Shown here one piece after another: positions 1-64,000 of a stretch of DNA of 64,000 bases; within the stretch, counting starts at the first letter, position 1, and each line of letters starts with the position of its first letter. Position numbers and translations under genes: made by a program. The notes under the pieces are model-generated. The model was not told where the DNA came from. It ran no database searches and worked only from the letters and a program-made list of their open reading frames with translations. The stretch comes from Magnetospirillum sp. (GTDB taxonomy: Bacteria > Pseudomonadota > Alphaproteobacteria > CACIAM-22H2), in contig JAPZUA010000001.1 of assembly GCA_027532905.1 (NCBI GenBank), positions 62,001 to 126,000 of the forward strand, written 5' to 3'.

Positions 1-420
1 GTTTCGGTGCAGGCACAAGTCGTCAATCTGCTGATGGATCTGCAGGCCGAATTCGGCCTCTCCTATCTGTTCGTCGCGCACGACCTTGCGGTCGTCGAAC
101 ATATTAGCCACCGCGTGGCAGTGATGTATCTGGGCAAGATCGTCGAGATCGCCGACCGGCGGACGATCTTCACGCGACCGCTGCATCCCTACACCGAAGC
201 ACTGCTGTCGGCCGCCCCGACCCCCGATCCGCGCGCGCGAAAAACGCGGATCGTGCTTTCAGGCGACGTACCTTCGCCGATCAATCCGCCCTCGGGCTGC
301 CGCTTCCATACGCGCTGCCCCGTCGCCGAAGCGCGTTGCCGCACGATCGAGCCGCCGATCCTCGAAATAGCGCCGGGCCATCAAGTGGCGTGCCATCTTC
401 ACACGCCCGCATCGAGTTAA
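1..420 (+). CDS. Oligopeptide/dipeptide ABC transporter ATP-binding protein, C-terminal part
   Basis: Only the last 139 codons are present; the gene runs in from the left edge, reading in frame from base 1. The visible part begins just after Walker B ([14 protein letters not shown]) and contains the H-loop histidine (FVAHDLAVV). It then has the C-terminal oligopeptide-transporter extension with [21 protein letters not shown] and a final cysteine-containing segment. This extension is typical of OppD/OppF-type ATPases that power peptide or nickel uptake at the inner membrane. Its stop shares the tetranucleotide TTAA with the stop of the convergent amidase. The substrate cannot be told from this fragment. 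Confidence 0.9.
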
Positions 421-1721
421 CGCTTCAGGAAAGCCTCGAACCACGCGGCATGGCCGATGAGTTCGCCGTCTTCGTTGTGCGGCCCGATCAACTGGATGGC
501 GAGCGGCAACCCGTCGTCGCTTTTGCCGGCCGGCAGTGCGATCGCCGGGTTCCCCAGCAGCGTCCACATGCGGTTGAAGACGGGATCGCCCGTCCGCTCG
601 ATGCCGCGCGGGGCGGGCCCTGGGGCGGCCGGAGCCAGGATCACGTCGACGTCGCGCCAGAGCTGCGCCAGCCGATGGCGGCATTTGGTGGCAAGGGCTT
701 TGGCGGCCGTCTCCTCGCGAATGCCGACCCGGTCGCCCGTCTCCAGCATGTCGCGCAATGCTTCCGAAAGTTCGCCCGGATGTTCGGCCCGCTCGCGCGC
801 AAGCGCCACGGACGCCTCGCGCGACATGATGGCGAGCTGCGCGTCGTTGAGATCCGCCCAGTAATCCTCGCCCTCGAAATCGCGCACGGAGACGCCCGCC
901 CCTTCGAGGCGCGCCACCAGCAGCTCGAACAAGCGGCGCGTGGAACCGTCGGCCGACTCCCAAAAGGGCGTATAGCAAACGGCAACGCGTGGGGCCGGCC
1001 GGCCGGCATCGCCCAAGCCGGCGATGGGGCGGGCCGCCACGAGTGCGCGGCGCACGAGATCGAGATCGGCAACAGCACGACAGAACACGCCGAGCGTGTC
1101 GAGCGACGGCGACAAAGGCTTGATGCCCGCCATGTCGATCCAGCCATAGGTGCCCTTGTAGCCGACCACGCCGCAAAAGGCGGCAGGTCGGATCACGGAA
1201 CCCGCCGTCTGCGTTCCCAAGGCGAGCGGCACCTGGAAATCGGCGACGGCCGCCGCCGAGCCCGACGAGGAGCCGCCCGGCGTATAGCCGTGTCGTGCCG
1301 GATTGTGGGTCGGTCCCGGCGTGAAATAGGCGAACTCCGTGGTCACCGTCTTGCCCATTGGAATGGCGCCGGCCGCGATCAGCCGGCGCACGCACAACGC
1401 GTCGTTTTTGGGCCGATGGTTGCGGTAGATGGGCGAACCGTAGCCCGTCGGCATCGAGGCGGTATCGATCAGATCTTTGATCCCGATCGGGATGCCGTGC
1501 AACGGCTGCGTCCGCGCGACCCGGTCGAGGGCCGCCGCCCGGCCGCGCGCATCGCGCTTTTCGACATGGCGCCACGCGCGAACCTCGGGCTCGCGCGCGG
1601 CAACGCGCGCAAGACAGGCGGCAACCAGCGTCGAAGAATCAAGTTTGCCCGAATCGCACGCATTGCGCATTTCGAGGGCCCCGAGCATTTCGGGGTGCGT
1701 CGTCAAATGGGGTTTTGTCAT
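417..1721 (-). CDS. Amidase (amidase signature family)
   Basis: A 434-aa amidase signature hydrolase, which would cleave a carboxamide to acid and ammonia in the cytoplasm. The Ser-cisSer-Lys triad is visible: Lys82 in [11 protein letters not shown], the cis-serine at 151/152 in [10 protein letters not shown], and nucleophile Ser175 in [11 protein letters not shown]. Length fits the AtzE/GatA-like branch without extra domains. The substrate is unknown; a transamidosome role is unlikely because no gatB/gatC is nearby. The chosen ATG has no Shine-Dalgarno sequence and lies directly after a 9-bp hairpin (1722-1745). A slightly later start (Met12 or Met18) is possible. Confidence 0.85.
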
Positions 1722-1745
1722 CTGGCTTGCATCATAGCAAGCCAG
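1722..1745 (-). terminator. Hairpin between phoB and the amidase gene
   Basis: Perfect 9-bp inverted repeat CTGGCTTGC/GCAAGCCAG with a 6-nt loop, 36 nt downstream of the phoB stop and touching the amidase ATG. There is no U-run, so it is a weak intrinsic terminator at best. It could also block ribosome access to the amidase start. Confidence 0.4.
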
Positions 1746-1780
1746 GACCCCGGCTCAAGCGGTACCGGCGGATGCGGTGT

Positions 1781-2494
1781 TCAGGCGTCGGCCGTTTCGT
1801 CGAGCGCGTAGCCGGCCGAACGGACGGTGCGGATCAGATCGATTTCGCCCTCGCCGTTGATCGCCTTGCGCAAGCGGCGGATATGTACGTCGACCGTTCG
1901 AGGTTCCACGTAGATGTCGCGCCCCCAAACCGCATCGAGCAGCTGCTCGCGGCTGTAGACGCGACCCGGCCGCTCGAGCAGGAAGCGCAGCAGGCGAAAC
2001 TCGGTCGGTCCCAGATGCACCGAGCGCCCCCCGCGGATCACGCGATGCGACGCGAGGTCCATGCTGAGATCGCCGTAGGTCAGCATGTCGTGCGCCGACG
2101 AGGGCTTCGCGCGGCGCAGCACCGCGCGCACGCGCGCAATGAGTTCCGACGGGCTGAAGGGCTTGGCGACATAGTCGTCCGCACCGACCTCAAGGCCGCG
2201 AACCCGGTCGCTCTCCTCGCCGCGCGCGGTCAGCATGATGATCGGCAGATCGCGCGTGTCGGCCTTGCGCCGCAGCTGGCGGCAAACCTCGAGGCCGGAA
2301 ATATGCGGCAGCATCCAGTCGAGGATCATCAGATCCGGGCGCCCCTCGGCCACGGCCACCAATGCCGCTTCGCCGTCGCCGGCCGTGGTGACGCGAAACC
2401 CTTCCTTGTCGAAATTGTAGCGCAGAAGTTCGATCAGCGCAGGCTCGTCCTCGACGATGAGAAGATGCGGTTTCACGTGCGGTTGCTCCGTCAC
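1781..2494 (-). CDS. phoB: Phosphate regulon response regulator PhoB
   Basis: 237-aa OmpR/PhoB-family regulator, the transcription activator of phosphate-starvation genes. The receiver domain (about residues 10-125) has the acidic pocket E15/D16, phosphoacceptor D59 in LMILDWMLP, and K111 in VAKPF. The C-terminal winged-helix domain (about 140-232) contains RVYSREQLLDAVWG and TVDVHIRRLRKAI, typical of PhoB. It is the last gene of the pst operon and its ATG overlaps the phoU stop by 4 bp (ATGA), so translation is probably coupled. The partner kinase PhoR is not in this window. Confidence 0.95.
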   Translation of the reverse strand: MTEQPHVKPHLLIVEDEPALIELLRYNFDKEGFRVTTAGDGEAALVAVAEGRPDLMILDWMLPHISGLEVCRQLRRKADTRDLPIIMLTARGEESDRVRGLEVGADDYVAKPFSPSELIARVRAVLRRAKPSSAHDMLTYGDLSMDLASHRVIRGGRSVHLGPTEFRLLRFLLERPGRVYSREQLLDAVWGRDIYVEPRTVDVHIRRLRKAINGEGEIDLIRTVRSAGYALDETADA

Positions 2495-3213
2495 TCGGCC
2501 GGTTTGGAGGCGCCGACGACGGCGAAATTGCCGCCATCGCCCTTGGGACGCTCGGCGCGCAACGGCACGCCGGTGACCAGAAAGTGGATTGTCTCGGCGA
2601 TGTTCGTCGTGTGGTCGCCGATGCGCTCGATGTTCTTGGCGATGAACAGCAGATGCGTCGATCCGGTGATATTGCGCGGATCTTCCATCATGTAGGTCAA
2701 CAGTTCGCGGAACAGCGAGCCGTACATCTCGTCGAGCTCTTCGTCGCGATTCCAGACGGCAACGGCCTTGGCGACGTCGCGCGCCGCAAACGCGTCGAGC
2801 ACGTCCTTCAGCATTTCGCGAACCATGGCCCCCATCCGCGGGATCGCATGGACCGGGCGCAAGGGAGCGACCTGGTTGAGGGCGATCGCGCGTTTGGCGA
2901 CGTTCTTGGCGTAGTCGGCGGCACGTTCGAGGTCGGCCGCAATGCGCAGTGCGCCGAGCGCAAAGCGCAGATCCGTCGCAACCGGCTGGCGCAGCGCCAT
3001 CACGCGCAGCACCTGGTCGTCGATGTCGCGCTCGAGTTCGTCCACGCGTGCGTCGGCCGAGATTACGCTCGTCGCAAGATCGCCGTCGCGCTGCGCAACC
3101 GCCTGTATCGAGGTCGCAATCTGCGCTTCGACGAGGCCGCCCATGCGGGCCAGGAGGTTGGAAAGGCGCTTCAGCTCCTCGTCGAAAGATTTGACGATAT
3201 GTTCGTTTGGCAT
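2491..3213 (-). CDS. phoU: Phosphate signalling complex protein PhoU
   Basis: 240-aa PhoU, the cytoplasmic helical-bundle protein that links the Pst transporter to the PhoR/PhoB system and prevents activation when phosphate is plentiful. Two tandem PhoU repeats are recognisable, with the acidic metal-binding type motifs RAADYAKNVAKRA and NIERIGDHTTNIAE. The open frame extends further upstream, but MPNEHIVKSFDEEL is the normal start and is preceded by GAGGAG. It sits 10 bp after pstB and overlaps phoB by 4 bp. Confidence 0.95.
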   Translation of the reverse strand: MPNEHIVKSFDEELKRLSNLLARMGGLVEAQIATSIQAVAQRDGDLATSVISADARVDELERDIDDQVLRVMALRQPVATDLRFALGALRIAADLERAADYAKNVAKRAIALNQVAPLRPVHAIPRMGAMVREMLKDVLDAFAARDVAKAVAVWNRDEELDEMYGSLFRELLTYMMEDPRNITGSTHLLFIAKNIERIGDHTTNIAETIHFLVTGVPLRAERPKGDGGNFAVVGASKPAE

Positions 3214-3223
3214 CGAGAACTCC

Positions 3224-4042
3224 TCAGCCGTAGCGGCCAGTGATGTAGCCTTGCGTGCGCTCGTCGCGCGGATTCGTGAAAATATTGGCCGTATCGTCTT
3301 CCTCGACCAGCGTGCCGAGATGGAAGAAAGCCGTGCGTTGGGAAACGCGCGCGGCTTGCTGCATATTGTGGGTGACGATGACGATCGTGAACTTTTCCTT
3401 GAGCTCGTCGATGAGTTCTTCGACATGCGCCGTTGCGATCGGGTCGAGTGCGGAGCACGGCTCGTCCATCAGGATCACTTCCGGCGAGACGGCGATTGCG
3501 CGCGCGATGCACAGGCGTTGCTGCTGGCCGCCCGACAGACCCGTGCCCGAATCCAGCAACCGGTCCTTAACTTCGTCCCACAGTCCCGCGCCGCGCAGCG
3601 AGTGCTCGACGATCTCGTCGAACTCCTGCTTGGTGGTTGCAAGTCCATGAATCCTGGGGCCGTAGACGATGTTATCGTAGATCGACTTCGGGAACGGATT
3701 GGCCTTCTGGAATACCATGCCCACGCGTGCGCGCAGCTGCACAACGTCGATCGCCTTGTCGTAGATATCGAGGTTGTCGAGCTTGATCTCGCCTGCAACC
3801 CGGCACGAATCGATCGTGTCGTTCATGCGGTTGAGGCAGCGCAGAAACGTCGATTTTCCGCATCCCGACGGACCGATGAAGGCGGTCACCTGATGCTCGC
3901 GAATGTCGATATTGACCTTCTTGAGCGCGTGCTTCTCGCCGTAGAACACATCGACGCCACGAGCCACGACTTTGGCTTTGTGACCATCGGCCGCAGCAGC
4001 TATGGGCATCTGTTTTGCTTCAACAGTCTGTGTGTTGGTCAT
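3224..4042 (-). CDS. pstB: Phosphate ABC transporter ATP-binding protein PstB
   Basis: 272-aa ATPase that energises high-affinity phosphate import. Walker [10 protein letters not shown] is at 57-65, the Q-loop at Q112, signature LSGGQQQR at 169-176, and Walker B ILMDEP at 190-195 followed by CSALDPIAT, a hallmark of PstB. The N-terminal 20 residues are a variable extension. It lies 3 bp after pstA and 10 bp before phoU in one operon. Confidence 0.97.
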
Positions 4043-4045
4043 TTT

Positions 4046-5329
4046 CTACCACCGCCGTTCGAATTTTCTGCGCAGCCAAATGGCGAGCGCATTCATGCAC
4101 AGAAGGAAGATCAGAAGCGTCATGATCGCCGCCGACGTCTTCTCCACAAAGCCGCGTTCCGGATTGTCCGCCCACATGAAAATCTGGACCGGCAGCACCG
4201 TCGATGGCGAAAGCGGCCCACCTGGGATATCCACGACAAAGGCCACCATACCGATCATCAGCAGGGGGGCAGTCTCGCCTAGCGCGTGCGCCATCGCAAG
4301 GATCGTTCCCGTCATAATGCCCGGCATCGCCAGCGGCAGAATGTGATGGAAGATCGCCTGCATTTTGGAAGCGCCAAGGCCAAGCGCCGCCTCGCGGATC
4401 GACGGCGGCACTGAGCGAAGCGACGCGCGGGCCGAAATGATGATGATCGGCAGACTCATCAGCGCAAGCACAACACCGCCGACAACGGGGGCAGATCGCG
4501 GCATGCCAAAAACCTGGAGGAAAACCGCCAGTCCCAGGAGGCCGAACACGATCGAGGGAACTGCAGCCAAGTTGTTGATGTTGACTTCGATGAGATCGGT
4601 AAATTTGTTTTTAGGCGCATACTCTTCGAGATAGATCGCAGCACCTACCCCAATGGGGAATGCCAACAACAGCGCGATCGCCAGTGTCATGAACGAGCCG
4701 ACGACCCCGCCCCAAATCCCAACAAGTTCGGGCTGGCGGCTGTCTGCGGCCGTAAAGAGACGGTCATTGAACTTGAGGGCAACGCGCCCCTCGGCCGCCA
4801 GCGTGTCAAGCCACCCAAGCTGCAAGTCGTTGATGCGGCGCGAACTCTCCGCCACGTTTCGCTCCGAATGGCCTTTCCAGATCATATCGACGTCGGAACT
4901 GGCGAGCAGCCAAACATCACGCTTCTGCCCAAGTAGGGTGGGGTCGGCGGTGATCATTTCCGTCAGTTTGATCTGTGCCCCGTCGGACATAAGCGCTTCA
5001 AGATTGCGCAACGGCAGGCGGCCGCGTACTTCAGGGAATTTGGCCTGCAGTGCGGACCGAAGAACAGCCGGCCAATTACCAAGACGATAGGCCGCCACAT
5101 CCCCTTTGCCGTCTGGGTCGATATGTTCTTTGGAGAACTCGACCTCGAGGCGAATGTTCGTCTGGACGACGGCCGTCGCGCCGTTCGACAGAATCGTCCA
5201 CAGCAAAAGCGCCAGGGACGCGACGGCAAACGTCAATGCCGCAATTCCGTACATCTTGAAGCGCCACTCGGCTGCATAGCGCTTTTTGAGACGCGCCGTT
5301 GCGTCGGCACTAGTATGGAAAGACGTCAT
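4046..5329 (-). CDS. pstA: Phosphate ABC transporter permease PstA
   Basis: 427-aa inner-membrane permease. The C-terminal half is a standard MetI-type permease with the cytoplasmic EAA loop (REAALGLGASKMQAIFHHILPLA). The N-terminal approximately 190 residues hold one membrane segment and a large probably periplasmic domain, as in alphaproteobacterial PstA proteins that carry DUF3333. E. coli PstA is about 300 aa. Its ATG overlaps the pstC stop by 4 bp. Works with PstC, PstB and PstS. Confidence 0.94.
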   Translation of the reverse strand: MTSFHTSADATARLKKRYAAEWRFKMYGIAALTFAVASLALLLWTILSNGATAVVQTNIRLEVEFSKEHIDPDGKGDVAAYRLGNWPAVLRSALQAKFPEVRGRLPLRNLEALMSDGAQIKLTEMITADPTLLGQKRDVWLLASSDVDMIWKGHSERNVAESSRRINDLQLGWLDTLAAEGRVALKFNDRLFTAADSRQPELVGIWGGVVGSFMTLAIALLLAFPIGVGAAIYLEEYAPKNKFTDLIEVNINNLAAVPSIVFGLLGLAVFLQVFGMPRSAPVVGGVVLALMSLPIIIISARASLRSVPPSIREAALGLGASKMQAIFHHILPLAMPGIMTGTILAMAHALGETAPLLMIGMVAFVVDIPGGPLSPSTVLPVQIFMWADNPERGFVEKTSAAIMTLLIFLLCMNALAIWLRRKFERRW

Positions 5330-6708
5330 TCGTACTGCTCCCGATACTTGCGTACGATACGCATTGCGACGATGTTGAGGGTAAGCGTGACGCTGAACAG
5401 CACCAACCCGAGCGCGAATGCAGAAAGGGTCTTCGGGCTATCAAACTCCTGGTCGCCAACAAGCAATGCCGCAATGTGAACTGTAACGGTTGTGACCGCG
5501 TTCAACGGATTGGCCGTGAGATTGGCCGCAAGCCCTGCCGCCATCACGACGATCATGGTTTCGCCCAACGCCCGGCTGAAAGCGAGAATCACGGAGGCCG
5601 CAATCCCAGGGAGGGCTGCAGGCAACACGACACGCCGGATCGTCTCGGATTTTGTGGCACCCAGTCCGAGGGACGCGTCGCGCAATGCCTGCGGGACCGC
5701 GTTGATCACGTCGTCCGACAGCGACGAAACGAACGGAACGATCATGATACCCATGACCAGACCCGCCGCCAGACCGGATGTCGAGGCGACTTCGAGTCCG
5801 AAAACTGCTCCGGCTTCGCGCACAAAAGGTGCAACCGTCAATGCGGCAAAGAATCCGTAGACGACGGTCGGAATACCCGCAAGAACTTCGAGCGTCGGCT
5901 TCATGATCGAACGCACGCGGCGCGGCGCATAGTCGGCCATGTAGATCGCAGACAACAAACCGATCGGAACGGCAACAAACATCGAAATCGTCGCGATAAG
6001 CAACGTGCCGGTGAAAAGCGGTACGGCACCGAAAGCACCCGACGATCCGACCTGATCGGCGCGGATTGCGGTCTGCGGGCTCCAGGTCAAGCCGAACAGA
6101 AAATCCGTCGCAGGCACCACCGCGAAGAACCGCGCCGCCTCAAACACCAACGACAAGACAATACCGATCGTCGTAACGACGGCAATGATCGAACTTATGA
6201 TAAGAATGATGCGGATGATCTGCTCGACTTGATTGCGCGCACGCATTGTCGCCGTGATCTTGCTGCGCGCAAGGACAAGACCGCCGATACCGGCAGCCAG
6301 CACTGTGAGCCACATGGCAGCCTGCGCAATCCCGCGAAGACCGATATAGTGCGCAACCGCTGCCTTCATCGCCGGGGACGCGTCGGACGCAGTGACGTTC
6401 CCGTAGGCCATGTTGCGAATGTCTGTAATTGCGAGGTTCAACTGATCGACGGGCAGGCTGCGAATTTCAGCCGGCAGGGCCGCTGTAACGAGCGTGCGAA
6501 TTAGAAGGTCCTGCGACGATATCCACACCGCCAGGATCACCAGCGCCGGAAGGCCGCACCAGAGCGCGACATAGTAGCCGTAGAAGGATACAAGCGAGTG
6601 CAGACGCACGGTGCCCGTCGCTTGCTGCCTGATCGCGGCCGATGTGCCGAAACGATATGCGGCAAAGCTGAGCGCGAGGACGACGAGAATGAGAACAAAG
6701 CTGTTCAT
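5326..6708 (-). CDS. pstC: Phosphate ABC transporter permease PstC
   Basis: 460-aa inner-membrane permease, longer than the approximately 320-aa E. coli protein because of an N-terminal extension with extra membrane segments and a soluble stretch around residues 70-110. The permease core has the EAA loop RDASLGLGATKSETIRRVVLPAALPG and the pore-lining region FRALGETMIVV written here as FSRALGETMIVV. It is 71 bp after pstS, separated by a strong hairpin, and overlaps pstA by 4 bp. Confidence 0.93.
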   Translation of the reverse strand: MNSFVLILVVLALSFAAYRFGTSAAIRQQATGTVRLHSLVSFYGYYVALWCGLPALVILAVWISSQDLLIRTLVTAALPAEIRSLPVDQLNLAITDIRNMAYGNVTASDASPAMKAAVAHYIGLRGIAQAAMWLTVLAAGIGGLVLARSKITATMRARNQVEQIIRIILIISSIIAVVTTIGIVLSLVFEAARFFAVVPATDFLFGLTWSPQTAIRADQVGSSGAFGAVPLFTGTLLIATISMFVAVPIGLLSAIYMADYAPRRVRSIMKPTLEVLAGIPTVVYGFFAALTVAPFVREAGAVFGLEVASTSGLAAGLVMGIMIVPFVSSLSDDVINAVPQALRDASLGLGATKSETIRRVVLPAALPGIAASVILAFSRALGETMIVVMAAGLAANLTANPLNAVTTVTVHIAALLVGDQEFDSPKTLSAFALGLVLFSVTLTLNIVAMRIVRKYREQYE

Positions 6709-6737
6709 TGCTTTTGGACCGTGCGATCAAAAGAGAT

Positions 6738-6773
6738 GCAGCCGGACGGGGCCTATTGGACCCGTCCGGCTGC
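6738..6773 (-). terminator. Intercistronic hairpin between pstS and pstC
   Basis: Perfect 13-bp GC-rich stem GCAGCCGGACGGG/CCCGTCCGGCTGC with a 10-nt loop, 6 nt after the pstS stop. It is followed on the minus strand by ATCTCTTTTG, a poor U-tract. It most likely acts as a partial terminator or mRNA 3'-end stabiliser that makes pstS more abundant than the permease genes. Confidence 0.7.
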
Positions 6774-6779
6774 CGAAGA

Positions 6780-7832
6780 TTACAGCGACAGCGGCGTCAG
6801 AGCCGTTGTTGCCGCACGGACCCTGGCCTGCTCGGGAGCGGGAAGAACAATCAGCCCCTTCTTCTCGAGATAGCCGCCGTCGCCCATCGCTCGCGCGCTG
6901 GAATACTCGGCGAGAAACTCGCGAATGCCGGGGACGACGCCGATATGGGCGCGCTTGGCATAGATGAACATGTCGCGGGCGATCGGGTACTTGCTGTCCG
7001 CGATGTTTTCCGGCGTCGGATCGTAGCCGCCGATCTTTTTGCCTTCGATCTTGTCGGGGTTCTCTTCGAGGAAGGAGTAACCGAACACGCCGATCGCACC
7101 CACGCGCCCCGTCGCGAGACGCTGCACGATCAGATTGTCGTTTTCGCCGCCTTCGATGTATTTGCCGTCTTCGCGAATCTGCTGACAGGCGCGACCGCGG
7201 GCAGCGCTGTCCGTGATCAGCGTGGCGACTTCAGGCACCTGCGCGCAACCGCCGGCCAATGCGAGTTCGTTGAACGAGTCGCGCGTGCCCGAGGTCGGCG
7301 GCGGCCCGATCACTTCGATTTCCCAAGCCGGCAAGGCGGGGTCGATCTGGTTCCAACGCTGGTAAGGGTTGTTGACCATTTGGCCGTTCACCGGCACCTG
7401 GCGCGCAAGCGCAAGGAAGACGTGACGGAGCGTCAGATCCATCTTCTGCGAACCTTTCTTGGTCGCCAGAACGATGCCGTCGTAGCCGATCTTGACTTCG
7501 ATGATGTCGGTCACGCCATTCGTCTTGCAGCTCTCGAATTCGCCCTTTGTCATGCGGCGCGACGCATTGGTGATGTCCGGATGCTGAACGCCGACGCCGG
7601 CGCAGAACAGACGCATGCCGCCGCCGGTACCCGTCGATTCAACGATCGGTGCCTTGAAGCTGCTCGTGCGCTGAAACTGTTCGGCGACCGCCGTCGTGAA
7701 CGGGAACACCGTCGACGATCCGACAATGCGGATCTGGTCGCGCGCCTGCTGCGCCTGCGCCGTGGGCATACCGACGGCGACAATAGCGGCAGCCATTGCG
7801 ACGCCGGCGAGAATGTTGATTTTGCGGTTCAA
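6780..7832 (-). CDS. pstS: Phosphate-binding periplasmic protein PstS
   Basis: 350-aa periplasmic phosphate-binding protein. Residues 1-27 form a Sec signal peptide ending near AQAQQ. Phosphate-site motifs are IRIVGSSTVFPFTTAV near the N-terminus and PPTSGTRDSFNELAL in the middle. It starts with TTG, placed 5 nt after a strong AAGGAGG. First gene of the pst-phoU-phoB operon, expressed from a Pho-box promoter about 80 bp upstream. Confidence 0.94.
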   Translation of the reverse strand: MNRKINILAGVAMAAAIVAVGMPTAQAQQARDQIRIVGSSTVFPFTTAVAEQFQRTSSFKAPIVESTGTGGGMRLFCAGVGVQHPDITNASRRMTKGEFESCKTNGVTDIIEVKIGYDGIVLATKKGSQKMDLTLRHVFLALARQVPVNGQMVNNPYQRWNQIDPALPAWEIEVIGPPPTSGTRDSFNELALAGGCAQVPEVATLITDSAARGRACQQIREDGKYIEGGENDNLIVQRLATGRVGAIGVFGYSFLEENPDKIEGKKIGGYDPTPENIADSKYPIARDMFIYAKRAHIGVVPGIREFLAEYSSARAMGDGGYLEKKGLIVLPAPEQARVRAATTALTPLSL

Positions 7833-7900
7833 TAGAACCTCCTTATTGATGGTTGTCGGGTTATCCCCCGAGGCGCACCTTAGGCATCGGTGCGGACGAA

Positions 7901-7932
7901 AATATTGAGGTTTAATTGCAGTATTATGACAG
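7901..7932 (-). promoter_or_regulatory. Pho box and -10 region of pstS
   Basis: Reading the minus strand, 7932-7915 is CTGTCATAATACTGCAAT, two 7-bp PhoB half-sites (CTGTCAT, CTGCAAT) separated by 4 bp, a close match to the PhoB consensus. An AATATT at 7906-7901 follows by 8 nt and could be the -10 element, with PhoB replacing a -35. The pstS TTG lies about 70 nt further down. Confidence 0.88.
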
Positions 7933-7974
7933 GGCCTTAAGCTTTATAAGTATCTGAAAATGAACGAAATAAAA

Positions 7975-8000
7975 AACGGGGCTGGTTTCCCAGCCCCGTT
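7975..8000 (-). terminator. Rho-independent terminator of the liv operon
   Basis: 11-bp perfect stem AACGGGGCTGG/CCAGCCCCGTT with a 4-nt loop, followed on the minus strand by a TTTTTT run. It lies 43 nt beyond the livK stop and separates the liv operon from pstS. Confidence 0.9.
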
Positions 8001-8043
8001 TGCCTTGGCGCCGTTCGGGCCAAAATGCGCCCGACTCCGCCTC

Positions 8044-9171
8044 TTACATCTCGGCGTACTTGCCGTCTTTCCAGATGTAGAAGACGTAGTTCGGCTTGGT
8101 GAGGTCGCCCTTGTTGTCGTAGGTGAGGTTGCCGATCACGGTCTGGAACGACTTGCCGTGCATCTGGGCCACCAACGCATCGACGCCCAAGCCGTTCGCA
8201 CGCTTGGCCGCCTCGGCGAACACCTGCACGCCGGCGTACGAGAGCAGCGTGTAGCCTTCGGGATCGTAGCCTTGCGCCACGAACTTCTGCACGACCTGGG
8301 CAGCCCCCGGCGATTTGCGCGGATCGCTGTCGAAGGTCATGATCACGCCGTCCGAAGCACGACCGGCGATCGAGGCGAATTCCGTCGAGACGATGCCGTC
8401 GCCCGACACGAGCTGTGCGCCCAAGCCCTGGTCGCGCGCCTGGCGAACCAGCAAGGCCGCTTCCGTATGCAAACCGCCGAAATAGATGGCTTCGACCGAC
8501 TGGCTCTTCATACGCGTGATGAGCGCCGTGAAGTCCTTGTCGCCGGTCGCAATGCCGTCGTAGATGCGCTCGGTGAGGCCGGCCGCATTCATTGCCTTCT
8601 TGGTTTCGTCCGCCAGTCCCTGGCCGTAGGTGGTCTTGTCGTGAATTACGGCGACGGACTTGCCTTTGAACTTGTCGGCAAGCCACGCGCCGGCGATCGC
8701 ACCCTGCTGGTCGTCGCGACCGCAGGTGCGGAACACGTTTTTGAAGCGCGGGCCGCGGTCGGTCAGGCGCGGGTTAGTCGAGGCCGGCGTGATCTGCAAC
8801 ACACCTTCTTCGGCGTAAACTTCCGACGCCGGGATCGAGCAGGACGAGTTGAAGTGGCCGAGCACGAACGGCACCTTGCGGCCGGCAAGGCGGTTGGCAG
8901 CCGCACGCGCTTGGTTGGGATCCGAGGCGTCGTCTTCGATCGCCAAAGCAAGCGGCCGGCCGAGTACGCCGCCCGCCGCCGTGATGTCGGCGACGGCCAT
9001 GGCAGCCCCGCGGCGCAGCTGTTCGCCGAACGCCGCATTGGGGCCTGTAATCGGCCCGGCAACGCCGATCGTGAGCGGACCCGACTGAGCGCGCAGGATC
9101 GTCGGTGCGGCGAGCGTCAGTGCGGCAGCGCCCATGCCGGTTTTCAGTAGGTCTCTACGCTTGATGGTCAT
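8044..9171 (-). CDS. livK: Branched-chain amino acid type ABC transporter substrate-binding protein
   Basis: 375-aa periplasmic binding protein of the Leu/Ile/Val-binding (Peripla_BP_6) family. The N-terminus has a twin-arginine type signal (KRRDLLKTG, hydrophobic stretch, cleavage near LRAQSG), so it is probably exported folded. The mature part opens with PLTIGVAGPITGPNAAFGEQ, typical of the family. It is the distal gene of livHMGF on the same strand, 38 bp after the small membrane protein gene, and ends before a strong terminator. Such systems also carry amides or aromatic acids, so the substrate is inferred from the family only. Confidence 0.9.
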   Translation of the reverse strand: MTIKRRDLLKTGMGAAALTLAAPTILRAQSGPLTIGVAGPITGPNAAFGEQLRRGAAMAVADITAAGGVLGRPLALAIEDDASDPNQARAAANRLAGRKVPFVLGHFNSSCSIPASEVYAEEGVLQITPASTNPRLTDRGPRFKNVFRTCGRDDQQGAIAGAWLADKFKGKSVAVIHDKTTYGQGLADETKKAMNAAGLTERIYDGIATGDKDFTALITRMKSQSVEAIYFGGLHTEAALLVRQARDQGLGAQLVSGDGIVSTEFASIAGRASDGVIMTFDSDPRKSPGAAQVVQKFVAQGYDPEGYTLLSYAGVQVFAEAAKRANGLGVDALVAQMHGKSFQTVIGNLTYDNKGDLTKPNYVFYIWKDGKYAEM

Positions 9172-9209
9172 GGTGTTCTCCCCACCTGTTGAAAAATCCC
9201 TGGAAACAG

Positions 9210-9599
9210 TCAGTGTCCGCGCCGGTCCGGGATCCCGGCGTCGGAAGTGCCGGCGGCCGCAGGGCGGTCGCGCCAGCCGAAAAGCCCGTCAGGTTCGTAG
9301 AGCCACGGATATTGGCGGGTCATCGCGCGCGCGCGCGTGAGTCCGAAGGCAACGAGCGCCAACGCCAAAATTACAACCGCATCGAACGCAAACGGCAACG
9401 GTGCGGCAAGCGTACCGCCGAACAGCGCATAGGCCAAGAAGCGGTTCGCAAACGCCATCAAAAGCGCATAAGGCACCGCATGCCAAGCCGGGCGCCAAGT
9501 CTGGGCGAGCGCTTGGCCCATCAGAAAGCCCGCACCGCCGAACAGCAAGAGCGTGAGCGCGAGAAATTCGCCGATGCTGGCACCCAACAACGCTTCCAT
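9210..9599 (-). CDS. Small membrane protein of the liv operon (DUF6867-like)
   Basis: 129 aa with three predicted membrane segments (about residues 8-30, 40-60, 70-92) and a soluble tail containing RQYPWLYEPDGLFGWRD. I recall similar proteins encoded inside branched-chain amino acid transporter operons of alphaproteobacteria (DUF6867-type), which is why it is placed here; that recollection was not checked. It lies between livF and livK with short gaps (31 and 38 bp), so it is cotranscribed. Function unknown; an accessory transporter subunit is possible. Confidence 0.7.
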   Translation of the reverse strand: MEALLGASIGEFLALTLLLFGGAGFLMGQALAQTWRPAWHAVPYALLMAFANRFLAYALFGGTLAAPLPFAFDAVVILALALVAFGLTRARAMTRQYPWLYEPDGLFGWRDRPAAAGTSDAGIPDRRGH

Positions 9600-9630
9600 T
9601 GCCGCCCGTTCCTCTCGCCTTGCCCCGCGT

Positions 9631-10359
9631 CTAGCTTTTGCCGCCGGCCAAATAGGCCTGCTGGATATCGGGATTGGCCAGCAGCTCCGGCCCCGTCCCG
9701 CTCAACCGGATCGCACCGTTCACGAGCACGTAGCCGCGATGGGCCAGACGCAAAGCGTGATAGGCATTCTGTTCGACCAGCAGCACCGTCACCGCCTCGG
9801 AGCGGTTGATTTCACGGATCGTCGCAAAAATCTGCGCCACCAGCAATGGCGCTAGTCCCAAAGAGGGTTCGTCAAGCAGCAGCAGCCGCGGCCGGCTCAT
9901 GAGCGCGCGCCCGATCGCCAGCATCTGCTGCTCGCCACCCGACATGGTGCCGGCACGCTGGCTGCTGCGCTCGGCAAGCCGCGGAAACAGCCGAAACACG
10001 CGCGCGATGTCCGCCTCGAAATTCGCAGGCGCGCCGGCATAGGCCCCGAGTTGCAGATTTTCGAGCACGCTCATGCGGGGAAAGATACGGCGCCCTTCCG
10101 GCGACTGGGCGATGCCGAGGCGCACCATCTGGTGCAGCGGCGTTTGCGTGATGTCGTTGCCGTCGTAGACGATCTGGCCTTCGCTCGCGCGCGGATCACC
10201 GCAGATCGTCATCAGCAGCGTCGACTTGCCGGCCCCGTTGGCGCCGATGAGCGCCACGATCTCACCCTCGTGCACGTCGAGCGACACGCCGCGCAGCGCT
10301 TCGACCGGGCCGTAATGCGTCTTGACGTTTTTCACGCTGAGCAGCGGCGGCTTGCTCAT
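9631..10359 (-). CDS. livF: Branched-chain amino acid ABC transporter ATPase LivF
   Basis: 242-aa ATPase. Walker A GANGAGKST lies near residues 38-46, signature MSGGEQQMLAIGRAL near 140, and Walker B LLLLDEPSLGLAPL follows. VKTHYGPVEALRGVSL at the N-terminus and LVEQNAYHALRLAHRGYVLVNG are standard LivF features. Its start overlaps the livG stop by 4 bp (ATGA). Pairs with LivG to drive the LivHM permease. Confidence 0.94.
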   Translation of the reverse strand: MSKPPLLSVKNVKTHYGPVEALRGVSLDVHEGEIVALIGANGAGKSTLLMTICGDPRASEGQIVYDGNDITQTPLHQMVRLGIAQSPEGRRIFPRMSVLENLQLGAYAGAPANFEADIARVFRLFPRLAERSSQRAGTMSGGEQQMLAIGRALMSRPRLLLLDEPSLGLAPLLVAQIFATIREINRSEAVTVLLVEQNAYHALRLAHRGYVLVNGAIRLSGTGPELLANPDIQQAYLAGGKS

Positions 10360-11162
10360 GGTGCGGCGGCCGCTTCTTCGTCCGTGCCGAGATAGGCGCG
10401 GATCACGTCCGGGTTGGTACGGATTTCGTCGGGCCGGCCCTGGGCGATTTTGCGCCCATGGTCGAGCACGATGATCTGGTCGGAAATTTCCATGACGACG
10501 CTCATGTCGTGCTCGATGAGCAGAATTGCGATCTTCTCGTCGTCGCGAATACTGCGCACGAGGGCCGCAAGCTCGGACGACTCAGCCGGGTTGAGGCCGG
10601 CGGCCGGCTCGTCGAGACAAAGAATGCGCGGCCCCGTGCACATTGCACGCGCAATCTCCAAGCGGCGCTGGGCGCCGTAGGGAAGGCTGCCCGCTTCGTC
10701 GTCGGCGACGTGCACGAGATTGCAGCGCGCGAGCCAGCCGCGTGCGCGTTCGATGGCCGCCTCTTCGGCAAGCCGAAAGCTTTTGGCGCCGACGAGCCCG
10801 GCAAGCGAGAACAGCGAGGCGCGCTGCAGGGTCTTGTGCTGGGCCACGAGCAGATTCTCGAGCACGGTCATCTTCGGAAACAGGCGGATATTCTGGAACG
10901 TGCGCGCAATGCCGGCATCGCGCGCGATGCGGAAGCCTTCCATGCGCTCAAGCAGCCATTCTTGGCCGTCGGCGGCCACGCACATGCGCCCCACGTCGGG
11001 CTTGTAGAAGCCGGTCAGGCAGTTGAAGACCGTCGTCTTGCCGGCACCGTTTGGGCCGATGATGGCGGTGATGCGCCGGTCTTCGGCGGCAAAGCTCACA
11101 TCGTCGATGGCGACCAGGCCGCCGAATCGGATCGTCAGATGCTCGACCGTCAGCAGGCTCAC
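10356..11162 (-). CDS. livG: Branched-chain amino acid ABC transporter ATPase LivG
   Basis: 268 aa from a GTG start that overlaps the livM stop (GTGA), chosen over an ATG 60 nt upstream because the extra residues lie inside livM and are not family-like. Walker A GPNGAGKTT, the long LivG-specific insert around the Q-loop (ARTFQNIRLFPKMTVLENLLVAQH, cited in part), a degenerate signature LPYGAQRRLEIARAM, and Walker B ILCLDEPAAGLNP are visible. The LPYG in place of LSGG is normal in LivG. Confidence 0.94.
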   Translation of the reverse strand: MSLLTVEHLTIRFGGLVAIDDVSFAAEDRRITAIIGPNGAGKTTVFNCLTGFYKPDVGRMCVAADGQEWLLERMEGFRIARDAGIARTFQNIRLFPKMTVLENLLVAQHKTLQRASLFSLAGLVGAKSFRLAEEAAIERARGWLARCNLVHVADDEAGSLPYGAQRRLEIARAMCTGPRILCLDEPAAGLNPAESSELAALVRSIRDDEKIAILLIEHDMSVVMEISDQIIVLDHGRKIAQGRPDEIRTNPDVIRAYLGTDEEAAAAP

Positions 11163-12424
11163 GCGCGTGCCCCCAGCCTGGCACTCGGCGAGCGGTGCGA
11201 GACCAGCCCTTGCGGGCGCCACAGCATGATCAGCACCATCGCCATGCCGAAAAGCACCATGCGGTACTGCGAAAAATCGCGAAGGAACTCAGGCACGAGA
11301 ATCAGGAAGGCAGCGGCGATGACCACGCCGATCTGGCTGCCCATGCCGCCCAATACGACGATGGCGAGGATCACCGCACTTTCGATGAAGGAAAAACTCT
11401 CCGGGCTGATGAAGCCCTGGCGGGTGGCGAAGAAAGCACCCGCGAAACCGCCGAACATGGCGCCCAGCGCGAAAGCCGAGAGTTTGATCATCGTCGGATT
11501 GATGCCAAGTGCCCGGCACGCGATCTCGTCTTCGCGCAACGCTTCCCAGGCCCGGCCGAGCGGCAGGCGGCGCATGCGCAAGGTGAAAAGATTGGTGAGC
11601 ATCGCCAGGATCAGGATCAGATAGTAGAGAAAGACGATGCGGTGCATCGGGCTGAACTCGAGCCCAAAAAGCTGGTGGAACGTCGTCTGCCCGTCTTCGG
11701 CCGTCCGCGCAAAAGGAAAGCCGAAAAAATCGGGCCGCGGGATCGACGAAATGCCGTTGGGTCCGCCCGAGAAGTCTTTCCAATTAAGCAGAATGATGCG
11801 GATCATCTCGCCGAACCCCAGCGTGACGATGGCCAGGTAGTCGCCGCGCAGCCGCAAGACCGGAAAGCCCAGCATCACGCCGAAGGCTGCCGCCAAGAGC
11901 CCCGCCACCGGCAGGCACAGCCAAAACGACCAGCCGAAATTGATCGACAGCAGCGCGTAGCTGTAGGCACCCACGGCGTAGAACGCGACATAGCCGAGAT
12001 CGAGAAGACCCGCGAGCCCGACCACGATGTTGAGGCCCCAGCCGAGCATGATGTAGATCAGCACCGTAATCGCAATTTCGACCACGTAGCGGTCGGCGAA
12101 GGGGACCAGCGGCAGCAGCAACGCCCCGACCAGCATCGCACCGCCCGCAAAGCGCGACAGCCCGCCGGGCAAGTTCGATAGGGCCGCACCGACCGATTTG
12201 AAATCGGGCAACAGGCGACGCTTTGTGCCCGAAAACGCGATCGCCAGACGGCCGAAGAACACAGCCGACACGCCCCACGCGACCCAGTCGAAGCGCGTGT
12301 CGATCGTGAGGCCACGCAACCCGTCGACCAGCCGGAACCCGACAAGCGGGATCGCCAGAAGAAGGGCGACCAGGGCCGCGGACGCCGCTTCGCGAAATGC
12401 CTCGGCGGGTTTGACCTGGGCCAC
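11159..12424 (-). CDS. livM: Branched-chain amino acid ABC transporter permease LivM
   Basis: 421-aa polytopic inner-membrane permease. An N-terminal part with membrane segments (about residues 10-65) precedes the canonical core starting near YVVEIAITVLIYIMLGWGLNIVVG. The cytoplasmic coupling loop RRLPLGRAWEALREDEIACRALGIN is present, as is GGMGSQIGVVIAAAFL near the end. It begins 3 bp after livH. Confidence 0.93.
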   Translation of the reverse strand: MAQVKPAEAFREAASAALVALLLAIPLVGFRLVDGLRGLTIDTRFDWVAWGVSAVFFGRLAIAFSGTKRRLLPDFKSVGAALSNLPGGLSRFAGGAMLVGALLLPLVPFADRYVVEIAITVLIYIMLGWGLNIVVGLAGLLDLGYVAFYAVGAYSYALLSINFGWSFWLCLPVAGLLAAAFGVMLGFPVLRLRGDYLAIVTLGFGEMIRIILLNWKDFSGGPNGISSIPRPDFFGFPFARTAEDGQTTFHQLFGLEFSPMHRIVFLYYLILILAMLTNLFTLRMRRLPLGRAWEALREDEIACRALGINPTMIKLSAFALGAMFGGFAGAFFATRQGFISPESFSFIESAVILAIVVLGGMGSQIGVVIAAAFLILVPEFLRDFSQYRMVLFGMAMVLIMLWRPQGLVSHRSPSARLGARA

Positions 12425-12427
12425 CGG

Positions 12428-13342
<915 letters not shown>

Positions 13343-13527
13343 GGACCCGCCCTGCTTTCGCGCGCCGGCTTCGCGCCAGCATTGACGCCTTTTTGCGCGC
13401 GCCTTCGACCGTCGTCAATTGGTATTAAAATTAGACATGCAAGACGCAAAATCCGAACGAAACGGCACAGACAGGAATTTAGAGCAGAAACACTTGCATT
13501 GGCAATCGCGTCAACGATAATTGATCC

Positions 13528-14961
13528 ATGGATATATCATCACTGCCGTCCGCCGCGTCCGCGTCGCTCGTACTGCCGACGCCTGCGATACTCGTCGTCG
13601 AGGATTCCGAAGCGACTGCTGCACTTTACGTTGAGTATTTGCGGAGTGCGAACTACCGCGTCCGAACCGCAAGCACGCTTGCCGCCGCCCAGAAACTGCT
13701 GGCGGTCGAAGTGTTCGGCGCCGTGGTGCTCGACCTCAATCTGCCCGACGGCAACGGGCTCGACATGCTGCGCGACATCCGCCGGCAGGGGCTGCCGACC
13801 GAAACGATGGTCGTGACGGCCACCGGCACGCTGGCCGTGGCGGTCGAAGCGATGCGCGAGGGCGCCTTCGACTTCATCGTCAAACCCTTTGCCCGCGACC
13901 GCCTGCTCGTGACCGTGCGCAACGCGCTCGAGCGGCTGCGCTTGCGCGCCGTCGTCGATACGTACGAATCCGATTTTGCCAGAAATCGGTATTTCGGGCT
14001 TGTTGGCGCTTCGCTTGCGATGCAGCGCGTCTACCGGATCATCGACAGCGCGGCGCCGAGCCAGGCGCCGATCTACATCAGCGGCGAAAGCGGGACCGGC
14101 AAGCAGCTCTGCGCCGAGGCGATCCATCGCCGCTCGCCGCGCGCCGAGGGCCCGTTCGTGGCCGTGTCGTGCTCGGCGCAGCCGCGCGACGTGCTCGAGC
14201 GCGCGCTTTTCGGCGCCGAAGGTTCGGGTCCCGGCGCCCCGGGACAAGGCGCCATCGCCCAGGCCCATGGCGGCACCTTGCTGCTGCGCGAAGTCGGCGA
14301 CATGGACCCCGCCGTGCAGGCGCGCTTGCTGCAGTTCCTGGCGACCGGCAGCCTCTCTTCCGGCGAAAGCCCGGACGTACGCATCGTCTGCAGTTCGACA
14401 CGCGATCCGCGTGCCGATGCGCGGCTCGGGCGCATCCGCGAGGATCTGTTTTTCCGGCTCCATGTGATCCCGATCCAGATGCCGCCGGTGCGCGAACGCG
14501 AAGACGACGGCGTGCTTCTGGCCCACCACACGCTGCTGCGGTTCGCGCAGGAAGAAGGCAAAGCCTTTCGCGAGATCGCCGCCGACGCGGCCTACGCGAT
14601 CCGCCGCTATGCGTGGCCGGGCAATGTGCGCGAGATCGAAAACGCGATGCGCTCGGTCGTGGTGCTGCATGCCGGCGAAACGGTTCGCTTGGACATGCTG
14701 CCCGCCCATGTGGCGCATGCGGGCCCGAGCGGCATCAGCGACGGCCTCGATGTCGGCTCGGCGGGGTCGGTGCCGCCGCAAGGTGCGTCCGACGCCAAAC
14801 CCAGCATCCGCCCGCTGTGGATCGTCGAGCGCGAGATCATCGAAGCCGCGATCGCCGATTGCGACGGCAATATTCCGCGCGCCGCCGCGTTCTTGGAAAT
14901 CAGCCCGTCGACGATCTACCGCAAAAAACAGGCCTGGGACGTGGTCGACCGCAAAGCGTAA
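13528..14961 (+). CDS. NtrC-type response regulator lacking the GAFTGA motif
   Basis: 477 aa with three domains. The receiver (about 19-135) is intact: E25/D26, phosphoacceptor D69 in VVLDLNL, K119 in VKPF. The AAA+ domain (about 150-395) keeps Walker A GESGTGK (186-192), an R-finger type segment REDLFFRLHV (304-313) and WPGNVREIENAMR. However, the sigma54-contact loop GAFTGA is replaced by a shorter Gly/Pro stretch (GAEGSGPGAPGQGA, 229-242), and the Walker B acidic pair reads RE instead of DE (R254, E255). A Fis-type helix-turn-helix occupies about 434-470. It therefore probably binds DNA and responds to phosphorylation but does not activate sigma54 polymerase. No histidine kinase is adjacent. 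Divergent from liv and upstream of rpoH. Confidence 0.9.
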   Translation: MDISSLPSAASASLVLPTPAILVVEDSEATAALYVEYLRSANYRVRTASTLAAAQKLLAVEVFGAVVLDLNLPDGNGLDMLRDIRRQGLPTETMVVTATGTLAVAVEAMREGAFDFIVKPFARDRLLVTVRNALERLRLRAVVDTYESDFARNRYFGLVGASLAMQRVYRIIDSAAPSQAPIYISGESGTGKQLCAEAIHRRSPRAEGPFVAVSCSAQPRDVLERALFGAEGSGPGAPGQGAIAQAHGGTLLLREVGDMDPAVQARLLQFLATGSLSSGESPDVRIVCSSTRDPRADARLGRIREDLFFRLHVIPIQMPPVREREDDGVLLAHHTLLRFAQEEGKAFREIAADAAYAIRRYAWPGNVREIENAMRSVVVLHAGETVRLDMLPAHVAHAGPSGISDGLDVGSAGSVPPQGASDAKPSIRPLWIVEREIIEAAIADCDGNIPRAAAFLEISPSTIYRKKQAWDVVDRKA

Positions 14962-15058
14962 GGCACGACCGCCTTCTCGCTATTTCCCAGCCAAGCCTCT
15001 GATCCGATTGCAGAAAAACCTATGCAACGGGGCGATGGCCGCTATACGCGCCGTTAAC

Positions 15059-15087
15059 CTTGATTAATTTTTAGCACGGCCTTATTT
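15059..15087 (+). promoter_or_regulatory. Candidate heat-shock type promoter of rpoH
   Basis: CTTGATT at 15059-15065, a 14-nt spacer, and CCTTATTT at 15080-15087 resemble the sigma32 layout (CTTGAAA, 13-15 nt, CCCCATNT). It would give a 5' UTR of about 60 nt before the rpoH ATG. Called from pattern only. Confidence 0.4.
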
Positions 15088-15154
15088 TTGACGCGTTGGG
15101 ATGCCCAATTGGGGTCCTGAAACAACCAAGATCAAGCCTCAAGGAGGGTGGTCT

Positions 15155-16081
15155 ATGTCGTACGCAGCTACTTCGGCCGATTTGCCGGCCCTTTCGATCC
15201 CGCAGAATTCGCCGCGTGCCGAGCTCGGCCGCTACATGGCCGAGATCCAGCGCTTTCCGCTGCTCGAGCCCGAGGAAGAACGCGCCCTTGGCCGCGCCTG
15301 GCGCGACAACCAAGACGTCGCCGCTGCCCACCGCCTCGTCACCAGCCATCTGCGGCTTGTGGTCAAGATGGCGTGGAAATATCGCGGCTACGGCCTGCCG
15401 CTCCCGGACCTGATTGCCGAGGGCAATATCGGCCTCATGCATGCGGTCAAACGCTTCGACCCCGAGCGGGGCGTGCGCCTGTCGACCTACGCCATGTGGT
15501 GGATCAAGGCGTCGATCCAGGAGTTCGTGCTGTCGTCGTGGTCGATGGTCACGATCGGCACGGCCGTGGCGCGCAAGAAGCTCCTGTTCAGCCTCACCTC
15601 GGTCAAGCGCAAGCTCGGCATCGACACCGACACGCGCCTGAGCCAGGCCGACATTTCCAAGATCGCGAAGGCGACGAGCCTCGGCGAAAACGACGTCGTC
15701 GAGATCGAAGTCGCCGCGCGCGGCGCCATCGTTCCGCTCGACGCGCCCGTGCAGACCGGCAAGGGCGACATGCTGCCGAGCGAAATCGCCGATCCGAATG
15801 CCGACGTCGAAGCCGACGTGCTGGCGAGCGACGAAAAACGCTGGCAGCGCGGCCTCGTGGACCAAGCGCTCGAAACGCTCGACGTGCGCGAACGCGAGAT
15901 CGTGCGCGCCCGCAACCTGCGCGAAGAGCCCGAAACGCTCGAAGACCTGTCCAAGCGCTTCGGCGTGAGCCGCGAACGCGTGCGCCAGCTCGAAGAGCGC
16001 GCGATCGCCAAGCTGCAAGCCCGTACACGCGAGCTTGCGCGCTCGGCCGAGACGGCCCCCCGCCTCGCCGCCTACGCCTGA
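15155..16081 (+). CDS. rpoH: RNA polymerase sigma factor RpoH (sigma32)
   Basis: 308-aa group 3-like sigma factor for heat-shock genes. Region 2 reads LPDLIAEGNIGLMHAV and STYAMWWIKASIQEFVL; the RpoH box RKKLLFSLTSVKRKLG distinguishes it from RpoD and RpoS; region 4 contains SKRFGVSRERVRQLEERAI. The open frame extends 18 codons upstream, but the ATG of MSYAATSADLP follows AAGGAGG by 7 nt and is the better start. It is monocistronic, 193 bp after the NtrC-like gene. Many alphaproteobacteria carry two rpoH copies, so this may be one of a pair. Confidence 0.93.
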   Translation: MSYAATSADLPALSIPQNSPRAELGRYMAEIQRFPLLEPEEERALGRAWRDNQDVAAAHRLVTSHLRLVVKMAWKYRGYGLPLPDLIAEGNIGLMHAVKRFDPERGVRLSTYAMWWIKASIQEFVLSSWSMVTIGTAVARKKLLFSLTSVKRKLGIDTDTRLSQADISKIAKATSLGENDVVEIEVAARGAIVPLDAPVQTGKGDMLPSEIADPNADVEADVLASDEKRWQRGLVDQALETLDVREREIVRARNLREEPETLEDLSKRFGVSRERVRQLEERAIAKLQARTRELARSAETAPRLAAYA

Positions 16082-16100
16082 GGCCTCCACGACACCCAAG

Positions 16101-16130
16101 CCAGCCCGCCCATTTGCGGGTTCGGCTGGG
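16101..16130 (+). terminator. Imperfect hairpin after rpoH
   Basis: CCAGC-CCGC / GCGG-(5 nt)-GCTGG can fold about 20 nt past the rpoH stop. There is a bulge and no U-tract, so terminator activity is doubtful. Confidence 0.3.
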
Positions 16131-16149
16131 CGTCTGGCGCGCGTCTTCT

Positions 16150-16224
16150 GCGCAACATAGACGCGACATCTGCGCGACACCCACGCGACATGGACGCGAC
16201 ATTTTTGGCGTCCATACGCGACAT
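16150..16224. repeat. 11-bp phased array of ACGCGACAT repeats
   Basis: ACGCGACAT or close variants start at 16150 (GCGCAACAT), 16161, 16172 (GCGCGACAC), 16183, 16194 and 16216. Spacing is exactly 11 bp, with one position (16205) skipped. All copies are in the same orientation, so they face one side of the helix. Lies in the 383-bp gap between rpoH and the aldo/keto reductase. Role unknown; a protein-binding array is one option. Confidence 0.8.
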
Positions 16225-16313
16225 TTTTCTAAGGTTTAGCCGTTAAGCGGTTGATTTTCCGTATCTAGAGAATCGCCCTATGCGACAGTCGCGCAGAAAA
16301 CTTCGCGCACCTG

Positions 16314-16346
16314 CGGCCCCCGTACGGCCCCCGTACGGCCCCCGCC
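16314..16346. repeat. Three tandem copies of CGGCCCCCGTA
   Basis: Units at 16314-16324 and 16325-16335 are identical; the third, 16336-16346, ends GCC instead of GTA. The unit is again 11 bp, 90 bp downstream of the ACGCGACAT array, and is followed by an AT-rich stretch to about 16440. Confidence 0.85.
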
Positions 16347-16464
16347 GGGTCGCAATTAAAACCATATTCACAATGTCAAACAGCGCTGCCAGGGCGAAAC
16401 CCCAGCTTGCATATAGTCTATCACAAAAATAGGAACAAAGGAAGAATTCAACTCGCACTAGGGC

Positions 16465-17319
16465 TCACAGCATCTCGAGCGGTGCTTTCCCCTTCGGCGG
16501 CGGGAAGGCCGCATCGAGGGCGGCAAGGTCGGCTTCGTCGAGGCGCAAGCTCATCGCCGCGATGTTTTCGGCGAGATGCGCTTCGCCCGTCGCTTTGGGG
16601 ATCACGATCGTGGTCAGGTCGCGCGCGGCCCAGGCGAGCATGATTTGGGCCTGGCTTGCGTTGTGGCGACGCGCCACGTCGGCAAGTGCGGATTTGCGCG
16701 GGATGCGCGCTTGGTCGAGCGGCGAATAAGCCATGATCGGCATTTTTCGCTTGGCGCACGCGGCGGCGAGACCGCCTTCAATGCCGCGCCGCGACAGATT
16801 GTAGAGCACCTGGTTCGTCGCACATGCCTTGCTGCCCGCGATGCGACCCAGCGCTTCGATCTCATCGATGTCGAAATTGCTCACACCCCAGCTGCGGATC
16901 TTTCCAGCGCGCTTCAATTGCTCGAAGCCCGCCACCGTTTCCTCGAGCGGATGGCGGCCCGGCCAATGCAGCAGGTAGAGATCGATACGGTCGGTGGCCA
17001 GCCGCTTCAGCGAGCGCTCGCACGCCGCAACCGTACCGGCGCGGCTTGCGTTGTGCGGATAGACTTTGGAGACGACGAACACATCGTCGCGCCGCCCGGC
17101 CAGTGCTGCCGCGACGATCGTCTCGGCTTCGCCCTCGCCGTACATCTCGGCCGTGTCGATAAGCTTCACGCCGGCGTCGAGCCCGGCTTGCAGCGCCGCG
17201 ATTTCGGCGGCACGCGTGCTGCCCTGCTCGCCCATGCGCCACGTGCCCATGCCGAAAGCCGGGCAATCGACGCCGTCGGCCAAACGAACAGTGCGCGCGA
17301 GCGGTGCGGCGGAGGCCAT
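16465..17319 (-). CDS. Aldo/keto reductase
   Basis: 284-aa NADPH-dependent oxidoreductase of the AKR superfamily, reducing an aldehyde or ketone in the cytoplasm. The catalytic tetrad is visible: D55 and Y60 in LIDTAEMYGEGEAE, K85 in VVSKVYP, H118 in YLLHWPG. Other marks are KIRSWGVSNFD and IVIPKATGEAHL. The frame stays open through fliG, but the ATG at 17319 (MASAAPLARTVRL) gives the normal length. It begins 5 bp after fliG, so the two may be cotranscribed although functionally unrelated. Physiological substrate unknown. Confidence 0.9.
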   Translation of the reverse strand: MASAAPLARTVRLADGVDCPAFGMGTWRMGEQGSTRAAEIAALQAGLDAGVKLIDTAEMYGEGEAETIVAAALAGRRDDVFVVSKVYPHNASRAGTVAACERSLKRLATDRIDLYLLHWPGRHPLEETVAGFEQLKRAGKIRSWGVSNFDIDEIEALGRIAGSKACATNQVLYNLSRRGIEGGLAAACAKRKMPIMAYSPLDQARIPRKSALADVARRHNASQAQIMLAWAARDLTTIVIPKATGEAHLAENIAAMSLRLDEADLAALDAAFPPPKGKAPLEML

Positions 17320-17324
17320 CCCGA

Positions 17325-18347
17325 TCAGTAGATCAGATCGTCTTCGCCGCCGGCCCCGCTCTTCGAGAGGACGATTTCGTCCTTCGCGGCGAGTTCTTTG
17401 GCGACGTTGACCATCGCGGTCTGCGCTTCGGCCACGTCCTTGCCGCGCACGGGGCCCAACGCTTCCATTTCTTCTTTGAGCATCTTGCCCGCACGTTCGG
17501 ACATGTTGGACAAGAACAGGTCGCGGACCTGCTCGTTGGCCCCCTTCATGGCGATGGCGAGCTTCGACTTGTCGACCGCGCGCAGCAGCGTCTGCACGCC
17601 GCCGGGATCGAGGCGGCCCAAATCCTCGAACTTGAACATGAGGGCTTTGATCTTGTCGGCACTGTCGCGGTTGCGCTCTTCGAGAGCGGTCGTGAAGCGC
17701 GCTTCGGTCTGGCGCTCGAGCGAGTTGAAGATTTCGGCCATCAGCTCGTGCGTGTCTTTGCGGCTCGTCTTGGCGAGGTTCGACATGAACTCGTTGCGCA
17801 GCACGCGTTCGACGTCGTCGAGCACTTCTTTCTGCACCGTCTCCATGCGCAGCATGCGCATGATGACTTCCATCGCGAACGCTTCGGGCAAAGTGCCGAG
17901 CACGCGTGCGGCATGGTCGGGGCGGATTTTGGCGAGCACCACGGCCACGGTCTGCGGGTACTCGTTTTTGAGATAGTTGGCGAGCACGGCTTCGTTGACG
18001 TTGCCGAGCTTGTCCCACATCGTGCGGCCGGCGGGGCCGCGGATGTCTTCCATGATGTTGGAGACGCGGTTCTTGTCGAGAACCTTGCCGAGCAGGCGTT
18101 CGGTCGAATCGAACGAACCGACCAGCGAACCGGTCGCGGCGATCTGGTCGGCGAATTCGACGATCAGACGCTCGATGATCGAGGAATTGACCGTGCCGAG
18201 CGTGGACATGGTCTGCGATAGTTCTTTGATCTCGTCGTCGCTCATCAGCGCGAAGAGCTTGGTCGCGACCTCTTCGCCCAGCGACAGCAGCAGAATCGAC
18301 GCCTTTTCGGCCCCGGTCAGTGTCCGGTAATCGTCGCGAATGCGCAT
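17325..18347 (-). CDS. fliG: Flagellar motor switch protein FliG
   Basis: 340 aa from ATG 18347 ([12 protein letters not shown]), chosen because GGAGAA lies 10 nt upstream; an upstream start would add 12 residues. FliG sits at the cytoplasmic face of the MS ring, links FliF to FliM and transmits torque from the stator. The N-domain has [15 protein letters not shown], the middle domain [13 protein letters not shown] in place of the usual EHPQ, and the C-domain [19 protein letters not shown] with the charged helix region. No other flagellar gene is in the window, so this is an isolated copy. Confidence 0.93.
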
Positions 18348-18410
18348 CTGGCGGGTTCTCCAACCGTCAGGAACGGGCCGCAAGCGATGCCGACGCGACC
18401 CAACTTTCCC

Positions 18411-18440
18411 ATTTTAGCGCAGCCGAGGCGTTTCTTGCAA
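18411..18440 (-). promoter_or_regulatory. Candidate sigma70 promoter of fliG
   Basis: On the minus strand TTGCAA (18440-18435), an 18-nt spacer and TAAAAT (18416-18411) form a plausible promoter about 60 bp upstream of the fliG ATG. Confidence 0.4.
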
Positions 18441-18549
18441 AGCCAGCCGCGCGAAGTGCGGCGCAAAATGCATTGAACGGCGCCTGGGCACGCCGCCGAG
18501 CCGCAGGCCGAGATCTATCGGTTAGAAGGGGATCGGCGCGAGAGTAGCA

Positions 18550-18558
18550 CCCAGGGTC
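18550..18558. repeat. 9-bp copy of the tRNA-Phe 3' end (candidate attachment site)
   Basis: CCCAGGGTC here matches 19979-19987 within the 3' part of the tRNA-Phe gene, in direct orientation. It marks the left edge of the AT-rich segment, as expected for an old integration at a tRNA gene. Nine bases is short, so chance is possible. Confidence 0.4.
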
Positions 18559-18731
18559 TAGACTAGAGAAATGTATCAGATTTCACAACAAATTCAGCAT
18601 CTTTCAGTACCTGTTAAACGGCCGTTGGCATTCGACGCTAGTACGCTTGTCTATGCTGTGTCGAGAATATCCAAAGTTTTGCCGCCAGGATTCTAGCGAA
18701 TTGCGTGATCGAGCTTATTTGATAGGAAAAA

Positions 18732-19565
18732 TCATATTTTTGTACTGTCGGGGTTTCCACCCAGCCTTAAGTAATTCTCGTAAAGTCGATCCGATTGCTC
18801 GCTCAAGTCTTTGAATAAAGCAGAAAGCTCTATTGCAGAATCGCGAAGTTCTGCGCTTAATTCATCTAATTCTTGAGACATAGTCATACATAGCGTCGCG
18901 CCGTGGCCGATCAATAGGGAGTTTGTTGATGCTATTTGCCTTATTTGACCGGCAGTCGGCCGATCAGAATCAACGAGTTTAACAGCGCCGGAATCGGCAA
19001 AGTTACGGGCAGCCTCCATTGCCATTTTCTGCTGTTCCAGCATAGCAATGAACAATGTCAACTGAATCGCGACAGTAGGAGCTTTGCTTTGCCATTCTGC
19101 GCGCATCTGAGGATCGATCCATCGTTGGGGTAAAAAAACATTGCCGCCATACTTGATAGCCTGCCTGATATCATTATTTTTGATTGCCTGAGTTAGTGAG
19201 CGCGCACTGATTATACTCGCGTTAACAGAAATCAAAAAAAATCTAGCATATGCAGTCAATTGCTTCTTGGCTTCAACTTTGCGATCGACTTCCTGTTTTT
19301 CAAGTTGCCTCTCAACAGCTCGTACTGCGGCGTAAGCCGCAATCAATCCGCCTATTAACCCAAGGCTGCCACCAAAAACATTTCCCCAAAAACCTAGCCA
19401 AGCGTCGGGTTCATAGTTCCTTCCGTCCCCAAGCACGCGCAAGGCAATCATGTTTATCGCTACCGAAATTGAGACAACAATTAGAAACAATCCTAACCCA
19501 GCTTGCAGTAGGCCAACCGCTACTCGTTTCCAAATACTAATTTTTGAGCCTCCTGCCATAAACAT
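18732..19565 (-). CDS. Unknown two-helix membrane protein in an AT-rich island
   Basis: 277 aa, family not recognised. Two strong membrane segments near the N-terminus (about residues 12-38 and 54-78) are followed by a charged, probably coiled-coil stretch (RAVERQLEKQEVDRKVEAKK) and a mostly helical cytoplasmic domain to the end. Codon usage is clearly more AT-rich than every neighbour (many AAT, ATA, TTT, AAA codons), which points to recent transfer. It stands alone between fliG and tRNA-Phe. The start is uncertain between ATG 19565 and an ATG two codons later. Single small membrane proteins in tRNA-linked islands are sometimes defence or immunity genes, but nothing in the sequence shows that here. 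Confidence 0.75.
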   Translation of the reverse strand: MFMAGGSKISIWKRVAVGLLQAGLGLFLIVVSISVAINMIALRVLGDGRNYEPDAWLGFWGNVFGGSLGLIGGLIAAYAAVRAVERQLEKQEVDRKVEAKKQLTAYARFFLISVNASIISARSLTQAIKNNDIRQAIKYGGNVFLPQRWIDPQMRAEWQSKAPTVAIQLTLFIAMLEQQKMAMEAARNFADSGAVKLVDSDRPTAGQIRQIASTNSLLIGHGATLCMTMSQELDELSAELRDSAIELSALFKDLSEQSDRLYENYLRLGGNPDSTKI

Positions 19566-19973
19566 ACCCTTAAGTTTTTTGAGCGCCTGCCAAGCCGCTA
19601 ACGCGAAGACGCAATGCGCGTCATTCTCCGAGTACCTCGCATTATTCTACCTTAGGCAAAGCCATTCAAGTCCTCCAGTGCCCCATAGCGATTCGCATCA
19701 AAGACGTTGCTATCTAACAGCTCCAGCTTTTGCCGGTTGTCGGCCTCTCTCTCGGTGCGAGCAGGAGAGGGCCGCGCTTCGCGGTGCCGTTTGTGCAAGA
19801 CTCAGCTTCGCTTCGCGCGGGTCGCGCGCTACACGGCCGGGGCGGCGCAAAAAATCATGGCGGGCTCGGCCGCTTGGCCGACGCGCAGAAACTGTCTCAC
19901 CTTGAGGCCTCGCCCGAAAAGTCGGACAAAACAGAGGCGCAAGCTATTGATTTGATTAAGGCCAAGTCGCGAA
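19566..19973. other. Gene-free region between the island gene and tRNA-Phe
   Basis: 408 bp. The AT-rich composition fades by about 19620 and the rest is GC-rich with short inverted CGCGCTTCGCGG-like stretches. Open frames in it are short, lack ribosome sites and some run through the tRNA. No real gene is seen. Confidence 0.6.
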
Positions 19974-20049
19974 TGGTGCCCAGGGTCGGAATCGAACCAA
20001 CGACACTGCAATTTTCAATCGCATGCTCTACCAACTGAGCTACCTGGGC
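19974..20049 (-). tRNA. tRNA-Phe (GAA)
   Basis: 76 nt including an encoded CCA. Acceptor GCCCAGG/CCTGGGC, D-arm GCTC/GAGC, anticodon stem TGCGA/TTGCA around TTGAAAA giving anticodon GAA, T-arm GTTGG/CCGAC with loop TTCGATT, and discriminator A all fit. It lies downstream of the yacG cluster, a position I know to be common in alphaproteobacteria. Its 3' end faces the AT-rich island. Confidence 0.97.
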
Positions 20050-20098
20050 ACCGGGTAATGCGACAGACCCGCGCTTATAGAAGGGCAACGCCGCCCTG

Positions 20099-20773
20099 TC
20101 AATGCTTGGCCTTGACCCCTTTTTTCGGGGAATTCAACCGTTTTTCCAGCTGCTTAGCCTCGATTTGCGCCGCTTCGAGGAGTTCGCATTTTGTGGCCGC
20201 TTCGAGCTTGTCGAAGCGGGTGCCGACCAAGGCGCCGTGCAGCGCATAGAGCAGGATCGTCGAAACGTCCGGCATGCGCCGCTTGATCTGGACATAGGCT
20301 TTGACCGCCCCGACGCGCTTTAGGTCGGCGGGCGTATGGATGCCGATTTCGGCAAGCCAAGCACCCGTTTTAGGCCCGAGATTGAGCAAGCCTGCCGCTT
20401 TGCGCGGGCTCGCTTTGGCTGAGGGCGGCTTGCGGGCAGCGGCCGCCCGAAACGCCGCATCGGCGGCTGCGCGCGCCCAGGGGCGCATCTCGGCGCGGTC
20501 TTCCATCGCCGATTCGGGCGGCTGGAAATAGCTCATCGCGTGGCGCTTGCCGCGCGCTTCGTAGGTGAAAGGCGGCAACCCTTCGGCTTCGAACCGCGGA
20601 CGGGTCTCGGCATCGACCTTCAGATACAGCACCTCGTCGGCGATGAGTGCGAACATGCAGCCCTGCACATAGAGCCCCCAGCCGCCGAACATGCGCCGGG
20701 CCGCGACGGCGCCGAGGTCGCCGAGCAATTCGATGCAGTGTTCGACGAAATCCGGCAGTGCGGGCGTGCTCAT
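20099..20773 (-). CDS. TfoX-like protein (N- and C-terminal TfoX domains)
   Basis: 224 aa from ATG 20773, which overlaps the yacG stop (ATGA). The N-terminal TfoX domain (about 10-105) contains RRMFGGWGLYVQGCMFALI and YEARGKRHAMSYFQPP. An Ala/Pro/Lys linker leads to the C-terminal domain (about 135-205) with LLNLGPKTGAWLAEIGI, a helix-hairpin-helix-like fold. The Lys-rich tail ends KKGVKAKH. TfoX/Sxy regulates competence in gammaproteobacteria; in alphaproteobacteria the role is not established, so no regulatory function is assigned. Confidence 0.85.
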   Translation of the reverse strand: MSTPALPDFVEHCIELLGDLGAVAARRMFGGWGLYVQGCMFALIADEVLYLKVDAETRPRFEAEGLPPFTYEARGKRHAMSYFQPPESAMEDRAEMRPWARAAADAAFRAAAARKPPSAKASPRKAAGLLNLGPKTGAWLAEIGIHTPADLKRVGAVKAYVQIKRRMPDVSTILLYALHGALVGTRFDKLEAATKCELLEAAQIEAKQLEKRLNSPKKGVKAKH

Positions 20774-20967
20774 GGCCCGTCGGGTGCTTCGGGTCCGTCC
20801 GGCCCTTCGTCGGTCGGGATGCGGTAGCCGCCGTCGAGCCAGCGGCGCAGATCTTCGTCTTTGCAGCGCTTCGAGCAGAAGGGGGCAAGAGTTGCAAGCG
20901 GCGGCCGCGCGCAGATCGGGCATTTGGCCTTGCGCGGCTTGCGCTTGAGTTCGACGATTTGCGACAT
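20770..20967 (-). CDS. yacG: DNA gyrase inhibitor YacG
   Basis: 65-aa zinc protein. The two Cys pairs are CPIC near residue 15 and FCSKRCKDEDLRRWLDG downstream, the standard YacG zinc site and following helix. In E. coli YacG binds GyrB and inhibits gyrase. The ATG at 20967 (MSQIVELKRKPRKAKC) is preferred over an upstream start that would add 18 non-conserved residues overlapping the RNase gene. It overlaps tfoX by 4 bp. Confidence 0.92.
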   Translation of the reverse strand: MSQIVELKRKPRKAKCPICARPPLATLAPFCSKRCKDEDLRRWLDGGYRIPTDEGPDGPEAPDGP

Positions 20968-20989
20968 CGCCCCGCCCCCGCCCTTTTTC

Positions 20990-22096
20990 TCAATCCACCA
21001 AGCCGCCGCGTGCCCGCGCACGCGTCATTTCGACAATACCGCCGGGCGTGAAACCCAGCACGTCCACGCGCCGCCGATCGGATTGCGTGGCGTGCTTGGC
21101 GGCCTCGAGCGTGCGCGTGCGCTCGCCGGGTTTGGCCATGCGCAGGAAATCGACCGCGACGAGCCCGCCCAGATCGCGCAGCCGCAACTGCCGCCCGATC
21201 TCGCGCGCTGCGGCGAGATTGACCTCGAGCGGCGATTGGCGCGAATTGCCTTGGTTCACGTCGATCGCCACAAGCGCTGCCGTCGGCTCGATCGCGAGCC
21301 ACGCCCCGCCGGCAAGATCGACGCGTGTAGCCTCGGCGGAAGCGAGAATGTCGCCGATACCGTAGCGCTCGAACAATTTGGGATCGGCCACGCGCGCCAC
21401 GAACCCGGCAACGTCGGCGAAAAGCTCGGCAAGACCCTCGCGCGCGGCGCGCAAGGCTTCGGGCGTGTCGCAAAAAATGGCGGGCGTATCTTGCGGGGCA
21501 AGCGTGCGCAGCAATGCTGCGAACGGATCGTCGGCCAGCAGCATGCGCGGTTGCGAGCCAAGCTCGCCTGCGAGGGTGGCGGCCGTCGCGCGCAGTTTGG
21601 CAAGTTCGGCTTCGACGCGCTCGGCGGCGACGTAAGCCGCCGCGAGGCGCAGATTGAGGCCTTCGCCTTCCTGCACCAAGCGCGCGGCCATCTCGCCCAG
21701 CGCTTCGCGCTTGGGCCCGACGAGGCGCTTGGAGATCGCTCCCCCCTTGCCGCCCGGTGTGAGCACGCAGAAACGGCCGGCGAGGGCGAGATTGCGCGAG
21801 GCCTTGGCAAGTTTATCGCCAAAGGGCGGCTCGACGATCTGGATGCGCAGCAAAGCCCCCTGTTCGGGTGCGCGGCCCGGCACGTCCATCAATGCGCGCG
21901 CGCCGCCCTCGAGATCGAGGATGGCGCCGAGCTGCGGCACCAACCGCGCCACACGCGCCACATGGATGGTGCCGACGGCCAAGCGCCGGTCGAACGGCTC
22001 GCTCGCCACGTCGCGCAACGCACCCTGCACGAGGGCGACAGCGCGATAGGCGTGTTCACGGGTTTCGACGAAGATTTCGTCTGTGGGCGCTCTCAT
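20990..22096 (-). CDS. rng: Ribonuclease E/G family protein
   Basis: 368 aa, shorter than E. coli RNase G (489 aa) and much shorter than RNase E. The conserved catalytic core is clear: VAIDVNQGNSRQSP and RQLRLRDLGGLVAVDFLRM supply the metal-binding aspartates. The N-terminal S1-like region is weakly conserved (ALLRIQIVEPPFGDKLAK). The C-terminal zinc-link cysteines of RNase E (TRxCxxC) are absent; the end reads GIVEMTRARARGG. Endoribonuclease for 5'-monophosphorylated RNA is the family role. Its ATG overlaps the maf stop by 4 bp. Confidence 0.88.
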   Translation of the reverse strand: MRAPTDEIFVETREHAYRAVALVQGALRDVASEPFDRRLAVGTIHVARVARLVPQLGAILDLEGGARALMDVPGRAPEQGALLRIQIVEPPFGDKLAKASRNLALAGRFCVLTPGGKGGAISKRLVGPKREALGEMAARLVQEGEGLNLRLAAAYVAAERVEAELAKLRATAATLAGELGSQPRMLLADDPFAALLRTLAPQDTPAIFCDTPEALRAAREGLAELFADVAGFVARVADPKLFERYGIGDILASAEATRVDLAGGAWLAIEPTAALVAIDVNQGNSRQSPLEVNLAAAREIGRQLRLRDLGGLVAVDFLRMAKPGERTRTLEAAKHATQSDRRRVDVLGFTPGGIVEMTRARARGGLVD

Positions 22097-22665
22097 AATA
22101 GGGCGCGTCCTTTGAGCATTTGCGCCGTCTCGAAAAGATCGAGCCCGACGACGTTGGTGTAGGAGCCCGACAGAAACCGCACGAACGCGGCGGCCGAGCC
22201 TTGGATCGCGTAGCCGCCGGCTTTGCCGTCCCACTCGCCGCTTGCGAGATACGCGTCGATCTCCGTCTGAGTCAGGCGCTTGAAGGCGAGCGTGGTGGCC
22301 GACAGGCGCAGCGCCGGTTTGGCACCGGGAAGGATCAGGCAAATGCCGCCGAACACAAAATGGCGACGGCCGGAAAGAAGGGCCAGGCACGAAGCGGCCT
22401 GCGCTTGGGTTTCGGCCTTGGGCAGAATGCGCCGGCCGACGGCAACGACAGTGTCGGCGGCAAGTACGGCCGCATCGGGATGGTTCGCCGCAACGGCAGC
22501 GGCCTTGGCAGCGGCAAGGCGCGTTGCCAGCACGCGCGGGCTTTCGCCCTTGCGCGGTGTTTCGTCGATATCGGCCGGCGCAACGGCGAAAGGCACAACG
22601 CCGATCTGCGCCAGCAAAGCCAGACGGCGCGGGCTTGCCGACGCAAGGACGAGCGGCGGCGCCAA
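22093..22665 (-). CDS. maf: Maf-like nucleoside triphosphate pyrophosphatase
   Basis: 190 aa. Maf proteins hydrolyse non-canonical or excess nucleoside triphosphates to monophosphates. The N-terminal LASASPRRLALLAQIGV, the middle AADTVVAVGRRILPKAETQAQA, and the C-terminal GKAGGYAIQGSAAAFV with SYTNVVGLDLFET are the family signatures. It follows infA by 7 bp. Confidence 0.94.
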   Translation of the reverse strand: MAPPLVLASASPRRLALLAQIGVVPFAVAPADIDETPRKGESPRVLATRLAAAKAAAVAANHPDAAVLAADTVVAVGRRILPKAETQAQAASCLALLSGRRHFVFGGICLILPGAKPALRLSATTLAFKRLTQTEIDAYLASGEWDGKAGGYAIQGSAAAFVRFLSGSYTNVVGLDLFETAQMLKGRALL

Positions 22666-22672
22666 GTGGCTC

Positions 22673-22891
22673 CTACTTGAAGCGGAACGTGATCCGACCC
22701 TTGGTCAGATCGTAGGGCGTCATCTCGACATTGACGCGGTCGCCGGCGAGCACGCGGATGCGGTTCTTGCGCATCTTGCCCGACGTGTGCGCCAGAACCT
22801 CGTGGTTGTTGTCGAGTTTCACGCGAAACATCGCATTGGGCAGCAGCTCCTGCACAACGCCCGAAAATTCGATAAGTCCTTCTTTTGCCAT
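22673..22891 (-). CDS. infA: Translation initiation factor IF-1
   Basis: 72 aa, the normal length, a single S1/OB-fold that binds the ribosomal A site during initiation. [39 protein letters not shown] and the final KGRITFRFK are nearly identical to known IF-1. The frame extends upstream, but ATG 22891 follows GGAGG and gives the standard start. First gene of the infA-maf-RNase-yacG run. Confidence 0.98.
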
Positions 22892-22999
22892 AGGCCTCCG
22901 TCGGAACGATCCGCTGGGCGCGCGAGGCACGCGAAAAACGCGCGCTGGCACGCCAAAAGTCGCGGGAAATTGGCGCTTTAAGGGGCCGGGGTCAAGCCC

Positions 23000-23473
23000 T
23001 TATCCGTCGGGCGCGTCGGCATCCTCGCGCGCGAGGTCCGGAAAACGCCGCAGGATGCGGGTTTTGAGCTGGTCGCGCAGCTGCCGATAGCCCTCCATCC
23101 GCGCCTCGCGGCTGCCCTCTTCGATCAGCGCCGGGTCGAAAGTGGGCCAATATTCGACGTCGCAGGCCATGATGCGCGTGAGTTCGAGGGCTTTGTGGTG
23201 CGCCTCGGGGCTCAAGGTCACGATCATGTCGAACGAGCTGTCGACGAGCTCGTCGAAGGTCTTGGCCTTGTGGCGGTGGATGTCGATGCCGATCTCGTCG
23301 AGGGCGGCGATCACGAACGGATCGACGGGCTCGCGCTTGACGCCGGCCGAGTCGACATAGACGCGCGTACCCAGCAGCCGCTTGGCCAGCCCCTCGGCCA
23401 TGGGCGAACGCACGGCGTTCAGCGTGCAGCAGAACAGCAGGCTTCCGATTTTCGGCGTCGGGGGAGCCGACAT
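23000..23473 (-). CDS. Low-molecular-weight protein tyrosine phosphatase / ArsC-like
   Basis: 157 aa. The phosphatase P-loop is C16-TLNAV-R22-S, fitting CX5R with an adjacent Ser, inside LLFCCTLNAVRSPMAEG. A DP-type general acid (WPTFDPALIE) lies near residue 113. The fold is shared by tyrosine phosphatases and thioredoxin-type arsenate reductases; the extra redox cysteines of ArsC are not evident, so phosphatase is more likely. It sits between infA and the UPF0262 gene, a conserved alphaproteobacterial order. Confidence 0.85.
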   Translation of the reverse strand: MSAPPTPKIGSLLFCCTLNAVRSPMAEGLAKRLLGTRVYVDSAGVKREPVDPFVIAALDEIGIDIHRHKAKTFDELVDSSFDMIVTLSPEAHHKALELTRIMACDVEYWPTFDPALIEEGSREARMEGYRQLRDQLKTRILRRFPDLAREDADAPDG

Positions 23474-23480
23474 CGGCCCG

Positions 23481-23966
23481 TCACGCGCGAATGTGCAGCA
23501 CGCAGATCAGCGTGAACAGCCGCCGCGCGGTGTTGAGATCGAGCACGATCTTGCCTTCCAGCCGCTCGCGCAGCAGTTCGGATCCTTCGTTGTGCACCGC
23601 GCGCCGGCCCATATCGAGGGCCTCGATCTGGGTCGGCGACAGGCGCTTGATCGCGTCGTAGTAGCTTTCGCAGACCGTGAAATAGTCTTTGATCACGCTG
23701 CGGAACGGCGTCAACGCCAGCACGATCTTTTCGACCGCATCGCCCTGCTCGGCGCGCACGTCGAAGGCCAAGCGCTGCTCTTCGATCGAGAGTTTGAGGT
23801 GGTAGGGCCCGGCCTCGACGCCGAGGAGCTCGAAGCGGTTGTCCTCGAGCAGGTCGAAGATCGCGACCGTGCGCTCGTGCTCGATGTCGGCATTGCGCCT
23901 TACGCGCAATTGCTCGTCGAGATCGATCTTGGAAATGCGGTTGCGGCGGTCGGAAGAGCCATCCAT
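23481..23966 (-). CDS. UPF0262 family protein
   Basis: 161 aa of unknown function. RISKIDLDEQLRVRRNADIEHER, cited in part, TPFRSVIKDYFTVCESYYDAI and RRAVHNEGSELLRERL are features of the UPF0262 family, which is restricted to alphaproteobacteria. No membrane segment or signal peptide. It is 2 bp after hisD and 7 bp before the phosphatase gene, so it belongs to the hisG-hisD transcription unit. Confidence 0.88.
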   Translation of the reverse strand: MDGSSDRRNRISKIDLDEQLRVRRNADIEHERTVAIFDLLEDNRFELLGVEAGPYHLKLSIEEQRLAFDVRAEQGDAVEKIVLALTPFRSVIKDYFTVCESYYDAIKRLSPTQIEALDMGRRAVHNEGSELLRERLEGKIVLDLNTARRLFTLICVLHIRA

Positions 23967-23968
23967 CC

Positions 23969-25270
23969 CTACCCCCTCTTTGCAGCGGCGCGAAGTGCGA
24001 TCGATGCCGCGTGGCTTGCCAGCCCCTCGGCTTCGGCAAGGGCCGTGCCGGCGGGGGCGAGGCGGCGCAAGCCCGCCGCATCGGCGCCCATCAAGGTCGT
24101 GCGCTTGACGAACGCATCCACACCCAAGCCCGACGAGAAGCGCGCCGCGCGCGAGGTCGGCAGCACATGGTTGGGGCCGGCGAGATAGTCGCCCAACGCC
24201 TCGGGCGCAAAACGCCCCAAGAAAATCGCACCGACATGGCGCACGCGGGCGGCCAAACGCTCAGGGGCGGCCACGGCAAGCTGCAGATGCTCCGGTGCGA
24301 GCCGGTCGATCAGCGCAACGCTGTCGTCGAGCTTGCCGACGCGGATCGTCGCCCCGTGCTTGCGCCACGAGGCGGCGGCGATCTTGCGGCGCGGATGCGT
24401 CTTGAGCTCGTTGAGCACTGCCGCATTCACGGCCGCGATGAAGCGGGCATCGTCGGAAATCAGGATCGACTGGGCCGCTTCATCGTGTTCGGCCTGGGCC
24501 AGAAGATCGACCGCGATCCAGCGCGGGTCGTTTTTGCCGTCGGCAACGACGACAACTTCGGAAGGCCCCGCGATTAGATCGATGCCGACCGTGCCGAAGA
24601 CGAGGCGCTTGGCGGCGGCGACATAGGCATTGCCGGGGCCGGTGATCTTGTCGACCGCCGCGATCGTCTTGGTGCCGTAGGCAAGGGCGGCCACGGCCTG
24701 CGCCCCGCCGACCCGGTAGATTTCGTCCACGCCCGCGATTTTGCACGCGGCGAGAACAAGCGGATTGAGCTTGCCGTCAGGCGTGGGGACGACGACGACC
24801 AGCCGCGGTACGCCCGCCACCTTCGCCGGAACGGCATTCATCAGCACCGACGACGGGTACGCCGCCTGCCCGCCCGGCACATAGAGCCCGACCGCGTCGA
24901 TCGGCGTCCAGCGCCAGCCGAGCAGCAGGCCTGCTTTGTCTTTCCACACCGCATCGGTCGGATGCTGTTTGGCGTGGTAGGCGGCAATGCGGCTTGCGGC
25001 AAGCTCGAGCGCCTTAACGGTCGCAGGCGCGCAAGCTTTGAGGGCGGCCGAAATTTCGGCGGGGCGCACGCGCAGATCGGCGGCTTTGATCGCCATGCGG
25101 TCAAAGCGGTTCGTGTATTCGACAAGGGCCGCATCGCCGCGCTTTTTCACGTCGGCCACGATCTTGGCCGCGATCGCGTCGGCCGATTGCGAATGCGCGT
25201 CGCGCGAGGCCAGCAGGCGCTTGAACTTCGCGTCGAAGCCGGGCGTGGTTGCGTCGAGATCAAGCGGCAC
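23969..25270 (-). CDS. hisD: Histidinol dehydrogenase
   Basis: 433-aa zinc enzyme catalysing the last two steps of histidine synthesis, L-histidinol to L-histidine with two NAD. Hallmarks are [71 protein letters not shown] and the catalytic RLAPEHLQL. Overlaps the end of hisG by 11 bp, indicating coupled translation. Confidence 0.97.
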
Positions 25271-25922
25271 GGGTCGCCTCCGCGATGCGGTCGATCAGCG
25301 GCTGCACGTCGCCGTGGCGCGTTTTGAGCGCAGCCCGGTTCACGATCAGCTTCGTGGTGACGTCGGCGATGTGCTCGACCTCGACGAGGCCGTTGGCTTT
25401 GAGCGTGGCGCCCGACGACACGAGATCGACGATGCGGCGCGCAAGCCCCAAGGCCGGGGCGAGTTCGATCGCCCCGTTCATCTTGATGCATTCGGCCTGC
25501 ACGCCGCGACGCGCGAAATATTTGCGCGTGACGTTCGGATATTTCGTGGCGACGCGCACATGGCTCCATTTGCGCGGATCGTCGCGGCCCGCAAGATCGG
25601 CAGGCTCGGCCACCGACAAGCGGCATTTGCCGATGCCCAGATCGAGCGGTGCATAGATCTCCGAATAGTCGAATTCGACGATCACGTCGTTGCCCGCAAC
25701 GCCGAGATGCGCGGCCCCGAACGCGACGAGGGTAGCGACGTCGAAGGCGCGCGCGCGCACGATGTCGAGATGCGGGTCGTTGGTCTGGAAGCGCAGCAGG
25801 CGCGTGTCGGGATTGTCGAACTCGGGCTCGGGCCGGATGCCGGCGGCATAAAGCAGCGGCATCACTTCTTTGAGGATGCGTCCGTTCGACAGGGCAAGAA
25901 TGAGTTTGTCGTTGGCTGGCAC
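25260..25922 (-). CDS. hisG: ATP phosphoribosyltransferase, short form
   Basis: 220 aa from a GTG start ([19 protein letters not shown]); an upstream extension would run into the DUF2948 gene. First enzyme of histidine biosynthesis, joining ATP and PRPP. Motifs include [44 protein letters not shown] and [19 protein letters not shown]. The C-terminal regulatory domain of long HisG is absent, so activity should need HisZ, which is not in this window. Confidence 0.94.
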
Positions 25923-25980
25923 GGGCAGAAGAACTCCGATCGAGGCGTAAACGCAAATGCGCGCACGAGGGCGCGTCGTT

Positions 25981-26456
25981 TTACCCGACCGGATGTCGCG
26001 GGCGCCACTGGGTCGGCCACGGATCGCCGATATCCTGCATGAGGCACGCGATGTGCGGCCCTTCGAGGCGGATCGCCGCGTCGCCCGCAAACACCATGAC
26101 GATGGCACCCGGATGCGCTTCGATCGTCAGCAGTTCGAGCACGCGCCCGCGCTCGCGCTGGTCGAGGCCGCGGCGACGCACATTGTCGATGCCGGCGAAA
26201 TGCACGCCGCAATTGACGCGCTCGTAGGAATTGCACGGCGCAAACGCCGGATCGACAGGCTCGGGCTCGGGCTCGACCTCCCAGGTATCCTGGCAGTTTT
26301 CCCAGCGAAAGCGGTTGGCCACGAGCACGAATTCGCGCTGGCCCGCGTCGAACTTCATGTCGCCGATCGGGATCAGCGCATCCTGCAGGCAAGCAGCGAT
26401 GATGCGGAAATCTTCCGCGTCCGTCGCCTTCAAGCGCAGGCCCTGGGCGGCGGCTG

Positions 26457-26460
<4 letters not shown>
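25981..26460 (-). CDS. DUF2948 family protein
   Basis: 159-aa soluble protein of unknown function. [36 protein letters not shown] and [19 protein letters not shown] match my knowledge of DUF2948, a family found beside hisG/hisD and murA in alphaproteobacteria. Its start overlaps the murA stop by 4 bp. No catalytic motif seen. Confidence 0.83.
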
Positions 26461-27752
<1,292 letters not shown>

Positions 27753-27836
27753 CCTCCCTTACCCCGGTCGGACGGCAAAATCCAGAAGAGACAAAGGAAT
27801 AGGCCGGGCACCAAGCCGTGTGCTATCGCCGCCCCC

Positions 27837-28766
27837 ATGTGGATCGGTATTGCTGCGGGGCTGGGTGCCGGGGCCATGTGGGGCTTGAGCTTTATCGCCC
27901 CCCTGGCGGTCGCCCCCTATACGGCCTTCGACGTGACGGCGGGGCGCTACGTCGTTTACGGCCTCGCGTCGGCGGCCATTCTGCTGGCCGCCCGCCGCGA
28001 TGTGCTGCGGACCTTTTCGCGCAACGATTGGCGCACGGCCCTGTGGCTCGGGCTGCTCGGCTACGTGGTCTATTACCTGCTCGTGGCCTTCGCGGTCCAA
28101 TTGGCGGGCGCCGCCCTGCCCGCTTTGGTCGTCGGCTGCCTGCCGATCCTGCTTGCGATCTATGCCAATTTCCGCGCGCCGGCGATCGCGTGGCGCGCAC
28201 TACTGGCACCGCTTGCCGCGATCGCGGCGGGCTTGGCGCTCGTCAATCTCGAAGCGGCGTTGCAAGCGCCCACGATCGACAGCCGATTGGCGCTGGCGGC
28301 GGGCCTCGCACTTGCAATGGGCGCCACGCTCGTGTGGATGTGGTACGCGATCGTCAATGCAGATGCGCTGAAGCGCCTGCCGAGGATGGATGCCGTCGCG
28401 TGGGCAGGCTTGACCGGGCTCGGCGCCGGTGCCGGCATGGTGCTGCTCGGGCTGCCGGGCGTTGCGATGGGTCTGTCGAAAATCCCCGAGCTTGGGCTGC
28501 TGCGCGCCGAAGCGATTCCGCTGATCGTGTGGTCGCTCGCAACAGGGCTGCTCAGTTCATGGTTCGCGACGTATCTGTGGTCGCTTGCCGCCCAGCGCCT
28601 GCCCTTGGCGCTGTCCGCGCAATTGATCGTCTCCGAAACGCTGTTCGCATTGCTGTTCGGCTTCATCCATGCCGAACGTTTTCCGAGTGCCTTCGAGGGG
28701 GCGGGTGCAATCCTGCTCGTCGCGGGCGTGATGCTCGGTACCTACCGCTTCTATCGCGTGCGCTAG
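27837..28766 (+). CDS. DMT-superfamily transporter (EamA)
   Basis: 309-aa inner-membrane protein with ten predicted helices in two five-helix repeats, the EamA/RhaT arrangement for metabolite export. The start MWIGIAAGLGAGAMWGLSF is chosen because earlier codons are antisense to murA; no clear ribosome site precedes it, so the start is less certain. The second repeat ends with LIVSETLFALLFGFIHAERFP. Divergent from murA; its stop shares CTAG with the stop of the convergent DUF924 gene. Confidence 0.85.
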   Translation: MWIGIAAGLGAGAMWGLSFIAPLAVAPYTAFDVTAGRYVVYGLASAAILLAARRDVLRTFSRNDWRTALWLGLLGYVVYYLLVAFAVQLAGAALPALVVGCLPILLAIYANFRAPAIAWRALLAPLAAIAAGLALVNLEAALQAPTIDSRLALAAGLALAMGATLVWMWYAIVNADALKRLPRMDAVAWAGLTGLGAGAGMVLLGLPGVAMGLSKIPELGLLRAEAIPLIVWSLATGLLSSWFATYLWSLAAQRLPLALSAQLIVSETLFALLFGFIHAERFPSAFEGAGAILLVAGVMLGTYRFYRVR

Positions 28767-29470
28767 AAACCTGCCCCCGGTTCGGCGAGATAGGCTTGCT
28801 CGTCGGCCGTGCTCGTGCGGCCCAAAAATGCATTGCGATGGGCAAAGCGGCCGAAGCGCACGATCACGTCGCGGTGCGCTATCGCGGACTTGAGCGCGCG
28901 CGCGCGCCACGGCGCTTCCGGCAGGCTTTCGACGAGCCGCACGCATTCGTTTTGGGCGCCGAGATCCTCGGCATGCGTGAACGGCAGATAGACGAACAGG
29001 CGCATGACGGGCGGCAAAGTTTGGTCGAAACCGCGCGCGACGATGCGGCGTGCCAGCGACAGCGCCGCTTCGTCGCTGGCAAACGCAAGCGGCGTGCCGC
29101 GATGGATGTTGCGCGGCATCTGATCGAGCAGCAGGATCAGCGCCAACGCACCCTCGGGCGTGTCGCCAAGCCGCGCCAACGCACCTTGTGCAGCCTCGGC
29201 CGCCAAGGCGCCAAACCGTTCGCGGCATTCTTGGTCGAACGCCGCGTCTGCCTTGAACCACGAATCGCGGAACGCGTCGCGCAGCGGATCGTTCGGGTCC
29301 CCGAACCAGAAATCGAGCACGGCCGCGACGGTTGCTTCGTCGGCCAACGCAGCACGGCCGCGCAGCTGCAGCTTGCGGCGCTTCAAATTGGCGCGCAGCG
29401 CTTCGCCCTCGGCAGCCTTGCGCCGCGCTTCGGCCGCCAGCGCATGCGGGCCTTTGATGTCGCGGTTCAC
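28763..29470 (-). CDS. DUF924 family protein
   Basis: 235 aa with a GTG start that overlaps the stop of the upstream hydrolase (GTGA). The conserved DUF924 core begins at VAAVLDFWFGDPNDPLRDAF and includes LLLDQMPRNIHRGTPLAFASD and FVYLPFTHAEDLGAQ. The family is all-helical (TPR-like) and function is unknown. The first 45 residues are a basic extension not typical of the family, so a start nearer the core is possible. Cotranscribed with the metallo-hydrolase. Confidence 0.85.
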   Translation of the reverse strand: MNRDIKGPHALAAEARRKAAEGEALRANLKRRKLQLRGRAALADEATVAAVLDFWFGDPNDPLRDAFRDSWFKADAAFDQECRERFGALAAEAAQGALARLGDTPEGALALILLLDQMPRNIHRGTPLAFASDEAALSLARRIVARGFDQTLPPVMRLFVYLPFTHAEDLGAQNECVRLVESLPEAPWRARALKSAIAHRDVIVRFGRFAHRNAFLGRTSTADEQAYLAEPGAGF

Positions 29471-30345
29471 AGCTCAACCAAAGGCAATTTCAAAAACCGA
29501 TTGCCCTTGGCCGACGCCGGCGGCATCTGCCCGCCGCGAATATTGATCTGGATTGCGGGCAGCAGCAGATTGGGCGTGTCGAGCGTGCGGTCGCGCGCTT
29601 CGCGCAAAGCCACGTACGCACCCTCGTCCACGCCGTCTTTCACATGGATGTTGCCCGCCCGCTGTTCGGCGACGGTCGAACAATAGGCAAGTGCGCGTCC
29701 GCCGGGTTGGTAATCGTGTGCGGTGTAGATCAGCGTGTCGCCGGGCAGATCGAGCAGCTTGCGGATCGAGCGATAGAGCGTTTGCGCCGAGCCGCCTGGA
29801 AAGTCGGTGCGGGCCGTCCCTGAGTCCGGCATGAACAGCACGTCGCCGACAAAGGCATGGATGCGGCCCGATTTGCCGGTCACAAGCAAGCCAGTGCAGG
29901 CGGGCGTGTGGCCGGGCGTATCGCGCGACATGGCGCGCAGGCCGCCGATTTCGAGCACGTCGCCGTCGCGCAGCAGCCGGTCGAACTGGCTGCCGTCGCA
30001 GCGGAACTCAGGCTCGAATTCGAACTTTGCAGCCCAGTGTTTCTGCACCTCGGTCACGCCCGCACCGATTGCCGTGCGCCCGCCGATGCGCTGCTGCAAG
30101 ACGGCCGAACCGCTCAGATGGTCCGCATGCGGATGCGTATCGACGATCCAGTCGACATTCTTGCCCGCGACCGCTTGCACCAGCCGATCGACCGAAGCCG
30201 ATCCCAGGCGCGCCGATTTCGCGTCGAAATCCAGCACCGGATCGACGACAAGGACATGGTTGCTGGAAGGGTCCGCAACCACGTAGCTGAGGCTCGACGT
30301 GGCTTCGTCGAAGAAGGCGGTCACATGCGGTTCATGCGTGTCCAT
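29467..30345 (-). CDS. MBL-fold hydrolase, persulfide dioxygenase-like
   Basis: 292 aa. The metal motif THPHADH (H71, H73, D75, H76) is followed by PGHTPACTG, the GDVLFMPDSGTARTDFPGG segment and YTAHDY. The PDSGTARTDFPGG stretch is characteristic of ETHE1/Blh-type persulfide dioxygenases rather than glyoxalase II, so oxidation of glutathione persulfide to sulfite is plausible. That product would be the substrate of the SoeABC-type enzyme 2.3 kb away, an inferred link. Overlaps DUF924 by 4 bp. Confidence 0.85.
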   Translation of the reverse strand: MDTHEPHVTAFFDEATSSLSYVVADPSSNHVLVVDPVLDFDAKSARLGSASVDRLVQAVAGKNVDWIVDTHPHADHLSGSAVLQQRIGGRTAIGAGVTEVQKHWAAKFEFEPEFRCDGSQFDRLLRDGDVLEIGGLRAMSRDTPGHTPACTGLLVTGKSGRIHAFVGDVLFMPDSGTARTDFPGGSAQTLYRSIRKLLDLPGDTLIYTAHDYQPGGRALAYCSTVAEQRAGNIHVKDGVDEGAYVALREARDRTLDTPNLLLPAIQINIRGGQMPPASAKGNRFLKLPLVEL

Positions 30346-30370
30346 CGAGCGGCCTCGCGCGAACGGGAAA

Positions 30371-30793
30371 CTACGGATTGCGGCCGAGGCCGCGCAGCTC
30401 TTCGACGAGCCGACGCTCCTCGTCGTCGAGCACCTGACGATACGCCTCGTAGAGCGCCGGGGGAATGTTGTCGAACGTGCCGCGCCGGTTTTCGCGCAAA
30501 CGCGCCAAGCGCCGTTCGAGCCGGAACACGCGCGTTGCGGCGTCGTCGCTCGTCCCCTCTTCGAGGCGGCTCACAAGCGGGGCAAGCCTTGCGCGCAGTT
30601 CGGCGCGCTGTTCGGGCTCGAGTGCTCGGTCGAGCAATGTCTCGATCTGGCTTACGAGTTTTTCGAACTCGGCGCGCACATCCACTTGTGCTGGGACGGG
30701 TGCCGGCGCTTGCGCAGCCGCAACGCCGCTGCCCAGGAGAGCCCCAAGGGCAAGCGCCCTCAGCGCTGTTTGATATGGTGGTAGACGTGCCAT
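30371..30793 (-). CDS. Small exported helical protein, unknown
   Basis: 140 aa from ATG 30793. A Sec signal peptide (ALRALALGALLGSGVAAAQA) is followed by a highly charged helical mature part rich in Arg, Glu and Leu, with patterns such as LEPEQRAELRARLAPLV and FRLERRLARLRENRRG. No family recognised; size and composition recall periplasmic helical chaperone- or sensor-like proteins, without further support. It overlaps the upstream DNA glycosylase gene by 34 bp. Confidence 0.7.
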   Translation of the reverse strand: MARLPPYQTALRALALGALLGSGVAAAQAPAPVPAQVDVRAEFEKLVSQIETLLDRALEPEQRAELRARLAPLVSRLEEGTSDDAATRVFRLERRLARLRENRRGTFDNIPPALYEAYRQVLDDEERRLVEELRGLGRNP

Positions 30794-31407
30794 AGGAACA
30801 AGGCACCGGCCGAACGATGCGGGCGCCACGCCTCGCCGAGCTTGCGCAGCTTCTTTTCGTCGGGCCGGTCGCGTAGGTTTTTCAGAACGCGCATCGCCTC
30901 CTGCAAGGCGAGATCGTTGGCAGGCCACACGTCCGTGCGCTGCAGCGCAAACAGCAGATAGATTTCGGCACTCCAGCGCCCGAGACCCTTGAGGCGCGTG
31001 ATCGCGGCGATCGCGTCTTCGTCGGGTGCAGCGTGCAAAACGTCGAAATCGAGATCGCCGGACACGACCGCTTCGGCAAGCCCGCGCGCATAAAGCGCTT
31101 TCTGGCGCGACAGGCCGAAGCTGCGCAACGCGTCGGCGTCGAATTCGAGCAGGCGTTCGGCGCGGATTTCGCCCAAGCCCGCTTCCAGACGCTTCCAGAT
31201 GCCGCTGGCCGCCGCGATCGACACTTGCTGCGACACGATGGCGCGCAAAAATCCTTCGAAACCTTGCGTGCGGATGCGCGGCGCGGGCTTGCCGATGCGC
31301 CCAAGCCATTCGGCCACGTCTTCGTCCTGCTTGGCGAGGGCGCCAAGCGAACGCGACAAGACGCGTTTGGCGCGGGCTTCGGTCGAGGCTTGGAGCTGCG
31401 GCGGCAA
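30760..31407 (-). CDS. DNA-3-methyladenine glycosylase II-like (HhH-GPD)
   Basis: 215-aa base-excision repair enzyme that removes alkylated purines. The helix-hairpin-helix is LKGLGRWSAEIYL (139-151) and the catalytic aspartate is D165 in WPANDLALQ. RAIVSQQVSIAAASGIWKRL is the typical AlkA-type N-terminal half. The only in-frame start after the upstream stop is TTG at 31407, with no strong ribosome site. No iron-sulfur cysteines as in EndoIII/MutY. Confidence 0.88.
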   Translation of the reverse strand: MPPQLQASTEARAKRVLSRSLGALAKQDEDVAEWLGRIGKPAPRIRTQGFEGFLRAIVSQQVSIAAASGIWKRLEAGLGEIRAERLLEFDADALRSFGLSRQKALYARGLAEAVVSGDLDFDVLHAAPDEDAIAAITRLKGLGRWSAEIYLLFALQRTDVWPANDLALQEAMRVLKNLRDRPDEKKLRKLGEAWRPHRSAGALFLWHVYHHIKQR

Positions 31408-31425
31408 GGAAAGGCGCGCTTTGCG

Positions 31426-32577
31426 TCAGGCCGACGGCAAATGCGCCAGCGACTGCGTCAAGGTCGAGAGGCGCGACAGGAGATAGTCGGCCGTCGCCGG
31501 ATCGGCATCTTCGACCTTGGTCAGCACGCGCTCGATCATCTTGCGCCGATAGCGCTCGCGATCGGACGGGCCGCCGTCGTAGCTGGTCTCTTGCGCCACT
31601 TCCAAAGCGGCGCGCACGGCCGGATACAGGCCCTGCGGCATGAAGGCGCGTTCGTAGACGTATTTGAGGCCGCCGACCGGATCGTAGATCAGCTGGCGCG
31701 CGCGGTCGATCGGCACGTTGGCGCGCCGCGCCAAGCCGTGCTCGAACAGGAACATGTCGCCCATGCACAGGGCGCGCACGACAATGCCCGGATCGAGGCG
31801 CCCGCTTTGATGCAGATGCGTGGCAAGTCGCGCGACGTCTTCTTCCTGCGAGGCGAGCGACGAGCCGACGGTCGCGATTTCGCGCGCCTGGAGCGCAAGG
31901 TCGGAGGCCATCTCGCTCGACACGTCCTCGCGCTCGAGCAGCTTGTCGCGGATCGACTCCGACGCCATGCTGTAGAGCTTTTCGAGCACGCGCAGCGGCA
32001 CGTATTTGCGCGCCGCGAGTTTTTCCTGCACCTCGCCCGAAGCGCCGTGCTTCTCGACGAGTTTTTCTGCCGTCGCCTCGGAAAGGGCGGCACCTTCGTT
32101 GGCGGCAAGCTTGGCGGCGACCTTGTCGTTGCCGTGCTGGACCAGGGTTGCCGCGACGGCGTCGGACACTTCTTTGCGGCTGGCGATCGCGACCTGCTTG
32201 TTCGAGCCTTGCGTCGCCGCAATCTCGATCAGATCTTCATCGCTGAATGCTTTGCCTTCGAGCAGCAAGGGCAACGCCACCGAATCGATGTCGCGTGCCA
32301 GCGTCATCGCGAGCCCTGCGGGCAGCAAACTTGCGTCCTTAAGATGGTCCGACAGAGCCTGACGCACGGCGACGGCGGCATCCTTAGCGAGCAGGCGCAA
32401 GACCTGCTCAGCCTCGGCGCGCGCTTCGGGCGTCAGCGCCGTGGCTTTCCAAGTCGACGCAACTTTGCTCGCCGTTGCCGCACGCGCAGCGCTCGACGGG
32501 TCGGCCGCAAGTCGCTCAAGATCCTGTTGGGAGAGTTCGGCCATTTGCTGCGTTTGTTCTCCGTTACGAGCCACCAT
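31426..32577 (-). CDS. DUF2336 domain protein
   Basis: 383 aa, soluble, almost entirely alpha-helical and Ala/Leu/Glu-rich, resembling HEAT-type repeats. The region from about residue 70 to 330 (for example KHGASGEVQEKLAARKYVPL and RLATHLHQSGRLDPGIVVRAL) fits DUF2336, common in Rhodospirillales. Function unknown; some relatives are regulatory, but none is shown here. ATG at 32577 is used; the in-frame Met12 is an alternative. Divergent from soeA with a 130-bp spacer. Confidence 0.8.
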   Translation of the reverse strand: MVARNGEQTQQMAELSQQDLERLAADPSSAARAATASKVASTWKATALTPEARAEAEQVLRLLAKDAAVAVRQALSDHLKDASLLPAGLAMTLARDIDSVALPLLLEGKAFSDEDLIEIAATQGSNKQVAIASRKEVSDAVAATLVQHGNDKVAAKLAANEGAALSEATAEKLVEKHGASGEVQEKLAARKYVPLRVLEKLYSMASESIRDKLLEREDVSSEMASDLALQAREIATVGSSLASQEEDVARLATHLHQSGRLDPGIVVRALCMGDMFLFEHGLARRANVPIDRARQLIYDPVGGLKYVYERAFMPQGLYPAVRAALEVAQETSYDGGPSDRERYRRKMIERVLTKVEDADPATADYLLSRLSTLTQSLAHLPSA

Positions 32578-32629
32578 TATCTACCTGCGAAGAATTCAGC
32601 GCAACCCCTTGGCCCGCCGCGCGCGAGGT

Positions 32630-32658
32630 TTGACAGTCCGCGGACGCACTCCTATTAA
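32630..32658 (+). promoter_or_regulatory. Strong sigma70 promoter of the soe operon with spacer palindrome
   Basis: TTGACA (32630-32635), a 17-bp spacer and TATTAA (32653-32658). The spacer begins with the perfect palindrome GTCCGCGGAC (32636-32645), a possible operator between the -35 and -10 elements. Transcription would start near 32665, about 43 nt before the soeA ATG. Confidence 0.7.
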
Positions 32659-32707
32659 AGAACAGGCGGTAAATGTCGATCCGCAGGGCAAAAAAGGCGC
32701 AAAGAAG

Positions 32708-35560
32708 ATGCCAATGGACGGGACGGGACCGCACGAAATCGAGCTTTCGCCGAAGGTCTCGGACGAGGTCAAGTGCACGACCTGCTACATGTGCGCCTGC
32801 CGCTGCGGCATCCGCGTGCATCTGCGCGACGGCCGCATTCGCTACATCGAGGGCAACAAGGACCACCCGGTCAATCGCGGCGTTCTGTGCGCCAAGGGTT
32901 CGGCCGGAATCATGAACCATTACAGCCCGGCACGGCTGTCGAAACCATTGCTGCGCATGGGCGAACGCGGGGCCGGCGACTTCAAAGAAATCGAATGGGA
33001 CGAAGCGCTGGCGCTCGCCGAAAAATGGCTCGGCGACATCCGTGCCAGCGACCCCAAAAAGCTCGCCTTTTTCACCGGCCGCGACCAGAGCCAGTCCTTG
33101 ACCGGCTGGTGGGCCAACCAATTCGGCACGCCGAATTTCGCGGCGCATGGTGGTTTCTGCTCGGTCAATATGGCGGCGGCCGGGCTCTATTCGATCGGCG
33201 GCTCGTTCTGGGAGTTTGGCGAACCCGATTGGGAACGGGCCGAATATTTCCTGCTGTTCGGCGTGGCCGAAGACCACGACAGCAACCCGATCAAGGCGGG
33301 CCTCGCCACGCTCAAGCAGCGCGGCGCCAAATTCGTCGCCATCAATCCGGTCAAGACCGGCTATCAGGCGATCGCCGACGAGTGGATCGGCATTGCCCCA
33401 GGTACCGACGGGCTGTTCGTGCTCGCACTCGTGCACGAACTGCTGCAAGCCGACCGCATCGATCTCGATTTCCTCGCGCGCTACACGAACGCGCCGTGGC
33501 TCGTGGCACGCGACGACGGGCTGTTCGTGCGCGACGCAGCCGGCAATCCGCTGTGCTGGGACACGGGCAAAAACGCAGCCGTCAGCGCGCTGGGCGCCGA
33601 TTTCAATCCGCGCCTTGTGGGCGAGGTGACGCTCGCCGACGGGCGCAAGGCCGTCCCTGCGTTCGAGCTCATGGCGCTTCGCTATCTGTCGCCGGACTAT
33701 GCGCCCGAAGCGGTCGCCGAACGCTGCGGCGTGTCCGTCGCGACGATCAAGCGCATTGCGGCCGAACTGGCGCATGCGGCGTTCGAAAAACAGATTGTGC
33801 TCGACCAGCCCTGGACCGATTGGGCCGGCCGGCGCCACGAAAAGACGATCGGCCGCCCGGTCGCCATGCACGCGATGCGTGGCATCTCGGCGCATTCGAA
33901 CGGCTTCCAGACGTGCCGCGCGTTGCATCTGCTGCAGATGCTGCTGGGGGCGGTCGACACACCCGGCTCGTGGCGCTACAAAGCTCCCTTCCCGCGCCCC
34001 TGCCCGCCCGGCCCCAAACCCACCGGCAAACCGGCCCAAGTCAATCCGGGCAAGCCGATGGGCGGCATGCCGCTCGGCTTTCCGCTCGGGCCTGAAGATC
34101 TGCTGCTCGACGACGACGGGCAGCCCATGCGCATCGACAAAGCCTACTCGTGGGAAGCGCCCATCGCGGCGCACGGGCTCATGCACATGGCGATCCGCAA
34201 CGCGTGGGCGGGCGATCCCTACAAAATCGACACGCTGTTCATGTATATGGCCAACATGGCGTGGAACTCGTCGATGAATTCGGCCGGGACGGCCGCCATG
34301 CTGACCGACAAGAACGCCGACGGCAGCTACAAGATCCCGCACATCATCTATTCCGACGCGTTCTATTCCGAACAGGTCGCCTATTCCGACCTGATCCTGC
34401 CCGATACGACCTATCTCGAGCGCTGGGACTGCATTTCGCTGCTCGACCGGCCGATCGGCTCGGCCGAAGGCCCGGCCGACGCGATCCGCCAGCCGGTCGT
34501 CGCCCCCGACCGCGACGTGCGCGCCTTCCAAAGCGTGCTGATCGATCTCGGCGCGCGTCTCAAACTGCCGGGCTTCACGAATGCCGACGGCACGCCCAAA
34601 TTTCCGGGCGGCTATCCCGACTACATCGTCAACCACGAGCGCAAACCCGGCGTGGGCCCGCTTGCGGGTTTCCGCGGGGCGGACGGCGACAAGGCCGGCG
34701 TGGGCGCGCCCAATCCCAAGCAGCTCGAGCGCTACATCGAAAACGGCGCTTTCTGGCGCCACCATCTCGAGCCCGACCAGCTCTATTACAAACACGCCAA
34801 CAAGGGCTATCTCGAGGCCGCGACCAAGCTCGGCCTCATCGACAAGCCCGAGCAGATCGTGCTGCAGATCTATTCCGAGCCGCTGCAGCGCTTCCGCAAT
34901 GCCGCACGCGGCATCGGCGCGATCCAGGCACCGCCCGAACATAAGGCACGCCTCGAAACCTATTTCGATCCGCTGCCTTTCTGGTACCCGACCTTCGAAG
35001 CAACGCAGATCGCGGAGGCGGAATTTCCGCTCCATGCGGTGACCCAGCGCCCGATGCCGATGTACCATTCGTGGGGATCGCAGAATGCGTGGCTGCGCCA
35101 AATCCTCAACCGCAACCGCCTCTACATGCATCGCCAGACGGCGGCCGATCTCGGCCTTGCCGACGACGATTGGGCGTGGATCACCTCGCATCACGGCCGC
35201 ATCAAGGCGCAGATCCGCACGATGGAGGGGGTGAACCCCAACACCGTGTGGACCTGGAACGCGATCGGCAAGCGGGCGGGCACCTGGGGCCTCGACGCCG
35301 ACGCGCCGGAATCGAACCAGGCGTTTTTGCTCAACCATCTGATCGGCGAATTGCTACCGGCCAAAAACGGCTATCGCTATTCCAACTCCGATCCCGTCAC
35401 GGGCCAGGCGGCTTGGTACGATCTGCGCGTGCGCGTGGAAAAAGCCGATGCGGCCGAGGCCGGCATCACGAGCCCGCGCCTGCCCGACATCGCAACCCCG
35501 CCGCATATGCCGGACCACCCGACCGTGCTGCGCTACGGCAGCGAATGGAAGCCCAAATGA
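32708..35560 (+). CDS. soeA: Molybdopterin oxidoreductase, SoeA-type (sulfite dehydrogenase catalytic subunit)
   Basis: 950-aa catalytic subunit of the DMSO reductase family. N-terminal [4Fe-4S] ligands fit C-x2-C-x3-C-x27-C exactly (C26, C29, C33, C61). The likely molybdenum ligand is C151 in NFAAHGGFCSVNM, as in the Phs/Psr/Soe group. There is no twin-arginine signal, so the enzyme should stay in the cytoplasm, which favours SoeA (sulfite to sulfate, electrons to quinone) over periplasmic thiosulfate or polysulfide reductases. The C-terminal molybdopterin-binding domain starts near YHSWGSQNAWLRQI. The frame is open further upstream but has no earlier plausible ATG. Its stop overlaps the soeB ATG. 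Confidence 0.82.
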   Translation: MPMDGTGPHEIELSPKVSDEVKCTTCYMCACRCGIRVHLRDGRIRYIEGNKDHPVNRGVLCAKGSAGIMNHYSPARLSKPLLRMGERGAGDFKEIEWDEALALAEKWLGDIRASDPKKLAFFTGRDQSQSLTGWWANQFGTPNFAAHGGFCSVNMAAAGLYSIGGSFWEFGEPDWERAEYFLLFGVAEDHDSNPIKAGLATLKQRGAKFVAINPVKTGYQAIADEWIGIAPGTDGLFVLALVHELLQADRIDLDFLARYTNAPWLVARDDGLFVRDAAGNPLCWDTGKNAAVSALGADFNPRLVGEVTLADGRKAVPAFELMALRYLSPDYAPEAVAERCGVSVATIKRIAAELAHAAFEKQIVLDQPWTDWAGRRHEKTIGRPVAMHAMRGISAHSNGFQTCRALHLLQMLLGAVDTPGSWRYKAPFPRPCPPGPKPTGKPAQVNPGKPMGGMPLGFPLGPEDLLLDDDGQPMRIDKAYSWEAPIAAHGLMHMAIRNAWAGDPYKIDTLFMYMANMAWNSSMNSAGTAAMLTDKNADGSYKIPHIIYSDAFYSEQVAYSDLILPDTTYLERWDCISLLDRPIGSAEGPADAIRQPVVAPDRDVRAFQSVLIDLGARLKLPGFTNADGTPKFPGGYPDYIVNHERKPGVGPLAGFRGADGDKAGVGAPNPKQLERYIENGAFWRHHLEPDQLYYKHANKGYLEAATKLGLIDKPEQIVLQIYSEPLQRFRNAARGIGAIQAPPEHKARLETYFDPLPFWYPTFEATQIAEAEFPLHAVTQRPMPMYHSWGSQNAWLRQILNRNRLYMHRQTAADLGLADDDWAWITSHHGRIKAQIRTMEGVNPNTVWTWNAIGKRAGTWGLDADAPESNQAFLLNHLIGELLPAKNGYRYSNSDPVTGQAAWYDLRVRVEKADAAEAGITSPRLPDIATPPHMPDHPTVLRYGSEWKPK

Positions 35561-36309
35561 CCAGCTACGCCGAACCCGCAGCGGGTGCGAAAAAACTCGG
35601 CCTCGTGATCGATCTCGACACGTGCGTGGGCTGCCACGCCTGTGCGGTCAACTGCAAGGAATGGAACAGCGGCGGCCATTCGGCCCCGATGACCGATCTC
35701 GACCCCTACGGGGCCAACGCCGACGGCGTGTGGTTCAACCGCATCCATACGTTCGAGGCGGGCGAAAGCCCCGAGAGCCGCACCGTCCATTTCCCCAAAT
35801 CGTGCCTGCATTGCGAGAAGCCCGCTTGCGTCGAAGTGTGCCCGACGGGGGCGAGCTACAAGCGCGAAGAAGACGGCATTGTGCTCGTCAATGCGGACAC
35901 CTGCATCGGCTGCAAGCTGTGCTCGTGGGCGTGCCCCTACGGGGCGCGCGAGTTCGACGCCGACGAAGGCGTGATGAAAAAATGCACCTTGTGCATTGAC
36001 CGCATCTACAACGAAAACCTGGCTGCCGAAGAACGCGTGCCGGCCTGCGTATCGACATGCCCGGCGAGTGCGCGCCATTTCGGCGATTTGGGCGATCCGC
36101 ACTCGGACGTGTCGAAACTCGTCGAAGCGCGCGGCGGCTACGCGCTGATGCCCGAAATGGGCTATGCGCCCGTCAACCGCTACCTGCCGCCGCGTGCGTC
36201 CAAGACGGCCGCCGGCTGCACGGGTGCGGCCGCCGAACTTGCCAAACCCGCCGAGACGGCCGGCCTCCATCCATTGCTGCGCTGGATGGACAAAGTCCTT
36301 TCCCGCTGA
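35557..36309 (+). CDS. soeB: Iron-sulfur subunit, SoeB-type
   Basis: 250-aa electron-transfer subunit with four [4Fe-4S] cysteine groups: CVGCHACAVNC, CLHCEKPACVEVCP, CIGCKLCSWACP and the split CTLC...C...CP set in the third quarter. This is the DmsB/PsrB/SoeB pattern. It carries electrons from the molybdenum subunit to the membrane subunit. No signal sequence. The ATG overlaps the soeA stop (ATGA). The Ala-rich tail ends with LHPLLRWMDKVLSR. Confidence 0.88.
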   Translation: MTSYAEPAAGAKKLGLVIDLDTCVGCHACAVNCKEWNSGGHSAPMTDLDPYGANADGVWFNRIHTFEAGESPESRTVHFPKSCLHCEKPACVEVCPTGASYKREEDGIVLVNADTCIGCKLCSWACPYGAREFDADEGVMKKCTLCIDRIYNENLAAEERVPACVSTCPASARHFGDLGDPHSDVSKLVEARGGYALMPEMGYAPVNRYLPPRASKTAAGCTGAAAELAKPAETAGLHPLLRWMDKVLSR

Positions 36310-36322
36310 AAGTCCATCCGCG

Positions 36323-37270
36323 ATGCATCCCGCTTTTTCGGTCATCTTTTTCACCACCGCCTCGGGTGCGGGCTACGGCCTGTTCGCATTGCTGGGGATC
36401 GGCAACGCGTTGGGCTTGGTGCCCGCCGACCGCGTCTTCGGCCTGTGCAGCCTCGGACTTGCGACGGCGTTGATCACGGCGGGGCTGTTTTCGTCGACGG
36501 CGCATCTCGGCCATCCCGAACGCGCGTGGCGCGCTTTGAGCCAATGGCGCAGCTCGTGGCTGAGTCGCGAAGGTATCGCCGCCTTGGCGACCTATATGCC
36601 GCTTGCGGTCTTCGGCATCGGCTGGGCAATTCTCGGCAATGTCGACGGGCTCGTGGCCCTCGCAGGTTTGCTGGGTGCCGTGCTCGCCGGCGCGACGGTC
36701 TATGCGACGGCGATGATCTACCGCTCCTTGAAACCGATCCACCAATGGCACAATCGCTACGTCGTGCCCGGCTATCTCGCGATGGCGCTCGCGAGCGGGG
36801 CGGCCCTGCTGAATGCGTTTGTGCATATCTGGGGGCACCCGCAATTGGCGGTCGGCGTCGTAAGTGCGGTCGCCATCGTCGTGGCTCTGTTCGCCAAGCA
36901 GCGCTATTGGCATTTCATCGACACGACAAAATCGGCCTCGACGCCGGAGACCGCGACGGGCCTGGGGGCCATCGGCAAGGTGCGCCTTTTCGAAGCGCCG
37001 CACACGGAAGAGAATTATCTGCTCAAAGAGATGGGCTACAAAATCGCCCGCAAACACGCCGCCAAGCTGCGCGCCATCGCCCTCAATGCAGGCTTCCGTA
37101 TTCCCTTGGCGCTGACTTTGCTCGCAACCGCTTTGCCCGGCACGCTCGCGATCGCCGCGAGCAGCGTCGCTGCCGTTTTGCTATTGGCAGGTCTCGCGGT
37201 AGAACGCTGGCTGTTCTTCGCCGAGGCCAAGCATAGCGTGATGCTCTACTACGGCGCTCAAACCGCCTAG
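36323..37270 (+). CDS. soeC: Membrane anchor subunit, SoeC-type (DmsC family)
   Basis: 315-aa integral membrane protein with about eight helices, of the DmsC family that anchors the complex and passes electrons to the quinone pool. MHPAFSVIFFTTASGAGYGL, SSTAHLGHPERAWRALSQWRSSWLSRE and the TVYATAMIYRSLKPIHQWHN loop are typical of SoeC/DmsC. Start 36323 lies 13 bp after soeB; longer frames upstream are inside soeB. The stop is only 4 bp from that of the convergent amidohydrolase gene. Confidence 0.85.
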   Translation: MHPAFSVIFFTTASGAGYGLFALLGIGNALGLVPADRVFGLCSLGLATALITAGLFSSTAHLGHPERAWRALSQWRSSWLSREGIAALATYMPLAVFGIGWAILGNVDGLVALAGLLGAVLAGATVYATAMIYRSLKPIHQWHNRYVVPGYLAMALASGAALLNAFVHIWGHPQLAVGVVSAVAIVVALFAKQRYWHFIDTTKSASTPETATGLGAIGKVRLFEAPHTEENYLLKEMGYKIARKHAAKLRAIALNAGFRIPLALTLLATALPGTLAIAASSVAAVLLLAGLAVERWLFFAEAKHSVMLYYGAQTA

Positions 37271-37274
37271 CCGC

Positions 37275-38783
37275 TCAAACAGCTTGGCAATCGAGCCGGC
37301 GGCGGATGGCGCAATCCGCCCGCCCGTGCGCCATGCAGAACGTGCCGACAAAATCGTGGATCGAGGCGGCCGCGTGTTTGGCCCCTTCGTTCGCGGCATC
37401 GAGGCGCGCGGCAGCAGCTTCGGCTTCGCGGCGCAGCTTGGCTTCGTCGAGTGTGAGCAGCTTGCCGTCTTCGAACACGACCTTGCCGCCGATCATCACG
37501 CGCCTTATTGCCGAGCCCGATTCCGCGAACACCATTTGCGTGAGTGGGCTGCGCAGCGGCACGTATTGCGGCTGGTCGAGTGCAAGGAACACGATGTCGG
37601 CCGCATAGCCGGGTGCTGTTTTGCCGATCTTGTCGAAGCCCAGAAGGGCCGCACTGCCTTGCGTGGCGGCCACGAACGCCTCGCGCGCCGTGACCCATTG
37701 GCGATAATCCGGCCCCTGCAGGCGCGAGAGATATGCCGCCAACCGTACGGCCTCGAAGATGTTCTGGCCGTCGCCGGTGTTCGTCCCGTCGGTGCCGATC
37801 GCAAGCTCGATGCCGGCATCGAGCATTTCGCGGATCGAAGCAACGCCCGACCCCAAACGCAGATTGCTCGACGGATTGTGCGCAATGCGCCCGCCGCGCT
37901 TGGCGACGAGGTCCATCTCGCTGCGGTCGATCCAAATGCCGTGCGCGCCGCTGAAATGTGGCCCCAGCAATCCCAAAGAATCGAGATGCTGCGTCATGCC
38001 GGTGCCGTATTTCTGGCGCGCCAATACCGCCTGAACCTTCGTTTCTGCCAGATGCGTTTGCAGCTGCAGCCCGTAGTCCCGCGCATAGACGCCGCAGGCC
38101 GACAAAAACGCGTCCGAACAATGCAGCGGGATTGTCGGCGCAATGCCCGGCTTCACGAAGGCACGATCGAACGGCCAATCCGCATAGATGGGCTTCAGAT
38201 TGGCAAGGCTGGTTTCGAACGGGGCCAGTGCAAGCTTCTCGAAGGGCCCGCGCAAGGCGGCCGGGATCGCTTCGAGCAGACCCGGCAAAGCCTGATAAAG
38301 CGTGCGGTCGGCCATCATGGGGGCCACGACCGCGCGCATGCCGGCATCCCAATAGGCCTGCGCCGTCGCGCGCATGCCCTCGGCCGAAGGGGCCGGGAAT
38401 TCGACGAACAGATCGAAACTCGCCGTACAGCCGCGCCGGATCATTTCGGCGGCCGACAAGGCCGCGGTCAGATACTTGTCGTCGCGCGTGCGCTGGCCGT
38501 TGATGGCCCCCGACGCGTTCAAGAACAGCTCAAGCGGCACTTGGTCGCCGACGGCACCGCGCCCCAAAGCGCCGTGCGCGTGTGTGTGCGCGTTGACGAG
38601 ACCGGGAACGAGCAAGCGGTCGGCAGCATCGAGCCGGTCGGCCGCGACGGCGTCGAACGAACCCGACGGGCCAATGTCGAGAACGAAACCGGCGGACACG
38701 AGAATGTCCGCCGGCTCGGCCTTGTCCTTGTCGATGTCGAGAAGGCGCCCGCCTTTGACGACGAGCGATCGGGTTTGGGTCAA
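37275..38783 (-). CDS. Amidohydrolase (TRZ/ATZ, deaminase-like)
   Basis: 502-aa metal-dependent hydrolase of the amidohydrolase superfamily. Metal ligands are H66 and H68 (NAHTHAHG), a later His in THLAETKVQ, and the Asp in GTDGTNTGDGQN. The composite N/C-terminal beta-sandwich is present (LVVKGGRLLDIDKDK; VMIGGKVVFEDGKLL). This group contains guanine, cytosine and S-adenosylhomocysteine deaminases and chlorohydrolases; exact substrate unknown. It has an unusual Ala- and Cys-containing C-terminal tail of about 50 residues. It starts 1 bp after the binding-protein gene, so the two are coupled. Confidence 0.85.
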   Translation of the reverse strand: MTQTRSLVVKGGRLLDIDKDKAEPADILVSAGFVLDIGPSGSFDAVAADRLDAADRLLVPGLVNAHTHAHGALGRGAVGDQVPLELFLNASGAINGQRTRDDKYLTAALSAAEMIRRGCTASFDLFVEFPAPSAEGMRATAQAYWDAGMRAVVAPMMADRTLYQALPGLLEAIPAALRGPFEKLALAPFETSLANLKPIYADWPFDRAFVKPGIAPTIPLHCSDAFLSACGVYARDYGLQLQTHLAETKVQAVLARQKYGTGMTQHLDSLGLLGPHFSGAHGIWIDRSEMDLVAKRGGRIAHNPSSNLRLGSGVASIREMLDAGIELAIGTDGTNTGDGQNIFEAVRLAAYLSRLQGPDYRQWVTAREAFVAATQGSAALLGFDKIGKTAPGYAADIVFLALDQPQYVPLRSPLTQMVFAESGSAIRRVMIGGKVVFEDGKLLTLDEAKLRREAEAAAARLDAANEGAKHAAASIHDFVGTFCMAHGRADCAIRRRLDCQAV

Positions 38784-38784
38784 C

Positions 38785-39819
38785 TCAGTTTCCCATATAG
38801 ACGAGCTCGCGTTCGCCGCGGGCGGGGAGGAATTCGCGCGAGAAGACTTCGCGCACCTCGGGCGTGCGCGTCAAGCCGTAGCCCGACACGACCATGCCGA
38901 TCGAACGCGCCAAACGCTCGTCCTTCACGTCGCCCGCGCCGATCTCCTTGCTCTCGGCCGAGACCATGAGCTTTTCGTAGGCGAATTTGAGGCGGCGGGT
39001 TTCGACGTTCATGTCGACGAGCGCGTCGAAGCGCCGCACCGAGGCCATCGCCCCCGGAATGTCGCGGCCCACTTCGAGCGTGGCCTGGTTCACGGCGCGA
39101 ACGAGGCCCGCCACGGCCTTCGGGTTCTCGCGCATCAGCTTTTGCGAGACCATCATGCCGTTCGAGTAGAGATCCATGCCGTAGTCGGCGAAAGAGAACC
39201 AGGTGTAGTCCTTGTCCGGATCCTGGTTGAGGCCGACGAGGTTGAAGTAGCTCGTGATGTTGAAGACCATGGCCGCGTCCATGTGGCCCTGGATCAGCAT
39301 CGGCTCCTGCAGGTTGGGCGCCATATTCGTGAACTTGATCTTCGAAAGATCGAGCTTGTTCACGGACGCGAACACCGGCATCAGCCGCGTGGTCGGCGTG
39401 CCTTGGGCACCGCCCAGCGTCTTGCCCTCAAAATCCTTGATCGACTTGATCCCGGCCGGATTGCGCGCGACGATCGCGAAGGGCGGCTGGTTCCACATCT
39501 GGTAGACCATGATCGGCTGCTGGCCCGGATTGGCCGCCGCGTTTTGGATGATCGCGTTGATGTCGCCGAAGCCGGCATCGTAGGCGCCGCCCATGATCCG
39601 CGTGACGGTCGCCCCCGAGCCTTCGCCCTGGTCGATCGTCACGTTGAGCCCTTCGCGCGCGAAATAGCCCTTGTCGCGCGCGACGAAAAACGCCGCGTCG
39701 CTGCCCTGAGTTTTCCAGCCGAGCGTGAATTTGATCGTGGTCGGCGCTTGCGCTTGCGCACCCGCAGCACCTGCAACGAGGGCTGCCGCGAAAGCCACGG
39801 CTTTCAAGGTGTTGAACAT
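38785..39819 (-). CDS. ABC transporter substrate-binding protein, NitT/TauT (ThiY/SsuA-like)
   Basis: 344-aa periplasmic binding protein with a Sec signal peptide (AVAFAAALVAGAAGAQAQ). IKFTLGWKTQGSDAAFFVARDKGYF and QGEGSGATVTRIMGGAYDAGFGD are typical of the NMT1/ThiY group that binds pyrimidines, sulfonates or nitrate. ATG 39819 is chosen for the signal peptide and a GGAG upstream. No permease or ATPase gene is next to it; the partner is a cytoplasmic-type deaminase. A pyrimidine or purine substrate is an inference from that pairing. Confidence 0.87.
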   Translation of the reverse strand: MFNTLKAVAFAAALVAGAAGAQAQAPTTIKFTLGWKTQGSDAAFFVARDKGYFAREGLNVTIDQGEGSGATVTRIMGGAYDAGFGDINAIIQNAAANPGQQPIMVYQMWNQPPFAIVARNPAGIKSIKDFEGKTLGGAQGTPTTRLMPVFASVNKLDLSKIKFTNMAPNLQEPMLIQGHMDAAMVFNITSYFNLVGLNQDPDKDYTWFSFADYGMDLYSNGMMVSQKLMRENPKAVAGLVRAVNQATLEVGRDIPGAMASVRRFDALVDMNVETRRLKFAYEKLMVSAESKEIGAGDVKDERLARSIGMVVSGYGLTRTPEVREVFSREFLPARGERELVYMGN

Positions 39820-39899
39820 GGGGGTTTGCTCCGGGTAAGGGCCGAAGAGAAGTCTCCGGCGGGGTCCATTGCGGAGGTTCAATTCCCGTGCCAAAACAT

Positions 39900-39928
39900 T
39901 TGACGCCTCGCCCGATCTGCCCTTTAAT
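39900..39928 (+). promoter_or_regulatory. Sigma70 promoter of leuA
   Basis: TTGACG (39900-39905), 17-bp spacer, TTTAAT (39923-39928). The predicted start, 7-8 nt on, falls at or next to the ATG of a short leader peptide (39936). Confidence 0.65.
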
Positions 39929-39935
39929 CGATCCT

Positions 39936-39971
39936 ATGAACTTCCAGGGCGCCACGCTTCGACTTATTTGA
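39936..39971 (+). CDS. Candidate leaderless leader peptide of leuA
   Basis: Eleven codons, MNFQGATLRLI, then TGA. Two leucine codons (both CTT, uncommon in this GC-rich DNA) and one isoleucine codon sit in the last four positions. The ATG coincides with the predicted transcription start, so translation would be leaderless, as known for the Sinorhizobium trp leader peptide. Downstream competing hairpins suggest transcription attenuation by leucine supply. Too short to prove from sequence alone. Confidence 0.45.
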   Translation: MNFQGATLRLI

Positions 39972-39979
39972 GCCGCTTC

Positions 39980-41808
<1,829 letters not shown>

Positions 41809-41823
41809 GTCTTCGGGGCCAGG

Positions 41824-42054
41824 CTAGCGCCGCACGCCGGGCACGCCGCGCCCGGCGACGAGGCGGCGCAGCTTGCCCTCCTCCACCATCTGTTCGAGAA
41901 CGGCAAACACGACCATCGGCGAGGCGCCGACCACGTCGGCGATCTGGCCGAGCGAGAAGGTGCCTTTGCCCTTCACGGCTGCGCGCACAACCGGATCGAT
42001 CGTCTGCGAAGGCGTCATTGGGGCCGGCGGCGGGGCTGCAAGCGCTTGGGTCAT
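41824..42054 (-). CDS. Small winged-helix-like protein, unknown
   Basis: 76 aa from ATG 42054 (MTQALAAPPPAPM). After a Pro/Ala-rich start, residues 28-65 look like a small winged helix (FSLGQIADVVGASPMVVFAVLEQMVEEGKL, cited in part as QIADVVGASPMVVFAVLEQM), as in replication or transcription adaptors. It ends just past leuA in convergent orientation and is next to tRNA-Thr. Family not recognised; could be a small DNA-binding protein. Confidence 0.6.
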   Translation of the reverse strand: MTQALAAPPPAPMTPSQTIDPVVRAAVKGKGTFSLGQIADVVGASPMVVFAVLEQMVEEGKLRRLVAGRGVPGVRR

Positions 42055-42145
42055 CGAGGTCAGTTTGCCAAAAACCGGCCCGCGAACCAAGCGAGTTGCA
42101 CACACCGGCCGTCTGTGGCATCAAGCGACCGATTGCGGGTGGCGC

Positions 42146-42220
<75 letters not shown>

Positions 42221-42317
42221 CCCGCAATCCCGGTTTTCCGCCGTTTTGGGCGCTTTCGCGCGCCGCGCGCCGGGGATAGTCCCGCCTGCCCCATCTCTCA
42301 TTGGCAAAGGGCAACCC

Positions 42318-42959
42318 GTGGAAATCGCCGTCCTTTGGATCTTCGCCCTTGCCTGCGTGGCGTTGGCGGCAACACCCGGCCCCGACATGCTGCTGATCGC
42401 CGCGCGCAGTGCGAGCCACGGGCGGGCAGCGGGATTTGCCACATTGGCCGGCATCCAGATCGGAACCTACGGCCACGCGCTCGCAACCGCCCTGGGCCTT
42501 GCCCAACTTTTTGCCGTCTATCCGCTTGCCTACGACATCGTGCGCTATGCCGGAGCGGCTTATCTCGCGTTTCTTGCGGTGCGTATCCTCACCGCACCGC
42601 AAGCCCCCATGGCGCCATCGGCGGCCTCGGCCGAGGCCACAACAGCCGCCGCGATCGCACCCATGTTCCGCCAGGGCCTCTGGAACAACGTGCTCAATCC
42701 CAAAATGGCGCTGTTTGTGGTGGCCCTCTTCCCGCAATTCGTCGATCCCGCAGGCCCCTCGATCGTGCTGCAGATGCTGCTGCTGGCCACGATCCTCAAT
42801 GCGATCGGCCTCGTCGTGAACGGGGCGGTCATAGTCGTCTCGGCCCGTGCCGGCCGCGCCATTGCCGGCAGCAAGCGCGCGGTCACCGCCATGCGCTGGT
42901 TCCTCGCGTGCGTCTTTGCGGGCCTCGCCCTGCGCCTCGTGCTCGACGAGCGGCGCTGA
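42318..42959 (+). CDS. LysE/RhtB-family exporter
   Basis: 213 aa from GTG 42318, which follows AAAGGG; a longer start would add 24 residues unlike the family. Six predicted helices; ATPGPDMLLIAARSASHGRAAG is the LysE/RhtB N-terminal signature and GLWNNVLNPKMALFVVALFPQF the central conserved loop. These carriers export amino acids such as threonine, homoserine or lysine. Substrate not determinable. Confidence 0.9.
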   Translation: MEIAVLWIFALACVALAATPGPDMLLIAARSASHGRAAGFATLAGIQIGTYGHALATALGLAQLFAVYPLAYDIVRYAGAAYLAFLAVRILTAPQAPMAPSAASAEATTAAAIAPMFRQGLWNNVLNPKMALFVVALFPQFVDPAGPSIVLQMLLLATILNAIGLVVNGAVIVVSARAGRAIAGSKRAVTAMRWFLACVFAGLALRLVLDERR

Positions 42960-42963
42960 CGCT

Positions 42964-44280
42964 TCAGCCCAATCTTGCGGGAAGCCAGCTCGAGGGATCG
43001 GCCTCGTGCTGCGTGCCGACGGCGAGATCTTTGACCTTGTGCGCAGCCCCCGCCTCCGCGGGCAGAAACCATACGTAAGGAATGCCTTTGTCGGTCGCGT
43101 ATTTGAACTGCGCGTCGATCTTGCGGTCCTCGTGGTACATCTCGACCTTGAGGCCGCGGCTGCGCAAGGCCTGTGCGGTTGCCGCCACATCGGCATAGGC
43201 CCCGCCGCGCGGGAAGAGGACGAGCACGTCGCTGGGGCTTTTGCGCGGGGCGGCGATGCGGCCCTCTTTCTGCATCTTCCAGAAAATGCGCGTGAGGCCG
43301 ATCGAAATGCCGATGCCCGGCAGGCGCCGATTTATGAGCGACCCCACGAGATTGTCATAGCGCCCGCCGCCGCACACGGTCGGGAAATCCGGAAACTCGA
43401 CGAGTTTGGTTTCGTAGACCGAGCCTGTGTAGTAGGCGAGACCGCGCGCGATCGAAAGATCGGCGACGAAAGCACCGGACGGAAAACGCTTCAGCGCATC
43501 GAGCACGAAGCCGAGCTCGTGCAGGCCCTGCTCGAGCGTCGCCGACTTCACGCCGAGTTTTTCGACGGCGGCCAGCACGCCCGCATCGCTGCCTTTGATC
43601 TCGCTCAAGGCCAGCACCTTCGCGACCGTGGCGTCGTCGAGGGCCAGTTCGCTTGCGAGCATGGCGCCAACGCCCGCCGTACCGATCTTGTCGAGCTTGT
43701 CGACGATGCGCATCGTATTGGCGGCATCCGCAATGCCGAGGCCCTCGTAGTAGCCCTGCAGGATTTTGCGGTTGTTGATCTTGGTGGCCGTGGGGCCCAC
43801 GCCGATGCGGTCGAGCGCTTCGAACATGATGGCCGGCATTTCGGCGTCGAAATGCAGCGGGATGTCGCGCACGTCGACCACGTCGACGTCGCATTGGTAG
43901 AATTCGCGGAAGCGCCCGTCCTGCGGGCGCTCGCCGCGCCAGGCCTTCTGCATCTGGTAGCGTTTGAACGGGAAGACGAGCTCGTTCATGTTGGCGGCGA
44001 CGTAGCGCGCCATCGGCACGGTCATGTCGTAGTGCAGCGCGTGCTCGGCGACCTCGCCAGGCTCCGCTGCAAGGCGCCGGATCGCGTAGATTTCCTTGTC
44101 GGTGTCGCCCTGCTTCAGCAGCACTTCGACGGGCTCGACCGCGCGCGTTTCGATGGGCGCGTAGCCGTAGCTCTCGAACAGCGCGCGGATCGTGTCGAGC
44201 CATTTGAGCTCGACCATGCGCAGTTCGGGCAGCCATTCGGGAAAGCCGCTGATGGCTTTGAGTTTCTGTTTTTCGATCAC
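42964..44280 (-). CDS. hisS: Histidyl-tRNA synthetase
   Basis: 438-aa class II synthetase charging tRNA-His. Motif 2 region FKRYQMQKAWRGERPQDGRFREF, cited as QKAWRGERPQDGRFREF, the YDMTVPMARYVA segment, the histidine loops RGLAYYTGSVYET, and motif 3 GISIGLTRIFWKM are present. The C-terminal anticodon-binding domain (about 335-430) contains DVLVLFPRGGAYADV. Convergent with the LysE gene. Confidence 0.95.
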   Translation of the reverse strand: MIEKQKLKAISGFPEWLPELRMVELKWLDTIRALFESYGYAPIETRAVEPVEVLLKQGDTDKEIYAIRRLAAEPGEVAEHALHYDMTVPMARYVAANMNELVFPFKRYQMQKAWRGERPQDGRFREFYQCDVDVVDVRDIPLHFDAEMPAIMFEALDRIGVGPTATKINNRKILQGYYEGLGIADAANTMRIVDKLDKIGTAGVGAMLASELALDDATVAKVLALSEIKGSDAGVLAAVEKLGVKSATLEQGLHELGFVLDALKRFPSGAFVADLSIARGLAYYTGSVYETKLVEFPDFPTVCGGGRYDNLVGSLINRRLPGIGISIGLTRIFWKMQKEGRIAAPRKSPSDVLVLFPRGGAYADVAATAQALRSRGLKVEMYHEDRKIDAQFKYATDKGIPYVWFLPAEAGAAHKVKDLAVGTQHEADPSSWLPARLG

Positions 44281-44350
44281 GTTCGGACTTTCAAAGGACG
44301 AGGCGCGCTAGGACATAGCCCAGACGCGCGCCTGGGGCAAACGGCAGCGC

Positions 44351-44524
44351 TCAGCGCGGCGTCGGGCGGTCGAATCCCGTTGGGTCGCCGCCCGGCGGGC
44401 CGCCCGGTAGACCGCCGAGCCCGCCAGGACCGCCGGGACCGAGGCCGCGCTTGAGAACCAAGTGCGCGAACGCCGATGCCGTGCTTGCGGCCAGAATCGC
44501 CGCTGCCGCAATCCAGTTGCGCAT
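44351..44524 (-). CDS. Tiny exported Gly/Pro-rich peptide
   Basis: 57 aa. Signal peptide NWIAAAAILAASTASAFA is followed by a mature part of about 37 residues with repeated GGPGG/GGLGG/GGPPGGD turns, ending FDRPTPR. The ATG is preceded by GGAGGGG at good spacing, and the frame has a clean stop 70 bp before hisS. Family not recognised. Too short for many annotators, so probably often missed. Confidence 0.6.
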   Translation of the reverse strand: MRNWIAAAAILAASTASAFAHLVLKRGLGPGGPGGLGGLPGGPPGGDPTGFDRPTPR

Positions 44525-44553
44525 GCCCGCCCCTCCGCTAAAGTCCGTCTCCC

Positions 44554-45732
44554 ATGACCCAAACTACCGACATCGTGATTGCCGGCGGCGGCGCCATTGG
44601 CGCTTCGATCGCCTACCATCTCGTCGCATCGGGCCTTGGCGCCCGCGTGACCGTGCTCGAGCCCGACCCCACCTATGCGCGCGCGGCAAGTGCGCTCTCG
44701 GCCGCATCGATCCGGCAACAATTTTCGTCGCCCGTCAATATCCGCGCATCGCTGTTCGGCATCGATTTTCTGCGCCGGGCCGCCGACATTCTGGCGGTCG
44801 ACGGCGAGCGGCAGGAAATCGGCCTACGCGAAGGCGGCTATCTATTTTTGGCGACGGAAGCCGGCCAAACGGTGCTTGCCGAAAACCACGCGCTGCAAAC
44901 AAAGCTCGGTGCAGACATCGCGCGTTTCGACGCCGTTTGCCTGCGGCAACGCTTCCCGTGGCTTTCGATCGAAGGGCTCGAAGCCGGATGCTGGGGCCGC
45001 AGCGGCGAAGGCTGGTTCGACGGCTACAGCCTCCTGCAGGCCTTTCGCAAAAAAGCGCGCGCACTCGGTGCCGAATTCCGCAAAGCGGCGGTCGCCTCGC
45101 TCGACATGGCGGGCGGCGCCTGCCGCGGCGTGACACTCGACGACGGATCGCGGATCGCGTGCGGGCAGTTGGCGCTCGCGGCGGGTACGGGTGCGCGCGC
45201 CCTCGTGCGCCAGACCGGTTTCGACATTCCGGTGCACGCTAAAAAGCGCATGATCTTTACGTTCGAATGCCGCGAGAAGCTTGCCGACTTTCCGCTGCTG
45301 ATCGATCCCACGGGCGTCTATTGTCGGCCCGAGGGCGCTGGCTATCTGTGCGGCAGCGCGCCCCCTGCCGACGCTGATCCCGATGCAGATGCGGATTTCG
45401 AGGTCGACTACCAGTTTTTCGACGACCAAGTATGGCCCGTGCTGGCCACGCGCGTGCCCGCCTTCGAGGCAATCAAGCGCGGGCGCGCATGGGCGGGCCA
45501 TTACGACATGAACGGCTTCGACCACAACGCGCTGGTGGGTGCCGTGCCGGGCACGTCGAACGTATGGCTCGCGAACGGTTTTTCGGGCCACGGGCTGCAG
45601 CAAAGCCCGGCCGTGGGGCGCTATCTTGCCGACCGCATGCAAGGCGCCGCACCAACCGCGGTCGATCTCGGCGATCTGTCGCCGCAGCGCTTGGTCGAAA
45701 AACGCCCGCTCGTGGAAAAGAACGTGGTCTGA
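44554..45732 (+). CDS. FAD-dependent oxidoreductase (DAO family)
   Basis: 392 aa. The Rossmann FAD motif VIAGGGAIGASIAYHLVA is at 8-25 and the C-terminal FAD segment reads NVWLANGFSGHGLQQSPAVG. This is the fold of D-amino acid, sarcosine and glycine oxidases and of opine-oxidase subunits. RQQFSSPVNIRASLFGIDFL resembles the group known as FAD-dependent oxidoreductase domain proteins, so the substrate stays open. First of three closely spaced plus-strand genes with uxaA-like and ureohydrolase genes. Confidence 0.87.
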   Translation: MTQTTDIVIAGGGAIGASIAYHLVASGLGARVTVLEPDPTYARAASALSAASIRQQFSSPVNIRASLFGIDFLRRAADILAVDGERQEIGLREGGYLFLATEAGQTVLAENHALQTKLGADIARFDAVCLRQRFPWLSIEGLEAGCWGRSGEGWFDGYSLLQAFRKKARALGAEFRKAAVASLDMAGGACRGVTLDDGSRIACGQLALAAGTGARALVRQTGFDIPVHAKKRMIFTFECREKLADFPLLIDPTGVYCRPEGAGYLCGSAPPADADPDADADFEVDYQFFDDQVWPVLATRVPAFEAIKRGRAWAGHYDMNGFDHNALVGAVPGTSNVWLANGFSGHGLQQSPAVGRYLADRMQGAAPTAVDLGDLSPQRLVEKRPLVEKNVV

Positions 45733-45783
45733 AACGCCGCACGCCTGCGCTATATTCGGGGCAAATAATCGGGGGAAGCCAAA

Positions 45784-47304
45784 ATGACCGCAGTACCACG
45801 CACGATCCGCCTCAACGCATCCGACAATCTCGTGGTCGCCGTGGACGCGATCCCCGAGGGTGCCACGATCCACGGGGCGGTTGCCCGCGCCCGCATCCAA
45901 AAGGGCCACAAAATGGCGATCGCGGCGATCGCGCAAGGCGAGTCCGTGCGCAAATTCGGCCAGACGATCGGCTTTGCGCACGGCGCCATCGCGGCGGGCG
46001 ACCATATCCATACGCACAATTGCGACTTCAAGGCATTCGCGCGCGACTACCATTTTGCCGAAGACGCCAAGCCCTACGCGCCGCTGCCGCTCGCCGAGCG
46101 CGCGACGTTCCAAGGCTATCGCCGCGCCGACGGGCGGGCGGGGACGCGCAACTATATCGGCATCCTCACTTCCGTGAATTGTTCGGCCTCCGTCGCACGC
46201 TTCATGGCCGAGGCCGTGACGCGCTCGGGCATCCTTGCCGATTATCCGAACGTCGACGGCGTTGTGTCGTTCGTGCACGGAACCGGTTGCGGCATGGCCT
46301 CCAAGGGCGAAGGGTTCGACGTGCTCAAGCGCACGCAATGGGGCTATGCGACCAACCCCAACGTGGGCGGCGTGCTGCTCGTGGGCTTGGGCTGCGAAGT
46401 GTTCCAGATCGACGAGATGAAACGCGCCTACGGCATCGTCGATGGCGATCTCTTCCAGTCCATGACGATCCAGGACAGCGGGGGGACCCGCAAAACGATC
46501 GAAGCCGGCGTGGAACGCATCAAAGCGATGCTGCCGCTCGTGAACCGCGCAACGCGCGAAACGATCCCGGCGAGCGAACTCATGCTGGCCCTTCAGTGCG
46601 GCGGCTCGGACGGCTATTCGGGCATTACGGCCAACCCCGCCTTGGGGGCCGCCGTCGATCTGCTCGTGGCACATGGCGGCACGGCCATTTTGTCGGAAAC
46701 GCCCGAGATCTACGGGGCCGAACATCTGCTCACACGGCGTGCAGCCACGCGCGAGATCGGCGAGAAGCTCATCGACATCATCCATTGGTGGGAGGCGTAC
46801 ACCAAGCGCAACGACGGCTCGATGGACAACAACCCCTCGCCCGGCAACAAGGCGGGCGGACTTACGACGATCCTCGAAAAGTCGCTGGGCGCTGCGGCCA
46901 AGGGCGGGACGACGACGTTGCGCGGCGTCTATCGTTATGCCGAGCGCGTGGACACCAAGGGCTTCGTGTTCATGGACACGCCGGGCTACGACCCGACCTC
47001 GGCCACGGGCCAGGTGGCGGGCGGGGCCAATGTGCTGTGCTTCACGACCGGGCGCGGCTCGGCCTACGGGTGCAAGCCCACGCCGTCGATCAAGCTTGCG
47101 ACCAACAGCGACATCTACCGCCGCATGATCGAGGACATGGACATCAATTGCGGCGACATCGTCGACGGCGTTTCGGTCGAAGACAAGGGCCGCGAGATTT
47201 TCGAGCACATCTTGCGCGTGGCGTCGGGCGAGCGCAGCAAGTCCGAACAGCTCGGCTACGGCGACAACGAATTCGTGCCGTGGCAAATCGGCGCCACGAT
47301 GTAG
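45784..47304 (+). CDS. UxaA-family dehydratase (altronate/galactarate type)
   Basis: 506 aa, full length for UxaA/GarD. An N-terminal SAF-like domain (about 10-95, HIHTHNCDF) is followed by the catalytic part with GRAGTRNYIGILTSVNCSASV, VSFVHGTGCGMASKGEGFD, LQCGGSDGYSGITANPALG and LGYGDNEFVPWQIGATM. These enzymes remove water from sugar acids such as D-altronate or meso-galactarate. No uronate isomerase or reductase genes accompany it, so its substrate may differ. Lies 51 bp after the FAD oxidase and 4 bp before the ureohydrolase. Confidence 0.87.
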   Translation: MTAVPRTIRLNASDNLVVAVDAIPEGATIHGAVARARIQKGHKMAIAAIAQGESVRKFGQTIGFAHGAIAAGDHIHTHNCDFKAFARDYHFAEDAKPYAPLPLAERATFQGYRRADGRAGTRNYIGILTSVNCSASVARFMAEAVTRSGILADYPNVDGVVSFVHGTGCGMASKGEGFDVLKRTQWGYATNPNVGGVLLVGLGCEVFQIDEMKRAYGIVDGDLFQSMTIQDSGGTRKTIEAGVERIKAMLPLVNRATRETIPASELMLALQCGGSDGYSGITANPALGAAVDLLVAHGGTAILSETPEIYGAEHLLTRRAATREIGEKLIDIIHWWEAYTKRNDGSMDNNPSPGNKAGGLTTILEKSLGAAAKGGTTTLRGVYRYAERVDTKGFVFMDTPGYDPTSATGQVAGGANVLCFTTGRGSAYGCKPTPSIKLATNSDIYRRMIEDMDINCGDIVDGVSVEDKGREIFEHILRVASGERSKSEQLGYGDNEFVPWQIGATM

Positions 47305-47308
47305 GGGC

Positions 47309-48370
47309 ATGGCGTTCGATCCCGAAAAACTGGCGCGCCTGCGGCGCGACTATGCGGATGCCGCCGGCGGCGACATCAAGCACCCGGAATTCGCGCGGGT
47401 TGCCGCCAAGATTTTCAAGAGCCCCGACCAGCGCAAATGGCCGTTCGCGGAACCCGCGACATTCCTCGACGCGCCCTATCGAGCACTTGCGAGCGAGGCC
47501 GACCTCGCCGGGCTCGATGCGGCCCTCGTCGGCGTGCCGATGGATCTGGGTGTCACCAACCGCGCGGGTGCGCGCCTTGGGCCCCGTGCGGTGCGCGGGG
47601 TCGAGCGCATCGGCCCTTACGAGCATGTGCTGGGCCGCGCCCCCTTGAGCGAATTGCGCGTGGCCGATATTGGCGACGTGCCGATGCGCAGCCGCTTTTC
47701 GCTGGCCGACTGCCATGCCGACATCGAAGCGCATTTCACGAAGCTCGTCGCCGCCGGCATCGTGCCGCTCGCCGTGGGCGGCGACCATTCGATCACCTGG
47801 CCCATCTTGCGGGCCCTCGGCCGCGACCGGCCCGTCGGCATGGTGCATTTCGACGCGCATTGCGACACGAGCGGCGCTTACGAAGGCTCGAAATTCCACC
47901 ACGGCGCGCCGTTCCGCATGGCGGTACTCGACGGCGTGCTCGATCCCGAACGCACGATCCAGATCGGCATTCGCGGCGGGGCGGAATATCTGTGGGAGTT
48001 TTCGTACGACAGCGGCATGACCGTGATCCATGCCGAAGACGTCGACCGAATGGGCGTCGCCGGCGTGGTCGCCAAGGCGCGCGACGTGGTCGGCGACGGC
48101 CCCGTCTATGTCACGTTCGACGTCGACGGGCTCGACCCGTCTTTCGCACCGGGCACGGGCACGCCCGAATCGGGCGGGCTTTCGATGCGCGAAGCGCTTG
48201 CCATGCTGCGGGGCCTAGCCGGCCTCGACATCGTGGGGGCCGACGTCGTCGAGGTCGCGCCGCAATACGATCCTTCGACCGTGACGGCACAAAACGCCGC
48301 CCAAGTGTTGTTCACCGAGCTCTGCCTTGTTTCGATCGCGCGCGAGCTGCGCGGCAGCTACCAGCGATAA
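47309..48370 (+). CDS. Ureohydrolase (agmatinase/guanidinobutyrase family)
   Basis: 353 aa. Binuclear manganese ligands are in GGDHSITWP, VHFDAHCDTSG and TFDVDGLDPSFAPGTGTPE, all intact. These enzymes release urea from guanidino compounds: agmatine, guanidinobutyrate, guanidinopropionate and others. The N-terminal about 60 residues are an extension relative to E. coli SpeB. Tight linkage with an oxidase and a sugar-acid dehydratase suggests a guanidino substrate other than agmatine, an inference. Its end overlaps the convergent mipA-like gene by 13 bp. Confidence 0.87.
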   Translation: MAFDPEKLARLRRDYADAAGGDIKHPEFARVAAKIFKSPDQRKWPFAEPATFLDAPYRALASEADLAGLDAALVGVPMDLGVTNRAGARLGPRAVRGVERIGPYEHVLGRAPLSELRVADIGDVPMRSRFSLADCHADIEAHFTKLVAAGIVPLAVGGDHSITWPILRALGRDRPVGMVHFDAHCDTSGAYEGSKFHHGAPFRMAVLDGVLDPERTIQIGIRGGAEYLWEFSYDSGMTVIHAEDVDRMGVAGVVAKARDVVGDGPVYVTFDVDGLDPSFAPGTGTPESGGLSMREALAMLRGLAGLDIVGADVVEVAPQYDPSTVTAQNAAQVLFTELCLVSIARELRGSYQR

Positions 48371-49182
48371 GCTAAGCCCAAATTGACGAAGGGGGCCGTG
48401 TCGCGCTTCGAGATCGGGCTGTCGGCCGCATCGCCCACCAGGAAGCGCACGCCGCCGCCGCCGCGCAGCATCCAGTTCTGCGTCAGCGAATAGCTCGCCA
48501 TCAGCGAGAGATCGACGTTCTTGACGCCGGATTTGGCCTCGAACTGCGATTTGCCGGCGGCGGTCCCGAGGCGTGCCCGCGACAGCGCACTTTGCGCTGC
48601 CGTCACACCAAAATAGGCGTCCATGTAGTTTTCGTCTGCCCACACCGCTGCAATGCCGGGCATCAGGCGCAGCTTGTCGTTGATCGGATAGCCCATGCTG
48701 GCACCGATGCGCAGCGTGGTGCCGTCGCTGCCGCCGAGGGCGCGCGCCAGTGCTGCGTCGAGGCGGAACGGCCCCGTGCGGTATTCGGCGAGCAGGCGCG
48801 CTTGGGCGGCCGCGTCCACGTCGCCGAGCCCGTCGAGCTCGCTGCGATCCAAGCTTTCGTCGCGGCCGAATTCGTAGCCGATGGCACCGCCGATGCTGAA
48901 GCCGTCGGCGCGGTAGGCCCATGCACCCAGCCCATTCATCGTGCTCAAGAACACGCGATCGCGCCACACCACGTCGATCAGCGGCAGCGGCATCACCTTG
49001 TATTTGTCCGCACCTTCGTAGGCGGGCGCGTAGCCGACGAGCGCGCCGGTCGTTACCTGCCAGTCGCCCTTGGGCGGCTCGGGCCGCGTTTGGGCAACAG
49101 CCGCACCCGAAAGGGCGGCCGCAAGACCCAACGACGCGAACGCCAGCGATGCAAAGGAAAGACGGGTGAGACGCGAGAACAT
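48358..49182 (-). CDS. MipA/OmpV family outer membrane protein
   Basis: 274 aa. Sec signal peptide (ALSGAAVAQ) followed by a beta-barrel with many alternating hydrophobic strands and a terminal aromatic residue (LAYRW). GALVGYAPAYEGADKYKVMPLP is the typical N-terminal motif of MipA/OmpV. MipA scaffolds a murein synthase-hydrolase complex in E. coli; other members are porin-like, so function is open. Confidence 0.87.
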   Translation of the reverse strand: MFSRLTRLSFASLAFASLGLAAALSGAAVAQTRPEPPKGDWQVTTGALVGYAPAYEGADKYKVMPLPLIDVVWRDRVFLSTMNGLGAWAYRADGFSIGGAIGYEFGRDESLDRSELDGLGDVDAAAQARLLAEYRTGPFRLDAALARALGGSDGTTLRIGASMGYPINDKLRLMPGIAAVWADENYMDAYFGVTAAQSALSRARLGTAAGKSQFEAKSGVKNVDLSLMASYSLTQNWMLRGGGGVRFLVGDAADSPISKRDTAPFVNLGLAYRW

Positions 49183-49418
49183 GTTTTGCGACCTTTAAAT
49201 GCGGCAGGGCGACGGAACACCACCCACCCCTTCTATTTAGCTCGCGGGCCGGCAAACACCAAGTGACGATGCGTAACTTTTTGTATCGCAAAAACGAATA
49301 TTCTGGCGACAAAACAACATCTTCGCCCCGTTGAAAGGGGCCGCGCACGGCACGCCGAGTAACTTCGGCGGCGGCAGCGGCGAAACAACGGCACAACAAA
49401 CGTTTCGGAGAAGACAAG

Positions 49419-49868
49419 ATGGACCGCCTCTCACGAGCCCTCAACGTCGCCTTGCCCTGGCTCCTCGCGCTTTGGATTGCCTACATCTTCGTCTGGTATC
49501 TGCAGTACAAGTTCTTCGGCCACGAGGGCAGCGTGTGGCTGTTCACCGTCCTCACCGACTGGTTGGGATTCTCAGGCTTCGAAAAGATCATGCGCATCGG
49601 CGTCGGCACGGTCGAGTTGGGGGCCGCCATCCTGTGCCTCTACCGGCGCACGCAACTGGTCGGCGGCTTGGCGGCGACCGGCGTGATGACCGGTGCGATC
49701 TTCTTCCACGTGGTTTCGCCGCTGGGCATCGACCCCTACGACGACGGCGCTGTGCTCTTCAAAGAAGCGCTGCTCGTGTGGGCGGCAGGCCTCGGCTTGG
49801 CCTATCTGCGCCGCGCCGACCTGCCCGACCTGTTGCGTCTTGCGAACATGGGTCCGCGCGCGGCATGA
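49419..49868 (+). CDS. DoxX-like small membrane protein
   Basis: 149 aa with four predicted helices (about 10-27, 60-78, 84-103, 112-130). FSGFEKIMRIGVGTVELGAAILCL fits DoxX/DoxD-like membrane proteins. Function unknown. Its stop overlaps the ATG of the OpgC gene (ATGA), so they are cotranscribed. The upstream 236-bp gap is shared with the divergent mipA-like gene. Confidence 0.75.
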   Translation: MDRLSRALNVALPWLLALWIAYIFVWYLQYKFFGHEGSVWLFTVLTDWLGFSGFEKIMRIGVGTVELGAAILCLYRRTQLVGGLAATGVMTGAIFFHVVSPLGIDPYDDGAVLFKEALLVWAAGLGLAYLRRADLPDLLRLANMGPRAA

Positions 49869-50998
49869 CGACAACGACGACGGGGACGGCCAAAAAACCA
49901 CGCGACATACGTCTCGACTTTTTCCGCGGTCTGTCGCTGGCGGCGATCTACGTCGCCCATGTGCCAGGCGACTGGCTCGCCCAGATCATCTGGGCGCGCT
50001 TCGGGCTTTCGGACGCCGCACACGTGTTCGTGTTCATCTCGGGCTATGCCGCGGCGATCGCCTTCGGCGGCACGTTCGTGCGCGACGGGTTCGCGGCCGG
50101 CGTCAAACGCATCGTCCGGCGCTGCGTGCAGCTCTATGGCGCGCATCTCGCCTTGTTCGTATGCGGGGCCGCGTTGTGCGCGGGTGCTGCAATGTTCGGC
50201 GTCGACTATGCGGCGTTCCTGGGAATTGGCGCGTTCTTCGCCGACCCGGCGGGCACGCTCGCCCTGCTCGTGCGCCTAGCCTACGTGCCCACGTATTTCG
50301 ACATTCTGCCGCTCTACATAGTGGTGCTGGCCGCCGTCCCGCTCGCGATGGCCCTAGCGCGAATCGATCCACGATGGGCGCTCGGCTTGTCGGCAAGCCT
50401 GTGGCTTGCGGTACAGATCTTCGAAATAAATTTCGAATCGAACGCGCCGGAGGGTCGCGGCTGGGGCTTCAACCCGATGGCCTGGCAGCTGCTGTTTTTC
50501 ACAGGATATGCCGCCTCGCGCGGCTGGCTGCCGAAACTGCGGCGCAGCAACCTGCTGCTGGCGGCGTCGATCGTGTGGCTCGCATTGGGGGTGGGTGCTG
50601 TCTCGCCCATCGTCTACCAACACAATGCGATGCTGGGGCTGCTGCACGATTGGTTCTACGCGCACGCCAACAAGCCCAATCTCGACATCCGCCAATACGC
50701 GCATTTCCTGGCGCTCGCGATCGTCGCCTTGCGCATCGTCGATGCGTGGCCGGGCTTGCTCGCACACGCCTACGCGATGCCGTTCGCGACGATGGGCTGC
50801 CAGGCGTTGACGGTGTTTTTCACCGGCATGGTGCTCGCACACGCGGGCGGCATCGCTTTTGCGCTGATCGGTACAGGCCTTGTGGCGCAGATCGCGGTCA
50901 ACGCGGTCGGGATCGGCGGCATGTACGCCGCCGCGCGCATCGCCGCGCGGCTCAAAGGCCGCGGGCGCGTTCCGGCAACCGCCACAGCGGTAGCTTAG
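49865..50998 (+). CDS. OpgC-family membrane acyltransferase
   Basis: 377-aa polytopic membrane protein with about ten helices. RDIRLDFFRGLSLAAIYVAHVPG is the N-terminal motif of the OpgC/acyltransferase 3 group and HVFVFISGYAAAIAFGGTF follows. OpgC succinylates periplasmic glucans in related bacteria. No opgGH genes are nearby, so the acceptor is uncertain. The start overlaps the DoxX-like stop; the stop shares TTAG with the convergent ABC ATPase gene. Confidence 0.85.
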   Translation: MTTTTTGTAKKPRDIRLDFFRGLSLAAIYVAHVPGDWLAQIIWARFGLSDAAHVFVFISGYAAAIAFGGTFVRDGFAAGVKRIVRRCVQLYGAHLALFVCGAALCAGAAMFGVDYAAFLGIGAFFADPAGTLALLVRLAYVPTYFDILPLYIVVLAAVPLAMALARIDPRWALGLSASLWLAVQIFEINFESNAPEGRGWGFNPMAWQLLFFTGYAASRGWLPKLRRSNLLLAASIVWLALGVGAVSPIVYQHNAMLGLLHDWFYAHANKPNLDIRQYAHFLALAIVALRIVDAWPGLLAHAYAMPFATMGCQALTVFFTGMVLAHAGGIAFALIGTGLVAQIAVNAVGIGGMYAAARIAARLKGRGRVPATATAVA

Positions 50999-52428
50999 AG
51001 CGCGGCGGACATCGGGCGCATATCGACGGGCGCGTCAACGCGGATGGCCTTCGCGGTCATACCGGCGGCAAGAGCGGCGTCATGGGTCACCAGCAACATC
51101 GCCAAGCGTCGATCCTCGACCACCTCGCGCAGTAGCACCATGACCTCCTGCTGGATGATCGGATCGAGCCGCGACGTCGGCTCGTCGGCGAACAGGAAAA
51201 TCGGATTCACGAGCAGCGCGCGCGCCAGCGCAATGCGTTGCAACTCGCCGCCGGACACCTGGTCGGGATAACGCGCGAGCAGGTCCGGACCGATACGCAG
51301 ACGCGCCAAAACGCGCGACGGCGCATCGAGCGGCAGCCCGTGCAGCCGACAGACGTCCTCCAAGGCGACGCCGAGCGTCGATCGCACTGCAAATGCAGAA
51401 ACCGGATCCTGGTAGAGCTTCTGGAAACGGTGCGCGCCGGCTCCGCTCGCGCGGAGAACGCGGCCGATCTGCGGCTTGAGCAGGCCGAGCAGCGCGTTGC
51501 CGAGGCTGGTTTTGCCGCAACCGCTGCGACCCGTCGCTGCAACGATCTCGCCCGGACAGACGGCAACGTCCAGCCCCTCGAACAAGCGTCTGCCGCCGCG
51601 TTCGACGGCGAGATTCTCGGCCTCGACGACCGGATTTTCGGCTGCGCGCGGCAGCGCCGGCGTCCATCCGGCCGGATCGGCTGCGAGCAGCCGTTTGGTG
51701 TAGGCATGGCGCGGTGCTGCGAGAAGTTCCGAAGTCGTGCCCTGTTCGACGATCTCCGCATCGAGCATGACCGCCATGTCGCCGCCGAGTCGCCGTGCAA
51801 AGGCAATATCGTGCGTGATGACGATCAACGCAGCGCCGGTCCGGGTCTGCGACATCAGCAAATCCGCAACGTCGTCGCGGCATTCGGCGTCGAGCCCTTT
51901 GGTTGGCTCGTCGGCGACCAGGAGCCGGGCGCCGCCGGCCAGTGCAACGGCGACGGCCGCGCGCTGCGCCATGCCACCGGAAAGCTGGAACGGATAGCGC
52001 TTACCGGCGGATCCAAGCCCAAGCGTTGCGAGCGCGCGATCGGCAAGCACGCCTGCCTCCCGCCAGGTCCGCCGGCCGACCAACGCATGGACCTCGGCGA
52101 TCTGGTCTTCCACCCGCATCAGCGGATCGAGCGACGCCCAAGGTTCCTGCGGTAGCAGCGCGATCATGCGGCCCCAATGGGCTCGGCGACGCTTCGGCTC
52201 GAGCGCACCGAAATTCGTACCGCCGATCGCGATGCGGCCGCGCCATTCAAGCTCGGGCGGCAGCGTGCCCATGATCGCGTGCGCAAGCAGCGACTTTCCC
52301 GAGCCGCTCTCGCCGAGAATCACAAGGATTCCGCCGGCACGCAGCGACAGGCATGCGTTGCGGACGAGATGCCGACCATCGGCCGAAACGAATAGACCAT
52401 CGACCTCGAGGGCTGGTGCGGCACTCAT
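50995..52428 (-). CDS. Peptide-type ABC transporter ATPase, two fused nucleotide-binding domains
   Basis: 477 aa combining DppD-like and DppF-like ATPases. Domain 1 (about 6-255): Walker A GESGSGKS, signature LSGGMAQR, Walker B LLVADEPTKGLD, then HAYTKRLLAADP. Domain 2 (about 270-470): Walker A GRSGCGKTS, signature VSGGELQR, Walker B LFADEPTSRLDP. Both domains look active. Each is shorter than a stand-alone subunit, lacking most of the peptide-transporter C-terminal extension. ATG 52428 overlaps the dppC stop by 4 bp. Confidence 0.88.
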   Translation of the reverse strand: MSAAPALEVDGLFVSADGRHLVRNACLSLRAGGILVILGESGSGKSLLAHAIMGTLPPELEWRGRIAIGGTNFGALEPKRRRAHWGRMIALLPQEPWASLDPLMRVEDQIAEVHALVGRRTWREAGVLADRALATLGLGSAGKRYPFQLSGGMAQRAAVAVALAGGARLLVADEPTKGLDAECRDDVADLLMSQTRTGAALIVITHDIAFARRLGGDMAVMLDAEIVEQGTTSELLAAPRHAYTKRLLAADPAGWTPALPRAAENPVVEAENLAVERGGRRLFEGLDVAVCPGEIVAATGRSGCGKTSLGNALLGLLKPQIGRVLRASGAGAHRFQKLYQDPVSAFAVRSTLGVALEDVCRLHGLPLDAPSRVLARLRIGPDLLARYPDQVSGGELQRIALARALLVNPIFLFADEPTSRLDPIIQQEVMVLLREVVEDRRLAMLLVTHDAALAAGMTAKAIRVDAPVDMRPMSAAL

Positions 52429-53213
52429 TTCGGATCGCGCCCAGCGAGCAGCTGCAATCCCAGCACCGTCACGAACAGCAGCCCTGCCGGTGCCAGTAAT
52501 TGCACCGGCGCCTCGTCGTAGTACGGCAGAAGTTCGGTCATCATGTTTCCCCATTCCGGGGTTGGCGGCCGCAGGCCGACGCCGATGAAGCTCAGCGTCG
52601 ATACCGCGACCACGGACGCGCCGAAGCCAAACGCGAACAGAGCGCCCAAGGCCGGCAGCAAGTCGGGCAAAAGATGGCGCTTCACAACGTGAAAATCGCC
52701 GAAGCCGAGCAGGCGCGCTGCTTCGACGTCCGGTGCGGTCAGCCGCGAGCGGGCAAGCGTTCGCACAACGCGGAAAAACTCGACCCAGAGGGCTAGCGAA
52801 ATTCCGAGATAGAGCGGCCAAAAAGCGCCGGGCGCAAAGGCAGCCAAGATGAGAACGAGCAGCAGACCCGGCAGCGCCATCGTCGCGTCGCACAATGCAC
52901 CGGCTGCACGGTCGACGAGGCCGCCGCGCAAGGCCGCGATCAGGCCGAGCGCTGTGCCGAAGATCGCAGCACTCGCCGCACTGGCAGCGCCGAAGGAAAT
53001 GGACAGGCGTGCGGCATGCGCGAGACGCGCCAGCACGCTGCGCCCGAGATGGTCAGTGCCGAGCAGGTCGGTACCCGACGGCGGGCGCAACGATGCGCGC
53101 AGATTTTGTCGCAAAGGATCGGCGTCGATGAGCCACGGCCCAAGCAGGGCCAGAAGCACGACGGCGCCGACACAGGCAACGCCAATAGCCCGACGCGCGT
53201 TGCTGCGGCTCAT
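52425..53213 (-). CDS. Peptide/nickel-type ABC transporter permease (DppC-like)
   Basis: 262-aa permease from ATG 53213 (MSRSNARRAIGVACVGAVVL); the longer frame upstream is inside dppB. DLLGTDHLGRSVLARLAHAARLS is the DppC/NikC signature and RLLGFGDFHVVKRHLLPDLLP the coupling loop. Five to six helices. Overlaps the dppB-like and ATPase genes by 4 bp each. Confidence 0.9.
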   Translation of the reverse strand: MSRSNARRAIGVACVGAVVLLALLGPWLIDADPLRQNLRASLRPPSGTDLLGTDHLGRSVLARLAHAARLSISFGAASAASAAIFGTALGLIAALRGGLVDRAAGALCDATMALPGLLLVLILAAFAPGAFWPLYLGISLALWVEFFRVVRTLARSRLTAPDVEAARLLGFGDFHVVKRHLLPDLLPALGALFAFGFGASVVAVSTLSFIGVGLRPPTPEWGNMMTELLPYYDEAPVQLLAPAGLLFVTVLGLQLLAGRDPK

Positions 53214-54154
53214 GCGTGCCGCACCCGCGGATCGATCGCGCGACAGGCGAAATCGACGCCGGCATTGAGAAGTACAAAGAGCAAACCCATGGCAAGTGCC
53301 GTACCCTGCAGCATCGGAATGTCGCGCGAAATCACCGCATGCACGAGCGCGTGGCCGATGCCAGGCCAGGCAAACAGCGATTCGACCACGACGACGCCTT
53401 CCACAAGATAGACGAGCTGGACGCCGAGATACGCGACGACCGGCGCCGCTGCATTGCGGACCGCATGGCGACGCACGACGTCGAACTCGTCGAGCCCCTT
53501 CGTGCGCGCAAAAGCGATCTGGCTCGACCGCAGTGCCGCAAGCGTCGCATGGCGGGACACGATGCTCGACGTTGCGGCAAGGCCTAGCGCGAGCGTTGCG
53601 GTGGGCAGCAGCCAAGATTGCGGCTGGTCGTATCCGGCCGCCGGCACGATCGCCAGCCACGACGCAAACACCACCATCAAGGCAATGCCGACGGCGAACG
53701 AAGGCAGTGCGCGCAGCGCTGCGGCAGCCGCCGTGCCGACCGCGTCGGAAGGCTTGCCTGCGCGCACCGCAAAGACCACGCCCAATGGCGGGCCGACCAG
53801 TGCGGTCAGCGCCAGAGCCGCCAAGGACAGGCCGATCGTCGCACCGAGCTGGTGGACCAGCTCCTCGAATACGGATTCGCCGCTGACAAGCGAGACGCCA
53901 AGATCGAGCCGCGCGATGTCGAACAGCCAAGCACCCAGACGCGCCCATGCCGGGCGATCGAGGCCAAGCTCGGCGCGCACCGCATCGGCCGCGATGCCGT
54001 TGACCATGTCTTCGCCGTAACGCGCAGCTGCGATCCGGAATGCCTGGTCGCCGGGCAGGGCTTCGGCGAGCAGAAAACACAGAATTCCGACGAGCAGGGC
54101 GACGCCGACCGCTTGCAGAAGGCGGCCGGCCAGTGCGCGGCCTACTCCGCCCAT
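53210..54154 (-). CDS. Peptide/nickel-type ABC transporter permease (DppB-like)
   Basis: 314-aa permease from ATG 54154, which overlaps the end of the binding-protein gene by 13 bp. RLLQAVGVALLVGILCFLLAEALPGD at the N-terminus (cited in part) and ARTKGLDEFDVVRRHAVRNA plus VVVESLFAWPGIGHALVHAV are DppB features. Forms the membrane channel with the DppC-like protein. Confidence 0.9.
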   Translation of the reverse strand: MGGVGRALAGRLLQAVGVALLVGILCFLLAEALPGDQAFRIAAARYGEDMVNGIAADAVRAELGLDRPAWARLGAWLFDIARLDLGVSLVSGESVFEELVHQLGATIGLSLAALALTALVGPPLGVVFAVRAGKPSDAVGTAAAAALRALPSFAVGIALMVVFASWLAIVPAAGYDQPQSWLLPTATLALGLAATSSIVSRHATLAALRSSQIAFARTKGLDEFDVVRRHAVRNAAAPVVAYLGVQLVYLVEGVVVVESLFAWPGIGHALVHAVISRDIPMLQGTALAMGLLFVLLNAGVDFACRAIDPRVRHA

Positions 54155-55686
54155 CGCATCGCGTCCAATCGATAGGAAAGCTCGAACGGATCGACGGACA
54201 CGTTCTGGAGCCGCCGATTGGCCGCGACGCCGTAGTCGAACCACGCGACCGGAACGACGGGCATCTCGGCATGCAGAATGCGCGCGGCCGCAGCGCGCAG
54301 GCGCGCGCGTTCCGCCGGATCGTTGGTCGAGCCCAGCGTGTCGAGTGTGCGCGCAAGATCGGCACTCGACCAGTTCATCGCCCCCCAATCGCCGCCCTGC
54401 GGGCCGTAGTCCTGGAGCATCGTTCCGATCGGATCAGGGACGAGCGAAAAATTCCGCGCGAATAGGGCCATCTCAAGCGTTCCGTCGCGATGGCCGGCAG
54501 GTATCTCGCCGCTGTTGACGATCGCAACGCGCAGGTCGATCCCGATCTCGCGCAGCTGCGCCTGGATGGCCGCTGCCATCGGCGGCTGCTCCGGCCGATC
54601 GGAGAAGGTCCGCAAGGTCACCCGGAACGGGCGCCCGTCTTTTTCGACGATGCCGTTTTGGCCCGGCTTCCAGCCTGCTTCGGCAAGCAATACCCGCGCG
54701 CGCGCCGCGTCATGGGTCAAGGCGGGCAGGTTCGGCACGTGCCATTCGGAGAGGCTTGGCGGGAAAAGCTGGGTCGCCTGCGACTCCGGGCTACGCAGCA
54801 GAGAGACTGCGATTCCCTCGCGATCGAGCGCGAAGCCGATGGCCTGCCGCACGCGCCGGTCTTCGAAGAACGGCGACCCCGCGTTGAGCTTCAGCAGCCG
54901 CGTCCGCGGGATCGGCATAACCGTCACCGCCAAGCGCTGGTTTCGGCGCAGGCGATCCACCGCTTCGGGCGGCAGCACATAAACAAGATCGGCCTGCCCG
55001 CTTTCCGCCATCGCCGTTCGCGTTTCGCCGCGCGTGACCGCAAGATAGGAGGCGCGCGCGATCGCTGGCGGCCGACCGGCCCACCCCTCAAATCTCGCAA
55101 TCTCGACCTTCAGCGGCGGCTCAACGAGCGTGGCGCGGTAGGGACCGGTGCCGACGATGCGGATCACCGCACCCGCCTCGCTGTAAGCGCTTGGCGCAAG
55201 CACAATGGTGCTAGAATGCGCGAGGAAGGCAGGCAATGCACCGAACGGTCGGGTCGTGCGAATCGAAACGAGGCCATCGGCCGCTGCGATCGCGGCAATC
55301 GGCGCATTGGCCAGCATCCCGCCGGTCAAGGACTGGGCCCGCTGCAGCGCGCGCGCGACCGCCTCGGCATTGGCTGGGGTTCCGTCGTGGAACAATGCGT
55401 TGGGGCGAAGGCGAAAGCGCCAATCGAGCCCGTCCGGCGATACGGTCCAACTTTCGGCAAGGCTCGGCACGGGATTGCCGCCATTATCGGCGCCGACCAG
55501 GGTCTCGGCGATCTGCAAACGCGTGAATATGTAGCCCGAGCGAGCGGGGTCTAGTCCCGTGATCTCCCACGGCGACACGATCCGCAGCATTCGGGCGTCG
55601 TCGGCCGCAGCAGGCGTCGCTGCAGACAACGACCATGCGCCGACTGCCGCCGCCAAGAGGGCGCAGAACAACTTCCGAAATTGCAT
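54142..55686 (-). CDS. Peptide/nickel-type ABC transporter substrate-binding protein (SBP_bac_5)
   Basis: 514-aa periplasmic binding protein, with signal peptide LLAAAVGAWSLSAATPAAADD. LAESWTVSPDGLDWRFRLRPNALFHDGTP, cited in part, is the family 5 signature; members bind peptides, nickel chelates, opines or glycosides. First gene of a four-gene transporter operon. A 51-bp AT-rich palindrome sits 23-73 bp upstream of its ATG. Preceded by GGGGAAAA as a weak ribosome site. Confidence 0.92.
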   Translation of the reverse strand: MQFRKLFCALLAAAVGAWSLSAATPAAADDARMLRIVSPWEITGLDPARSGYIFTRLQIAETLVGADNGGNPVPSLAESWTVSPDGLDWRFRLRPNALFHDGTPANAEAVARALQRAQSLTGGMLANAPIAAIAAADGLVSIRTTRPFGALPAFLAHSSTIVLAPSAYSEAGAVIRIVGTGPYRATLVEPPLKVEIARFEGWAGRPPAIARASYLAVTRGETRTAMAESGQADLVYVLPPEAVDRLRRNQRLAVTVMPIPRTRLLKLNAGSPFFEDRRVRQAIGFALDREGIAVSLLRSPESQATQLFPPSLSEWHVPNLPALTHDAARARVLLAEAGWKPGQNGIVEKDGRPFRVTLRTFSDRPEQPPMAAAIQAQLREIGIDLRVAIVNSGEIPAGHRDGTLEMALFARNFSLVPDPIGTMLQDYGPQGGDWGAMNWSSADLARTLDTLGSTNDPAERARLRAAAARILHAEMPVVPVAWFDYGVAANRRLQNVSVDPFELSYRLDAMRWAE

Positions 55687-55708
55687 TGGATTTTCCCCGC
55701 CGATGCTG

Positions 55709-55759
55709 TCGATTTGACAAGTCTGAAATAGTATAACATTTCAGCTCTTGTCAAATCGA
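55709..55759. promoter_or_regulatory. Large AT-rich palindrome upstream of the peptide-type transporter operon
   Basis: Outer arms TCGATTTGACAAG (55709-55721) and CTTGTCAAATCGA (55747-55759) are a perfect 13-bp inverted repeat. Inner arms CTGAAAT (55723-55729) and ATTTCAG (55738-55744) add 7 more pairs around an 8-nt centre. Too AT-rich and U-tract-poor for a terminator of the upstream SDR gene. Best read as an operator, probably for a dimeric or tetrameric repressor; TTGACA inside each arm may overlap a promoter. Confidence 0.7.
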
Positions 55760-55820
55760 AATGCAAGTGCGGGCGCGCGCCGTCATCGGCAGCGCCCGCA
55801 TCGGCAGCGGCGGCGGCGGC

Positions 55821-56591
<771 letters not shown>

Positions 56592-57578
56592 TCAGGCGCG
56601 CGCGGCTGGTGCGTCGTCGCGGCGGTAGTTTTCGATCATTTCGTCGATCGAGGCGTCGGCCGCAAAGCCCATCGCCACGGCGCGCTTGGCCGCCATGCGC
56701 GCAGGCCAACCGGCGACGATCTTGGCGATCGCCGGATCGTGTTTCCAGTCGATCAGCGCGTAGGCCGCTTCGCCCGCTGCACGGCGCAGGCCTTCGGCCA
56801 TCTCGCGCACCGTGATGTCGAGCGAGGGCAGCAGCAGCGTGCGGTTCCAGCCCCAATCGGCGTCGGCAAGATCGTGCGCGCGGATAAATGCGTCGATGCA
56901 GCGGCGCGGGCTCAAAAGCGGCATCCAGGTTTCGGGATCGACCGGGCACACGGCGCGTTCGCCCGCAAGCGGCTCGCGCAGGATCGACGACGCAAAGGTC
57001 GAGGCCGCAAGATTGGGCTTGCCCGGCCGCACGACGATGGTCGGCAGGCGCAGGCTGCGCCCATCCACATAGCCTTTGCGCGCATAGTCGGCGACCAGCA
57101 ATTCGCCGATCGCCTTCTGCGTGCCGTAGGAGGTCTGCGGCGTGATGCGGAAATCGTCCGGGATAACCGGCGGCAGCCCGCCGCCGTAGCAGGCGAGCGA
57201 CGAGGCGAAGACGAGTTTGATCGGCTGCTTCAGGCGGCGCGCCGCTTCCAGCACTTCGCGCGTGCCGTCGAGATTGACGCGGTAGCCCAAATCGAAATCG
57301 CGCTCGGCGCCCGAACTCACCACGCCAGCCAGGTGGAAGATCGCACCCGTATCGGGGGCGATCAGCCTGTCGATGGTGGCCGGATCGTCGACGTCGCCCA
57401 ACTGCACGTCGATGCGCGGATCGGCCGGGATGCCGGGGGCTTCGGCGATGTCGAACAGCACGATCTTGGAGATTTCGCGCGGCTTGCCGCTGCGGTCGAC
57501 GAGCGTGCCGCGTTTCAGCAATTCGCCCGCAAGCTTTTTGCCGAGCATGCCCGTGCCGCCCGTGATGACTACGCGCAT
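56592..57578 (-). CDS. NAD-dependent epimerase/dehydratase, DenD-like
   Basis: 328 aa from ATG 57578 (MRVVITGGTGMLGKKL). Extended SDR fold with GGTGMLG cofactor motif and catalytic SYGTQK. The pattern IFHLAGVVSSGAERDFDLGYRVNLDG, cited in part, and SFASSLACYGG-type segment (VFASSLACYGGGLPPVIPDD) fit D-erythronate dehydrogenase (DenD), which oxidises a C4 sugar acid to the 2-keto form. The partner kinase and isomerase of the erythronate pathway are not nearby. Confidence 0.82.
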   Translation of the reverse strand: MRVVITGGTGMLGKKLAGELLKRGTLVDRSGKPREISKIVLFDIAEAPGIPADPRIDVQLGDVDDPATIDRLIAPDTGAIFHLAGVVSSGAERDFDLGYRVNLDGTREVLEAARRLKQPIKLVFASSLACYGGGLPPVIPDDFRITPQTSYGTQKAIGELLVADYARKGYVDGRSLRLPTIVVRPGKPNLAASTFASSILREPLAGERAVCPVDPETWMPLLSPRRCIDAFIRAHDLADADWGWNRTLLLPSLDITVREMAEGLRRAAGEAAYALIDWKHDPAIAKIVAGWPARMAAKRAVAMGFAADASIDEMIENYRRDDAPAARA

Positions 57579-57603
57579 CGTCGATCCCCCCCCCTCGTTT
57601 TTA

Positions 57604-58650
57604 TCAATGGCCGTTTTTGGCGTTTTCGTCCGGCGGCAAAGCGCCTTGCGCAAACAAATGCCGATTCACGCAATTGCGCAATCGATTTTCCTTGAGATAG
57701 TCGCGGATCGTCGCCGCCGCCTTGTAGCGCAGATCGCGCCAGCTCTCGGGGCTGTAGAAGGCGGCATGCGGGCTCAAGATCAATCGCCCCGCGAGCCACG
57801 ACGGCGGCAGCCGATAGGCTGCGACCAGCGGATCGTCGGGATCGGGCGGTTCTTGCGGCAATACGTCGAGCCCTGCCCCGCCGACCTGGCCCTTCTCGAT
57901 CGCGGCCAGCAAGGCGGTCGTATCGACGATGGGCCCGCGCGCGGTGTTGACGACGATCGTCCCCGGCTTCAGGCGCTCGAACGCGCCGTGGCCGAATAGG
58001 CCGTGCGTGTCGCTGGTCAAAGGGCAATGGATCGACACGATGTCGGTTTCGGCCAGCATCTCGAACAAAGTTTCGAAGCGGCGATAGGGCAACGCGGCGG
58101 CGCTTGCGTCGCGCAGCAGCGGATCGTGGTAGACCACATCAAAGCCGAAGGCGGCAGCACGCGATGCAGCCGCACGCCCGATGCGCCCCATGCCGACGAT
58201 GCCGAAGACCTGGCCGCTCAAGCGGCGCATCAAGGGGGGTGCATCCCAGCGCCAGCCCGCCTGCGGATCTAGGCTCAGCATCTCGGCGTAGGTGCCAAGC
58301 CCGCGCCGCAGCGACAGCACCATGGCAAGCGCATGGTTCGCGACTTCTTCGGTGCCGTAGTCGGGCGTATTGCACACGACGATGCCGCGCTCGGCGCAGG
58401 CTTCGAGATCGACGCGGTCGAAGCCCACGCCGTGGCGCACGACGATGCGCGAGCGCACGAGCTTGTCGGCGACGGCGCGGTCGATCGGCATGTCCTGCCA
58501 CAGCAGCACGCCGTCGGCGCGCGCCCACGAACTGTCGGGGATCTGCAAGGGATCGCGCGCGCGATGCACGAAGAATTCGGCGTCGGGCAGCGCTTGCGCC
58601 TCGATGTCGGGCAAGCCCGGATATTGCGCATCGGGGATGAGGATGCGCAT
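57604..58650 (-). CDS. D-isomer-specific 2-hydroxyacid dehydrogenase
   Basis: 348 aa, C-terminal-binding-protein-like subgroup. NAD motif GIVGMGRIGRAAASRAAAFGF, catalytic Arg in VVNTARGPIVDT, Glu in PQEPPDPDDP, and the His in LILSPHAAFYSPES are all present. Reduces a 2-keto acid or oxidises a D-2-hydroxyacid. Placed between the DenD-like and kinase genes on the same strand. Confidence 0.9.
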   Translation of the reverse strand: MRILIPDAQYPGLPDIEAQALPDAEFFVHRARDPLQIPDSSWARADGVLLWQDMPIDRAVADKLVRSRIVVRHGVGFDRVDLEACAERGIVVCNTPDYGTEEVANHALAMVLSLRRGLGTYAEMLSLDPQAGWRWDAPPLMRRLSGQVFGIVGMGRIGRAAASRAAAFGFDVVYHDPLLRDASAAALPYRRFETLFEMLAETDIVSIHCPLTSDTHGLFGHGAFERLKPGTIVVNTARGPIVDTTALLAAIEKGQVGGAGLDVLPQEPPDPDDPLVAAYRLPPSWLAGRLILSPHAAFYSPESWRDLRYKAAATIRDYLKENRLRNCVNRHLFAQGALPPDENAKNGH

Positions 58651-58658
58651 CGCGTGCG

Positions 58659-59549
58659 TCAGCCGAACAAACCGGCTTCACGCGCGACGCGGGCGAGGCC
58701 CGCTGCCGCCGCATCGTCGCCTACCACGGTTGCTGCCGTGATGCCGGCCACATTGAGCGCGATCGCGTAATGCTGCGCCAGCGGCATGCTGCCGATCACG
58801 GTCACGCTTGCGGGTGCAAACTGCGCTTTGGCGGCGGCGATTTCTTCGCCGATCAAAACGCCCGACAGGAAGCTTGGTGCTGCGTCGCGCCCCAGCCCTT
58901 CGAGCAGGCCTGCCGTGCGCACGGTGAAGAGATGGTGCAGCAGCCCGCCCGGCGCTTGCGCACGCACAAGACCGCGCGCGAAGGCGGCCGCGTCGTGCGG
59001 CGCTTCGTTCATCAAACGGCCGAGGATCGAATGGCGGCGCATGACGGCGAATACTTCGCCGGTCATGAAAGTGGCGAAGCGCACGACCTTGCCGCCCGCA
59101 ATGACGGCCCATTTGGAATGGGTGCCAGGCAGGCAAACGACGCCGTCTGCGATCCCACTGCCGAAAATCTGCGTCTCTTCGCCGCGCATCACGTCGGGGC
59201 CGGCCGGCCCCACGCCGTGCAGGCCCGGCACGATGAAAATGCGCCGATGCGGATCGGGCACGGGTGCGAGCTTGCCCGCGAAGTCGGCGGGGGATGCCGG
59301 GATCGGCAGATAGGGTGCCTCGACCCAGCCTTGCGCCGAGCCGATCATGCCGGACATCAGCGCGGGCGGAGCACCCGGTGCGTCGATCCAGTCGCCCGCC
59401 AACTTGGTGAGCGCTGCCGAAAAATCGCCGTTGCGCACCGCAAGGATTCCGGGGCCGTCGGTTCGGCGTTCGAGCACAGCGCCGCTGTCGTCGATGCGGT
59501 AAGCGCGGCAGTTGCTGGTACCCCAGTCGATTCCGACAAACGCAGCCAT
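58659..59549 (-). CDS. 2-dehydro-3-deoxygalactonokinase-like protein
   Basis: 296 aa from ATG 59549 (MAAFVGIDWGTSNCRAYRID). The GTSNCRAY phosphate motif, SGMIGSAQGWVEAPYLPIPA and CLPGTHSKWAVI are characteristic of DgoK, which phosphorylates 2-keto-3-deoxy-D-galactonate. The usual aldolase DgoA is not present. It lies 11 bp after the aminotransferase gene and 8 bp before the dehydrogenase gene. Confidence 0.88.
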   Translation of the reverse strand: MAAFVGIDWGTSNCRAYRIDDSGAVLERRTDGPGILAVRNGDFSAALTKLAGDWIDAPGAPPALMSGMIGSAQGWVEAPYLPIPASPADFAGKLAPVPDPHRRIFIVPGLHGVGPAGPDVMRGEETQIFGSGIADGVVCLPGTHSKWAVIAGGKVVRFATFMTGEVFAVMRRHSILGRLMNEAPHDAAAFARGLVRAQAPGGLLHHLFTVRTAGLLEGLGRDAAPSFLSGVLIGEEIAAAKAQFAPASVTVIGSMPLAQHYAIALNVAGITAATVVGDDAAAAGLARVAREAGLFG

Positions 59550-59560
59550 CGCCGTTTCCC

Positions 59561-60718
59561 TTACCGCAGCAGCGGTTCGATGCGGTCGAGCGCTTCGCTG
59601 AGGCGCGCGGGATCGGTCGCAAAACACAGCCGCACGAAGCCCTCGCCCTCGGGCCCGAACGCACGGCCCGGTGCGAGCCCCACATTGGCCTCGCGGACGA
59701 ATTTTTTGCACATCGCGACCGAGTCCGACATGCCGTCCACCGCGAAAAAGGCATAGAACGCCGCTTGCGGGCGCGTGAGCCGCACCCGGCCCATCGCCGA
59801 AAGGCGCTGGAAAGCGATGTCACGCGCTTGGGCGTATTCGGCGCGGATCGTGCGCACGAAATCTTCCTGCTGCAATGCGACCACGCCCGCGCGCTGCACG
59901 AAGGTGGTGGCCCCCGACGTATTGAATTCGACGATCTTGCCGAGCGTGTCGACGACGGCCTTCGGCGCCACGAGCCAGCCCAGGCGCCAGCCGGTCATGC
60001 ACCAGCCCTTCGAGAAGGAATTGACGATCATCACCGGATCGTCGGGGCCGGCGAAATCGAGCAACGACGGCGATCTTTCAGCGTCGTAGACGATACGTTC
60101 GTAGACGTCGTCGCCGATCGCCCAGATGCCGCGCTTGCGGCAGAATTCAACGACGGCTTTAAGTTCCTCCGGCGTGGCCAGCCAGCCCGTCGGGTTGCCC
60201 GGCGAATTCAGGAAGATCGCCTTGGTGCGCGCGTCGCACGCGGCGAAAAGCCGCTCAAGATCGAGCGACCAGCCGCGCGGTCCCAAAGCAAGCGGCACAC
60301 GGCGCACTTCGCCGTTCAGATGCTGCACCATGTCGGCCGCGTTGGGCCACAGAGGTACAGCAAACACGACATTGTCGCCCGGATCGACGATGAGCTGCAT
60401 CGCCATCTGGATCGCCGAATTGCCCGAGGCGGTCACGCAGATGCGGTCGGCATCCACGTCGACGCCGCGCAGGCGGCGCACATAGTCGGCGATCGCCGTG
60501 CGCAGTTCGGGCCGGCCGAGGCTCGAGGCGTAGAATTGGTAGCCGTCGTCGATCGCCTTGTGCGCTTCGGCCACGACCGCAGCCGGTGCCGTGCGGCTGC
60601 CCTCGCCGAACCAAAGCGGGATGAGGCCGGGCTTTTCCATCGCGTCTTTGGAGACTTCGCGGATCAGGGAACCGAGCAGATTCTTGGATTTTTCGCGCAA
60701 GGCGAGCGGGGCGATCAT
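59561..60718 (-). CDS. Class I/II PLP-dependent aminotransferase
   Basis: 385 aa. PLP lysine in SFSKGWCMTGWRLGW, NSPGNPTGW, the DDVYERIVYD segment and the substrate-binding Arg in FVRLCFATDP mark an aspartate/alanine-type aminotransferase. GEGSRTAPAAVVAEAHKAID at the N-terminus suggests a broad group rather than AspC itself. Substrate unknown. First gene of the run toward the kinase and dehydrogenases. Confidence 0.9.
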   Translation of the reverse strand: MIAPLALREKSKNLLGSLIREVSKDAMEKPGLIPLWFGEGSRTAPAAVVAEAHKAIDDGYQFYASSLGRPELRTAIADYVRRLRGVDVDADRICVTASGNSAIQMAMQLIVDPGDNVVFAVPLWPNAADMVQHLNGEVRRVPLALGPRGWSLDLERLFAACDARTKAIFLNSPGNPTGWLATPEELKAVVEFCRKRGIWAIGDDVYERIVYDAERSPSLLDFAGPDDPVMIVNSFSKGWCMTGWRLGWLVAPKAVVDTLGKIVEFNTSGATTFVQRAGVVALQQEDFVRTIRAEYAQARDIAFQRLSAMGRVRLTRPQAAFYAFFAVDGMSDSVAMCKKFVREANVGLAPGRAFGPEGEGFVRLCFATDPARLSEALDRIEPLLR

Positions 60719-60792
60719 GGTGTCTCCGAAATGCGACGGCGGCGGCGGTAGCGTTTATAGGGGCAAAATTCGGGTCCGGCTAGATGGCGGCA

Positions 60793-61245
60793 CTAGACGG
60801 GCGTGTCGCGCGCCGCGCCCTCGGAGGTTTCGCTGCCGGGGCGGTATTTGTACACACCCGTCCCCGTCGAGACCAAGCGACCGCCCGCATCGCGAATCTC
60901 GATCGTGGCGAAGAAAATCGACTTGCCGCCTTGGTTGGCGATCCCCCGCGCTACCAGCCGGTCGCCCATCTTGGCGACCGACACGAACTGCGTGTTCAAC
61001 GACAGCGTGGACGCGCGCCGGATGCGGTTCGGATGCGGGCACCAGCAGCCTGCAAATCCGCCCGCCGCATCGGCCAAAGTCGCGATCACGCCGCCATGCG
61101 CCACGCCCGAGCGGTTGCGGTGGCGCGTGTCGATTTCAAGCGCCAATTCGACGTAGAATTCGCGCCATACGATCGGCGCATAGCCGACGAGATCGCGAAA
61201 TGCGCTGTGGTCGTCGTTCCACATCCAGTCTGGGACATCGCTCAT
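60793..61245 (-). CDS. PaaI-type thioesterase (hotdog fold)
   Basis: 150 aa. RSGVAHGGVIATLADAAGGFAG carries the hotdog-fold HGG active-site loop, followed by TLSLNTQFVSVAKMGDRLVA. Hydrolyses an acyl-CoA or aryl-CoA thioester. Upstream of the aminotransferase gene on the same strand with a 74-bp gap; link to that pathway is not shown. Confidence 0.85.
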   Translation of the reverse strand: MSDVPDWMWNDDHSAFRDLVGYAPIVWREFYVELALEIDTRHRNRSGVAHGGVIATLADAAGGFAGCWCPHPNRIRRASTLSLNTQFVSVAKMGDRLVARGIANQGGKSIFFATIEIRDAGGRLVSTGTGVYKYRPGSETSEGAARDTPV

Positions 61246-61355
61246 GGCTCCACCCTAGCCGCACAGGCCCAGCTTCGTCCATTGACGCAAGTGCCGCCGG
61301 GCCTTTAACTGCGTTTGGGCAGGAAACGATATTCGACTCCGAGGGTGCAAAAAAG

Positions 61356-63044
61356 ATGGCATTGCGCGCGCGTACCGGCGGCCGGATTCTGGTCGACCAA
61401 TTGCTGCTGCACGGCACCGACATGGCCTTCTGCGTCCCCGGCGAAAGCTATCTCGACGTGCTCGACGCACTGCACGACAGCCGCCAGGTCAAGCTCGTGA
61501 ATGCGCGCCACGAGGCGGGGGCCGCCAACATGGCCGACGCCTACGGCAAGCTCACCGGGCGGCCGGGCATAGCGCTTGTCACGCGCGGGCCGGGGGCGTG
61601 CCATGCGGCTGTGGGTGTGCACACAGCCTATCAGGACTCCACCCCGCTCATTCTGCTCGTAGGCCAGGTCGGGCGCGATGCGACCGACCGCGAGGCGTTC
61701 CAGGAGATCGACTATCGCCAGATGTTCGGGCCGGTCGCCAAATGGGCGGCCCAGATCGACCGCACCGACCGCATTCCGGAATACATGGCGCGCGCCTTCC
61801 ACGTTGCGACCTCGGGCCGCCCCGGCCCCGTGGTGCTGGCGTTGCCCGAAGACATGCTGACCGAAACCGCGACGGTCGCAGACGCAGCACCCTATCGCGC
61901 GGTGCAGGCCGCCCCCGATGCCGCCGCCATCGACCGCGTGCGCGCGTTGCTGGCTGAAGCCAAGCGCCCGCTGATGATCGTCGGCGGCTCGTGCTGGAGC
62001 GATGCGGGCAGTCTCGCCTTGCAGAAATTCGCCGAGGCCAATGCGCTGCCCGTCGCGGTCAGTTTCCGGCGCATGGATGCGTTCGCCAATGACTCGGCAT
62101 GTTACGCGGGCGAATTCGGCACGGTCACGTCGCCGGCACTCCTCGCGCGCGCCAAAGAGGCCGATCTGCTGCTCGTGGTCGGGGCACGCCTGGGCGAGAT
62201 GACGACGCAGGGCTATTCGATGATCGAGCCGCCCCGCACGCGCGCGAAGCTCATCCATATCCACCCGTCGGCCGAAGAGACGGGCCGCGTCTTCAATGCC
62301 GACCTCGCCGTGCAGGCGAGCGGCAGTGCGTTTGCGCTGGCAGCACAAGCAATGAAGCCGATCGCCGACCCGGGATGGCGCGACTGGACGCGCCAAGCCA
62401 ATGCGGACTGGCGCGCTACGCTGGAGCCGACACCCTACAACGGCGCGCTCGACATGGGCCGTGCGATGCGCGCCCTCGCCGCCGAATTGCCGGCAGCATT
62501 CACCGTCACGGTCGATGCCGGCAACCATACGGGCTGGCCGCAGCGCTATCTGCCGTTCAAGCGCCCGGCGCGCCTCGTGGGGCCGACATCGGGGGCGATG
62601 GGCTATTCCGTGCCGGCGGCAGTCGCGGCCTCGCTCGTCGATCCGGACCGCATCGTTATTGCGTGCGTGGGCGATGGCGGCTTCATGATGGCGGGCCAGG
62701 AGATCGCGACCGCGCGCCAGCACGGCGGCACCCCCATCGTGCTCGTGTTCAACAACCGCACCTACGGCACCATCCGCATGCACCAGGAGCGCGAGCATCC
62801 GGGCCGCGTCGTCGGTACCGACCTCGTGAATCCGGATTTCGCGGCGTTTGCAAAAGCGCTGGGCTGCTTCGGCGCAACGGTCGAGACGACCGATGCGTTC
62901 CTGCCGGCCTTTCGCGCGGCCGTCGCGTCCAAACTGCCCGCCGTGATCGAACTCAAGACCGATCCCGAAATGATCACGACGCGCACCACCATCACCGCCA
63001 TCCGCGAAGCCGCCTTGAAGCGCCAAGCCGCCGGAAAGACCTGA
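61356..63044 (+). CDS. Thiamine pyrophosphate enzyme (acetolactate synthase-like)
   Basis: 562 aa with three domains. The activating glutamate E53 is in [20 protein letters not shown]; the central domain follows near residue 190; the TPP motif GDG (about 439) to NN (about 466) is [11 protein letters not shown]...FNNRTYG. Fits acetolactate synthase-like or 2-hydroxyacyl-CoA/oxalyl-CoA lyase-like enzymes; CoA-binding residues cannot be judged by eye. ATG 61356 is chosen for normal length. The stop is 1 bp before the formate-tetrahydrofolate ligase gene, so a product feeding one-carbon metabolism is conceivable. Confidence 0.87.
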
Positions 63045-63045
63045 C

Positions 63046-64000
63046 ATGTCCGACATTGAAATCGCCCGCAAGGCAACGCTTGCACCTTTGGCTTCGGTTG
63101 CCGGGAAACTTGGCATCCCGGAAGCAGCACTCGAATTCTACGGCAAGAGCAAAGCCAAGATCGATCCGGCCGCCCTGCCGAAGCCGCGCAAAGCCGGCAA
63201 GCTCATCCTCGTGACGGCCATCAACCCGACCAAAGCGGGCGAAGGCAAGACGACGACGACGATCGGCCTTGGCGACGCGCTGAACCGCATCGGCAAGCGC
63301 ACGGCAATCTGCCTGCGCGAACCGTCGCTGGGACCGTGCTTCGGCCAAAAGGGCGGGGCCACCGGCGGCGGCCACGCGCAGATCGTGCCGATGGCCGACA
63401 TCAACCTGCATTTCACCGGCGACATCCACGCGATCGGCACCGCGCACAATCTGCTGGCCGCCCTCGTCGACAACCATGTCTATTGGGCGAAGACGCCTGC
63501 GGTCGATCCCAAGCGCATCACGTGGCCGCGCGTGATGGACATGAACGACCGCGCTTTGCGCGATCTCGTTGCGGGCTTGGGTGCCGGCAACGGGGCGGCG
63601 CGCCAGACGCGTTTCGACATCACCACGGCGTCCGAAGTGATGGCGATCCTGTGCCTGGCGTCGGACGCGCACGATCTCGAGAAGCGGCTGGCGCGCATCG
63701 TGGTTGCCGACAACAAAGACGGCAGCTTCGTGACGGCGGCCGATCTCAAAGCCTCGGGGGCGATGGCGGCCCTCCTCAAAGAAGCGATCAAGCCCAATCT
63801 CGTGCAAACGCTCGAGAACAATCCCGTGTTCGTGCATGGCGGGCCGTTCGCGAACATTGCGCACGGCTGCAACTCTGCCATCGCGACCAAGATGGCGCTG
63901 GGCCTTGCCGACTACACGGTCACCGAAGCGGGCTTCGGCGCCGATCTCGGGGCCGAGAAATTCCTCGACATCAAATGCCGCCAGGCGGGCCTTGCGCCCG
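63046..64000 (+). CDS. fhs: Formate-tetrahydrofolate ligase (partial)
   Basis: N-terminal 318 codons; the gene leaves the window at the right edge (full length about 555 aa). Ligates formate to tetrahydrofolate with ATP. The P-loop [19 protein letters not shown] (61-79), [31 protein letters not shown] and [18 protein letters not shown] are FTHFS signatures. ATG 63046 follows the TPP-enzyme stop by 1 bp. Confidence 0.97.

What the first reader, a model, noticed from the sequence alone, without database searches (positions are those of the whole stretch)
13528..14961. NtrC-type regulator with GAFTGA deleted and Walker B aspartate replaced by arginine
Seen: the receiver domain and Fis-type HTH are intact, and Walker A is normal, but the sigma54-contact loop is a Gly/Pro stretch (residues 229-242) and the Walker B pair is R254-E255 instead of D-E. 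Known: GAFTGA is required to remodel sigma54 holoenzyme; Rhodobacter capsulatus NtrC lacks it and works with sigma70. Inference: this protein is a phosphorylation-switched DNA-binding regulator that may bind but not hydrolyse ATP and acts with sigma70 or sigma32. The gene is divergent from liv and just upstream of rpoH, which are candidate targets.
Basis: partly seen in the sequence, partly recalled or inferred. Interest (0 to 1): 0.62.

Follow-up and report, generated by a model that had tools for sequence, protein, structure and literature searches.

The report
LuxO-like regulator with dead motor
One genus of Alphaproteobacteria keeps, under strong selection, a copy of a LuxO-type gene regulator whose ATP-burning, sigma54-contacting engine has been dismantled while its phosphorylation switch and DNA-binding end stay intact, so it probably now works as a plain switch-controlled DNA-binding protein, like a handful of known sigma54-independent relatives.

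Summary
ORF 13528-14961 encodes a 477-residue receiver/AAA+/Fis-HTH protein. Its L1 loop lacks GAFTGA, and Walker B reads R254-E255 instead of D-E. It belongs to the LuxO branch, not NtrC. All 11 genomes of the genus carry it, and all lack the GAFTGA threonine, Walker B aspartate, glutamate-switch Asn and sensor-I Asn. The 76 LuxO-like homologues examined outside this clade keep these catalytic residues, including paralogues that coexist with the degenerate copy in three of the same genomes. Species form a graded series: GAFP/NGA with Walker B E-E, then shortened loop with E-D, then Q-E or R-E. Receiver, Walker A lysine, RxDxxxR, sensor-II Arg and HTH are kept, and dN/dS is about 0.01-0.14 between close relatives. 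So it is neither an error nor a pseudogene. The genome has sigma54.

Best reading: a duplicated LuxO-type activator that lost sigma54 remodelling and ATP hydrolysis and became a phospho-switched, probably ATP-binding regulator of sigma70-type promoters. The divergent liv operon, adjacent in 11/11 genomes, is the best target guess. Sigma32 partnership and rpoH as target are not supported. New variant of a known kind (RcNtrC, Caulobacter NtrC, HupR, TyrR, VpsR, NtrX). Nothing was tested experimentally.

The parts
13528..14961 (+). degenerate LuxO-type response regulator, 477 aa
   Evidence: open frame; Pfam domains; best NCBIfam model LuxO, 443.5 bits, under its 800 cut-off; orthologue in all 11 genomes of the genus; purifying selection
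13588..13917 (+). receiver domain, residues 21-130; D69 phospho-acceptor, with E25, D26, T97, K119 kept
   Evidence: (invariant columns)
13999..14478 (+). AAA+ (Sigma54_activat) domain, residues 158-317
   Evidence: predicted fold matches LuxO 5ep0 / 5ep1
14101..14106 (+). Walker A K192 kept; next residue Q193 replaces the E that is invariant in intact homologues (PspF E43)
14167..14169 (+). S214 replaces the glutamate-switch Asn (PspF N64)
   Evidence: N in the intact homologues (frequency 1.0), S in 11/11 of the genus clade
14215..14247 (+). L1 loop AEGSGPGAPGQ (residues 230-240) where GAFTGA should be
   Evidence: 11 residues here, 14 in 76/76 intact homologues
14287..14292 (+). Walker B R254-E255 (PspF D107-E108)
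   Evidence: D-E in the intact homologues (frequency 1.0)
14350..14373 (+). L2 (pre-sensor I) loop SLSSGESP, 8 residues instead of 13
   Evidence: 13 in 76/76 intact homologues
14398..14400 (+). sensor I Asn replaced by T291
14437..14457 (+). RxDxxxR (R304, D306, R310) arginine-finger motif kept
14629..14631 (+). sensor II arginine R368 kept
14815..14925 (+). Fis-type HTH (HTH_8), residues 430-466; GNIPRAA...SPSTIYRK
   Evidence: no conserved HTH position changed in most of the clade
13494..13505 (.). TTGC-N4-GCAA palindrome overlapping the putative -35 boxes of the divergent promoters; candidate operator only
   Evidence: conserved block in several genus members; minus-strand promoter-like site shares it
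13516..13521 (+). putative sigma70-type -10 box GATAAT, 16 bases after TTGCAT, 6 bases before the ATG
   Evidence: read from the sequence and the aligned block; consensus only
12428..13342 (-). livH, first gene of the divergent branched-chain amino acid ABC transporter operon; candidate target
   Evidence: divergent neighbour in 11/11 genomes
15155..16081 (+). rpoH-type sigma factor downstream; neighbour, not shown to be a target
   Evidence: sigma-32 subfamily NF005143, 311 bits, over cut-off 241

Best explanation
The gene is one copy of a LuxO-type sigma54 activator that was duplicated in or before the ancestor of this genus. This copy lost the machinery for remodelling sigma54-RNA polymerase and for hydrolysing ATP. 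Its receiver, Walker A lysine, trans arginines, sensor II and Fis-type HTH remain under selection. It most likely works as a phosphorylation-switched oligomeric DNA-binding protein that may bind ATP as a structural or allosteric ligand without turning it over. It would repress or activate sigma70-type promoters, probably its own and that of the divergent liv transporter operon. Shown by sequence: the losses, their restriction to this clade among the homologues examined, the retained domains, the selection and the synteny. Inferred: absence of ATPase and sigma54 activity, ATP binding, sigma70 action and the targets.
For: All 11 orthologues lack the GAFTGA Thr, Walker B Asp and glutamate-switch Asn, and all have lost the sensor-I Asn; the 76 intact LuxO-like homologues keep D-E and both Asn and share one L1 and one L2 length. 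Of 104 positions conserved in at least 95% of intact homologues, those changed in most clade members number 15 of 77 in AAA+, 1 of 20 in the receiver and 0 of 7 in the HTH. In PspF, D107A cuts ATPase Vmax from 39.5 to 0.23 per min with Km nearly unchanged (300 vs 250 uM); N64Q and E43A fall to about 1.5 and 1.4 per min; K42A has no detectable activity and R168 variants have Km above 3,000 uM (PMC3419264). The clade loses D107 and N64 (and E43 in 4 of 11) and keeps K42 and RxDxxxR. dN/dS between the closest relatives is 0.01-0.02 in the receiver and 0.12-0.14 in the AAA+ core, against 0.05-0.06 in the AAA+ core of the intact paralogues. The degenerate clade is monophyletic (100/100) and sister to the intact genus paralogues (94/92). 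Divergent liv adjacency is kept in 11/11. No sigma54 -24/-12 match with up to one mismatch lies between window positions 4020 and 16817. RcNtrC is reported to need ATP binding but not hydrolysis at sigma70 promoters (PMC10274813).
Against: No biochemical, expression or binding data exist. The architecture would also fit a pure repressor. The candidate operator (TTGC-N4-GCAA) has a spacer one base shorter than the LuxO site (TTGC-N5-GCAA), is not well conserved across the whole genus, and similar sequences elsewhere in the genome lie mostly within ORFs. The kinase next to the intact paralogue has no close match in G000, G002, G003, G004, G006, G007 or G008, so the phospho-donor is unknown.
Confidence: 0.72

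Rival explanations
1. A dominant-negative or hetero-oligomeric partner: the dead protomer mixes with an intact LuxO-type protein and tunes its sigma54 activation.
For: Degenerate and intact copies coexist in G005, G009 and G010. The trans arginines that serve a neighbour's ATP site are kept. PspF rings with a subset of defective subunits can still act (PMC4132715).
Against: The window's own genome and six others of the genus have no detected intact LuxO-type paralogue (some of these genomes are incomplete). In G001 only the kinase of the pair was seen, so it is undecided. Conservation is just as strong where no partner was found.
Confidence: 0.1
2. An ATP-independent phospho-dimer: the AAA+ domain is only a dimerisation scaffold, and neither ATP binding nor hexamer formation matters, as reported for VpsR.
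For: VpsR, a GAFTGA-less bEBP at sigma70 promoters, is reported not to need ATP (cited in PMC10274813). Relaxed constraint in AAA+.
Against: Walker A Lys, RxDxxxR and sensor II Arg are invariant across the clade, which a mere scaffold would not require.
Confidence: 0.25
3. A decaying pseudogene on its way out.
For: Progressive loss of catalytic motifs and Gly-rich loops.
Against: Present in 11/11 genomes, open wherever the contig allows, dN/dS well below 1 in every domain, and conserved synteny.
Confidence: 0.03
4. A still sigma54-dependent activator using a non-canonical loop.
For: sigma54 is present in the genome and in 22 of 23 family members. Three genus members keep GAFPGA or GAFNGA.
Against: The loop is shortened in 8 of 11; glutamate switch, Walker B and sensor I are lost together. 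A genome survey found about 110 homologues with deviating GAFTGA, with Thr-to-Pro at position 4 the preferred change, and treats such homologues as having lost sigma54 contact (PMC3162934).
Confidence: 0.05

Closest known systems
LuxO (quorum-sensing sigma54 activator; PDB 5ep0)
   Same: Best sequence and structural relative. Same three-domain order. HTH residues matching LuxO S423, I425, Y426, R427, K428 are identical when aligned by the alanines at 414-415 (PMC11407668).
   Different: No GAFTGA, no Walker B Asp, no glutamate-switch Asn, no sensor-I Asn; no adjacent kinase; NCBIfam score 443.5 under the LuxO cut-off of 800.
Rhodobacter capsulatus NtrC
   Same: Alphaproteobacterial bEBP with the L1 loop deleted that acts with sigma70 and needs ATP binding, not hydrolysis (as reported in PMC10274813).
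   Different: NtrC lineage, not LuxO. Whether its Walker B is intact was not tested here.
Caulobacter crescentus NtrC
   Same: Loss of GAFTGA by an eight-residue L1 deletion, sigma70 promoters; the nearest orthologues of the window protein are also 8 residues shorter in L1.
   Different: Keeps and needs the Walker A Lys and Walker B Asp (K178, D235) for ammonium use.
Vibrio cholerae VpsR
   Same: GAFTGA-less bEBP at sigma70 promoters, reported not to need ATP. Its structure is among the fold matches (7v2b).
   Different: Uses c-di-GMP, and its conserved Asp senses phosphate rather than requiring phosphorylation. c-di-GMP binding here is untested.
HupR, TyrR, DhaR
   Same: bEBP homologues that lost GAFTGA and are sigma70 dependent (PMC3162934).
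   Different: Different lineages and, for TyrR and DhaR, different input domains (own knowledge).
NtrX (Alphaproteobacteria)
   Same: Receiver/AAA+/HTH protein without GAFTGA; this genome's own NtrX-like protein (L003) also lacks it.
   Different: L003 keeps Walker B D-E and the Asn of the glutamate switch.

Membership tests
sigma54 activator (bEBP, functional) | GAFTGA loop for sigma54 contact | tested here: not met
   AEGSGPGAPGQ in its place
sigma54 activator (bEBP, functional) | Walker B Asp-Glu, glutamate-switch Asn, sensor-I Asn for ATP hydrolysis | tested here: not met
   R-E, S214, T291
sigma54 activator (bEBP, functional) | Walker A Lys, RxDxxxR, sensor II Arg | tested here: met
   K192, R304/D306/R310, R368
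LuxO lineage (by descent) | groups with LuxO-type proteins rather than NtrC or NtrX | tested here: met
LuxO equivalog (same function) | NCBIfam NF041946 curated cut-off 800 bits | tested here: not met
   443.5 bits; the intact genus paralogue also falls short at 574
GAFTGA-less sigma70-acting bEBP homologues | receiver and HTH kept, L1 GAFTGA lost | tested here: met
GAFTGA-less sigma70-acting bEBP homologues | regulates sigma70 promoters | not testable with these tools
   needs in vitro transcription or ChIP-seq
response regulator | phospho-acceptor Asp with acidic pocket, Thr and Lys | tested here: met
   E25, D26, D69, T97, K119 invariant

The most novel reading that the evidence does not exclude
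One genus preserves a stepwise path by which a sigma54-remodelling AAA+ motor became an ATP-sensing or purely structural transcription factor. The glutamate-switch Asn, Walker B Asp, sensor-I Asn and GAFTGA Thr were lost in the common ancestor, and the L1 loop was shortened later, perhaps more than once, while intact sister copies survive beside it in some species.
Probability: 0.4. Interest if true: 0.58.

Novelty: new variant of a known kind. Interest (0 to 1): 0.42.

Why it matters
Loss of the sigma54 loop is known in several bEBP lineages. Here it occurs in the LuxO lineage together with loss of the hydrolysis site, with intermediate states and intact sister paralogues still present in one genus. 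That is a natural series for asking in which order a molecular motor can be turned into a plain transcription factor, and whether ATP binding without hydrolysis is enough for it. It also warns that annotation of this protein as a sigma-54-dependent regulator would probably be wrong.

Tried and rejected
Sequencing error and pseudogene: rejected by independent genomes and dN/dS. rpoH as target or sigma32 partnership: no support. Candidate operator TTGC-N4-GCAA: 32 near matches in the genome against 3 for the reversed control, but most sites inspected lie inside long ORFs, so the excess is probably coding sequence and the motif stays a weak lead; its spacer also differs from LuxO's by one base. 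Cognate kinase: the hybrid kinase next to the intact paralogue has close matches only in G005, G001, G009 and G010, so the donor in this genome is unknown. The single genome-contig scan was wasted by my giving the wrong strand; it still named G008's record as an unclassified Rhodospirillales MAG. The window's genome was not available as a file, so no genome-wide footprinting was done. The VpsR and RcNtrC primary papers were not held; their results are cited second-hand. The structure model is moderate (mean pLDDT 75, pTM 0.48) and is weakest within the AAA+ core at residues 234-236, so nothing is argued from loop geometry.

Full report
What is there. The ORF at 13528-14961 (+) encodes 477 residues with a receiver domain, a Sigma54_activat AAA+ domain, its lid, and a Fis-type HTH. 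The best family model is LuxO, far below its equivalog cut-off (443.5 against 800 bits), and the best solved relative is LuxO, PDB 5ep0. A structure prediction (mean pLDDT 75) finds LuxO, NtrX and NtrC1 as nearest folds. So it is LuxO-like, not NtrC-like. The genome has one sigma54 gene and four strong Sigma54_activat proteins: one NtrC-like, one NtrX-like, one with GAFTGA but a poorly matching N-terminal domain (L002), and this one.

The observation. Walker A is GESGTGK, but L1 is AEGSGPGAPGQ and Walker B is R254-E255. PspF numbering was assigned by motif. Kept are K192, R304-x-D306-xxx-R310, R368, the receiver pocket E25/D26/D69/T97/K119 and the HTH.

Comparison. All 11 genomes of the genus hold an orthologue. 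Homologues were collected from the family and from 385 genomes of the class, and 76 LuxO-like proteins outside the clade were aligned. All 76 have 14 residues in L1 and 13 in L2, and Walker B D-E, the switch Asn and the sensor-I Asn have frequency 1.0 among them. In the genus clade: G006, G007 and G008 have GAFPGA or GAFNGA with E-E; G001, G005, G009 and G010 have a 7-residue L1 with E-D; G004 has a 6-residue L1 with Q-E; G000, G003 and G002 have 11-, 6- and 6-residue L1 with R-E. G005, G009 and G010 also carry an intact paralogue. In G005 it lies directly behind a hybrid kinase gene, and that kinase has close matches only in G001, G005, G009 and G010.

History. The degenerate proteins form one clade (100/100), sister to the intact genus paralogues (94/92), with a longer stem (0.74 against 0.40). 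The switch Asn, sensor-I Asn, GAFTGA Thr and Walker B Asp are gone in all 11, so their loss is most simply placed in the common ancestor, with loop shortening later. Whether L1 was shortened once or more is unresolved (94/72 for the branch joining the two shortened groups).

Selection. Between the closest relatives dN/dS is 0.01-0.02 in the receiver, 0.12-0.14 in the AAA+ core and 0-0.13 in the HTH; the AAA+ core of the intact paralogues shows 0.05-0.06 (Nei-Gojobori estimates). The protein is conserved and presumably in use, with the AAA+ core partly relaxed. Of 104 nearly invariant positions, those changed in most clade members number 15 of 77 in AAA+, 1 of 20 in the receiver and 0 of 7 in the HTH.

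Mechanism. In PspF, D107A, N64Q and E43A strongly cut the ATPase rate (0.23, 1.5 and 1.37 against 39.5 per min) while Km stays within about threefold (300, 500 and 750 against 250 uM), whereas K42A has no detectable activity and R168 variants have Km of 3,000 uM or more (PMC3419264). The clade loses the first kind of position and keeps the second. The simplest inference is nucleotide binding without hydrolysis. Precedents differ: RcNtrC needs ATP binding only, VpsR needs no ATP, Caulobacter NtrC needs Walker B (all as reported in PMC10274813). TyrR, DhaR and HupR are further sigma70-dependent GAFTGA-less homologues, and Thr-to-Pro at position 4 is the preferred deviation (PMC3162934), as seen in G008.

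Targets. The divergent liv operon is adjacent in 11/11 genomes. In G006 the liv genes are only 55-67% identical to the window's although the regulator and the genes downstream are 68-94%, and no closer second livH was found in that incomplete genome. This fits replacement in place and is mild evidence for a kept link, though in-place recombination alone would explain it. The intergenic region holds TTGCATTGGCAA at 13494-13505, overlapping putative -35 boxes in both directions; it is a weak operator candidate. No sigma54 -24/-12 match with at most one mismatch lies near the locus. rpoH follows in 10/10 genomes where visible, but has its own conserved upstream block and in G005 and G006 is separated by a reverse-strand acetyltransferase-like gene.

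Verdict. The feature is real, of a known kind, and unusual in degree: a new variant of the known sigma54-independent bEBP homologues, with a useful graded series inside one genus. Mechanism confidence is 0.72; the liv target guess is lower, about 0.4.

Noticed in passing
window 15059-15087: Upstream of rpoH, CTTGAT-N16-CTTATTT and flanking bases are strongly conserved in the 10 genus genomes seen. It resembles the alphaproteobacterial RpoH promoter consensus as I recall it, suggesting rpoH self-control.
   Followed up: partly
window 13516-13530: The putative -10 box ends only 6 bases before the regulator's ATG, with similar closeness in G006 and G008, which would give a leaderless mRNA.
   Followed up: no
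L077:3829-9316: In G006 the liv operon at this locus is far more divergent (55-67%) than the neighbouring regulator and downstream genes, as if replaced in place by another liv operon.
   Followed up: partly
L003: The genome's NtrX-like protein also lacks GAFTGA but keeps Walker B D-E.
   Followed up: no
L079:10371-11336 and L077:11179-11709: Acetyltransferase-like gene on the reverse strand between the regulator and rpoH: 321 aa in G005, 176 aa in G006; absent in the window. Family named by eye, not by a search.
   Followed up: no
L084:5411-9323: Hybrid histidine kinase directly upstream of an intact LuxO-like regulator: a LuxQ/LuxO-like pair in Alphaproteobacteria.
   Followed up: partly
window 1-64000: Ten sigma54-promoter-like matches with one mismatch against a chance mean of 3, none near this gene; not examined.
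   Followed up: no
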